This document shows positions 1 through 33,384 of a stretch of 33,384 nt of DNA, in pieces. The position numbers and the translations under genes were made by a program. This DNA comes from a virus, in IMG/VR virus record IMGVR_UViG_3300046011_006106, positions 1-33,384 of that record. One strand, written 5' to 3'. Numbering within the stretch: the stretch's first letter is position 1; each line of letters begins with the position of its first letter. Under the pieces are notes generated by a model. It had not been told where the DNA came from and did no database searches. It saw nothing but the letters and a program-made list of their open reading frames with translations.

Positions 1-590
1 ATATCAACGTAAAGTTTTTTAGCTAACAAAAAATTGTCGAACCATTGTCCATCTGTATCTTGTGGAGTACCACTAGTAGTTGTTCTTCTTGTATTGTCGG
101 TATGAAGAATATCATTCCCAATAATAAGAACGATTTTATCGATATTGAAACCTGCGCTATGCTGAAGAATTTTACTTACTCCTTCTTTAACACGTTTTAC
201 GGCTATCGAATTATCGTAAGCATCTCCAGTTTCGTATTCTGAAGCTAATTTACCGATGTGTATGTCAGCTGGATCAATAACTAGACAGTGGCAATCTTTC
301 GACTTAACGCGCTTAATAACAGGATATTTTGGAGTATATTTCCCCATATCCTTAATTAAATGCGACTTTAAATCATCAAGCGACTTTTGACCTTTCTTTG
401 CGAAAATTGAGAATAACTTTGACTTGTACCAGTAATGCTTTACTTCTCTTGAGTCTATACCAGCATTTACACACTCAGCCTCTAATAAACCTTTTTGCTC
501 TCGATACTTAATAATTAACTGTTCTTCGTCTGGATCTAATCTATACCTTGGTTCACGATTTATTTCAGTAGAATTTTTAAGTTTTTTCAT
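1..590 (-). CDS. Phage metallophosphoesterase (C-terminus off window)
   Basis: The frame opens at the ATG ending at 590 and runs off the left edge, so 196 N-terminal codons are visible. After a basic N-terminal region (about residues 1-100) that could be a winged-helix part, the protein carries DIHIGK, then GNDILHTDN followed by TTTSGTPQD. D-x-H followed by GND-x-x-H/D is the metal-ligand pattern of calcineurin-like phosphoesterases, and the TSGTPQD extension is one I associate with phage members. A role in DNA metabolism is inferred from the family; the substrate is unknown. It is the most distal visible gene of the late block and has its own TGTAAC-N16-CGTT promoter at 620-645 and an A-rich leader. 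Confidence 0.75.
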   Translation of the reverse strand, partial: MKKLKNSTEINREPRYRLDPDEEQLIIKYREQKGLLEAECVNAGIDSREVKHYWYKSKLFSIFAKKGQKSLDDLKSHLIKDMGKYTPKYPVIKRVKSKDCHCLVIDPADIHIGKLASEYETGDAYDNSIAVKRVKEGVSKILQHSAGFNIDKIVLIIGNDILHTDNTRRTTTSGTPQDTDGQWFDNFLLAKKLYVD

Positions 591-619
591 CTTGTTTTAT
601 TATAGTTTATTTAGAGTTT

Positions 620-645
620 AACGGAAAGAAAATCAAAAAGTTACA
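620..645 (-). promoter_or_regulatory. ECF-type promoter element TGTAAC-N16-CGTT
   Basis: On the minus strand TGTAAC (645 to 640) is followed after exactly 16 nt by CGTTAAAC. This matches the element found before several plus-strand genes. It lies about 30 bp upstream of the phosphoesterase start, with the leader TATAATAAAACAA in between. The promoter role is inferred from the resemblance to ECF sigma promoters such as the TGAAAC-N16-CGTA of Bacillus SigW. Confidence 0.6.
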
Positions 646-651
646 CTAAAA

Positions 652-843
652 CTAATCTTCAGTGCAAAAATTTGTAAGGAATTTTCCGACAAGACCTACG
701 ATTCCAATAATCATTAGAGCCGTACTTTCTCCAGTAAACATTTGCTGAGTCTGAGCATACATTGAAACTGCCAATAGAGCATCACCTAGCTGCTTCATTT
801 TTTTTGGCGTGGGCTGCCAATAGCCATTTGTTTTGAATTTCAT
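652..843 (-). CDS. Small membrane protein of the lysis region
   Basis: 63 residues. The first 16 are polar and basic (TPKKMKQLGD). Residues about 18-56 form a hydrophobic stretch with one clear membrane segment (LMIIGIVGLVGKFLTNF). It directly follows the endolysin gene in the transcription direction, so an accessory holin or lysis-membrane role is plausible. It is not similar enough to a named holin family to assign one. Confidence 0.6.
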   Translation of the reverse strand: MKFKTNGYWQPTPKKMKQLGDALLAVSMYAQTQQMFTGESTALMIIGIVGLVGKFLTNFCTED

Positions 844-877
844 AGTATACCCTGATTTTATTTTTAATATCTAAGGT

Positions 878-1333
878 TTAAACCTTAATTTCTTCTACCA
901 CCTTCTTTAAATCAACAACCTGAATACATTTCTTCCCATGTTCTTTCAGATCGATGTGTAGCCATGTAGTTGCAAGAGATTTATCCTCAATACGTCTTAC
1001 TCCAAGAGCGTATAATTCACGAACATTCTTCTTTACAAATTCATACCACTCATTTCCAGAGTATCCAACAGCTTTTAAATCAATAGCCTTCCCTAGTTTA
1101 TGTTGAGATAATTTAGCTCCAGTAGTTGAATTTTTGTTTCTTAATCCACTTTCTTTAAACTGTCCTCCCATGTGCCAGCTGTTTATTGTAACTCCTTTAT
1201 CAATCTTGATCCGAACATACTCAGCAATATCAATCAACTTCCCATCGATTAATTTATCCGAGTTAATACCGTATTCCGCCCAAGTTTCAGGATCAATAAA
1301 TTCTCTTAAATCAAAATGTTCCGATACCTTCAT
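878..1333 (-). CDS. M15-family peptidase, probable endolysin
   Basis: 151 residues. The zinc-peptidase M15 pattern is complete: SQHKLGKAIDL supplies His78 and Asp85, and WLHIDL supplies His126 with Asp128 beside it. M15A/VanY-type phage enzymes of this length cut peptide cross-bridges of peptidoglycan (L-Ala-D-Glu or D-Ala-D-Ala bonds); the exact bond cannot be told from sequence. There is no signal peptide, so release through the neighbouring holin is expected. Its start overlaps the end of the holin gene by 4 bp (ATGA type), which points to translational coupling. Confidence 0.85.
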   Translation of the reverse strand: MKVSEHFDLREFIDPETWAEYGINSDKLIDGKLIDIAEYVRIKIDKGVTINSWHMGGQFKESGLRNKNSTTGAKLSQHKLGKAIDLKAVGYSGNEWYEFVKKNVRELYALGVRRIEDKSLATTWLHIDLKEHGKKCIQVVDLKKVVEEIKV

Positions 1334-1743
1334 TTTCTAAAATTTTGTATTTTATCAATCAACGCCTTCCAAATGTCAAGTCCAGTTATTGAACTAATGT
1401 TTTCGATGTTACTTTTAAACTCAATTAAAGCGATGTAACCACTTGTAATACTTGCAATAGGAATAGACGGGAAGAAAACTGTTTCCATCATCCTTGATAA
1501 GATTATAGCTGTAAAATAGAAAATAATCTTACTTACAGAACGAGCCATCTTCTTTGAATCAACCTTTTCACCTCTTTTTGCAGCTGCAAAAACACCCGTA
1601 AAAAGATCCGTAAAAACTAACACTCCTGTCGCTATAAGTATTGCTACTATTGGAGAGAAGAAGAATATAAGATACGCAATAAGTATTGCGAAATACTTCG
1701 TCTTTAGCGAGTCGTTAAAAAATGCGTGTATCTGAGCTATCAT
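1330..1743 (-). CDS. Phage holin (phage_holin_4-like)
   Basis: 137 residues. Two hydrophobic blocks are visible: residues about 15-45 (FAILIAYLIFFFSPIVAIL and the following LIATGVLVF) and about 70-100. The conserved-looking tail IEFKSNIENISSITG resembles the E-x-x-S-x-x-E-N...TG region of the toxin-secretion/lysis holin family (PF05105). It would sit in the inner membrane and let the adjacent M15 endolysin reach the wall. It overlaps both neighbours by 4 bp, forming a tight lysis cassette. Confidence 0.75.
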   Translation of the reverse strand: MIAQIHAFFNDSLKTKYFAILIAYLIFFFSPIVAILIATGVLVFTDLFTGVFAAAKRGEKVDSKKMARSVSKIIFYFTAIILSRMMETVFFPSIPIASITSGYIALIEFKSNIENISSITGLDIWKALIDKIQNFRK

Positions 1744-2081
1744 ATATTATTATCAATGCTTTTTGAACAATGGTTTTTATCTAAACTATCTAAAATCAAA
1801 ATAATTAATCTACCGAATCTTGTAAGGCAGTTTTCTTTTTGGCACTTCCCTAATCGACTTGAAATAGTTTCTTTCCCATTTCCAAATCCATCACCAAGTA
1901 AATCATTAAATAAATATCCTCCAAGAGTGTTTCCTAATCTGTCAATTGATATTGCAATCTTTTTAAACCACAATAATAACTCCCATTTAGTAATTGACCG
2001 TACTATTCCATACGCAACCAATAAAGGTGTTAAAACAACCTTCATTGCCCAAGCAACTACCAATAGAATAAAGTTTATCAT
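1740..2081 (-). CDS. Conserved phage protein with SSRxGK...NHCxKSI motif
   Basis: 113 residues. A hydrophobic N-terminus (residues 1-30) precedes a soluble part with NGKETISSRLGKCQ (after residue 65) and, near the C-terminus, LDKNHCSKSID. The SSRxGK plus HCxxS pair recurs in small phage proteins beside lysis genes, from memory of such families; their function is unknown to me. The start overlaps the upstream gene by ATGA and the end overlaps the holin by ATGA, so it belongs to the same translation unit as the lysis genes. Confidence 0.6.
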   Translation of the reverse strand: MINFILLVVAWAMKVVLTPLLVAYGIVRSITKWELLLWFKKIAISIDRLGNTLGGYLFNDLLGDGFGNGKETISSRLGKCQKENCLTRFGRLIILILDSLDKNHCSKSIDNNI

Positions 2082-2353
2082 ACCGTTATAGTAAATCCGT
2101 TATTACTTAATATATTATTTAACTCAGCTTTTTCTTCTGTTGTAAACTCAACTCCCATCCAAGTGAACGCTTGTAAAAAAGCATTCTGACTTGCATAGTT
2201 ATTCTCTCCATCAGTTAATACTTTCAATAGTGTACTGTACGCATTTGGATTAGCAAACATCATTGCCTTTTGAAATAATGGCGAATAAAATAAGTCTTGA
2301 CTTAATCCTTTCCAGTTTAATTCTTGACTTGGTTCGTGTTGTATTGTTGGCAT
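2078..2353 (-). CDS. Hypothetical protein upstream of the lysis genes
   Basis: 91 residues, not recognised. It has no membrane segment or signal peptide. It is a compact, mostly helical-looking sequence with aromatic residues clustered at positions about 14-30 (WKGLSQDLFYSPLFQKAMMF). It sits two bases after the fibre-like gene and is coupled by ATGA to the next gene. The position between fibre and lysis genes suggests a tail accessory protein or fibre chaperone, but nothing in the sequence proves it. Confidence 0.5.
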   Translation of the reverse strand: MPTIQHEPSQELNWKGLSQDLFYSPLFQKAMMFANPNAYSTLLKVLTDGENNYASQNAFLQAFTWMGVEFTTEEKAELNNILSNNGFTITV

Positions 2354-2355
2354 GA

Positions 2356-3264
2356 TTAGTTTGTGTTAAATATTCTTGCATTGTGATACACGCTTGTTGG
2401 TGCAGTTGTAAATGCTCCAGTAACTATCTTTACACTCCAAAAATCAGTAGTGTTTGGAATTGATATAGATGGTGTAAATGTAAATGCGGTTGTAGTGTTA
2501 CTTCCTTGATCATAGGTAATTGTACCTAAATTAGTTTCAGTTCCAGCGGTTATGTTTCGCAAGTACACATCGCAAGAATGATTTGAACCAACTGTTCCAG
2601 TAAGAGTTATTTGAATTATAACCTTGTTTATTGTTCCAGTATTTCCAAAAGTAAAAACCCTTCCAACTGTACTTGTTGAAGTCGCTAATGTTGGGTTTAT
2701 TCCAAAGTAATAAGTTTGCGATGCAGATAAATTCGCTATTGCACCTGAACATTGCATTTGATTTGTTTTTAAAGCCAACGCATCATATACAGCATCAGAA
2801 CTTGGAGCATGAGTTGTATCACCATTAGTTATTGTTTGAACTATTGGATTTACTGGTTCAGCTGTAATAACATTATCGTTATCTAAGTTTTGATATTGGT
2901 CTCCAGGAATAGTTACAATATACAATAACGCTACTGGAGTAGCAGAAGGAGTCCCAGAGAGAGTATAATTACCACTTGTATCAAAACTACTAACAGTAAC
3001 ATACGCCCCACCTGCTGTAACTGGTGAGAATCCACTTGGCTTCCCGTTAACGATTGTTTCAACAAGCGCATCAACACCTGACATAAAACTATCAAGGATA
3101 ATCGTTGAACCCGTTGGCTTAGTGATTGCGCCTGAATCTGAAGAGATTGACGACCAATATGTAATCTTGTACTCATTGTCTTCGAGGTATTCTAAACGAG
3201 CAAGCTCGGAAGGAGTCATTCCACCACTTCCACCTGATTGACCTAATCCTGTTCCTGCTGGCAT
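2356..3264 (-). CDS. Tail fibre or baseplate-type virion protein
   Basis: 302 residues. It is low in Cys and rich in Thr, Ser, Gly and Asn, as usual for beta-rich fibres. It starts with MPAGTGLGQSGG, nearly the same short N-terminus as the other fibre-like protein encoded at 3432-4082. A mid-protein segment NGDTTHAPSSDAVYDAL (about residues 146-163) resembles a repeat found in phage fibre and baseplate proteins. The C-terminal third (about residues 175-302) looks like a beta-sandwich receptor-binding domain. A receptor-binding role is inferred from composition and position. Confidence 0.6.
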   Translation of the reverse strand: MPAGTGLGQSGGSGGMTPSELARLEYLEDNEYKITYWSSISSDSGAITKPTGSTIILDSFMSGVDALVETIVNGKPSGFSPVTAGGAYVTVSSFDTSGNYTLSGTPSATPVALLYIVTIPGDQYQNLDNDNVITAEPVNPIVQTITNGDTTHAPSSDAVYDALALKTNQMQCSGAIANLSASQTYYFGINPTLATSTSTVGRVFTFGNTGTINKVIIQITLTGTVGSNHSCDVYLRNITAGTETNLGTITYDQGSNTTTAFTFTPSISIPNTTDFWSVKIVTGAFTTAPTSVYHNARIFNTN

Positions 3265-3273
3265 ATTGTTAAA

Positions 3274-3429
3274 TTAATTTTTGTCTTCAACTACAACAGT
3301 AGGTAAAGCTTTTGATTTTACTAAATCAAATGATTTTTCAAGAATAATATGATCGTGCTTTGTGCCAACATATTTATCCAATGCAATTGCTATATTTTCT
3401 AACGCTTTTTCTACTGTTAATTCTTCCAT
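3274..3429 (-). CDS. Small conserved protein between fibre genes
   Basis: 51 residues, beginning MEELTVEKALENIAIALDKY and ending VVVEDKN. It starts two bases before the stop of the upstream fibre gene region and ends ten bases before the downstream fibre gene. The N-terminal half is an amphipathic helix that could trimerise. The tight packing between two fibre genes supports it as real. Function unknown; a fibre-assembly helper is a guess. Confidence 0.55.
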   Translation of the reverse strand: MEELTVEKALENIAIALDKYVGTKHDHIILEKSFDLVKSKALPTVVVEDKN

Positions 3430-3431
3430 AA

Positions 3432-4082
3432 TTATACTAATACTACTGTTCCTATTTTAACTGTCCCTGCTGCGTACTTAACTTTTACTGTTAATGTATT
3501 ACCAGCCTCATTAATATAAAAACACAATTTTGAATTTGACATAGACCCATCTGCTATTGCTGCATTATTTGCTTGAAAAATAGCATATCCATCATTATTT
3601 ATCTTAATTCCATAATTACCGCTAGTATCATTTCTTCCACTTAATAGTAATCCATTCCCTCCATTATTAACATATATATTTGACGTAGATGATGAATCTA
3701 ATCTCAAATCTTTATTCATAGACCATGCCGACCCTGCGGTATTCAACTCAGACAATCCTCCAGTAGCTCCAAGAACAACAGATATACTATTAAATCCAGC
3801 AGATGTAGTACTTAATAATAATACCTTTCCAGAACCGCTATTATTTAAAAATATACTAGAATTAACACCATTCCCTAAAGACATTTCTCCGCTTACAGAA
3901 AAGAATTTCTCTGGCAAAGCAGTTCCAACGCCTACTCTAGTTCCATTATCAAATATTTGACTATTACCAATCGTAACTCCATCAGGAGTCCATTTAGATA
4001 AATAGTTTACTGTACCACTACCTCCAACAAATCCTCCTATCATAGAGGATAAAGATTGATTAAATCCAGTTCCTGCTCCCAT
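3432..4082 (-). CDS. Tail fibre-like protein
   Basis: 216 residues. The N-terminal MGAGTGFNQS resembles the start of the other fibre-like protein. Next comes GSGTVNYLSKWTPDGVTIGN followed by SQIFDNGTRVGVGT and ALPEKFFSVSG. This 'xYLxKWT...IGNSxIxDNGTxVGxGTxxPxxxxxV' pattern is typical of trimeric phage fibres in Bacteroidetes phages. The rest is beta-rich, with Asn/Gly/Ser turns. The last 30 residues (INEAGNTLTVKVKYAAGTVK) resemble a small C-terminal domain common in virion proteins. It probably forms part of the host-recognition apparatus. Confidence 0.65.
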   Translation of the reverse strand: MGAGTGFNQSLSSMIGGFVGGSGTVNYLSKWTPDGVTIGNSQIFDNGTRVGVGTALPEKFFSVSGEMSLGNGVNSSIFLNNSGSGKVLLLSTTSAGFNSISVVLGATGGLSELNTAGSAWSMNKDLRLDSSSTSNIYVNNGGNGLLLSGRNDTSGNYGIKINNDGYAIFQANNAAIADGSMSNSKLCFYINEAGNTLTVKVKYAAGTVKIGTVVLV

Positions 4083-4083
4083 A

Positions 4084-4566
4084 TTATTTCATAAATTGAG
4101 CCATAGCTGTAGTTCCTGTTGCATCCAAGATAATCGGATCAACAAAATCTTTACTACGGTTAGTGTCTCGTGAATCTTTAGAGAAAGTCATACTTGCTCC
4201 TTTAGGGAATAGTTCACCATCAACATACGCATCAGTAGCTGCTCCAGATAACACTTGAACGCTGATTGAAACTACATTGCAATTAGTTTTCTTAATTATT
4301 TCAAACGCGCCTAATACCAAATCAGTAGAAAATGCTTCAGTTAAATAAGCTACAGTGTCAGAAACTACCGAGTCAACTTGACGAATCTCGTCATTAGCTA
4401 AATCAACTAACCAAGAACCAGCCTGAAGCTCAGTTCTAAAAGCAGTTGCAACTCCATCAATACGAATACCGTTTGTTGAAGCTGTACCAGTTGCCGTCTC
4501 ATTTAGAGGTAGCGTAACCTTATCGTTACTAATGTATTTATAATTAGAATTTTTGTTGTTAGCCAT
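4084..4566 (-). CDS. Virion structural protein, probably head or neck
   Basis: 160 residues. The segment GVATAFRTELQAGSWLVDL with the following NDEIRQVDSVVSDT recurs in small virion proteins: a beta-barrel with an Asp-rich connector. It directly follows the portal gene and has its own strong-looking promoter module (TATATTTG at 4584-4591), which suggests high expression, as for a decoration, tail-tube or joining protein. Which of these cannot be decided from sequence. Confidence 0.6.
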   Translation of the reverse strand: MANNKNSNYKYISNDKVTLPLNETATGTASTNGIRIDGVATAFRTELQAGSWLVDLANDEIRQVDSVVSDTVAYLTEAFSTDLVLGAFEIIKKTNCNVVSISVQVLSGAATDAYVDGELFPKGASMTFSKDSRDTNRSKDFVDPIILDATGTTAMAQFMK

Positions 4567-4583
4567 TTTCTTTAAATTTTATA

Positions 4584-4591
4584 CAAATATA
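4584..4591 (-). promoter_or_regulatory. Bacteroidetes -7 box TATATTTG of a late gene
   Basis: On the minus strand TATATTTG matches the TAnnTTTG consensus, 18 bp upstream of the ATG at 4566 and just after the portal stop codon. No exact -33 TTG box is seen at the usual distance. The surrounding 35 bp closely resemble the region before the virion gene starting at 30919. Confidence 0.6.
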
Positions 4592-4597
4592 GTGATT

Positions 4598-7057
4598 TTA
4601 CAGCAATCCTTTCTTCTCAGGAGCATTTTGTTTCATCGTTTCATTAAGAACTTTTCCGTCCTCTTTTATGTAGGCTACATCCTTAATCCCAACATTCTTT
4701 TCTTTGATTTGGTCAAGTGCTTGAACTCCTTCTTGAGCTAAGTACTGAGATTTTAACTGGTATTCTAAAGTTAATGTTTGACGCTTTTGTTCCTCAATAG
4801 CCGTAGCAGCTTCTAGGTTAGCTTGTGCTGCTTCTTTAGCAGCTTGTGACTGAACCTGAGCATTTTGCTCTTGTAAAGCAGCCGATTCTTGCATCTTATT
4901 CTTGCGATTCTTCTCCTCTAAATGAGTTAAAAGCGTAGCAGCTAACTTAACATCTTGTTTCAACACTTGGCGAACGCGGAAAATATCGCTAGTTGTTAAA
5001 GTTCCTCCTTGTTGACCGATAGCTAATTGGTTCTCGATAAACATTTTCTCTTCGTCATCTGGCAACAACTCAATTTTAATAGCAAATTGATTAAACGCCA
5101 ATGATCGACCAAGCTTAATTACCTCAGCTCCTTGTTCTCCAATAGCATTAGAGAAAGCTTCAAAATTATACTCAATAGAGTCTTGTATCATTAAGGCTAA
5201 TTGTTTAGCCGTCTTTTCGATCAATCGGATGTGGTAAAAATAGATTGGTCTCAACGCGTTATTAGATGCTTGGACCGCCATCTTCTGAGTTCCTACCAAG
5301 GCTTCAGAGTTTGGTGAACTAGCGTCAACAGCTGTATTGTAACCTATTACTTGGTTCATTAACTCAATGTAATGGTTGTGGGTAGCCAATAAAGCATTGA
5401 AAGAGGTTCCAATACCATTATCTAATGGAGTGATTACCGCATTATTAATAACATTTCCTTCTTCGTCAATAGAAGAATAAACGTAATTACCTGTTTGTTC
5501 GTAAATCTTGGTAATGTCGGTAGGCTTCATTTTGCCATCTCCCATACCTTTAATTACGTTATACATACCTCGGATGTCGATAGCGACTCCAGGCGGTTTC
5601 AATTTAATTAAATGTTGTTGAAACTTTAAGTGGGCTAAGTTTAGTTGGTCCTCCAATGGGATCATTCGCTCAACAATCGACTTATTTTCCATGTCGTAAA
5701 TGTCTGGCGCGATAATTGCTATTGGTAACTCTACCTTTGGATTGTAACTTCCGCTAACTTTTTCTCTCGGCACGTTCTTAGATTGACCGTAATCCCAAAG
5801 ATATTCGGTGTCGGGTATCCACTTACCTTCAAATCGGTATTGGATAGACTTTCTAATAACTTCAGACTTCTCAGCCTTTTTCTTAGTTTTAACCTCAATA
5901 AAATAAGCCTTAGCTGATTCTTTTGTAGGATAAGTATCTTTCGAAACGCGTAAATCTTCTCCCTTAACTATCCATTCATTACCAATATCAGTTACAACAA
6001 ATGAGTTTGGATCGATTTCAATCTTATAATCAGGAGCCTTCTCTTCGAAGAAAAACCCTCCTTTTGACTTAGATTTCTTCAATCGAACCTCTTCACAAGG
6101 CGATAAGAAGAAAAACTCCATCACTGGAATGTTGAAATTGTAATACGGCATTGTACCGCCAGCATTATTTTGATAGTATCCTTCATAGGAAACTCCGTAG
6201 GTCCATGCTGGATTTCCGTTTCTTCCTTCTTGAGACTTAGCGATGTCGAATAACTCTTGGTTTGTAAAGCCAGTATTCATTTCAGCAATCTCACCAATAG
6301 TGTATTTTTTAACTATTGCTTGGTAAGGTATATTTCTGAAGTCATCGTACTTAGAATAAGGAGTAATTATGTCAATCGGATCAGCATAATCTACTCTCAA
6401 GTTGAAATTCTCGTCATAATAACGATAAATTGCAGCTCTCTTAATAGTCAATAAATCTTTTAGAATAGCGCGTCTAGTGTCATCGAATAGGTTATTCATA
6501 AACACAAATTGCAATGCTTGCTCCATTGCCATACTCGCGTCATTCTTATAATTAAGTTTCAAATGAAGTTCAGCCTCCTCGTTTGTTTGAGGCAATTGCT
6601 CACCCTTTGGAACTAATGGCACTCCTGTAAACTGCTCAATTTCAGCAGATATTGGAGCCAAAAACATCTTAGCGTATAATTTTCGTCTGTGTTCGTCAAA
6701 TTTAACCTTTGACTCAGTGTCTAATGGATTGCATTGAATCTTGTAGTTCTGATTCATCATCTTACCAACAATATTGTCGATAATTGTTGCAATCCTGTTG
6801 ATCGGATTAAAGTCAAGATTTAGATACGAGGTATCTCCGTTTAAGTCTAATAAGTCCTTATACTTTTGGATTGAAGGCATCCCTTCAGCGTATTTTCGGC
6901 TAACAATGTCACGCGCTCTCTTTTGATCGTATAAATTTATTGCTTGCTTATAGTTACCCCAAATTGATTGTGCGTATTGTAATCCGTAAGCCTTCTTTGA
7001 CTTATCTTCCTTGCTTTGAAATGGAGATGGAAATGCTGTATAGTTATTACCAGTCAT
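4598..7057 (-). CDS. Portal protein
   Basis: 819 residues from the ATG at 7057. A longer frame begins at 7105, but a TATCTTTG promoter box at 7078-7085 lies inside that extension, so a start downstream of it is preferred. The N-terminus (SIWGNYKQAINLYDQKRAR, then RKYAEGMPSIQKYKDLL and SYLNLDFNPINRI) matches the large portal proteins of Bacteroidetes podophages and crAss-like phages. The last 120 residues are a Gln/Ala/Glu-rich coiled coil (barrel-like tail). The portal forms the dodecameric ring through which the terminase packages DNA. The terminase is not next to it here but 20 kb away. Confidence 0.8.
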   Translation of the reverse strand: MTGNNYTAFPSPFQSKEDKSKKAYGLQYAQSIWGNYKQAINLYDQKRARDIVSRKYAEGMPSIQKYKDLLDLNGDTSYLNLDFNPINRIATIIDNIVGKMMNQNYKIQCNPLDTESKVKFDEHRRKLYAKMFLAPISAEIEQFTGVPLVPKGEQLPQTNEEAELHLKLNYKNDASMAMEQALQFVFMNNLFDDTRRAILKDLLTIKRAAIYRYYDENFNLRVDYADPIDIITPYSKYDDFRNIPYQAIVKKYTIGEIAEMNTGFTNQELFDIAKSQEGRNGNPAWTYGVSYEGYYQNNAGGTMPYYNFNIPVMEFFFLSPCEEVRLKKSKSKGGFFFEEKAPDYKIEIDPNSFVVTDIGNEWIVKGEDLRVSKDTYPTKESAKAYFIEVKTKKKAEKSEVIRKSIQYRFEGKWIPDTEYLWDYGQSKNVPREKVSGSYNPKVELPIAIIAPDIYDMENKSIVERMIPLEDQLNLAHLKFQQHLIKLKPPGVAIDIRGMYNVIKGMGDGKMKPTDITKIYEQTGNYVYSSIDEEGNVINNAVITPLDNGIGTSFNALLATHNHYIELMNQVIGYNTAVDASSPNSEALVGTQKMAVQASNNALRPIYFYHIRLIEKTAKQLALMIQDSIEYNFEAFSNAIGEQGAEVIKLGRSLAFNQFAIKIELLPDDEEKMFIENQLAIGQQGGTLTTSDIFRVRQVLKQDVKLAATLLTHLEEKNRKNKMQESAALQEQNAQVQSQAAKEAAQANLEAATAIEEQKRQTLTLEYQLKSQYLAQEGVQALDQIKEKNVGIKDVAYIKEDGKVLNETMKQNAPEKKGLL

Positions 7058-7077
7058 TATTGTATCTAATTTAGCAA

Positions 7078-7085
7078 CAAAGATA
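7078..7085 (-). promoter_or_regulatory. -7 box TATCTTTG of the portal promoter
   Basis: The minus-strand TATCTTTG matches TAnnTTTG and is 21 bp before the ATG at 7057. It lies inside the upstream extension of the portal frame, so it decides the start. Its -33 region is covered by the palindrome at 7094-7112. Confidence 0.55.
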
Positions 7086-7093
7086 ATAAATTT

Positions 7094-7112
7094 ATTTAGA
7101 ATCATTCTAAAT
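7094..7112. promoter_or_regulatory. Perfect 19-bp palindrome, probable operator
   Basis: ATTTAGAAT-C-ATTCTAAAT is a perfect 9+1+9 inverted repeat. It occupies the -17 to -35 zone of the minus-strand portal promoter and lies about 10 bp before the -33 box of the plus-strand early promoter. The length and position fit a dimeric repressor site that separates early from late transcription. The binding protein is unknown; the HTH protein encoded at 16915-17241 is a candidate. Confidence 0.5.
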
Positions 7113-7122
7113 TAAGGTTCTT

Positions 7123-7155
7123 TTTGGTATATTATGGTGATTTTAAATATTTTTG
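7123..7155 (+). promoter_or_regulatory. Early promoter TTTG-N21-TATTTTTG
   Basis: TTTG at 7123-7126 and TATTTTTG at 7148-7155 match both boxes of the Bacteroidetes vegetative promoter, with a 21-nt spacer inside the accepted 17-23 range. It faces the replication block. A second, ECF-like element follows at 7164-7189, so the block may have two promoters. Confidence 0.6.
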
Positions 7156-7163
7156 CCTATTAT

Positions 7164-7189
7164 TGAAACCTTATTAGATTTTTGCCGTT
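7164..7189 (+). promoter_or_regulatory. ECF-type promoter element TGAAAC-N16-CGTT
   Basis: TGAAAC, 16 nt, then CGTTAAAC. This copy has TGAAAC instead of TGTAAC, which is exactly the SigW-type -35 box. A start site about 8 nt downstream of CGTT would leave a leader of only a few bases before the ATG at 7202. Confidence 0.55.
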
Positions 7190-7201
7190 AAACTGTGAAG
7201 A

Positions 7202-7369
7202 ATGGTTAAGCAAGGAATTATAAGAGAGATTGCAGTTGAGTGCGTTGTGAATGGTCAATATGCTATCATAACGGTGTACCACTACGGAACTGAGGCTGAG
7301 TTTATCATGTTTAAAGAGGAATTAGAATTAGTTAAATTAGATAAAACGAACATTAAAAACCTAAATTAA
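7202..7369 (+). CDS. Small hypothetical early protein
   Basis: 55 residues beginning MVKQGIIREIAVECVVNGQY and ending NIKNLN. It alternates hydrophobic and charged residues and looks like a small beta fold (ITVYHYGTEAEFIMF). It is the first gene of the plus-strand replication block, and its stop is one base before the next ATG. Function unknown. Confidence 0.55.
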   Translation: MVKQGIIREIAVECVVNGQYAIITVYHYGTEAEFIMFKEELELVKLDKTNIKNLN

Positions 7370-7370
7370 G

Positions 7371-7787
7371 ATGAATATTAATTATTTTGCAGTCCCAGGA
7401 CTGCCGACTGAGCGTTACACGCCAGAGATGTTAAAAATCGACATCGCTAATTATTACAACATTCCTCCATCGCAAATGCACAGCAAGTGCCGTAAAAAGG
7501 AATTTGTTGAGGCTAGGCAAGTAGCTTTCTATTGGCTAAATATCCACTTTGGATTATCATTAGCTGAAGCAGGAGCTTTTCTTGGAGGACGCGATCATTC
7601 TACTGGAACTCACTCAATTAGAATTATTGATGAACAATACATTATTGATAGAGAGTTAAGGAAAAGGTTTGACGATTTAAGGTCTATTGTAAAGCCAAAG
7701 ATTAGAAGGTTGAAACCTTACAATGGAAGAGTTGAAGCATTGTTAAAAAACTTAGAATACTCAGAAGATCATATAAAACTGAATTAA
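7371..7787 (+). CDS. DnaA domain IV-like DNA-binding protein
   Basis: 138 residues. Residues 36-82 carry the DNA-binding signature of DnaA domain IV: SKCRKKEFVEARQVAFYWL, then LSLAEAGAFLGGRDHSTGTH. GGRDHST is the helix-turn-helix that reads the DnaA box. The ATPase domain is missing, so this is a stand-alone domain IV with a basic C-terminal extension. Its place at the head of the replication genes suggests an origin-binding or host-DnaA-competing role. The A+T-rich repeat region at 16091-16914 is a possible target. The domain assignment is firm; the role is inferred. Confidence 0.85.
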   Translation: MNINYFAVPGLPTERYTPEMLKIDIANYYNIPPSQMHSKCRKKEFVEARQVAFYWLNIHFGLSLAEAGAFLGGRDHSTGTHSIRIIDEQYIIDRELRKRFDDLRSIVKPKIRRLKPYNGRVEALLKNLEYSEDHIKLN

Positions 7788-7799
7788 AAACCACACACC

Positions 7800-8117
7800 A
7801 TGCAAGAAGAAAATAAATTTTCAGAAACAGAACAGGAAGCAATGAAAAAAGTTGAGCGTGACATTCTTGAGAAAGAAGCGTTAGCCGTTGCTATGAAAAC
7901 AAAAGTTATAGTTGTTATTGATGAAGTGCAACTTAGTGTACTAGCTTTTAAAGAAGTAGCTTCTCGATTTGCTGTTCATTGTAACCATCCTTTTGAGCGA
8001 TACAAGAAAAGAAACTATTACTACTTTGACTTCGTCTCTCCTTTCGGTAAGGAGGTTACAATCAGAGTGAAGCATTACGAAAGATACAGAAGAGATTTTA
8101 TTTTAAAAGCGTTGTAA
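7800..8117 (+). CDS. Hypothetical early protein
   Basis: 105 residues, not recognised. Residues 1-45 are a charged helix (SETEQEAMKKVERDILEKEA). Residues 60-105 are rich in Arg, Lys, Tyr and Phe (FERYKKRNYYYFDFVSPFGK), which suggests nucleic-acid contact. It lies between the DnaA-like and YopX genes in a closely spaced operon. Function not assigned. Confidence 0.55.
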   Translation: MQEENKFSETEQEAMKKVERDILEKEALAVAMKTKVIVVIDEVQLSVLAFKEVASRFAVHCNHPFERYKKRNYYYFDFVSPFGKEVTIRVKHYERYRRDFILKAL

Positions 8118-8119
8118 TT

Positions 8120-8521
8120 ATGAGAGAGTTAAAATTTAGGGTTTGGAGTGATGAGTCAGAAATGCATTATCCCGAAAAAAACTTAGAGTTATGCTTCAGT
8201 GTTGTTGGGGCAGAAGTGATGAATGCTTGGTCTCAAGGCGGAGAGCATTTGTATGAGGTCCATATAAAGCAAATTATGCAGTATACTGGAATGAAAGATA
8301 AAAATGGTGAAGAGATTTATGAAGGTGATATTCTTCGTGGTATTACGGATAATGAGTTTTCTATAGAAAAATCTAAGAAGTATGAAGTTATATGGGGAGT
8401 TGATCATTGGCATATAAAAGGAACTAGTTTTTTCTTACAAGAACTTTTTAACTACTGTAATAATAATGTATTTATTATCGGAAACATCTACGAGAACTCA
8501 ACCCTTTTAACTGAAGAATAA
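8120..8521 (+). CDS. YopX family protein
   Basis: 133 residues. It has all the landmarks of the phage YopX family (PF09643): N-terminal RELKFRVW, QYTGMKDKNG at residues 54-63, IYEGD at 66-70 and VFIIGNIYEN near the end. The family is widespread in phages of Firmicutes and Bacteroidetes and has a beta-barrel fold; its biochemical role is not established. It begins two bases after the previous stop, in the replication operon. Confidence 0.85.
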   Translation: MRELKFRVWSDESEMHYPEKNLELCFSVVGAEVMNAWSQGGEHLYEVHIKQIMQYTGMKDKNGEEIYEGDILRGITDNEFSIEKSKKYEVIWGVDHWHIKGTSFFLQELFNYCNNNVFIIGNIYENSTLLTEE

Positions 8522-8523
8522 CT

Positions 8524-8691
8524 ATGGAAAACGAAGACCAAAAACTAAACATTTATTTATTACTACTATGTATTATATCTTTATGGTACAGTCAAATTTT
8601 AACTGCCATAGAAGTTGACAAAACTAAAGAGATTATTCACAAGATTAGTGAAATAGATAAGCTACAAAATGATTTAATACTAAATAGGTAA
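8524..8691 (+). CDS. Small single-span membrane protein
   Basis: 55 residues. Residues 9-28 are a hydrophobic helix (NIYLLLLCIISLWYSQILTA), followed by a charged helical tail (DKTKEIIHKISEIDKLQND). It starts two bases after the YopX stop and ends two bases before the next ATG, so it is almost certainly translated. The short tail probably faces the cytoplasm or periplasm as a coiled coil. Function unknown; it is outside the lysis block. Confidence 0.6.
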   Translation: MENEDQKLNIYLLLLCIISLWYSQILTAIEVDKTKEIIHKISEIDKLQNDLILNR

Positions 8692-8693
8692 TT

Positions 8694-9497
8694 ATGGAAA
8701 AAGGAAACGGACTTAGATTTAACAATGGGAAAACAAGACATGATCTTGTCCCTGCATTTGCACAAGAACAATATGCTAGAGTATTAACAGCTGGAGCAAA
8801 CAAATACGCTGATCGTAATTGGGAAAAGGGCATGAAGTGGAGCATTGTTATGGCTTCAATGAAAAGACATATCTTAGCTTTCGAAAGAGGGGAAGATTTC
8901 GATCCAGAAACAGGACAACTACACACTGCTCACGTTATGTGTAACGCAGCTTTTTTAACTGAGTACTACAACATCTTCCCTCAAGGAGATGATAGACCTC
9001 ATCAATACCTAACGCCTCCAAAAATAGGACTAGACATCGATGAAGTATTAGCTGATTGGGTTGGTCATTGGACTAAATACCACGGACAAGAAGTTCCTGA
9101 GACTTGGAACTTTGACAGAAATATAGGAGAGAAGTTCGAAAAACTAAAGGATGACAAAGAGTTTTGGTTATCAATACCAGTTAAAACAAATCCAAAAGAC
9201 ATTCATTTTGAACCTCACTGTTACATAACATCACGAATAATTCCTGTTGAATGGACGATGGAGTGGTTAGACAAAAACGGATTCCCTACAATGCCTGTTT
9301 ACTCTATCGGTCATGGAGAAAGCAAAGTAGAAGTTGCAAAAAAAAGTGGAATAGATATATTTGTTGACGATAGATTTGATAACTTCGTGGACTTAAATAA
9401 CGCTGGAATTTGTTGCTACTTATTCTCAGCTCCTCACAACGAAAGATACAATGTTGGTCACAAACGAATTAATTCACTAAATGATTTATGCAGATAA
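8694..9497 (+). CDS. dATP/dGTP diphosphohydrolase-like domain fused to HAD 5'-nucleotidase
   Basis: 267 residues with two domains. Residues 1-95 (LRFNNGKTRHDLVP, ANKYADRNWEKGMKWS, RHILAFERGEDFDPETG) match the all-alpha dATP/dGTP diphosphohydrolase N-terminal family (PF18909). Residues 110-267 form a HAD phosphatase like the 5'(3')-deoxyribonucleotidases: motif I is GLDIDEVLAD with Asp114 and Asp116, and the late acidic motif is IFVDDRFDN. Together they could convert dNTP to dNMP and then to nucleoside, clearing selected host nucleotides. The fusion is one continuous frame with no internal stop. The C-terminus overlaps the primase gene by 10 bp. Domain assignment is good; the substrate is inferred. 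Confidence 0.8.
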   Translation: MEKGNGLRFNNGKTRHDLVPAFAQEQYARVLTAGANKYADRNWEKGMKWSIVMASMKRHILAFERGEDFDPETGQLHTAHVMCNAAFLTEYYNIFPQGDDRPHQYLTPPKIGLDIDEVLADWVGHWTKYHGQEVPETWNFDRNIGEKFEKLKDDKEFWLSIPVKTNPKDIHFEPHCYITSRIIPVEWTMEWLDKNGFPTMPVYSIGHGESKVEVAKKSGIDIFVDDRFDNFVDLNNAGICCYLFSAPHNERYNVGHKRINSLNDLCR

Positions 9498-11410
9498 ATA
9501 AAATAGAAGGATTGCAACTTATTCCTATAAACGATAAGAAGATTCCTTTAGTAAAGAATTGGCAAAACAGTACCGAAGCCCACAACTTCGACAACGCTTA
9601 TGGTGTTGGATTGGTTTGTGGTGCAATATCAGGTAACGTAGAAGGGTTGGACTTTGACCTTAAATACGACCTTACTGGTGACTTGTTTGACCGATACAAA
9701 AGAGCCGTAAAGAAAATCAATCCAGACATACTTCCTAAACTTGTAGTTCAAAAGACTACTTCAGGAGGGTTCCATTGCCTTTACAAATGCTCGGTGATTG
9801 AAGGGAATAAGAAATTAGCCCAACGATACGCTACCGAAGAAGAGCAATTGCTTGGAGACAAGATTAAGGTATTGATTGAAACTAGAGGAGAAGGCGGATA
9901 CTTGGCTATCTATCCAACTCCAGGATACGAATTAATCTACGGATCATTCGACAACATCCAAGAAATAACTCCAGAAGAACGCGAAGTGTTAATTAGCACG
10001 GCAATAGAGTTTAACGAAGTAATAAAGGAGTTTAAACCAATAGTTAAGCCAACTAAGGTAGGTAAAGGAACGTCACCGTTCGAAGACTACGATGACCGAG
10101 GGGATGTTATTTCGTTACTACAAAGTCACGGATGGAAAGTAATCGAACAAACAAGTTCAAAAACAATCTTCCTCCGTCCTGGACAAACAACGGCATCTCA
10201 CTCAGGAAACTTTAACCACGATAACCGTTGGTTCTCCGTATTCAGCACCTCAACAATTTTTAACGCTCAGGAAGGATACCGTCCTTACGCAGTGTACGCA
10301 ATGTTAGAATGTAACGGAGACTTCAGCGAAGCATCTAAAAAGCTTTACGATGAAGGTTACGGTGAACGCAGAGAGTTACAACGTGAAGAGAAGGTTCCTT
10401 CCAAGATTGATACTTTAGGAGAGAACAAATTTGTAGTGAAGCGTTCTGAATACCAACACTACATTAAGCAGGTTATTGACGGAACATTACAACTTGGGAC
10501 CACATACGGATTCCCGTCACTTGACAAAAACCTAGTATTCAACGAAGGGTATTTGAACATTTGGAATGGATACGATAATATCGGTAAAACAACAGTGCTT
10601 TGGTATTTTAAGGTCCTACAGTCACTATTACAAGGTCGCAAGCATATTATCTACTCAGCAGAAAATAACTCGTTTGGAGGAACCCAGCGCAAGTTAATGG
10701 AGTTTTACCTTTGTAAGAAGTTAAATGATATGAAGGAAGACGAATTAGCAGCTGCATATCAGTTTGTTGATGATCACTTCTCAATCATTAAAAACAACGA
10801 CATCTACAATTACAAAGACGTTTTGAATATTATTGAGCTTTGTAATAGCGAAAGACACCACGATACGGCATTAATCGATCCGTACAACTCATTAAAAATC
10901 GACTTATCCAGCAAAAGCAAACTGTCAACACATGACTATCACTACGAAGCTATGTCGGAGATGCAAGTTTTTGCGATGAAACATAAGACAACAATCGACC
11001 TAAATGCTCATGCTGTTACTTCAGCTTTAAGAAATAATGGTGACAAGGCTCCATCAAAAGGAGATACTGAGCAAGGAACGAAGATGTCGGCTAAGGCGAT
11101 GGACTTTATAACTCTCCATCGTGTTACAAACCATCCTACAGATTGGATGTGGACCGAGATTTACGCTCGCAAGATTAAGGACACCGACTTAGGAGGTCAA
11201 GTAACTCCTTCCGACAAACCATTTAAAATGAAGATGGTTAACAAGGTAGGATTTGAGGATGAGTTTGGATACAATCCAGTTCTAGCTTTCCACAACAAAG
11301 AAAGTTACAATCCTCCAGTAGCAATACAAGAGAACTTATCGTTCTTGGATGAGAAGCCAATCAGAAAATTAGTAATTAAAGATGAAGAAGAAGAGGAGGA
11401 TCCGTGGTAG
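9488..11410 (+). CDS. Prim-pol / RecA-fold helicase fusion (replicative primase-helicase)
   Basis: 640 residues. The N-terminal 180 residues are a bifunctional primase/polymerase domain (PF09250 type): GLDFDLKYD carries the catalytic Asp pair (about 55 and 57), TSGGFHCLYK the nucleotide-binding His (about 96), and ETRGEGGYLAIYPTPGY the closing motif. The C-terminal part from about residue 335 is a DnaB/RecA-like ATPase with Walker A GYDNIGKTT (about 361-369) and Walker B TALIDPYNS (about 460). It would unwind and prime at the phage fork. No polymerase gene lies in the window. Its ATG lies inside the previous gene, so the two are translationally coupled. Confidence 0.85.
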   Translation: MQINKIEGLQLIPINDKKIPLVKNWQNSTEAHNFDNAYGVGLVCGAISGNVEGLDFDLKYDLTGDLFDRYKRAVKKINPDILPKLVVQKTTSGGFHCLYKCSVIEGNKKLAQRYATEEEQLLGDKIKVLIETRGEGGYLAIYPTPGYELIYGSFDNIQEITPEEREVLISTAIEFNEVIKEFKPIVKPTKVGKGTSPFEDYDDRGDVISLLQSHGWKVIEQTSSKTIFLRPGQTTASHSGNFNHDNRWFSVFSTSTIFNAQEGYRPYAVYAMLECNGDFSEASKKLYDEGYGERRELQREEKVPSKIDTLGENKFVVKRSEYQHYIKQVIDGTLQLGTTYGFPSLDKNLVFNEGYLNIWNGYDNIGKTTVLWYFKVLQSLLQGRKHIIYSAENNSFGGTQRKLMEFYLCKKLNDMKEDELAAAYQFVDDHFSIIKNNDIYNYKDVLNIIELCNSERHHDTALIDPYNSLKIDLSSKSKLSTHDYHYEAMSEMQVFAMKHKTTIDLNAHAVTSALRNNGDKAPSKGDTEQGTKMSAKAMDFITLHRVTNHPTDWMWTEIYARKIKDTDLGGQVTPSDKPFKMKMVNKVGFEDEFGYNPVLAFHNKESYNPPVAIQENLSFLDEKPIRKLVIKDEEEEEDPW

Positions 11411-11625
11411 TAACAGTTAATATCGGTTCAGAAGACAACCAAATTTTATTAGAGGTGCATGGCGATTATGAAAAGCCTACATCTGGAGATTATGAAACTC
11501 CTCCAACGCACGGAATATTTACAATCGAAGATGTGCTTTATGATGATGTGAGTATTTTTAACTTGCTCAAGTGCATTGAGTTTGATTGGGAGGATTTGGA
11601 AGAAAAGGTAATTGATAGATTATAA
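11404..11625 (+). CDS. Small acidic hypothetical protein
   Basis: 73 residues, GTG start overlapping the end of the primase-helicase gene by 7 bp. It is strongly acidic with many Asp and Glu (GDYEKPTSGDYETPPTHG, then FDWEDLEEK). The acidity could reflect binding to a basic partner or DNA mimicry; neither is shown. It is the last gene before the bidirectional terminator. Confidence 0.55.
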   Translation: MVVTVNIGSEDNQILLEVHGDYEKPTSGDYETPPTHGIFTIEDVLYDDVSIFNLLKCIEFDWEDLEEKVIDRL

Positions 11626-11627
11626 AA

Positions 11628-11655
11628 AAAGAACCAACTTAATCGTTGGTTCTTT
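11628..11655. terminator. Bidirectional rho-independent terminator
   Basis: AAAGAACCAAC-TTAATC-GTTGGTTCTTT is a perfect 11-bp stem with a 6-nt loop, with an A run before it and T-rich arms on both strands. It separates two convergent operons. The stop codon of the minus-strand gene (11639-11641) lies in the loop. Confidence 0.85.
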
Positions 11656-11986
11656 CGTATTCAGGCTTAATATTCATATCATCGAAGTATTGGTGCATCC
11701 TAATCACTTTCTGATAGACATTAATTCGGTTCTCTTGAGACTTAAAATGGCTATTCACAGCTTCAAAATATTCCTTTTGCTCGGCTTCAAACATCTTTTC
11801 GTACCGACTCATTCCAATAACATTGGCAAGAAGGATAGTTGAAACTAGAGTAAAGACTATAGCCCATCTAAAGTGTATTTTACTTTTTTTCTCTTCAGTA
11901 TAAGCATCAATAGCGTGTTCTATCGATTCGTGATCTCCGTTAAATAAATTCATCGAGATCTCGTGGAGGCGTTTTTGTTTATCCAT
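11639..11986 (-). CDS. Single-span membrane protein
   Basis: 115 residues. A polar N-terminus of about 40 residues is followed by one membrane helix (RWAIVFTLVSTILLANVIG, about 40-58) and a charged helical C-terminus that could form a coiled coil (KMFEAEQKEYFEAVNSHFKS). It is last in the accessory minus-strand operon and overlaps its upstream neighbour by 8 bp. Not recognised; a membrane-anchored accessory role is all that can be said. Confidence 0.6.
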   Translation of the reverse strand: MDKQKRLHEISMNLFNGDHESIEHAIDAYTEEKKSKIHFRWAIVFTLVSTILLANVIGMSRYEKMFEAEQKEYFEAVNSHFKSQENRINVYQKVIRMHQYFDDMNIKPEYERTND

Positions 11987-12422
11987 TGTTTTTAAACATT
12001 TCTATTAGTTCGGTGAAAGTGTAGTGTTTTTCATAATGAATTGATTTATGGTCAGCAAAATGTTTATGATACCATTTTTTCTCAGCAAAACTGTATACAA
12101 AGAAATAATTGGTAAATATGTTTAATGCTTCCATTTCCTCCTTATGCTTTTCCTCTCTAAACTCAATTTCTTTTGCTGTGTTGCGAATAACTCCGCTTGA
12201 GAAATATGTTTGTGCTGGCTCTCTTTTATCAGATAGCATCCATTCGTATAGCTTTTGAGATTCGCTTTCTTGAGCCTTTAAACGGATAGTGGCGTATTCA
12301 TTAGCTATATCTTCATATCCAACAATTTGCATAGAATGATTACAAACATAATCCTTTCCGCAATTTATCAATGTATAATTTTTCTTAATAAACTCTTCTG
12401 CTGTTTTTATTTCTTTACTCAT
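11979..12422 (-). CDS. Hypothetical accessory protein
   Basis: 147 residues, soluble, charged and mainly helical, with an aromatic segment (IFTNYFFVYSFAEKKWYHKH, about 101-120). It has no known motif that I can name. It overlaps the downstream membrane-protein gene by 8 bp and begins just after the stop of the KYVHQLQNLY-family gene, so the three are probably co-translated. Confidence 0.55.
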   Translation of the reverse strand: MSKEIKTAEEFIKKNYTLINCGKDYVCNHSMQIVGYEDIANEYATIRLKAQESESQKLYEWMLSDKREPAQTYFSSGVIRNTAKEIEFREEKHKEEMEALNIFTNYFFVYSFAEKKWYHKHFADHKSIHYEKHYTFTELIEMFKNNG

Positions 12423-12423
12423 C

Positions 12424-12831
12424 TTAGTTGGGTTGGTTAGTTAAAATTAATTCCTCGTTTGTTAATGCAAAGTATAGGTTTTGGAGTTGGTGGACATATT
12501 TTATTTCTGTTTTATATTCGGTTTCCCATCCTTTCATTTGACCTGTTGTTGTAATATAAAAAGGATAATCATTTGCCTCATTAAGACCGCCATCGTTATA
12601 AAGACTAAATCTAAAACTATCTTCTTCAAACTCTTTAGCGTACTCCATAAAATCAACTTCTGCGTCCATTGTAATAAACCCAAACTTTAACAACCATTCT
12701 TCGGTTAATGGGATAGGCTTAATCCAAGTTCTATCTGCCTCCCATAATTCCACAATATCATTTGGACTTATCTTTTTTATTTCGCCATTATCGTTATAAT
12801 AGTTTCCTAATCGAATTTCATTTGCTTTCAT
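12424..12831 (-). CDS. Conserved phage protein, KYVHQLQNLY family (copy 1)
   Basis: 135 residues. It has the hallmarks of a family common in Bacteroidetes phages and mobile elements: N-terminal ANEIRLGNYY, middle PIPLTEEWLLKFGF, C-terminal KYVHQLQNLYFALTNEEL. The N-terminal part looks like a small beta-barrel. The function is not established. A diverged paralogue lies at 15668-16090 in the same strand block, so the locus has gone through duplication or carries two acquisitions. Confidence 0.7.
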   Translation of the reverse strand: MKANEIRLGNYYNDNGEIKKISPNDIVELWEADRTWIKPIPLTEEWLLKFGFITMDAEVDFMEYAKEFEEDSFRFSLYNDGGLNEANDYPFYITTTGQMKGWETEYKTEIKYVHQLQNLYFALTNEELILTNQPN

Positions 12832-12849
12832 GTTTACTTTGTTAGGGGG

Positions 12850-13089
12850 TTAATTAAATGTTCTATCAAATGTGCTTCTATATTCGGGAGTAAATTCAAA
12901 AGTTTCACTGATTCTACTAAAATTAGCAGTTACACTTTTTTTCTTTTTAGGTATATAAAAATCCTTTACCCAATTAAAGCAAGCATTACCACTTATAAAT
13001 TCAAGGTCTGTAATTTTTATCCAAAAAAATAAGTATTTCTTTTTAGCAGTCCAAAAACCTTTTGTTTCTCTTTCAATTCTTATTTTCAT
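12850..13089 (-). CDS. Small basic hypothetical protein
   Basis: 79 residues, rich in Lys, Phe and Trp, with a middle basic patch (FYIPKKKKSVTANF). No signal peptide or clear membrane helix. Its composition would suit nucleic-acid or membrane-surface binding, but there is no recognisable domain. Spacing to its neighbours (18 and 34 bp) fits the operon. Confidence 0.5.
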   Translation of the reverse strand: MKIRIERETKGFWTAKKKYLFFWIKITDLEFISGNACFNWVKDFYIPKKKKSVTANFSRISETFEFTPEYRSTFDRTFN

Positions 13090-13123
13090 CTTATTTCTGT
13101 TTTTGTATTAGTGAGTGAAAAAA

Positions 13124-13501
13124 TTACCAAAATTCCTTAATTGGTTTATAGTTATTGTCAGGACAGCAAGCTAAAAAGCCTTCGCCTAACTTATCAGTAC
13201 TTAAACTTCCGCACCCGCTACACATTTTTAAATTATCAATTACCTCCTTACTCTTTATCTCTGATATTATGCTCTGCTCGGTTGCGCCTGCTATGTAGTT
13301 ATCAATAGCATCTTCAAAATAAACAAAATTATCTCCATGTTTCTTAGCCCTTTCCTCAATGCTCTCATCTATTGATATGGTGGTGGTTAAGTCTTTCAGT
13401 AAAGCTATTAAATCAACTGAAGTAACGTATGTTCTACGCTCAATCCAGCCTATAACTTTTTCGTTGAAATCCTTTTCATCTATTATTATCTTGTTTCCCA
13501 T
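13124..13501 (-). CDS. Hypothetical protein with C-terminal Cys cluster
   Basis: 125 residues. The N-terminal 85 residues are charged and helical (FNEKVIGWIERRTYVTSVDL). The C-terminal part has MCSGCGSLSTDKLGEGFLAC followed by Cys-Pro-Asp, i.e. C-x-x-C...C-C, a probable zinc knuckle. It is preceded by TACATTTG (13523-13530) and by the ECF-type element at 13546-13571. Role unknown. Confidence 0.55.
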   Translation of the reverse strand: MGNKIIIDEKDFNEKVIGWIERRTYVTSVDLIALLKDLTTTISIDESIEERAKKHGDNFVYFEDAIDNYIAGATEQSIISEIKSKEVIDNLKMCSGCGSLSTDKLGEGFLACCPDNNYKPIKEFW

Positions 13502-13522
13502 TGCTTAGTGTTTTAGTGGTTA

Positions 13523-13530
13523 CAAATGTA
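13523..13530 (-). promoter_or_regulatory. -7 box TACATTTG
   Basis: The minus-strand TACATTTG matches TAnnTTTG, 21 bp before the ATG at 13501. It lies immediately downstream of the CGTATTAT box of the ECF-type element, so two promoters may overlap here. Confidence 0.45.
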
Positions 13531-13545
13531 GTTATTAACTAATAA

Positions 13546-13571
13546 TACGCATAAAAAAAGAATAGGTTACA
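13546..13571 (-). promoter_or_regulatory. ECF-type promoter element TGTAAC-N16-CGTA inside a terminator
   Basis: On the minus strand TGTAAC is followed by 16 nt and CGTATTAT. The -35 box sits in the loop of the terminator hairpin at 13555-13588 and the spacer is its descending arm, so the end of one transcript and the start of the next share the same bases. Confidence 0.55.
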
Positions 13572-13588
13572 ATAACACTATTCTTTTT
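13555..13588 (-). terminator. Rho-independent terminator
   Basis: Minus strand: AAAAAGAATAG, a 12-nt loop, CTATTCTTTTT, then TT. The 11-bp stem with following T run is a good terminator for transcripts arriving from 14247 or from the structured region at 13589-13776. Confidence 0.7.
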
Positions 13589-13671
13589 AAAAAGAAAACT
13601 GCATCTTCCTGAGTCATTAGCCTGGGGGACGGTGCAGTATTCAAAATACTCTTCGCTGGTTTCAACTCCAT
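13567..13671 (-). CDS. Possible 34-residue ORF in structured region
   Basis: ATG at 13671, stop at 13567, product MELKPAKSILNTAPSPRLMT and 14 more residues ending KRIVLL. The frame runs through the terminator hairpin, which argues against it being the purpose of the region. No good ribosome-binding site is visible. It is listed because the alternative reading of the stretch, a non-coding RNA, cannot be proved. Confidence 0.2.
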   Translation of the reverse strand: MELKPAKSILNTAPSPRLMTQEDAVFFLKRIVLL

Positions 13672-13776
13672 GAGTACTTCTATTCTTTTTTAACCTCTTG
13701 TGGATTCTAACCACTTACAATCTGTTAGGATTTACTAACTAGATTAGCCATTACAGTCGGCATCTTCAAGGTTATG
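13589..13776 (-). ncRNA. Candidate structured RNA or long 3' UTR
   Basis: This is the stretch between the stop at 13777 and the terminator. On the minus strand it can form several local helices: GCC/GGC, GTTAG-TAAATC-CTAAC, GTGG-TTAGAAT-CCAC (a T-arm-like hairpin), AGTATT-TTG-AATACT, and ACTGCA paired with TGCAGT around a C- and G-rich core. Ending at a rho-independent terminator supports a defined RNA 3' end. No known RNA family was recognised, and it could simply be the 3' UTR of the gene at 13777-14247. Confidence 0.35.
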
Positions 13777-14247
13777 CTACAACAACGGTTTAGCTTCCAT
13801 AATCAAATCCTTAAAATCTTCAAGGAACTTGTTGCGGATCTCGAATGATTTGAAGGCTAAGAATGTTTGAACTCTAGGAGAGTCATAATAAGTTATTTGG
13901 TCTTCTTTAAAATAAATACCGAATTTATACGATTCATCCGTCCAATCTGGCTCCCATCCTTCATTATACAAGTACATCCATTGAGATAGCTGAGATAAAG
14001 CTAAGGATGCGCGAGCTTGGGCTTCGGTGCGGAAAACATTCTTATTCTCTTTATCCGCCTTTAGAGTTGTTGCTGTTAAATATACTCCACTATTTACAGT
14101 TGTATAAAATCCGCTAAAACGAGTTGGAAAATCCTCCCATGAAATCTTATTTTTAACTACTTTAATCTCAATATCTAGGTTACTAGACTTTACTACTTCT
14201 CCTTTTACGAGTTTTTGCAACTCTTCGGGGGTGATGCTTATTTGCAT
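13777..14247 (-). CDS. Conserved Bacteroidetes phage protein (FRTEAQARASLALSQLSQ family)
   Basis: 156 residues. The segment VFRTEAQARASLALSQLSQW, then YNEGWEPDW, and a C-terminal FLAFKSFEIRNKFLEDFKDL are features I recognise from a hypothetical-protein family common in Bacteroidetes phages and conjugative elements; the function is unknown. The N-terminal residues 1-30 look like a separate short helix-strand unit (ITPEELQKLVKGEVVK). It is headed by a TGTAAC element at 14263-14288 whose -10 box is AGTT rather than CGTT. Confidence 0.65.
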   Translation of the reverse strand: MQISITPEELQKLVKGEVVKSSNLDIEIKVVKNKISWEDFPTRFSGFYTTVNSGVYLTATTLKADKENKNVFRTEAQARASLALSQLSQWMYLYNEGWEPDWTDESYKFGIYFKEDQITYYDSPRVQTFLAFKSFEIRNKFLEDFKDLIMEAKPLL

Positions 14248-14262
14248 AATATTTTAGTTTTT

Positions 14263-14288
14263 AACTACTCTTACGAGTAAAGGTTACA
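14263..14288 (-). promoter_or_regulatory. Weak ECF-type element TGTAAC-N16-AGTT
   Basis: Minus strand TGTAACCTT, correct spacing, then AGTTAAAA in place of CGTTAAAC. One mismatch from the pattern. It overlaps the end of the small membrane-protein gene and would start transcription about 9 nt before the ATG at 14247. Confidence 0.4.
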
Positions 14289-14457
14289 ATTCATAATTAT
14301 CAAAAATAGATTCGATCAACCAAACCAAAGTTTCAACCATCCAATCCAGGAGCATACACTCCATCAAAAGATTAACGAATCCAGTGTAAGGTTCGAAACA
14401 TACCCGAATGATCCCGACTATCAGGATCACCGAGAGGATAATTGCTATAATCGTCAT
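14284..14457 (-). CDS. Small membrane protein
   Basis: 57 residues beginning MTIIAIILSVILIVGIIRVC (membrane helix) and ending in an acidic, aromatic tail (LVWLIESIFDNYEL). Its ATG overlaps the stop of the upstream gene as TAATG, indicating translational coupling. Function unknown; the pattern of one N-terminal helix with a short tail recurs among phage membrane microproteins. Confidence 0.6.
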   Translation of the reverse strand: MTIIAIILSVILIVGIIRVCFEPYTGFVNLLMECMLLDWMVETLVWLIESIFDNYEL

Positions 14458-14696
14458 TAGTAAGTGCTTAGTCCTAGTTTAATTAGTTCTTTGTCGAAGA
14501 AAGCAAACAGAGTCATTTCGGCATCAGCAACTTCTTTTATTTCTCTTGGAGATAACTTTATTTTGTCGTAAGTACTAAGATTAACTGCATCTTCATTCAT
14601 CCTTAACGCCATCATTTTTAACTCTGCTAAAGACTCTATCGTAATCTTTAACTCTATAGGCTCGAAGCCTGATTTCTTGTTTGTTTCGATTTTCAT
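14457..14696 (-). CDS. Hypothetical protein
   Basis: 79 residues, soluble and largely helical (LKITIESLAELKMMALRMNE at about 16-35). The N-terminus has the look of a small DNA- or protein-binding strand followed by helices. Not recognised. Coupled to both neighbours: 4-bp overlap upstream, TAATG overlap downstream. Confidence 0.55.
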   Translation of the reverse strand: MKIETNKKSGFEPIELKITIESLAELKMMALRMNEDAVNLSTYDKIKLSPREIKEVADAEMTLFAFFDKELIKLGLSTY

Positions 14697-15235
14697 TGTT
14701 TTTTTGTTTTAATTTCATAAATACCAATAGCACATACTGACCATCCAAGCGAAAGTCCAAGATAACACGCTCTTCCTACATAGTCAAGAGTCGTTAAGTT
14801 AAAGTCTAGTCTAATAAACGCTAACCCTAGATAAGTTAGAATAAATGTCGAAATGATAATTCCGATTCGTGTTAGCTGTTTTTTCATTGGTGAGTTGTTA
14901 ATTTGTTCTTGTAACTTTTCATATTCGAAGTCTAACCTAGCAGACTCTCTACATAAGGCATAATAACGATCAAGATTTTTATCTAGCTCTTCGTTATACT
15001 CTTTCCATTTTTCTGGTGACATTGTTTTATTTATTTGGTTAAATTCTTTACGCTGCTGGACCATCGTCCATAATAATCCGTCAGATGGAGTAAATTCTTG
15101 TTCTAATAATTCTTTTCGCCATGTATGCTGCTCATTTATTCCTAAGTAAGCCTCAACAAGATCAATTCGTCCTGCATCTGGTCTAATCCCAACAAAGCCT
15201 CTGGCATAAAGCCGCTTTTTCTCTAATTCATTCAT
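14693..15235 (-). CDS. Coiled-coil protein with two C-terminal membrane helices
   Basis: 180 residues. Residues 1-115 are charged and helical (KEFNQINKTMSPEKWKEYNE and LDFEYEKLQEQI). Residues about 122-142 (IGIIISTFILTYLGLAFI) and 152-172 (ACYLGLSLGWSVCAIGIY) are two membrane spans forming a hairpin. The topology places the long coiled coil in the cytoplasm. Could be an exclusion, anti-defence or membrane-tethering protein; nothing specific supports one of these. Confidence 0.6.
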   Translation of the reverse strand: MNELEKKRLYARGFVGIRPDAGRIDLVEAYLGINEQHTWRKELLEQEFTPSDGLLWTMVQQRKEFNQINKTMSPEKWKEYNEELDKNLDRYYALCRESARLDFEYEKLQEQINNSPMKKQLTRIGIIISTFILTYLGLAFIRLDFNLTTLDYVGRACYLGLSLGWSVCAIGIYEIKTKKQ

Positions 15236-15252
15236 TTTTACAATTTTTGTAC

Positions 15253-15546
15253 CTATTCATTCTTTATAAACGATTTAAATATTTCTTCTTCCGTCCTTGT
15301 GTACCAGCCTTCATCCGTTTTATCCCTCCTATGTTTGAAACATTCTTGAGTATCTATCTGACAAGTATTAGGAAGGAAAGAAACATCCTTACCGAACTTG
15401 TTACAATACCCGTAGTGAATCCTATGGCTTGCATTCTTTTGATCGAGATTTATCTCCTTCTCATCCCAAAACTTCTTCTTCTCAAAATCACGCTGCATAA
15501 ACAAGCAGTCATTACAGTTGCAATCTATTTTTTGTAACTCTATCAT
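15253..15546 (-). CDS. Cys-rich zinc-binding-type protein
   Basis: 97 residues with Cys at CNCNDCLFM, GYCNKFGKDV, NTCQIDTQECF: about six cysteines in C-x-C-x-x-C and C-x(6)-C arrangements, plus His. The pattern DCNCxDCxFMxRD...GYCxKF...PNxCQxxTxxCFxHR recurs in small proteins of Bacteroidetes phages, where it is taken as a zinc-binding fold of unknown job. The end of the tRNA-like gene is 15 bp upstream of its start. Confidence 0.65.
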   Translation of the reverse strand: MIELQKIDCNCNDCLFMQRDFEKKKFWDEKEINLDQKNASHRIHYGYCNKFGKDVSFLPNTCQIDTQECFKHRRDKTDEGWYTRTEEEIFKSFIKNE

Positions 15547-15561
15547 TTTTACATTTTTTGT

Positions 15562-15661
15562 CGGTAGGGCAGCACTCGAACCTGCACGATATTAAAATCA
15601 TAAACACTCAGTTTGGTTTTATCCAAAAGGATCACGCGTCTACCAATTCCGCCACCTACCG
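15562..15661 (-). tRNA. tRNA-Leu-like gene with abnormal anticodon arm
   Basis: Minus strand. The 5' CGGTAGG pairs fully with the 3' CCTACCG (7-bp acceptor). TG-GCGGAATTGGTAGACGCG is a normal class II (Leu-type) D-arm, and GCAGGTTCGAGTGCTGC is a T-arm with a normal loop but a G-G clash at the stem's inner pair. Between D- and T-arms are about 49 nt instead of about 31. No 5-bp/7-nt anticodon stem-loop can be built at the expected place; ATCC-TTTT-GGAT and a long AT-rich hairpin lie there instead. CCA is not encoded. It may be a decayed or specialised tRNA; the amino acid is not assignable with safety. Confidence 0.6.
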
Positions 15662-15667
15662 ATGTTT

Positions 15668-16090
15668 TTAAACTAATTCTTCTCCTACTAAGGAGTAATA
15701 AAGATTCTGTAACTGGTGGACGTACTTTAAATTGTAACAAAAAAATAAAGACGTGTAATCTAAACTGTCGGTTCCAGAATCATAATACTCATGACCGAAA
15801 AACCAAGTCTTGTCATTAAAATGAGTCTCAATAACAAATCCCCAATCAGCCATCTGCAATCGATACTTCTTTCCATATCTTGACGGTCCCACAAGCTCAA
15901 ACCAAAGCTCAAGAATTTTCTCCTCGGTTAGTTCTATAGGAATCAAATCATCAACAGAAATACAATAATAGTCTATACCATTTTTTTCTGCCGTGCAACC
16001 AAGTGGACCACTACCGATTGAGATCAATCTGTATTTATCACCGTATCTGTCCTGAACCAGGTTCCCTATGCGTATGTCTTTTATATTCAT
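15668..16090 (-). CDS. Conserved phage protein, KYVHQLQNLY family (copy 2)
   Basis: 140 residues. Same architecture as the protein encoded at 12424-12831: IKDIRIGNLVQDRYGDKYRL at the start, PIELTEEKILELWFEL in the middle and LKYVHQLQNLYYSLVGEEL at the end. Between them is a longer, more aromatic segment (KTWFFGHEYYDS). The family is common in Bacteroidetes phages; the function is unknown. Its stop is 7 bp from the tRNA-like gene. It is the first gene of the minus accessory operon, headed by the element at 16188-16214. Confidence 0.7.
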   Translation of the reverse strand: MNIKDIRIGNLVQDRYGDKYRLISIGSGPLGCTAEKNGIDYYCISVDDLIPIELTEEKILELWFELVGPSRYGKKYRLQMADWGFVIETHFNDKTWFFGHEYYDSGTDSLDYTSLFFCYNLKYVHQLQNLYYSLVGEELV

Positions 16091-16187
16091 GATTATTTTT
16101 TAAGTTAAGTAGTAGCCATCTCTGACTACTACTAGTTACTGAAACGCAAATTAAGATTGAGACCTCTGTTTTGTTTCTTGATGGTTC

Positions 16188-16214
16188 TACGCAATAAGGC
16201 ATAAGAAGGTTACA
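16188..16214 (-). promoter_or_regulatory. ECF-type element TGTAAC-N17-CGTA
   Basis: Minus strand TGTAACCTT, 17-nt spacer in all, then CGTAGAAC. One base longer than the other copies. It would drive the minus accessory operon starting at 16090, with a leader near 90 nt. Confidence 0.4.
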
Positions 16215-16830
16215 CTAAGTAGAGGAAAATATATTAACTAGCTGATAATCAAGAAGATAATTTACATAGACGTATTTTAAAATAATTTGTAGGGGTGTGG
16301 AGTGGGGGTTATTCCAATGATCAAGGGGGGAGCGCACCCCATCCCGAAACCGAATCCGTCTACCGTGTACCCTCCGAACGGAAACGAGTTTTGAATTTAA
16401 AAACTAACTAATTTTAGGATGAAATTGATATTAACTATTTAAAACTACGATAGGGGAGGGGAGGGGCTGGCAATTATTTAACTAATTACATAGCTCTACA
16501 TTCCTACGGAAACAAGGCATTTCAAATGCTATTTAACATAATAATTATTATACACCATGTTTTGGCTGGCGACTTGTTACGTTTTAACTCTCTACTCCTC
16601 TCCTATTTTAGTAACTATTTAGCTATTCATACTATTTAAATACTCTCATATGATATTTAAGAAATCCTTAGCTATAAAATATCGGCTCAAAACTGTATTT
16701 TTGGGTGTTTCTTCGGTGATTTTCGAGAGAAAAGGCCGTTTTTGGTGATTTAGGCTGTTGTTCGGCATCTGATATTTGCATTAATTATGCTTTAAAACAG
16801 CTATTTTTAACTGAATTAGGCTTATTTTCG

Positions 16831-16838
16831 TATTTTTG
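16831..16838 (+). promoter_or_regulatory. -7 box TATTTTTG before the HTH gene
   Basis: TATTTTTG fits TAnnTTTG exactly. There is no clear TTTG at -33, only T-rich sequence at about 16803-16808. It lies about 75 bp before the ATG at 16915. Confidence 0.4.
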
Positions 16839-16861
16839 TGTCCATGTGTGGTTGAAATAGA

Positions 16862-16887
16862 AGTAACCACCGAAAGAAATCCACGAA
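16862..16887 (+). promoter_or_regulatory. ECF-type element AGTAAC-N16-CGAA
   Basis: AGTAACC, 16-nt spacer, CGAATAAC. Two mismatches to TGTAAC/CGTA, but the spacing and the flanking AAC are kept. It lies 28 bp before the HTH gene, followed by the TATAATAAAACAA leader. Confidence 0.4.
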
Positions 16888-16914
16888 TAACTATAATAAA
16901 ACAAATTTAACAGA

Positions 16915-17241
16915 ATGCGTAAACACACTGATAAAGGCAAGAGAGGTTTTGTTTCAACTAGAAAGAATAAGGTATTCACTCATCTAATGGAGAAGCACAA
17001 CATAAGCCTATACACGTTATCACTACGTTTCAACCTCTCTGAGCAAATGACATTAAAGCTAATTAATGATGTAATGACCTTACGAATGAAACATATAGTT
17101 ATCATGGCTGGTTTATTCAATATTAAGGCTTCTGTATTGTTTCAACTTCTCTACTGTAATTACACAACTATTCCTCCTCACATAGAAAAGGAAATAGAAG
17201 AGGATGTTTTATCTCTCTCTAAAGAAATAGGTCTTATTTAG
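16915..17241 (+). CDS. HTH (Cro/C1-like) DNA-binding regulator
   Basis: 108 residues. Residues 18-75 fit a Cro/C1-type helix-turn-helix: NKVFTHLMEKHNISLYTLSL, then RFNLSEQMTLKLINDVMTLR, then IVIMAGLFNIKASVLFQLL. The first 17 residues are a basic arm (RKHTDKGKRG) able to reach into the minor groove. The C-terminus is short and acidic. It sits alone between the candidate origin and the accessory block, with its own promoters, as expected for a phage regulator. The palindrome at 7094-7112 and the inverted repeat at 20803-20844 are candidate targets. Repressor versus activator cannot be told. Confidence 0.65.
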   Translation: MRKHTDKGKRGFVSTRKNKVFTHLMEKHNISLYTLSLRFNLSEQMTLKLINDVMTLRMKHIVIMAGLFNIKASVLFQLLYCNYTTIPPHIEKEIEEDVLSLSKEIGLI

Positions 17242-17395
17242 AATCTGTTTAAATTACTATATTTACTTACTTTGGCATGGTTTTATTTTATGTTACTCTG
17301 TATAGGTAGAGTTTAAATAGTTTTATTATTTAGGCAAATTATTATACCTCATTTTCAATGAGTTACAATAATTTTTGCCTTTTTTTTCATTTTAT

Positions 17396-17421
17396 TGTAA
17401 CCTTATTAATCCGTTACCGTT
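17396..17421 (+). promoter_or_regulatory. ECF-type promoter element TGTAAC-N16-CGTT
   Basis: TGTAACCTTA, total spacer 16, CGTTAAAC. Exact match to the pattern. It is the first of two tandem copies before the lipoprotein gene, in a 288-bp gap that otherwise holds only AT-rich sequence. Confidence 0.6.
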
Positions 17422-17480
17422 AAACATACCAACAAACAATAATTAGTTCTTTTAAATAAATAAAAAATATTTTAAATAAA

Positions 17481-17506
17481 CGTAACCTTTACAAATAACT
17501 AACGTA
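17481..17506 (+). promoter_or_regulatory. ECF-type promoter element CGTAAC-N16-CGTA
   Basis: CGTAACCTTT, spacer 16, CGTATAAC. Only the first base differs from TGTAAC. It is closer to the gene than the copy at 17396 (24 bp to the ATG at 17530), so it is the likelier start point. Confidence 0.55.
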
Positions 17507-17529
17507 TAACCTAACAAAACCTAGAAATC

Positions 17530-17736
17530 ATGAGAAATTCAAAAAAAATTTATTTAATTTATTCACTTTTATTATCTGTTGTTTTTTTTAGCTGCAAAGA
17601 AACTGCTAATTATGGAATACAAACATTAGAGCATGAAGGATGTGAATATGTTATTTATAAGGATGACACAAGAAGTGATGTATCAATGGTACACAAGCAA
17701 AATTGTAAATATTGTGAAGAAAGAAATAAAAAGTAG
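17530..17736 (+). CDS. Phage-encoded lipoprotein
   Basis: 68 residues. Residues 1-21 are a signal peptide (basic NSKK, hydrophobic IYLIYSLLLSVVFF) ending in FFS-Cys22, a lipobox as used in Bacteroidetes. The mature part of 47 residues has GCEYVIYKDD and HKQNCKYCEE, with three more cysteines. This 'GCEYV...H-x-x-x-C-x-x-C' pattern is found in small exported proteins of Bacteroidetes and their phages. A surface lipoprotein expressed early suggests superinfection exclusion or receptor blocking; this is inference. It starts after the shared CTAGAAATC leader. Confidence 0.65.
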   Translation: MRNSKKIYLIYSLLLSVVFFSCKETANYGIQTLEHEGCEYVIYKDDTRSDVSMVHKQNCKYCEERNKK

Positions 17737-17758
17737 AAACAATCTAAAATTAAACATC

Positions 17759-18106
17759 ATGAAACCTAGAAAATCAATCATCGAAAAAATTAGAGCATCA
17801 GTATTAAGACAAGAAATAAGCCACAGAGGAGGAGGAATTGAAATCAGCCTAGATACCTTCGGTTTTAAAGGCGAGAAGATGGCAGCCTACCAAAACTATC
17901 TAGGAGGAGGAATTTTAGGTCGCATCTGTGCTAATGATACAATAAGAAGACAAACCTTAAAAACTACTGAAGCGAAGGCAAAAAAGCTAGATAAAATAGC
18001 TGAGGAGTTAAAAAAGTACTTTCATAGCCTAACAAGGCATGAAGATGATGAATGGGAGGATGAAGAGTACGAAAGCAATCAAAACAAGCCAGTATCAGCA
18101 TATTAA
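17759..18106 (+). CDS. Hypothetical basic protein with acidic tail
   Basis: 115 residues from the ATG at 17759. A longer frame exists upstream but overlaps the lipoprotein gene out of frame and is not needed. It has a basic N-terminus (MKPRKSIIEKIRASVLRQEI), Gly-rich turns (SHRGGGIEISLD, YLGGGILGRIC), a Lys-rich helix and a very acidic end (DDEWEDEEYE). Possible DNA- or RNA-binding protein; not recognised. Confidence 0.55.
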   Translation: MKPRKSIIEKIRASVLRQEISHRGGGIEISLDTFGFKGEKMAAYQNYLGGGILGRICANDTIRRQTLKTTEAKAKKLDKIAEELKKYFHSLTRHEDDEWEDEEYESNQNKPVSAY

Positions 18107-18113
18107 TATTTTT

Positions 18114-18139
18114 TGTAACCTTTATCAATTATTACCGTA
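18114..18139 (+). promoter_or_regulatory. ECF-type promoter element TGTAAC-N16-CGTA
   Basis: TGTAACCTTT, spacer 16, CGTATAAC. Exact. It lies 25 bp before the ATG at 18165, with the CTAGAAATC leader between. Confidence 0.6.
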
Positions 18140-18164
18140 TAACACCATATAAACACTAGAAATC

Positions 18165-18365
18165 ATGAATAGAAGAGTCCAAGCAAGCCATTTAGAAACA
18201 GGAGATGTATTTTATCACTCAACAGAACCTGAGAAATTATACATAGTACAGAAGGTCGATTTTAGGTATGGTAAGGTAGTAACAAAGGAATACATTCATG
18301 GTGAGCCATTCGGTAAAAACGTATATTTTTTAAGAGGTGCAACATATTACTATAAAATTAACTAA
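18165..18365 (+). CDS. Small hypothetical protein
   Basis: 66 residues. Mostly beta-looking with many Tyr, Val and Lys (YIVQKVDFRYGKVVTKEYIH). The N-terminal ASHLETGDVFYHS resembles the 'x-x-L-x-x-G-D-x-F' entry of small SH3-like barrels seen in many phage proteins. No assignment. First gene of a short accessory operon behind its own promoter. Confidence 0.55.
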   Translation: MNRRVQASHLETGDVFYHSTEPEKLYIVQKVDFRYGKVVTKEYIHGEPFGKNVYFLRGATYYYKIN

Positions 18366-18379
18366 AAAAGGAGGATATT

Positions 18380-18628
18380 ATGACAATCGAATATAAAATA
18401 ATCAAAAGCGCAAAGCAATTACAAGAGCATTTAGAAGCGCATGGATACTCTGAGGTAGTTTTACTTCACAATGGAGTAAAAAGCACTAGAGACTTCTTTT
18501 TAGCAGATGGAAAGTTTCAAGAAGAGGATAGTTCATTCAATTTATGGTCTTATTCAAATTATGAGCTAACCAAAGTTTATGGTGAATACTTCGAAAAAAA
18601 CAGTTTTTTAATAGCTAATTATAACTAA
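18380..18628 (+). CDS. Small hypothetical protein with true Shine-Dalgarno
   Basis: 82 residues, soluble, acidic and aromatic (SAKQLQEHLEAHGYSEVVLL, DFFLADGKF, FNLWSYSNYE). Not recognised. AAAAGGAGG at about 18366-18374 stands six bases before the ATG, a classic Shine-Dalgarno sequence; most genes here lack one. This may mark a recent origin from a non-Bacteroidetes source or a need for strong translation. Confidence 0.55.
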   Translation: MTIEYKIIKSAKQLQEHLEAHGYSEVVLLHNGVKSTRDFFLADGKFQEEDSSFNLWSYSNYELTKVYGEYFEKNSFLIANYN

Positions 18629-18639
18629 ACTCATTAATT

Positions 18640-18837
18640 ATGGCAAATTTGAAACAATACAGAGATGATGGGCATTCTGATGGTACAAAGTGTTATACAA
18701 GAAGCCAAGCGATAAAAGTCATAAAGTCTATACTTAAAGATGATGAAGACCTTTTAAGAGGTCGGAGCATCAATAAAATATCAGATGATGACATTTTAGA
18801 AATAGGATATAATTTTTATAGTATTTACAAAGTTTAA
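18640..18837 (+). CDS. Small hypothetical protein
   Basis: 65 residues, charged, with a likely helix pair (RSQAIKVIKSILKDDEDLLR and KISDDDILEIGYNFYSIY). No known domain. It follows the previous gene by 11 bp and lies in the run of tiny accessory genes typical of phage early regions. Confidence 0.5.
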   Translation: MANLKQYRDDGHSDGTKCYTRSQAIKVIKSILKDDEDLLRGRSINKISDDDILEIGYNFYSIYKV

Positions 18838-18849
18838 ACCTTATCAATC

Positions 18850-18990
18850 ATGGCAAAGAAAAAAAAATGTGTAGTAATCCTACACGGCATAAGAAGAGAA
18901 ATTAGTGCTGGTTCATTCGAAAGCATAAAAGAGGCTAAAGAATTTGTTAAAAATTGGGACAGACCATATACTATAAAAACGATTAACTAA
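18850..18990 (+). CDS. Small basic hypothetical protein
   Basis: 46 residues beginning MAKKKKCVVILHGIRREISA. It looks like a beta-hairpin followed by a helix (FESIKEAKEFVKNW), reminiscent of tiny adaptor proteins. It fits tightly between neighbours (12 and 15 bp gaps). Function unknown. Confidence 0.5.
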   Translation: MAKKKKCVVILHGIRREISAGSFESIKEAKEFVKNWDRPYTIKTIN

Positions 18991-19005
18991 AGTAAGGAGG
19001 CAATT

Positions 19006-19254
19006 ATGAAATCAGCAACACTAATTAAAAAACTAGAAAAATTCGGCATCCCTTATAATGTGGTGGATGTTAATGGATATAACAAAGATATTGAGTTCAC
19101 TATTAATGATACTAATTTCAAGGCTGGCATCATAGAAGGCAAAGAAGAGGTACAGGATTTTTGCAGAGAGATATGCTATGATAAAGTAAGAGACGAGATG
19201 CAGAGACGATTTTTCCGAAATTTTAAAGAATTACTAAGATACGCATACGCATAA
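19006..19254 (+). CDS. Small hypothetical protein with true Shine-Dalgarno
   Basis: 82 residues: N-terminal helix (ATLIKKLEKFGIPYNVVDVN), a beta region and a basic C-terminal helix (VRDEMQRRFFRNFKELLRYA). Similar small proteins with the LIKKLEKxGI start occur in Bacteroidetes phages; the function is unknown. AAGGAGG ends five bases before the ATG. Confidence 0.55.
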   Translation: MKSATLIKKLEKFGIPYNVVDVNGYNKDIEFTINDTNFKAGIIEGKEEVQDFCREICYDKVRDEMQRRFFRNFKELLRYAYA

Positions 19255-19289
19255 CTAACTAATTACTAACAATTTAATACCTAGAAATC

Positions 19290-19478
19290 ATGAAAACTCA
19301 AGAAAACTTAATAAACAGCAATACCTTTGTAGATGGAAATTATTCTTTTGAAAATGAATTTTCATTCGCTAGAAAAAATGTAAAGGATGGTAAGGTAAAA
19401 TACAATGATGGTACATTGGTAGACGTAAAAGACCACATAAAAAAGAACCACTACGAAAAAGTATATTTTAACTTCTAA
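19290..19478 (+). CDS. Small hypothetical protein
   Basis: 62 residues, hydrophilic, with Asn and Lys in excess (NTFVDGNYSFENEFSFARKN) and a C-terminal DVKDHIKKNHYEKVYFNF. Not recognised. Preceded by the CTAGAAATC leader at 19281-19289. Confidence 0.5.
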   Translation: MKTQENLINSNTFVDGNYSFENEFSFARKNVKDGKVKYNDGTLVDVKDHIKKNHYEKVYFNF

Positions 19479-19491
19479 AAAACTAGAAATC

Positions 19492-19581
19492 ATGAAAAAG
19501 CTAATAACTGACGAAAGCATCCAAAGTATTTTACTTGCAACAGCAGCAATAGGAATTGTATGGTTTATTCTAACTTTGTAA
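19492..19581 (+). CDS. 29-residue membrane microprotein
   Basis: Product MKKLITDESIQSILLATAAI plus GIVWFILTL: a short polar start and one membrane helix. It has the full CTAGAAATC leader at 19483-19491, which supports real translation despite the size. Its stop codon overlaps the -35 box of the promoter at 19577-19602. Tiny phage membrane peptides can act on host membrane complexes or as exclusion factors; no target is evident. Confidence 0.45.
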   Translation: MKKLITDESIQSILLATAAIGIVWFILTL

Positions 19582-19602
19582 CCTTTCTTAAAAACTGACG
19601 TA
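19577..19602 (+). promoter_or_regulatory. ECF-type promoter element TGTAAC-N16-CGTA
   Basis: TGTAACCTTT, spacer 16, CGTATAAA. Exact. TAACTTTG directly before it also fits TAnnTTTG (19571-19578), so two sigma types could read this site. It serves the gene at 19637. Confidence 0.6.
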
Positions 19603-19636
19603 TAAAACTAAATATTAATCATAAAAACAAGAAATC

Positions 19637-20188
19637 ATGGAAATCAAATCAACAGAAAAAAAAGCAACAGAGTTAAAAAAGGGAGACTTTATAACCGACA
19701 TTAATCCTAATACAAAAGGAGCATTCTTAGGAGTGGTAACAAGTAATGAAGGTGAAGAGCTAAATGTTAGCCTCTATACAGAAAAAGACTCCCCTTACTT
19801 TACAGAAGGGAAGATAAGTAAATTTGCTAAAGGAAATACCCTTTGGGATGTTCTAACTAAGGAAGAGGCTATCAAATTTATAGCTAAAAATAATCCTCTA
19901 GGCTTTACAGTTAGAAAGGATACATTAGAACCTATTACTGAAGGATACTCAGTGGCCGTATCTGAGACTCAAAACTCATTCGGGGATGAAGGTATCGAAC
20001 GAGTGCTGGAAGTAGCTAAAAAAAGCTATATTGATGCAATAGGAGGATGGAAGGAAGGGGAGGACTACTACTTTGATGCTGTTATGGTAGTTCAAGATTT
20101 CAATACGGCAGCGGAGCTAGGTTATAGAAACAGACAAAAGGCGATATTTCACTTGGATGAGAAGAAAGAATTGGTCCTTGTTTATTAA
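19637..20188 (+). CDS. Two-domain hypothetical protein
   Basis: 183 residues. The N-terminal 75 residues resemble a small beta-barrel (ATELKKGDFITDINPNTKGA and GVVTSNEGEELNVSLY). The C-terminal part from about residue 100 (GYSVAVSETQNSFGDEGIER, VLEVAKKSY, GWKEGEDYYFDAV, NRQKAIFHLDEKKEL) resembles a domain seen alone in Bacteroidetes proteins. Function unknown to me. It has its own promoter and a CAAGAAATC leader, and is one of the larger proteins of the accessory block. Confidence 0.6.
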   Translation: MEIKSTEKKATELKKGDFITDINPNTKGAFLGVVTSNEGEELNVSLYTEKDSPYFTEGKISKFAKGNTLWDVLTKEEAIKFIAKNNPLGFTVRKDTLEPITEGYSVAVSETQNSFGDEGIERVLEVAKKSYIDAIGGWKEGEDYYFDAVMVVQDFNTAAELGYRNRQKAIFHLDEKKELVLVY

Positions 20189-20199
20189 AGAAAGTTTTC

Positions 20200-20265
20200 A
20201 TGATGGTTGGTTTTGGGGGAGGAGTTGAAATGACCTCCCCCATCTCTAAACTCTTAAAAATATAA
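20200..20265 (+). CDS. Possible 21-residue leader peptide over a GC hairpin
   Basis: ATG at 20200, product MMVGFGGGVEMTSPISKLLK then Ile and stop at 20265, four bases before the next gene. The frame covers a perfect 8-bp GC stem (GGGGGAGG at 20215-20222 with CCTCCCCC at 20234-20241). Either a leader peptide with an attenuator-like hairpin or chance; no ribosome-binding site decides it. Confidence 0.25.
   Translation: MMVGFGGGVEMTSPISKLLKI
20215..20241 (+). terminator. GC-rich hairpin, attenuator or terminator
   Basis: GGGGGAGG, 11-nt loop, CCTCCCCC: the strongest GC stem in the accessory region. It is followed by ATCTCTAAA rather than a U run, so it is a poor intrinsic terminator; an RNA stabiliser or attenuator in front of the gene at 20270 fits equally well. 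Confidence 0.4.
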
Positions 20266-20269
20266 AATT

Positions 20270-20662
20270 ATGATATTACAACACGAAACACCGAAAATAG
20301 AAGTAGTTAAAATAGTCGATGGAGACTATAAAGCTATCGAAGTTAGACAAAACAGAGATGGAGTAGATATGAATGATGTTTTAACTGCTCTGTCGAAGTT
20401 TAAAGACCAGCAATTTCTTGGCGATGCTCTTTTAAATGACAATGTATCTATATGGGTAGGACACAAGCAATACTACCATCTAGTTGGAAATGTTACTTCT
20501 GCTATGTACCTTCTACATAAGTCAAGTAAGATACCAGTCAACCTAACCGCTAAGGAGCGTTTCAATATAGCTGAGGTATTCAAGTTTTACGATGAGCAAA
20601 TTGGATTGGATAAGGAGCAGAACAGAGCCTTCACCAAATTAAAACTAATTTTAAACCAATAA
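20270..20662 (+). CDS. Hypothetical protein
   Basis: 130 residues. N-terminal strands (PKIEVVKIVDGDYKAIEVRQ) are followed by helices (DVLTALSKFKDQQFLGDALL, KFYDEQIGLDKEQNRAFTKL). No motif recognised. Separated from the previous gene by the GC hairpin at 20215-20241, so its expression may be set separately. Confidence 0.55.
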   Translation: MILQHETPKIEVVKIVDGDYKAIEVRQNRDGVDMNDVLTALSKFKDQQFLGDALLNDNVSIWVGHKQYYHLVGNVTSAMYLLHKSSKIPVNLTAKERFNIAEVFKFYDEQIGLDKEQNRAFTKLKLILNQ

Positions 20663-20667
20663 GCGAT

Positions 20668-20805
20668 ATGTACCAAGCTATTTTTAACCTACTTGTTGTT
20701 GTTAGTCTTATTCTCTCCCTTTTAGTTGGAGTAGTAGTATTTGTTTTCTTCCCTTTCTATATTGGAAGATTGTTCTTTGAAGAGTTTAAGAAAGTTAGTA
20801 AGTAA
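20668..20805 (+). CDS. Small membrane protein
   Basis: 45 residues. Residues 4-34 are one long hydrophobic stretch (IFNLLVVVSLILSLLVGVVV, then FVFFPFYIG), followed by a short charged tail (EEFKKVSK). It starts five bases after the previous stop. Its stop codon is the first triplet of the inverted repeat at 20803-20844. Function unknown. Confidence 0.55.
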   Translation: MYQAIFNLLVVVSLILSLLVGVVVFVFFPFYIGRLFFEEFKKVSK

Positions 20806-20844
20806 TTATTTGCAATAATTCTTGCGATTTATTGCAAATAATTA
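20803..20844. promoter_or_regulatory. Perfect 16-bp inverted repeat, operator or terminator
   Basis: TAATTATTTGCAATAA, a 10-nt spacer, then TTATTGCAAATAATTA. Each arm is itself nearly palindromic around TTGCAA, as for two adjacent dimer sites. It ends 22 bp before the TATATTTG box at 20867-20874, the position of an operator. The lack of a U run makes it a weak terminator. Confidence 0.5.
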
Positions 20845-20866
20845 GCTTTACTATTTGAAAATTTAC

Positions 20867-20874
20867 TATATTTG
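20867..20874 (+). promoter_or_regulatory. -7 box TATATTTG before the structured RNA
   Basis: Exact TAnnTTTG. A start about 7 nt downstream would begin an RNA at about 20881, directly at the pseudoknot's 5' end. The -33 box would lie at TTAG (20842-20845), at the edge of the inverted repeat. Confidence 0.5.
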
Positions 20875-20880
20875 TGTGCT

Positions 20881-20990
20881 GTATTGTCAGAGATACACTT
20901 CGCAAAAGGAAACTAAGATAGAAATATCTTTTTCATAAAGAAAATGCTGAATTGTGCCTCTGACCACAAACATCAGCATTTTTCTTTTAT
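20881..20990 (+). ncRNA. Candidate small RNA with pseudoknot and terminator
   Basis: It begins at a promoter and ends at an intrinsic terminator. Elements: GTCAGAG (20886-20892) pairs with CTCTGAC (20958-20964); AAGATA-GAAA-TATCTT (20915-20930) is a hairpin with a GNRA loop; AAAGAAAATGCTGA (20937-20950) pairs with TCAGCATTTTTCTTT (20973-20987, one bulged T). The CTCTGAC segment is in the terminator's 22-nt loop, so both pairings form a pseudoknot. No known family was recognised, and no start codon with a useful frame is seen. Confidence 0.55.
20937..20990 (+). terminator. Intrinsic terminator of the candidate small RNA
   Basis: A 14-bp stem with one bulge and a U-rich descending arm (TTTTTCTTTT). 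The loop carries the 3' strand of the pseudoknot. Confidence 0.65.
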
Positions 20991-21055
20991 GTAAATTTCA
21001 AATCACCAATTAAGGAACGCAATAGCCTTTTAAGAACCGCAAACTTTTGTAGCAA

Positions 21056-21063
21056 TACATTTG
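21056..21063 (+). promoter_or_regulatory. Possible -7 box TACATTTG
   Basis: TACATTTG matches TAnnTTTG and precedes a 36-residue frame at 21082. No -33 box at proper distance. The rest of the 21001-21287 gap holds pyrimidine-rich runs and nothing else that can be supported. Confidence 0.3.
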
Positions 21064-21081
21064 GATCAGATAAATGTGCTT

Positions 21082-21192
21082 ATGAAACAAAACATAGGCG
21101 GATTGTTTGATTTTCTGGGGGACTTTTCTTTTTCTTTCTTACTTACAATTGTTTGTAGTTGTTACTTTCCTTCTTTCTTTTTCTTTAAATGA
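21082..21192 (+). CDS. Possible small hydrophobic ORF
   Basis: 36 residues, MKQNIGGLFDFLGDFSFSFL followed by a hydrophobic, Phe- and Cys-rich end. The frame lies over a poly-pyrimidine stretch, which gives Phe/Ser/Leu by composition. The upstream TACATTTG is the only support. Low confidence. Confidence 0.25.
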   Translation: MKQNIGGLFDFLGDFSFSFLLTIVCSCYFPSFFFFK

Positions 21193-21276
21193 TATAAAGG
21201 GAGTTGAAACAATAGATTAGTAGTAGGGGCTTTTGTGTATAAAAATTAGTAAATAGTTAAAATAAGTAACCAATAA

Positions 21277-21302
21277 TGTAACCTTACATGGGAAATAACG
21301 TA
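21277..21302 (+). promoter_or_regulatory. ECF-type promoter element TGTAAC-N16-CGTA
   Basis: TGTAACCTTA, spacer 16, CGTAAAAA. Exact. It overlaps the first five codons of the frame starting at 21288, so either that start is wrong or the element is a chance match. Confidence 0.5.
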
Positions 21303-21488
21303 AAAATATTCGTTCTTACTTGGGTATTTGGAACTAGAGTAGTTGAAATAAAACGCTCTCCTTCTATTCAGGTGATACAACTAAAAAAGAAGGAGTTGAA
21401 AAACCAGCCTCAATACAAGAAAGGATTTTTTGAGGTTAGAACCTCTGAAGGATTAAAAGCTAAACCGATATTAAAAGAAATAAACTAA
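21288..21488 (+). CDS. Small basic hypothetical protein, start uncertain
   Basis: 66 residues, basic (KRSPSIQVIQLKKKELKNQP) with a beta-type start (KIFVLTWVFGTRVVEI). The ATG lies inside a perfect promoter-like element, so a transcript begun there would lack it; the next in-frame candidate is a GTG at 21372. It may be translated from read-through transcripts or be unused leader. Not recognised. Confidence 0.4.
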   Translation: MGNNVKIFVLTWVFGTRVVEIKRSPSIQVIQLKKKELKNQPQYKKGFFEVRTSEGLKAKPILKEIN

Positions 21489-21499
21489 AACAAGAAAAC

Positions 21500-21841
21500 A
21501 TGAAAACAAAAAGTAAGTGGTTATCACTAGCGGATATACAAAGAACAATAAACAACATCCCAAACAAAAAAGCAAAAGGATTCCTGCCTCAAAACGTAGT
21601 AATGGGACGAGTTGTTTTGGAACCAATCTCCACCGATAAGTTAAAACGCGGAGACATTGTTAAGTTTAACCCTAGTGATAAAGCAAAATTCGTAGTAGCT
21701 TACATAACAAAAGACATTGTCTACTTCTACCCCACAAGGACTAAACATCCTTACATTGAATCAGACAGACAGGTTCCAATGACAAAACTTTATTCAGTAA
21801 TTGTTTATAAACTTCTAAACGTAAAAGACCTATGCAAGTAA
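21500..21841 (+). CDS. Hypothetical protein with small beta-barrel
   Basis: 113 residues. A basic, helical start (SKWLSLADIQRTINNIPNKK) is followed by LKRGDIVKFNPSDKAKFVVA and YITKDIVYFYPTRTKH, which look like an SH3-type barrel with a 'x-GD-x-V' entry. No assignment. It is the first certain gene after the promoter at 21277. Its end overlaps the next small gene by 10 bp. Confidence 0.55.
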   Translation: MKTKSKWLSLADIQRTINNIPNKKAKGFLPQNVVMGRVVLEPISTDKLKRGDIVKFNPSDKAKFVVAYITKDIVYFYPTRTKHPYIESDRQVPMTKLYSVIVYKLLNVKDLCK

Positions 21842-22008
21842 GTAACGACATCCAAGAAGAGACTTTATCAAAAGTTGATAGAGTAAAGGCAGCTAAAAAA
21901 GAATTAGTTGCTAAGATTAAGGATAAAAATAGAGATCCAAACTGCTTTTTCGCTAACTATTTGGAAAGATACCACCGAGAAAAGCTAATTAAATTAATGA
22001 TGGAATAA
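21832..22008 (+). CDS. Small charged helical protein
   Basis: 58 residues, MQVSNDIQEETLSKVDRVKA and following, ending LERYHREKLIKLMME. Lys/Glu-rich and helical throughout, with one Cys. It overlaps the upstream gene by 10 bp, a sign of coupled translation. Not recognised; possible protein- or RNA-binding helix. Confidence 0.5.
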   Translation: MQVSNDIQEETLSKVDRVKAAKKELVAKIKDKNRDPNCFFANYLERYHREKLIKLMME

Positions 22009-22026
22009 TTAAAAACACTAGAAACC

Positions 22027-22230
22027 ATGAAAATTACAAAAGAAATAGAATTAGAAATTGACACAAGAGATTTTTCAATTGGAGATTTAATCGAAGAAAT
22101 TGAGACGCATATTGATTGTAAGGCTATAAAAGGGTATAATTCAGATGAATATATTGAAAAAATGAAGCCTTTAATTTTAGAGAACAAGCAAAAATTAGAA
22201 GAAATTAGAATATTTTTATTAGGGTATTAA
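22027..22230 (+). CDS. Small acidic hypothetical protein
   Basis: 67 residues: a strand (MKITKEIELEIDTRDF) and three acidic helices (IGDLIEEIETHID, YIEKMKPLILENKQKLEEI). Not recognised. Preceded by a CTAGAAACC variant of the shared leader. The reverse strand is also open but has no support. Confidence 0.55.
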   Translation: MKITKEIELEIDTRDFSIGDLIEEIETHIDCKAIKGYNSDEYIEKMKPLILENKQKLEEIRIFLLGY

Positions 22231-22244
22231 AAACAAACAAACTT

Positions 22245-22577
22245 ATGACAACAACCGACTTCAGTTCATTCAAGGAACTAATCACTCGAAAACTTGATAA
22301 AGCCGTAGAGTTAAAAAACGAACTATCATCTTCTATTAAAGGAGAGGACGGAAACGGGACCGATAACACCCACCAACGCGCAAAAACATTTGAAGACTCC
22401 GACACTAAGGAGGAGAATACTCTTCTAATGAAGAAGCAAGAGGATATTATCGCTCAATGCAATAAAGCGTTGCAACGCATTGACAACGGAACGTATGGAA
22501 AGGACGTTCATACAGGACAAGAGATACCTTTCGATAGATTAATGGCTAATCCATTAGCAATGACTAATATTCGATAG
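22245..22577 (+). CDS. TraR/DksA-like protein without zinc cysteines
   Basis: 110 residues. A helical region (ELITRKLDKAVELKNELSSS, and KKQEDIIAQCNKALQRID) leads to GTYGKDVHTGQEIP and RLMANPLA at residues 82-105. This matches the DksA/TraR C-terminal pattern 'ALxRIxxGTYGxCxxTGxxIPxxRLxAxPxA', but the conserved Cys after GTYG is replaced by Lys-Asp and the only Cys (72) is elsewhere. Family members enter the RNA polymerase secondary channel with a coiled-coil tip. A zinc-less form could still fold, as some non-Cys DksA homologues do. A role in redirecting host RNA polymerase is inferred. Confidence 0.65.
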   Translation: MTTTDFSSFKELITRKLDKAVELKNELSSSIKGEDGNGTDNTHQRAKTFEDSDTKEENTLLMKKQEDIIAQCNKALQRIDNGTYGKDVHTGQEIPFDRLMANPLAMTNIR

Positions 22578-22579
22578 TT

Positions 22580-22882
22580 ATGTTTAAAATAGGACAAAAG
22601 GTGGTTTGTATTGAAGGATATAAATCAGATTGCGAAACATGGGAGCTGAATGAAGGAAAGATTTATACTGTAATTGAAATATCTAATTGTAAGTGCGAAC
22701 CAGCAATTCATGTCGGTATTTTAGGGACTGGAACTACTTGCAGAAGATGTTGGCATAATATATCTAAAGTGAAATCATTTCACCGAGTAAGCCGTTTCCG
22801 ACCCTTAGACGAATCATTTGCAGAAGAAGTTCTTGAGATGATTAAAGAACAAATTAACGAAGAAGAATTAATAACTGTATAG
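22580..22882 (+). CDS. Conserved phage protein with Cys clusters
   Basis: 100 residues. FKIGQKVVCIEGY is an SH3-like barrel start, followed by NEGKIYTVIEISNCKCEPAI, TTCRRCWHN (C-x-x-C) and the conserved-looking end RFRPLDESFAEEVLEMIKEQ. Proteins with the 'G-x-K-V-V-C-I...GKIYTV...C-x-C...SRFRPL' pattern are common in Bacteroidetes phages, function unknown. Probably one zinc ion. Begins two bases after the DksA-like stop. Confidence 0.65.
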   Translation: MFKIGQKVVCIEGYKSDCETWELNEGKIYTVIEISNCKCEPAIHVGILGTGTTCRRCWHNISKVKSFHRVSRFRPLDESFAEEVLEMIKEQINEEELITV

Positions 22883-22884
22883 AT

Positions 22885-23157
22885 ATGGAAAACTTAAAAC
22901 ACACAGGTGGCGCATGGACTTATGATAGTAATGATGTATATTCTAAAAACTCTGGGGACGAAGGCAATATTATTTGCGATAGACCATCAATGTATAGATC
23001 AAGTGAAAAGTGGGACGCAAATGCTAAACTTATTATAACGGCTCCTCTATTCTTAGAAGCAGCTATTGAGTTTTGCGAAAGAGTTGAAAAAGGAGAAATC
23101 AGAAGTGTTAAAACATATAATAAATTCAAGGAATTAATAAACAAAGCAACTAAATAA
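22885..23157 (+). CDS. Conserved phage protein (HTGGxW...ANAKLI..AP family)
   Basis: 90 residues. Pattern LKHTGGAWTYD at the start, then GNIICDRPS, DANAKLIITAPLFLEAAIEF: the layout of a widespread small phage protein ('HTPGPW...ANARLIAAAPELLEA'), of unknown function. Two-base spacing to both neighbours. The role is not known; family recognition is from the motif set. Confidence 0.65.
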   Translation: MENLKHTGGAWTYDSNDVYSKNSGDEGNIICDRPSMYRSSEKWDANAKLIITAPLFLEAAIEFCERVEKGEIRSVKTYNKFKELINKATK

Positions 23158-23159
23158 CT

Positions 23160-23378
23160 ATGAAATATCCAACACTAACAGAAGCAATTTTAACTGCGCT
23201 AATATACTTAGCTCCGTTATCACCATTATTATTTGACTATTTTGATCCAACTAACAAAGGATACGAAAAAGCAATATACACTGAAGCAGCAGAATATTAC
23301 TATAAATTTATGGTTTTATTATTAATGTCTTCATGGTTCTATGCGTCAAATAAAATAGCTAAATTCTTACTAAAATAA
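23160..23378 (+). CDS. Two-span membrane protein
   Basis: 72 residues. Membrane segments at about 8-25 (EAILTALIYLAPLSPLLF) and 49-66 (YKFMVLLLMSSWFYASN), connected by an acidic loop (DYFDPTNKGYEKAIYTEAAE). Not recognised. Two bases after the previous stop. Confidence 0.55.
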   Translation: MKYPTLTEAILTALIYLAPLSPLLFDYFDPTNKGYEKAIYTEAAEYYYKFMVLLLMSSWFYASNKIAKFLLK

Positions 23379-23380
23379 TT

Positions 23381-23632
23381 ATGGACTTCAAAAAAGACAT
23401 GGACGTTGTTTGTATCCGTAAGCAACCTTGGAGGATTTTAACTCCTTCCGATCCACCACCAGAAATAAAATACGGAGAAGTTGTAACTATTTCGAATCTT
23501 ATTCGTAAAGATATACTATTCCTAGAGTTTCAACAATATCCAATGAGTCTTTACGGAGCTGGGAACTTTGTTCCACTCGACTTATTCGTTGGCGAATTTA
23601 ATTTAGAAAAAGAGGAGGTACTAGTTGGCTAG
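23381..23632 (+). CDS. Hypothetical SH3-like protein
   Basis: 83 residues. It has the small-barrel pattern 'MDVVCIRKQPWRI...KYGEVVTISNLI...LEFQQYP...FVPLDLFV' that is frequent in phage early proteins: entry strand, 'GExVTI', and a closing 'xFxPLxxF'. No functional assignment. It overlaps the next gene, which starts with TTG, by 8 bp. Confidence 0.55.
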   Translation: MDFKKDMDVVCIRKQPWRILTPSDPPPEIKYGEVVTISNLIRKDILFLEFQQYPMSLYGAGNFVPLDLFVGEFNLEKEEVLVG

Positions 23633-23837
23633 ATATGCAGTAAAAACTTACTTCGGTAAGAGCAAATACAAATATGTTTACATTAATGTTCAAGGGACTA
23701 CTCAATGGTTTGTTGTTAGGATGCCTAAATTCAAATTTGAGAAGTGGTGTAGAAGCGAAACTGAAGCTGCTAGGCTAGTTGATGTTAAGTTGGTAATGAA
23801 TGGCTTTGAGCCAGTGAATGTGTTGAAGAGGGTATAA
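23625..23837 (+). CDS. Small basic protein, possibly AP2-like
   Basis: 70 residues from a TTG start inside the previous gene. Three strands (YKYVYINVQGTTQWFVVRM) and a helix with TEAARLVDVKLVMNGFEPVN resemble the small AP2 DNA-binding fold (strands, then 'xxEAAxxxDxxxxxxGxxxVN'). The resemblance is modest. Its stop codon is the TAA inside the TATAAC of the first attC-like site, so the cassette array begins exactly at its end. Confidence 0.5.
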   Translation: MARYAVKTYFGKSKYKYVYINVQGTTQWFVVRMPKFKFEKWCRSETEAARLVDVKLVMNGFEPVNVLKRV

Positions 23838-23926
23838 CGTTTTGCGTGTTTATGTCAGGCGGGCATAGCACGAACTTAATTATTAACCGCAAGCTGTCCG
23901 CCCGCTTGCATAAACACGCTGTTATA
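23833..23926 (+). repeat. attC-like site 1
   Basis: TATAAC-GTTTT-GCGTGTTTATG ... CATAAACACGC-T-GTTATA. Inner 11-bp perfect arms at 23844-23854 and 23909-23919, then GCGGGC/GCCCGC nearer the loop. 94 bp. It overlaps the stop of the gene before it. Confidence 0.75.
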
Positions 23927-23947
23927 GGCTGATAAATTTTACGGATT

Positions 23948-24160
23948 ATGGAAACGAAATATTATTTTTTACTGATTGGAATAGCAATAGGTTGGCTTAC
24001 CAAAGTGCCATTCTTAATCAAATGGTATAATGAACTTAAAAGATACAAAGAAGGCAAGGTGAAATTATACAACCGATTGATAAATGAAGTAAATAAACTA
24101 CCAAAAGATGAACAAAGCAAATTTTGGATTACTACTGCTTATTTCAGAGACGCAGAGTAG
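23948..24160 (+). CDS. Cassette ORF 1, membrane protein
   Basis: 70 residues. One N-terminal membrane helix (YYFLLIGIAIGWLTKVPFLI) and a basic helical tail (WYNELKRYKEGKVKLYNRLI). Not recognised. It starts 22 bp after the right end of site 1 and ends 16 bp before site 2, so the whole unit is one gene plus one recombination site. Confidence 0.6.
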   Translation: METKYYFLLIGIAIGWLTKVPFLIKWYNELKRYKEGKVKLYNRLINEVNKLPKDEQSKFWITTAYFRDAE

Positions 24161-24175
24161 TAAAATTTATTTTCC

Positions 24176-24250
24176 TATAACGGTTTGCGGCTAATGGCTG
24201 GCGGCAATAGGCGGTTAGTATGTAGCCGCTTGACATTAGGTGCTGTTATG
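24176..24250 (+). repeat. attC-like site 2
   Basis: TATAAC-GGTTT-GCGGCTAATGGC ... GCCGCTTGACATTAGGTGC-T-GTTATG. 75 bp, the shortest class. The right core ends GTTATG instead of GTTATA, a single change in the outer box. Confidence 0.75.
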
Positions 24251-24312
24251 TTGGTGCGTTGGCTTGTGTGTGAGGCAGTTTTATTTTATTAATTTTTAAA
24301 AAAGCGAAGGCA

Positions 24313-24672
24313 ATGGAAATAATTGAAAACATTACTTTATATAAATGTGGTTTTTGCAAAAAGAAAATGCAACGTAAACACGCAATGATTAAGCACGAAG
24401 AGCATTGTAGTAAAAATCCAAAAAATTGGAGTGCTTGTAGTGGTTGCGTTTTTATGAAGGAAGGAGAAACCGAAGTGTATTATCAAAATAATTATAGCGG
24501 AGAAATGGAAGAAAGCTCTAAGCGTTGTAAAACTTTCCATTGCGAAAAATTTAATAAAGACTTATATCCTTACAAAGTTGTAAAGAAGGGCTTATTAGGA
24601 AAATACCCTGAAAGTTTTGAAGGAATGGAGCAAATGCCTACTACTTGCGAAGGGTGGAATTATACTAAGTAA
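24313..24672 (+). CDS. Cassette ORF 2, Cys-rich zinc-finger protein
   Basis: 119 residues. Residues 11-33 form a C2H2-like finger: YKCGFCKKKMQRKHAMIKHE then EHC (Cys-x-x-Cys, His, His-x-x-x-x-Cys). Further cysteines in CSGCVF, RCKTFHCEKF and TTCEGW suggest a second zinc site. Proteins with 'YKCxFC...KHAxxKHExxC' are frequent in Bacteroidetes cassettes and phages as far as I recall; the role is unknown. Spacing to both attC-like sites is normal. Confidence 0.65.
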   Translation: MEIIENITLYKCGFCKKKMQRKHAMIKHEEHCSKNPKNWSACSGCVFMKEGETEVYYQNNYSGEMEESSKRCKTFHCEKFNKDLYPYKVVKKGLLGKYPESFEGMEQMPTTCEGWNYTK

Positions 24673-24712
24673 CGGTGCGTAGGCTTTTAAAAATTAATAA
24701 AATAAAATTGAA

Positions 24713-24786
24713 CATAACGTTTTGCAGCTAATAAATCGGGCGTGGAAACACAGTAGATGTCCGCCTGTTTATTAGCTGCTGTTATA
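24713..24786 (+). repeat. attC-like site 3
   Basis: CATAAC-GTTTT-GCAGCTAATAAA ... TTTATTAGCTGC-T-GTTATA: a perfect 12-bp inner stem, 74 bp in all. Nearest to a textbook attC size. Confidence 0.8.
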
Positions 24787-24840
24787 GGTAGTGCCAAAAG
24801 TAAAGACTAAAAGAATATTAATAATTAAAAAATAGAAATA

Positions 24841-25182
24841 ATGAACTTAAAAGAATTTGTAAAATTTACATTTAAAAAATACGAAAAAAACGGGTATTGT
24901 TTTAGACCTAGAATAGTTTGTAATGATGGGTTTTCAATGAGTGTACAAGGCAGTAACGCATTATATTGTAGACCGAGAATTACACAAGATTGGTATGATA
25001 AAATGGAAATAGGTTATCCATCCGCAGAAGAAATTGATATAATAGAATTTGCCGAGGATATTACAAAACCAACTGATACCGTTTATGGTTATGTGCCATG
25101 TGAACTTATTGAAAAAGTTATTTTAAAACACGGTGGTATTAACTCGGTTGAAACATTTAAAGTGTCTGAGGATATTAAATAG
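24841..25182 (+). CDS. Cassette ORF 3
   Basis: 113 residues. Features: SMSVQGSNALYCRPRITQDW, MEIGYPSAEE, and DTVYGYVPCELIEKVILKHG. This combination ('S-x-Q-x-S-x-x-x-Y-C-x-P-R', 'VYGYVPC', 'KHGGI') is seen in a small hypothetical family of phages and mobile elements; function unknown. The sequence is soluble with three Cys. A phage-type gene in a cassette is consistent with cassettes sampling phage genes. Confidence 0.65.
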   Translation: MNLKEFVKFTFKKYEKNGYCFRPRIVCNDGFSMSVQGSNALYCRPRITQDWYDKMEIGYPSAEEIDIIEFAEDITKPTDTVYGYVPCELIEKVILKHGGINSVETFKVSEDIK

Positions 25183-25190
25183 GCATTACC

Positions 25191-25320
25191 TATAACGGTT
25201 TGCGTGTATATGTCAGGTGGTGATTAGAATCACTACACTTGATTATACCACAAAAGATAATTAAAAGAACAAATGTTGAATAAACCACTACACCACCACT
25301 TGCATATACACGCTGTTATA
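25191..25320 (+). repeat. attC-like site 4
   Basis: TATAAC-GGTTT-GCGTGTATATG ... CATATACACGC-T-GTTATA: perfect 11-bp stem, then GGTGGTG/CACCACC. 130 bp; the long centre is extra loop sequence. Its stem resembles that of site 1 (GCGTGTTTATG). Confidence 0.75.
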
Positions 25321-25354
25321 AGTTGGTGCGGTTTTAATAACTAAAATTTTAAAT

Positions 25355-25546
25355 ATGAAGAAATACAAATCAAAACTCAATGGTAAGGTAGCGATAATCA
25401 TAAGTGATAAAGCTGCTGGAATGTGTAACAAGACATTAGGCATAACGATGGTTGTTTACAAATATGAAGGTGACACTTATGATTATCCTTTCATTATGGA
25501 ACACAGAGAGTTTTATCAGAAGCATTCTGAAATAACGGAATCTTAG
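25355..25546 (+). CDS. Cassette ORF 4
   Basis: 63 residues, a small soluble beta-type protein (SKLNGKVAIIISDKAAGMCN, GITMVVYKYEGDTYDYPFIM) with a helical tail. Not recognised. 34 bp after site 4 and 8 bp before site 5. Confidence 0.55.
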   Translation: MKKYKSKLNGKVAIIISDKAAGMCNKTLGITMVVYKYEGDTYDYPFIMEHREFYQKHSEITES

Positions 25547-25554
25547 CACTTGCT

Positions 25555-25683
25555 TATAACGTTTACAGCTATGTTTAGGCTGGGAATTAAGATTAGAAAA
25601 CTATCAAAATAAGATAAATTATGAAAAAGGATAAAACTTCAATATGGGCAGTAAAACCCAGCTTAAATATAGCTGGTGTTATA
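25555..25683 (+). repeat. attC-like site 5, overlapping an ORF start
   Basis: Ends GCTTATAAC (25552-25560) and GTTATAAGC (25678-25686) pair over 9 bp. Inner CAGCTAT/ATAGCTG and GCTGGG/CCCAGC pair as well. The 3' half is inside the frame that starts at 25621, so the loop contains that gene's start codon. Confidence 0.7.
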
Positions 25684-25950
25684 AGCCGTTTTGAGCGTGA
25701 GGAATTTGAATCACAATATTTGCAAAAGCCGAGTGCTGAAATGATTGCAAAACAAGAACGAGCATACAATGCCTTACTTGCTTATGAAAAGAACTGCCTT
25801 AAATACGAGGCGAAGTACATTGACCCACGAATGGCGAAAATACCAAAAGGTGAAATGATGGGAGATTTTGCTATGAGATACGGAACTACAATTAAAGAAA
25901 TGAAAGACCAATGGCAGCATGTTGAAAGTGCGTTGGCTAATGGCTTATAA
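25621..25950 (+). CDS. Cassette ORF 5, start supplied by an attC loop
   Basis: 109 residues. The first 22 residues or so are coded by attC-like site 5 (KPSLNIAGVIS corresponds to its right arm). From about residue 24 the protein is charged and helical (FEREEFESQYLQKPSAEMIA, AYNALLAYEKNCLKYEAKYI), with no known domain. In the cassette proper the first in-frame ATG is Met41. The stop TAA is taken from site 6. Either a true fusion or a shorter protein started at Met41 or a TTG. Confidence 0.5.
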   Translation: MKKDKTSIWAVKPSLNIAGVISRFEREEFESQYLQKPSAEMIAKQERAYNALLAYEKNCLKYEAKYIDPRMAKIPKGEMMGDFAMRYGTTIKEMKDQWQHVESALANGL

Positions 25951-26075
25951 CGTTTTGCAGATAGGCGATGTGGCGGATTTTGAAAACGAACCGTTCGGAA
26001 AAACCGAACACTTGATTTGAAAAACAGAACTTAATATTAACCGAGAACCCGCCATATTGCCTATGTGCTGTTATA
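25946..26075 (+). repeat. attC-like site 6
   Basis: TATAAC-GTTTT-GCAGATAGGCGATGTGGCGG ... CCGCCATATTGCCTATGTGC-T-GTTATA. The stem is imperfect (bulges expected in attC). 130 bp with a long centre. It contributes the stop codon of ORF 5. Confidence 0.75.
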
Positions 26076-26101
26076 GGTAGGTTTTCTTAAACAAAAGTAA
26101 A

Positions 26102-26359
26102 ATGAAACAAGAAATAACATTAGAACAATACCTTAGATTAGGTGGTAAATTAGACAAAGTGAATTGGAGTGACGCCTACTGTAATTATGGAGACTGTAAC
26201 CGAGGTGCAAAAGTAGTGTCTTACGAAGACAAAGGCGAAAAGGGTGGACACGACACACCATTATTTCATTTTGCTTTTGATAATGGCAGAACTCATAGAT
26301 ACGCTATTTGTTGGATAAAGATGAAAGTTGATTTTGTGCTTTCTGAAACTTACCTATAA
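26102..26359 (+). CDS. Cassette ORF 6
   Basis: 85 residues: LEQYLRLGGKLDKVNWSDAY, then CNYGDCNRGAKV (two Cys), FHFAFDNGRTHRYAICWIKM. A soluble, mixed fold, not recognised. Unlike the other cassettes it has no complete downstream site; the stop TAA is the one in the half-site TATAAC at 26355-26360, three bases before the next phage gene's ATG. Confidence 0.55.
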   Translation: MKQEITLEQYLRLGGKLDKVNWSDAYCNYGDCNRGAKVVSYEDKGEKGGHDTPLFHFAFDNGRTHRYAICWIKMKVDFVLSETYL

Positions 26360-26360
26360 C
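26355..26360 (+). repeat. attC half-site closing the array
   Basis: CCTATAAC matches the left ends of sites 2 and 4, but no partner arm follows. The cassette was cut here, or the insertion used this sequence as a simple core site. Confidence 0.45.
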
Positions 26361-26362
26361 TA

Positions 26363-26659
26363 ATGGCTAACAGTACTTCAAAAAATTACACCAACAAAAT
26401 CAATACTTACATGGAATATTCAGAACTTCATAATGTTATAAAACAACATCTTGGGAAGCGACTTCAAAATAACGAACTTACAAATAACGACATAAAAAGT
26501 CTTATTGATATGCTTGGAGGATTCCTTAATCTTAAAACATACGCTGAGTATTCGCAACTAAAAGGAATTAGTTATAATGGTGTTCTTGCAAGATTAAAAT
26601 CAGGATCCATACAGCACTATGAATTATTTGGAGTAAAATTTATAATTGACAATGACTAG
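26363..26659 (+). CDS. Hypothetical protein with HTH-like C-terminus
   Basis: 98 residues. The C-terminal 45 residues (LKTYAEYSQLKGISYNGVLA and RLKSGSIQHYELFGVKFIID) fit a recognition-helix unit used by small phage DNA-binding proteins ('KTYAEYAxxxGVSYNGVxxRIKSGKI...GVKFVI'). The N-terminal half is a separate helical domain. Possibly a small regulator or DNA-binding adaptor. It begins three bases after the cassette array. Confidence 0.6.
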   Translation: MANSTSKNYTNKINTYMEYSELHNVIKQHLGKRLQNNELTNNDIKSLIDMLGGFLNLKTYAEYSQLKGISYNGVLARLKSGSIQHYELFGVKFIIDND

Positions 26660-26981
26660 AAAAACAGGAGAGTTTAAACCTAATCCAAAGCCTGAGAAAT
26701 CGGTTAAGAAAAAGCCGAAATCAATCAAGAAGGTTAGCGACAAACGAGCAGTTGAAAATAAGATTTATACTGAGCTAAGGAAAGCGTTTCTTCTTTTACC
26801 AGAGAATAAAATTTGTCCAATAACTGGTCAATATTCTGTGGAAATTCACCATACCTATTCAGGTAAAGATAGAGCAAAGTATTTCTTAGACACTACTACA
26901 TGGATAGCTGTTAGTAGGGATGGACACGTTTGGGTGCATTCGCATCCGAAAGAAGCAAGAGAATTAGGGTATTTAAAATAA
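26652..26981 (+). CDS. HNH-like phage protein
   Basis: 109 residues from the ATG at 26652, overlapping the previous gene by 8 bp. A TTG six bases earlier is less likely. The basic N-terminus (KPEKSVKKKPKSIKKVSDKR) precedes KICPITGQYSVEIHHTYSGK and HVWVHSHPKEARELGYL. Cys-Pro, His-His and the spaced C-terminal His resemble the HNH-type fold of NinG- and DUF968-like phage proteins, with a divergent first metal site. A nuclease role in recombination or packaging is possible. Confidence 0.6.
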   Translation: MTRKTGEFKPNPKPEKSVKKKPKSIKKVSDKRAVENKIYTELRKAFLLLPENKICPITGQYSVEIHHTYSGKDRAKYFLDTTTWIAVSRDGHVWVHSHPKEARELGYLK

Positions 26982-26987
26982 AAAATT

Positions 26988-27203
26988 ATGAGAAAAATAA
27001 ATAATAAAAATCAATGTAGTATTTACGATTTTGCTAAAAATTACGTTAAGATTAAGTATAAAGATGGCGAACGGTCTTTTAACAATACAGAGTTAAAAGA
27101 ATTAGAACATATACAGCGAATGACAGATAATGGTTATGAATTAAAACTAATTAAGTTGAGAGTAGGTAGTAGGGCTATTTGGATCAAGAAAAATTTAAAA
27201 TAA
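26988..27203 (+). CDS. Small basic hypothetical protein
   Basis: 71 residues, basic, with MRKINNKNQCSIYDFAKNYV and KELEHIQRMTDNGYELKLIK. A short helix-strand arrangement of unknown function. Six bases after the HNH-like gene. Confidence 0.5.
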   Translation: MRKINNKNQCSIYDFAKNYVKIKYKDGERSFNNTELKELEHIQRMTDNGYELKLIKLRVGSRAIWIKKNLK

Positions 27204-27204
27204 C

Positions 27205-27387
27205 ATGAAGGAAATAACAAGCATAAAGTCGCTATATAATCTTAGAAAAGATATAATTAAGTCTCATAGCATGAATGAGTTTATTAATATAAAAAGTGAC
27301 CTAACTTCAGATTTAAAGTATTTCTCAATCTATTATTGTGATGGATATTTTATAAGACAAATAAACTACGCTCCATTTAATTCTTAA
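27205..27387 (+). CDS. Small hypothetical protein, last plus-strand gene
   Basis: 60 residues (MKEITSIKSLYNLRKDIIKS start, YCDGYFIRQINYAPFNS end). Not recognised. It overlaps the end of the terminase gene by 11 bp on the opposite strand, and no terminator stem lies between them, so the transcripts collide or read through. Confidence 0.5.
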   Translation: MKEITSIKSLYNLRKDIIKSHSMNEFINIKSDLTSDLKYFSIYYCDGYFIRQINYAPFNS

Positions 27388-29416
27388 CATCCTTCGGAAC
27401 ATACTCATAACTCCTATTACCATCATTCTTATACGTTTTAAACAGCTCAATAGATTGTTTTGTAACTTTCTTTGTTGGAAGTAATCCTTTAGAACCTACA
27501 ACAGCAATCATACCAGCAACAGTTAAATCGTAGTCAGTCCATTTTTCAGGATTAAACTCAATCCAATCCTTTAGAGTGTTATTGAATGGCATCACTCCGT
27601 AGCGTTGCTTATCCTCAATAAAACCGATGTTATTTGAGATGTAGGATTGTAGTGTTTCCATAAGAACCACACGAACCGCTTCGCTAAAGTTTGGAAGACC
27701 TGGTTCACGGTCTTCGGAATGCTCCGTGAAAGTAGACTCAGGACGAATCATTAAATAATTATCATAGCCCCTCACCCTGAAGTAATCGAAACAATTACGC
27801 ACGTTACGCTCAATAAGAACCTTCCATCCGAAGTAAACGCATTGCTTAATCATATCCTCGTACACCTCAATAGGATCGCTAGGACGCGCCCAATATTCAG
27901 TTACAAAGCAATTACTATTGGCTTCATCCATTAGGTCCAACTTACGGAATCCATGAGATGCTGCCATTGAGTGTTTCTTCCCTGCTGTTTTAACTGCGGA
28001 GTATGGATCGAGACTAAACAATCCTGTATTGGTTTCAACTGGAGCCACCTTACCGTACTTAGAAGTCTTTTGATTAATCTCCTTCGGCTTCCAATAAATA
28101 AGCCATTTCCCTTTCTCTGTTGGCTGCCAAACTACTTCGGTGTCTCTTTCTCCATTTCTCCATTCGAAGTTCCCTCTAACCAACGCAGGATTAGCCATTT
28201 GGTTGTGTTCAACCTGAGCGTATAATCGGTCAAGGTCAAATATTGTTTGCTCGTTAGCTGGATCACGGAATAAGTCATCCTCGTCACGAGGAAACTGACG
28301 AAGTTCCTCGTAGTAAGCAACAACACTTCCTTTATCTCGTAGTGATTTTAACTTATTCTCTATATAGGTCTTTGCTCCTACCTTAATAGGCAATCCATCA
28401 ATACCAACAATAGGAGTTTCGGGATCTTCAATAACCGACATTCCATATTCATCAACAAACCCCTCTAATCCATCATAAGCAGGAACAAAATAACGGTACA
28501 AGCCACTAACAGTTCTATTGTTACCATCTTTTTCAGAAGCAACGGAATCACTCCAAACTTGTTTAAACTCCTCTCCTCCATGTTCAGCCTCGTTGACTGA
28601 AGAACCAAACATCCCCTTACCAATAATACGCCCTCCGACCATTAAACAAGTCTTTGCGATGCTAAACCATTTAGTAAAACTCGCACCGATCAATTTCCCT
28701 ATCTCGTCTCCAGTAAGGATTTGCAGCTTAGAACCGTCATAACTATTGTCTTTTGTGTTCCTCCAAGTTATCTTGGTGTTCAAAGACATCTCCTTGGTAA
28801 CTGTCCTTGTCTTATGGGTTACTTTTTGGATAGGAGTTTTAAACATTAACTCCTTTTTAACATCTTCAGCAGATTGTACTTGAGGTTTAAAGAACGCAGG
28901 ATACTCTTGGAAGTAGTAAATTAACTTAGCGAACAAATCCTTAACATCCTCACCCGTCTTCGACATCATACCAAAATGACCGTTAAACGTCTTTCTTGCC
29001 TTATTAAGCTTACACGCCATGGCACGGTAAGAAAATCCATCACGCCTCTTCTTTGCGTATAATAACCCTAAGCAATCAGTATCGTCAACACATACTTGCC
29101 AAGCATAAAACCATCGTCTATCAACATCACGGTAGTCAGGATACCCAACATCCAGTTTACACCAGTTCAAATAATGATAATGGTCCCCTGTTATGTAGGT
29201 TGGAACTCCGTTGTTATAAAACCAATACCCTTCAGTACATCGCTTATCCTCAAGTTCCGCAAAAGCAAATTGTTCCTCAACACTAAGTAAGTCGAAATTA
29301 TCAGGTAGCTCGTTACGAGTCCATTTTTGTTTCTTTTGCGGTAATCCGTATCCAGCAATACTATTTTTGAACGGTTGGGCTGGTATTTCGAAGTTTATCC
29401 CTGGGTAAAGTTCCAT
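27377..29416 (-). CDS. Terminase large subunit
   Basis: 679 residues. The N-terminal ATPase has TEGYWFYNNGVPTYITGDHY, a degenerate Walker A (AKKRRDGFS, residues 121-129) and Walker B with catalytic Glu (LQILTGDEIG, residues 231-240), then the coupling-type FGSSVNEAEHGG. The C-terminal nuclease begins near GLFSLDPYSAV (Asp470). The 'EGYWFYNNGVPTYITGDHYHYLxW' start is typical of terminases of Bacteroidetes phages. It cuts and pumps DNA into the head with the portal. Its start shares the stop of the small upstream gene (TAATG). Confidence 0.85.
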   Translation of the reverse strand: MELYPGINFEIPAQPFKNSIAGYGLPQKKQKWTRNELPDNFDLLSVEEQFAFAELEDKRCTEGYWFYNNGVPTYITGDHYHYLNWCKLDVGYPDYRDVDRRWFYAWQVCVDDTDCLGLLYAKKRRDGFSYRAMACKLNKARKTFNGHFGMMSKTGEDVKDLFAKLIYYFQEYPAFFKPQVQSAEDVKKELMFKTPIQKVTHKTRTVTKEMSLNTKITWRNTKDNSYDGSKLQILTGDEIGKLIGASFTKWFSIAKTCLMVGGRIIGKGMFGSSVNEAEHGGEEFKQVWSDSVASEKDGNNRTVSGLYRYFVPAYDGLEGFVDEYGMSVIEDPETPIVGIDGLPIKVGAKTYIENKLKSLRDKGSVVAYYEELRQFPRDEDDLFRDPANEQTIFDLDRLYAQVEHNQMANPALVRGNFEWRNGERDTEVVWQPTEKGKWLIYWKPKEINQKTSKYGKVAPVETNTGLFSLDPYSAVKTAGKKHSMAASHGFRKLDLMDEANSNCFVTEYWARPSDPIEVYEDMIKQCVYFGWKVLIERNVRNCFDYFRVRGYDNYLMIRPESTFTEHSEDREPGLPNFSEAVRVVLMETLQSYISNNIGFIEDKQRYGVMPFNNTLKDWIEFNPEKWTDYDLTVAGMIAVVGSKGLLPTKKVTKQSIELFKTYKNDGNRSYEYVPKDVKN

Positions 29417-29823
29417 TACTTGCTTTCCTTACTTTTTAAAGCCATTTGTTCAGCAATACCCAACTTAGCCATCTTCTCTTTTTCAACTAATTCCTTAACG
29501 TCTTCAGGAGTCATTAGTTTTCTTATTTCATCCAGCTGCTTATTAAGAGCCAACATATTATCGAAATACCATTTAACTCGATCAAATGACTTATCTTTGG
29601 CATCTCCAAACAAATCAACAACACCAGCATCTATTTCAACTGGATTGCCATCAACGATAATCTTTTCCTTGCGTATTTTTAACTGAGAGTTGAAATTATT
29701 TAGCTGTTCAGCTAGAGTGAGGTAAGTGTCTAGGTAAGGGCTTTTCTTATACTTTTCTAATTCAGCCTCAAGACTATCAACATAGACTTGAGTCGCCTTG
29801 TCGCGGATAATTGGTTTTTCCAT
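29416..29823 (-). CDS. Probable terminase small subunit
   Basis: 135 residues, highly charged and helical, with two coiled-coil stretches (YVDSLEAELEKYKK and ELVEKEKMAKLGIAEQMALK). Direct coupling to the large subunit gene (TAATG) and its length fit a small terminase, but no HTH motif is obvious, so it could be another packaging or assembly factor. The promoter region contains the TATAATAAAACAA leader element. Confidence 0.55.
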   Translation of the reverse strand: MEKPIIRDKATQVYVDSLEAELEKYKKSPYLDTYLTLAEQLNNFNSQLKIRKEKIIVDGNPVEIDAGVVDLFGDAKDKSFDRVKWYFDNMLALNKQLDEIRKLMTPEDVKELVEKEKMAKLGIAEQMALKSKESK

Positions 29824-29849
29824 ACTTTGTTTTATTATATTTTATTAAA

Positions 29850-29882
29850 AAAGAGGGATGGGATTTTACTCCACCCCTCTTT
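29850..29882 (-). terminator. Rho-independent terminator after a virion gene
   Basis: Minus strand: AAAGAGGGGTGG, 9-nt loop, CCATCCCTCTTT then TTTT. 12 bp with one G-U pair. It separates the abundant virion protein gene from the terminase genes, which probably keeps terminase levels low. Confidence 0.8.
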
Positions 29883-29905
29883 CATTCAAGAATTGTAAGC
29901 GGTAA

Positions 29906-30919
29906 TTACAATGCGTTAATAGCAGCATTTAATGTAGCAGCAGTTGTTTCCAATTGCAACTTCTCAAATGCTCCTTTTTTAGAGTCATATAAGCAGTAAC
30001 AACCTGTTCCGCCAGCAACAGTGATTGTTGGAGGGAATGCAGATGCTAAATATTCACCAGCTTGAGTGATAGTTGTTCCTGTTGCTTCTTCTAAGTCAGC
30101 ATCAATTTGAATTGTAGCTGTAGCAGTAACAGTTCCTGCACTAAATGTAGCAGTTGGAGCAGTATTTAAGTTAGCTCCTGGAGTTGCAACCGTTAAGGTA
30201 TCCAACACATGAGAAATCTTGTCAACACAAGTAGCACCAGTACCATTACCAGTAATTGTAACAGTAACATCAGCAGTGATATTTGAACCAGCAGTATTAA
30301 TTGTAATGTAATCTACAGCATTACCAGTAATGTGAGCAGTAGCAGTTGGCAATACAGCACCAGTACCACCACCTGAAAAAGTAACAGCAGCAGAACTATA
30401 CCCAGAACCTTGAACAGTTAAGTTAACTTGCTCAGTTTTAATTTTATAAGTCGCAGTTAGTGTTGGTAATTCTTCAACACCCTCAAATGATAATGTGTCA
30501 ATCAACAATGAGTTAATGTAACGAGTAACCGAGCCGTTTTGAACAGTAACAGCTAAAGTAACACCAGCAGCTGTATTAATTGTAGCAGCAGCAGTTGAAA
30601 CCTCAATCACCTCAACACCATTAAAGTTATACAATGAAATCAAGCGAGTTGAAGTCGCTAAGTCAATGTAAACGATGTTTGCGTTGTTAATATATAATGT
30701 CTCACCAGTTGTCAAAGTAACAGCTTGGAACGCAGCAGCTTCGTAGCCATCGATAGTTCCAACAGTTTCGTCAACCAATCTAGTGATTACAGTCCCGTTT
30801 TGAGACAAATATGTTACCAATGAATCAGATCCACTAGCGATAAATTTTACGATTTTATTCGATAAAACGTAGAATACGGTTCCAGTTGCCTTATCGGTTA
30901 ATAAACATGATTTTGCCAT
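29906..30919 (-). CDS. Repeat-rich virion structural protein
   Basis: 337 residues, strongly Thr/Ala/Gly/Val-rich. The N-terminal 120 residues are mixed alpha/beta (MAKSCLLTDKATGTVFYVLS). From about 165 there are repeats of the type 'GSGYSSAAVTFSGGGTGA', 'AVDYITINTAGSNITADVTV' and 'ITGNGTGAT', seen in beta-solenoid or Ig-like parts of phage virion proteins. The composition and its own promoter and terminator point to an abundant protein: decoration, tail or fibre. It does not look like an HK97-fold capsid protein, so the major capsid gene is probably outside the window. Confidence 0.6.
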   Translation of the reverse strand: MAKSCLLTDKATGTVFYVLSNKIVKFIASGSDSLVTYLSQNGTVITRLVDETVGTIDGYEAAAFQAVTLTTGETLYINNANIVYIDLATSTRLISLYNFNGVEVIEVSTAAATINTAAGVTLAVTVQNGSVTRYINSLLIDTLSFEGVEELPTLTATYKIKTEQVNLTVQGSGYSSAAVTFSGGGTGAVLPTATAHITGNAVDYITINTAGSNITADVTVTITGNGTGATCVDKISHVLDTLTVATPGANLNTAPTATFSAGTVTATATIQIDADLEEATGTTITQAGEYLASAFPPTITVAGGTGCYCLYDSKKGAFEKLQLETTAATLNAAINAL

Positions 30920-30944
30920 TTTGTTGTCTTAGTTAAATTTTACA

Positions 30945-30952
30945 CAAATATA
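30945..30952 (-). promoter_or_regulatory. -7 box TATATTTG of a virion gene
   Basis: Exact TAnnTTTG on the minus strand, 25 bp before the ATG at 30919 and just downstream of the preceding gene's stop. The flanking bases match those at 4584-4591 almost base for base. Confidence 0.6.
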
Positions 30953-30959
30953 CGAGTTT

Positions 30960-33384
30960 TTACAATGATTCGAGAATTATTTCTAAATTTTTCTCTTTAT
31001 AATCTTTTAGAGCCTTTCTGTTTTGTCTAATTTTTGGAGCATCGGACTCTTCTTTGCGCGTTCTAGGGTTTCTGATCTTTTGTAACCTCTTCTCATGTTC
31101 GATAACTTGAGACTTTGTTAACCCTACAGTTTCACCTAACTTTTCAATCCTAGCCAACTCTCCAGCTTGTTCAAATAAATCATCCATTCTCATTTCAAAT
31201 GTTTCATTATCCAAGCCTTGTAAGTATTCAAGTGTTGATAAATCAGCTCTCTTAGAATCAGATTTCAACTTAGATTTAAAGACGTTCTTAGCTTTTAAAG
31301 CATTTACAACAATCTCCCCTCTTCTAGCATTTAATTCATCTAATTCTTTTTTAGAGATTTCAATACTCTTCCCATTTACAACAAATGTTCGGTCAGAAAG
31401 GAACTTTAAATCCTGAATATAACCCTTTTCGTAAGCTAATTTATAATAAGGACTAATATCAGAAATCTCCTTAACTAACCCTCTCGGACCTACTGGAATT
31501 AACGGAATATCAAACTTCTCTTTTACAGGTTGACCGAAGTGATCTTTGCGGCTAGATAATCCTACCATCTCTTGAACAAACGGCATATCTTTTACAATAT
31601 ACTCATACATATCAATTGGACGAGTATCAGTTTCACCTTGCACAGCATTAACCGTATTGGTGATATACTTAATTGCTCCAGAATAAGGAACCAACGCATT
31701 TGATTGTTTAGCGAACCATTTTCTAGCCGACTCAGCTCTGTCCTCTTTTTTATCAGCAATAGCACCCATTAATCCTTGCAACCCTTGCATTGCAGACGCA
31801 TCATTAATAAATAACATATAATTAATAAAAGTATTCATAATTGCATCCGTTGTATTTTTAGTTTCACCGTACAACTTAGCATCTCTCATTAATCCAACAG
31901 GCAAGAACATTGCAGCAAACGGTGATGTTTTATAAGACATAACCTTTTCGCCTTTAATGTAAACAGACATCGGTTCCAACCCTCCTCCACGAACAATAGA
32001 TTGGTCATCAGTATATTTACCAGTATTATTACCAGTAATAACCAAATCATCGTCATCATCATCACCGTTAAGCATCATTAATACAACCATTCCTACAGTG
32101 TAGTTTATTGCCTTAATCGTTAACTCTCTCTTTTGGTCAGGATTTAAGTATTCAAACTTCTCAGACATCTTCTCATGCAACATATTTGTTGCAGCAGCCT
32201 TAATTAACCCTAACGGACTTCTTTCAATCATCCCTTGTGCAACATTCAATGGAACATTGATGAATGGAATAATAAATCTAGTGATGTAACTATCTTTGTT
32301 TAATTTTGAAACTAAATCAGATACTAAACCAAATATCCCTGTTGGCTTGTTTGTTAATAATGTACGCTTCGCCCAATTTCTTGCATCCTCTAATTTATTT
32401 TTAAGATTCTCAGGCATTGTTTGCTCGATAATCTCAAACTCACGAATCTTCTTTATAGTTTCATAATCCTTTGGCTTATTATCTCCGTAGAACTTAGACA
32501 ATTCAGCCTCAGCTTGTCTTGACGCAAATTCCTTACGCTCCTTAGTGTTTCCAACTAATTCGTTTACCTTAGCATCTACCTCTTCTTTGTTCCAATTAGG
32601 ATGCTCCTCTTTTATGATAGCTCTAGCAAATTCTCTAGTCTTTAATTGGTAAGCGGTGTCCGAGAAGAAAATATCGGATCCTCTCAAAGCTCTACCTACT
32701 GGAGCAAAAAACTTCATCTTACGGTCAGCTAAACTTCTTTCAATTACACCATCAAAGCGGGTCCCTCTTCCTGTACGGAATACACGCCCAGTTTCAATTG
32801 CTCCTTTTTTTAACCCTTCTATCATCGCTTTGTTAATGTTAGAAAACTGACCAAAATCACCTTTTAGTAAAGCCTTCTCTAAAATCATTAACGGATTAAG
32901 TACCAATGCTTGAGCAGCATTGAACTGAAGATTTCGTAAATGTGTTGCTGGAGAGGACAAGATGTTAGCGTACCACATAGCCGACAACTTATCCGAACGA
33001 GACTTTATAGCGTTTTGATAAGTATTATTAGCGATATAATCCAATAGGTCCTCGTAGGTTTCTCTCCATAAGATTGATCCTTCAGGAGCCTTAGCCAACT
33101 TCTTAGAAATCTCGTCAATAAACTTTAGCGTTTCTTCAGTGTCTGCTTTAGGTAATCCAAACTTATCAAAGAATAGTTCTTTAAACTTCTCCCCCCCTCT
33201 ATTGTTTGTTATTCCACTATTGTAAGCCTCAATAATCTTCTCGTGTTCGGCCTTTCTCTTAGCCTTAACCTCCGTTACTTTCTCAGGGAAATGCTTGTCA
33301 ATAATTTCTTGTTGTTGTTGTTCGTTTAAAACAGAACTCCACTCAGCTAACAATTGATCTTCTGGCTTCTTAGGATTGTTTTTA
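30960..33384 (-). CDS. Large internal-virion-type protein (N-terminus off window)
   Basis: The frame is open to the right edge; 807 C-terminal residues are visible and no start is in the window. It is charged and helical with several hydrophobic patches. Landmarks: WYANILSSPATHLRNLQFNA, then LNPLMILEKALLKGDFGQF, GSDIFFSDTAYQ, ARKWFAKQSNALVPYSGAIK, VQEMVGLSSRKDHFGQPV. The combination 'NxLSSPxTHLxN...NP', a central tripartite region and 'LSSRKDxFGxPV' occurs in giant polyvalent proteins of podophages that are packed in the virion and ejected with DNA. Its exact enzymatic content is not visible because the N-terminal domains are missing. Confidence 0.6.
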   Translation of the reverse strand, partial: KNNPKKPEDQLLAEWSSVLNEQQQQEIIDKHFPEKVTEVKAKRKAEHEKIIEAYNSGITNNRGGEKFKELFFDKFGLPKADTEETLKFIDEISKKLAKAPEGSILWRETYEDLLDYIANNTYQNAIKSRSDKLSAMWYANILSSPATHLRNLQFNAAQALVLNPLMILEKALLKGDFGQFSNINKAMIEGLKKGAIETGRVFRTGRGTRFDGVIERSLADRKMKFFAPVGRALRGSDIFFSDTAYQLKTREFARAIIKEEHPNWNKEEVDAKVNELVGNTKERKEFASRQAEAELSKFYGDNKPKDYETIKKIREFEIIEQTMPENLKNKLEDARNWAKRTLLTNKPTGIFGLVSDLVSKLNKDSYITRFIIPFINVPLNVAQGMIERSPLGLIKAAATNMLHEKMSEKFEYLNPDQKRELTIKAINYTVGMVVLMMLNGDDDDDDLVITGNNTGKYTDDQSIVRGGGLEPMSVYIKGEKVMSYKTSPFAAMFLPVGLMRDAKLYGETKNTTDAIMNTFINYMLFINDASAMQGLQGLMGAIADKKEDRAESARKWFAKQSNALVPYSGAIKYITNTVNAVQGETDTRPIDMYEYIVKDMPFVQEMVGLSSRKDHFGQPVKEKFDIPLIPVGPRGLVKEISDISPYYKLAYEKGYIQDLKFLSDRTFVVNGKSIEISKKELDELNARRGEIVVNALKAKNVFKSKLKSDSKRADLSTLEYLQGLDNETFEMRMDDLFEQAGELARIEKLGETVGLTKSQVIEHEKRLQKIRNPRTRKEESDAPKIRQNRKALKDYKEKNLEIILESL

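Follow-up and report, generated by a model that had tools for sequence, protein, structure and literature searches.

Integrons, sedentary chromosomal integrons included, hold single-gene cassettes flanked by hairpin sites (attC) that are conserved in shape; crossover takes place at G^TT, the receiving site attI lies by the integrase gene, and arrays start at attI. In T4-type phages, gene shuffling has been linked to mobile regulatory cassettes called PeSLs, which consist of an intergenic hairpin and a regulatory leader and which move by homologous recombination, with no cognate recombinase or receiving site. The integron integrase, IntI, is defined by an additional domain that was reported to be necessary (Messier and Roy 2001, as quoted in PMC9668308). 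Bacteroidetes are regarded as almost devoid of integrons, with one complete case (PMC9024848), a view that we trace to the fact that detection needs the IntI domain. Phage arrays without an integrase have already been published as CALINs (at least two attC sites and no integrase nearby); these occur in virulent phages and carry methyltransferase cargo (Qi 2023; PMC9892861). IntI1 recombined five of the six phage attC sites tested in that study, including one of Polaribacter phage P12002L, in which attC sites of divergent direction were noted. Only 17 CALINs were found there in 10,705 phages, with no Flavobacterium phage in the main text, and the text consulted describes no cognate integrase family, no phage attI ends for CALINs, and no isolate-level cassette gain or loss (PMC9892861).

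RESULTS AND DISCUSSION

Six attC-like sites and an attI-like end in a phage genome

Six hairpin sites, all complete, together with a half-site delimit six single-gene units on the plus strand of the window, i.e., the whole 33,384-nt stretch of viral DNA that was analyzed. An earlier note had proposed an integron-type cassette array in a phage, and the array is confirmed as real: Markov shuffles of the whole window yielded a mean of 0.17 such sites (maximum, 2). As that note had read directly from the sequence, the left flanking phage gene (70 amino acids [aa]; 23625..23837, plus strand) ends within the first site, its TAA being the TAA of the first TATAAC. Site S1 (23833..23926) has the form TATAAC-GTTTT-GCGTGTTTATG...CATAAACACGC-T-GTTATA and is followed on the same strand by S2 (24176..24250), S3 (24713..24786), S4 (25191..25320), S5 (25555..25683), and S6 (25946..26075). 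The ends TATAAC and GTTATA, claimed for every site, were found at most of them, but S2 ends in GTTATG and S3 begins with CATAAC. The asymmetric spacers were borne out, with 5 nt on the left in all six sites and 1 nt on the right in five; the right spacer of S5 is 2 nt, and the loop of S5 contains the ATG (25621) of the fifth open reading frame (ORF).

The window sites fold. With R1, a site model built from 35 sequences of relatives (three of the window's six sites among them), S1 to S6 scored 61, 49.9, 49.1, 50.6, 25.9, and 53.5 bits, respectively (range, 26 to 61); since the R1 sites had been chosen for pairing, the covariation in R1 is partly built in. The long stem itself is no selection effect: in phage sites found by their ends alone (ATAACGKTTTGC...GCTGTTATR), 7 to 9 of the next 9 positions were paired in 94 of 106 cases, compared with ~9% when arms were swapped between sites. 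As in attC, the R''/R' boxes and L arms pair, and structure is conserved while sequence varies. The 5x1 internal loop, an asymmetry conserved across bacterial and phage sites, departs from the canonical attC layout of ~4 to 6 nt on both sides with extrahelical bases, and a class 1 attC (attC-aadA7) was not recognized by R1 (9 bits; E = 0.5).

Each cassette unit is a site together with the leader and gene to its right, and not, as had been proposed, an ORF with the site that follows it. The expectation that pairs sharing a site would also share the upstream gene was wrong, with 0 such pairs, compared with 216 pairs sharing the site only and 34 sharing the site and the downstream gene, and the site-gene unit was therefore adopted. 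Likewise, the site that follows one particular gene is a different one in each of three phages, which assigns a site to the gene on its right. Junctions in related phages place the predicted crossover at TAA^C (plus strand), which reads G^TTA on the opposite strand. With boundaries so placed, cassette 1 (S1, leader, and ORF 23948-24160; 70 aa) would occupy 23838..24180; cassette 2 (S2, leader, and ORF 24313-24672; 119 aa, Cys rich), 24181..24717; cassette 3 (S3, leader, and ORF 24841-25182; 113 aa), 24718..25195; cassette 4 (S4 and ORF 25355-25546; 63 aa), 25196..25559; cassette 5 (S5 and ORF 25621-25950; 109 aa), 25560..25950; and cassette 6 (S6, leader, and ORF 26102-26359; 85 aa), 25951..26359, all on the plus strand. 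Family searches of Pfam, PHROGs, and PADLOC matched the six cassette proteins only weakly.

The stop codon TAA of cassette 6 lies within the terminal TATAAC (26355-26360), which the earlier note had called a half-site. It is instead part of an attI-like receiving end, TATAACTAATGGCTAACA (26355..26372, minus strand; TGTTAGCCATTAG^TTATA when read on that strand), a motif that recurs at the end of other phage arrays and behind the host recombinase described below. This end overlaps the start of the right flanking phage gene (98 aa; 26363..26659, plus strand), which begins two bases past the half-site, not three. AttI-like ends of this kind recur in more than 20 phage loci.

Gain, loss, and movement of single cassettes in related phages

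Isolated virulent Flavobacterium phages carry 8 to 14 such sites each. Comparison of related phages, which the earlier note had advised, revealed single cassettes gained, lost, or reordered at the predicted junction, with base-exact boundaries among close relatives. Phage sniff9-1 has a 439-base cassette that is absent from sniff9-2 (left junction, ...TTTTACATAAC|G; empty site, ...TTTTACATAACGTTAAAG), and the 342-base attI-proximal cassette of snork6-1 is absent from snork6-2 (empty site, ...TTGCTTATAACTACAATATT). One cassette with a methyltransferase gene has an internal position in hattifnatt9-1 and lies on the attI side in sniff9-2; other cassettes in relatives also encode DNA methyltransferases. 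As in integrons, each cassette in these pairs comprises one gene and one attC and comes or goes singly at G^TT. The hairpins differ from one another, yet the junctions share only ~5 to 11 nt around TAAC and invariably fall at one base. ATAAC ends the phage genes downstream of a site in 89 of 133 cases, versus 170 of 894 control stops.

Parts of the window's own array recur elsewhere. The cassette 2 gene has a relative (78% aa identity) in L411-L413, where an attI-like end replaces S3 (junction, AAAATTGAACATAAC); the cassette 3 gene is found in L416 (97% aa identity) with a similar site, the left flank and the following site both being different there; and S6 is 86% identical to a site in hattifnatt9-1. 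Relatives of the window's terminase (best, 46% identity) and of the right flanking gene provided no empty-site comparison; because the window lacks a close relative, its own empty site was not seen.

These comparisons bear on two readings that dispense with a site-specific enzyme. Four terminator-like matches in the region, compared with 1.3 expected, would fit a reading in which mere intrinsic terminators or structured spacers separate genes whose order is fixed. The phage isolates contradict this reading, since they differ by exact cassettes and order; moreover, attI-like ends are shared and the 5x1 asymmetry extends over bacteria and phages, and we give the reading almost no credence. The second is that the sites are mobile intergenic regulatory modules, each a terminator hairpin with a leader or promoter, spread by homologous recombination. 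The leaders are indeed modular (one 45-nt leader stands before six unrelated genes), site-leader pairs recur with different genes, and the hairpin plus leader resembles a PeSL. Against such modules, the junctions fall at one base within a short shared sequence, without the shared flanks of homologous exchange; the terminator-like matches lie inside S4 to S6, and no T-run was found after the site ends. A cognate recombinase and receiving site, which PeSLs lack, are present in bacterial arrays that this reading leaves unexplained, and we consider it very improbable.

Bacteroidota arrays adjoin a tyrosine recombinase related to IntI

In keeping with the earlier note, which saw no IntI in the phage, no integrase or relative of the recombinase was found in the window's 33-kb record, and its six sites, if accepted as attC, constitute a CALIN. 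The recombinase was also absent from the four complete phages examined; a few phages encode one themselves. Arrays of the same sites occur in Bacteroidota genomes, where they lie next to a tyrosine recombinase. The reverse complement of the phage attI-like end matches a motif (TATAA..AG^TTA) located 70 to 175 nt past the stop codon of the recombinase. Of 20 host loci, 17 have this motif under a loose definition and 13 under a strict one, for which 0.016 is expected per locus; as in integrons, a receiving site adjoins the recombinase gene, here downstream of it. In an unselected Bacteroidota sample, sites were present in 12 of 14 genomes with a strong recombinase match and in 3 of 14 without one (P = 0.0009), the latter having one site each. 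All 24 same-contig sites in this sample lay within 40 kb on the 3' side of the recombinase in convergent orientation, and the geometry was identical in 9 of 9 contigs with an array and a recombinase. Counterexamples were an array of Flavobacterium covae (G008) and a lone site (G006), each on the other side of the nearest recombinase; Dehalococcoidia and Atribacterota loci showed a mixed arrangement.

The host recombinases have invariant catalytic residues and group with IntI against XerC/XerD (bootstrap 100/100) in a tree with few IntI sequences, Xer as the only outgroup, and a bootstrap that had not settled. Their best solved relatives are XerA and IntI4. The IntI model TIGR02249 matches only about positions 1 to 179 and 238 to 315 (206 to 225 bits; cutoff, 265), and the insertion that constitutes the IntI-specific domain is absent from the alignment. 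The closest family model is the XerA-type (archaeal) NF040815 (203 to 234 bits, around its cutoff of 220), and the fold is similar; unlike XerA-type enzymes, the host recombinase has an extra N-terminal domain of ~90 aa and IntI-like QNQ and SPxD motifs and adjoins an attI and a cassette array. The N-terminal domain has only weak matches, to SMARCAL1 HARP (E = 0.28), to XPB (E = 0.46), and, in one protein, to Pfam HARP (E = 0.01); we offer a HARP-like fold as a suggestion. The advice to look for IntI in hosts needs amending: the presumptive matching integrase is not IntI itself but a relative without the IntI-specific domain, so an IntI search would find nothing.

A further explanation is that the window holds an ordinary CALIN, whose cassettes, with canonical attC sites, would have come loose from a classical integron and would be recombined by the true IntI of some host. 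Published phage CALINs and their recombination by IntI1 speak for it, as does P12002L, where R1 matches weakly (16 bits) on both sides of a methylase gene. However, IntI above the family cutoff occurs in only 3 of 49 site-bearing genomes, and no sites of the window's kind were found around those three genes, which led us to reject the reading as canonical attC of a nearby IntI. (A simple search found no canonical attC around them either, so these loci provide no positive control.) A weaker recombinase match is present in 48 of the 49 genomes, the best being mostly of the domain-less type. Given also the failure of R1 to recognize a class 1 attC and the arrays adjoining a domain-less recombinase with a matching attI, we regard an ordinary CALIN as unlikely.

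Proposed mechanism and scope

We think it likely that the window holds an integron-like six-cassette array in a tailed phage, probably served by a host-supplied recombinase that lacks the IntI domain and cuts at TAA^C; the host is probably a Bacteroidota bacterium. In the mechanism that we propose, a tyrosine recombinase, presumably this domain-less one, would join cassettes by cutting one core, with the folded single strand of an attC-like site and the attI-like end at 26355-26372 as putative substrates. Removal of 23838-26359 would bring the flanking genes back into the tight arrangement ...GTATAA^CTAATGG..., and we infer that the array is exactly excisable. Because the phage record encodes no such recombinase, the enzyme is most likely supplied by the host, where it would be the chromosomal IntI relative followed by its own attI and array. 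The cassettes are a source of accessory genes, which in relatives often encode DNA methyltransferases.

With the same sites, a matching entry site, and an IntI-related enzyme in bacterial chromosomes, a type of integron that has gone unrecognized seems to exchange genes between the viruses of these bacteria. We hold it rather probable, with less assurance than for the window itself, that a second integron lineage is widespread in Bacteroidota, built on an IntI sister family that lacks the IntI domain and whose bacterial members usually have the extra N-terminal domain. Tailed phages of these bacteria would carry their own attI and cassettes, rely on the host enzyme in trans, and maintain a separate cassette pool, with genes inverted relative to the site, for exchanging counter-restriction methyltransferases. 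If so, the recombinase family would be one candidate for what preceded IntI in integron evolution. Should the arrays be integrons that employ another integrase, a gene capture system spanning the phylum has been overlooked, a sister group of IntI without the hallmark domain becomes available for studying integron origin, and phages gain a named mechanism for fast accessory-gene exchange. The open literature that was searched yielded neither the domain-less platform nor phage attI ends nor the inversion of cassette genes.

Orientation and methyltransferase content of phage cassettes

Relative to attI-to-attC polarity, genes run along the attC in bacterial arrays, as in integrons, whereas in phage cassettes, including those of the window, they are inverted and antisense to the site (128:2 in phages against 8:58 in host arrays). 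This inversion counts against our preferred explanation. In Flavobacterium phages that have these arrays, absence of one particular methyltransferase has been correlated with poor plating on strain LMO6 (PMC7077304); several methyltransferase genes of those phages are located in cassettes.

Organization of the window array

The 33,384-base IMG/VR record carries terminase and portal genes, and between two tightly packed phage genes (23833-26360) lie six plus-strand ORFs, six complete hairpin sites, and a terminal half-site. All six sites share the pattern NATAACG-KTTT-stem (10-12 bp) ... stem-(1-2 nt)-GTTATR, in which spacers of 5 nt and 1 nt are constant while the stem sequences vary. A strict scanner accepted five of the sites (mean in shuffled windows, 0.17). 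Under R1, a covariance model built from related sites (3 window sites are among its 35 sequences), the six scored 26 to 61 bits and a class 1 attC scored 9 bits. The array ends in the attI-like sequence TATAACTAATGGCTAACA (26355-26372), so that excision of 23838-26359 would restore ...GTATAA^CTAATGG..., i.e., a stop codon, then CTA, and then the next start. At 23835-23837, 25948-25950, and 26357-26359, the core TATAAC shares its TAA with the stop codon of the gene before, and the TAA^C crossover thus falls immediately behind that stop codon, as at many phage loci. A 26-nt inverted repeat (96%; 24276-24301 and 24685-24710) brackets the cassette 2 gene just inside the leader and trailer and is retained in a relative, L411.

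Cassettes move as units in phages

Used as a BLAST query, the window array matched isolated Flavobacterium phages, which have been described as virulent (PMC7077304). In addition to 8 to 14 sites and an attI-like end, these phages encode several methyltransferases. Phages sniff9-1 and sniff9-2 differ by one 439-base cassette, snork6-1 and snork6-2 differ by the 342-base attI-proximal cassette, and a methyltransferase cassette occupies different positions in hattifnatt9-1 and sniff9-2. All junctions of these differences lie within TAAC, with about 5 to 11 bases shared, and among these close relatives a site and the gene on its right always move together. Cassettes related to cassettes 2 and 3 of the window adjoin other downstream neighbors at the same junctions. 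The left-hand site of the cassette 2 relative differs from that of the window; therefore, sites, too, change over longer times. Of 133 phage genes following a site, 89 ended in ATAAC, compared to 19% of control stops. One 45-nt leader, GTTATGTGCTGGGCGGTTTATCAGCACTAAATTTAATTTGAAAACG, stands 3' of the site and ahead of six unrelated genes (L103, L104, L108, L130, L138, and L156).

Sites in viruses and prokaryotes

With only the site ends as a pattern, viral contigs gave at least 119 matches and about 85,000 prokaryote genomes gave 108, the latter mostly from Bacteroidota, with some from Atribacterota, Dehalococcoidia, and archaea. Within these matches, 5/1 spacing was seen in 130/180 viral and 77/92 genomic sites. 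Of 106 phage sites, 94 paired at 7 to 9 of the 9 positions lying outside the pattern (arm-swapped control, about 9%). This computational analysis as a whole rests on simple ORF calling, fragmentary contigs, and sampling biased by the search pattern, with related sites each counted separately. Near-identical sites (GATAACGTTTTGCGGATAAAAGAAGTTGCCGAAG...) in Atribacterota, Dehalococcoidia, Neomarinimicrobiota, and archaeal metagenome-assembled genomes (MAGs; L208, L219, L223, L226, L233, L240, L282, and L309) may represent cross-phylum cassette traffic or binning errors. At phage loci, a loop ATG opened into the downstream gene in 19 of 32 long sites (at least 118 nt), compared to 2/32 on the other strand and 3/127 short sites; such sites (window 25555-25683; also L097, L100, L110, L122, and L135) encode the N terminus of the downstream protein.

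Relative to the site, flanking genes were forward (++) in 128 phage cases and reversed (--) in 2, versus 58 -- and 8 ++ in bacterial genomes (P of about 1e-38, with nonindependent counts); judging by strand bias, several of the ++ cases in genomes may be from phage contigs. Phage and host cassettes are therefore distinct pools. Our guess would be that transcription of phage arrays runs toward attI within a phage operon, each gene with its own leader.

A domain-less recombinase adjoins host arrays

True IntI scored above the cutoff in only 3 of 49 site-bearing genomes. Nearly all, however, encode a tyrosine recombinase that matches the IntI model on either side of the IntI-specific insertion, which is absent. 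This protein has about 280 to 550 amino acids, usually with a 90-amino-acid N-terminal domain. Its core-binding domain is SAM-like and contains S.SYQNQ..NA, and its R, H, R, H, and Y residues are invariant. Together with IntI it clusters apart from XerC/D (support, 100/100), and its predicted model is most like XerA and IntI4. The additional domain is the defining feature of IntI (PMC9668308), and a complete integron in Bacteroidetes has been reported only from Salinibacter (PMC9024848).

Sites lay 3' of the recombinase and convergent with it in 22 of 26 cases in the first set (expected, 0.25). The same held in an unselected Bacteroidota sample for 24/24 same-contig sites within 40 kb, on 9/9 contigs. 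Genomes with a strong recombinase match had sites in 12 of 14 cases, versus 3 of 14 without (P = 0.0009). With housekeeping genes beside it, the recombinase looks sedentary. The exceptions to the convergent 3' arrangement were G008 (Flavobacterium covae), genome G006, and non-Bacteroidota loci. On the G008 chromosome (L366), the array is on the same strand as the nearest of several recombinase copies and on its 5' side. MAG contigs often end 3' of the recombinase (L316, L325, L327, L328, L334, and L338), as if repeated sites break assemblies.

(C)CTATAA..NAG^TTA follows the recombinase stop in 17 of 20 host loci (by eye and with a loose motif), and the strict motif is present in 13 of 20 (expected, 0.016 per locus). 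Phage arrays close with TAACTAYYN... in more than 20 loci, the reverse complement of which, CGCCTATACAGTAG^TTA with variants, is the same motif. Read on the minus strand, phage arrays have standard integron geometry: attI G^TT is followed by cassettes, every one of which has an attC-like site at its end.

Source of the recombinase and published precedents

No recombinase relative is encoded in the window or in four complete Flavobacterium phages, and a shorter relative lies near the array in 4 of 49 virus records. The simplest reading is that the host would supply the recombinase in trans. Phage CALINs, and IntI1 recombining phage attC, are already published (PMC9892861). In the open-access literature searched, we found no description of an attI- and array-associated integrase without the IntI domain, of phage attI ends, or of phage/host cassette inversion. 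In Polaribacter phage P12002L, a DNA methylase gene lies between two weak relatives of the sites (L435:37200-39120); attC2 of this phage, which may or may not be one of this pair, was recombined by IntI1 in a published assay (PMC9892861). The four virus records with a short family recombinase beside the array (L407-L410, from the records of L156, L130, L113, and L122) are possible complete phage integrons.
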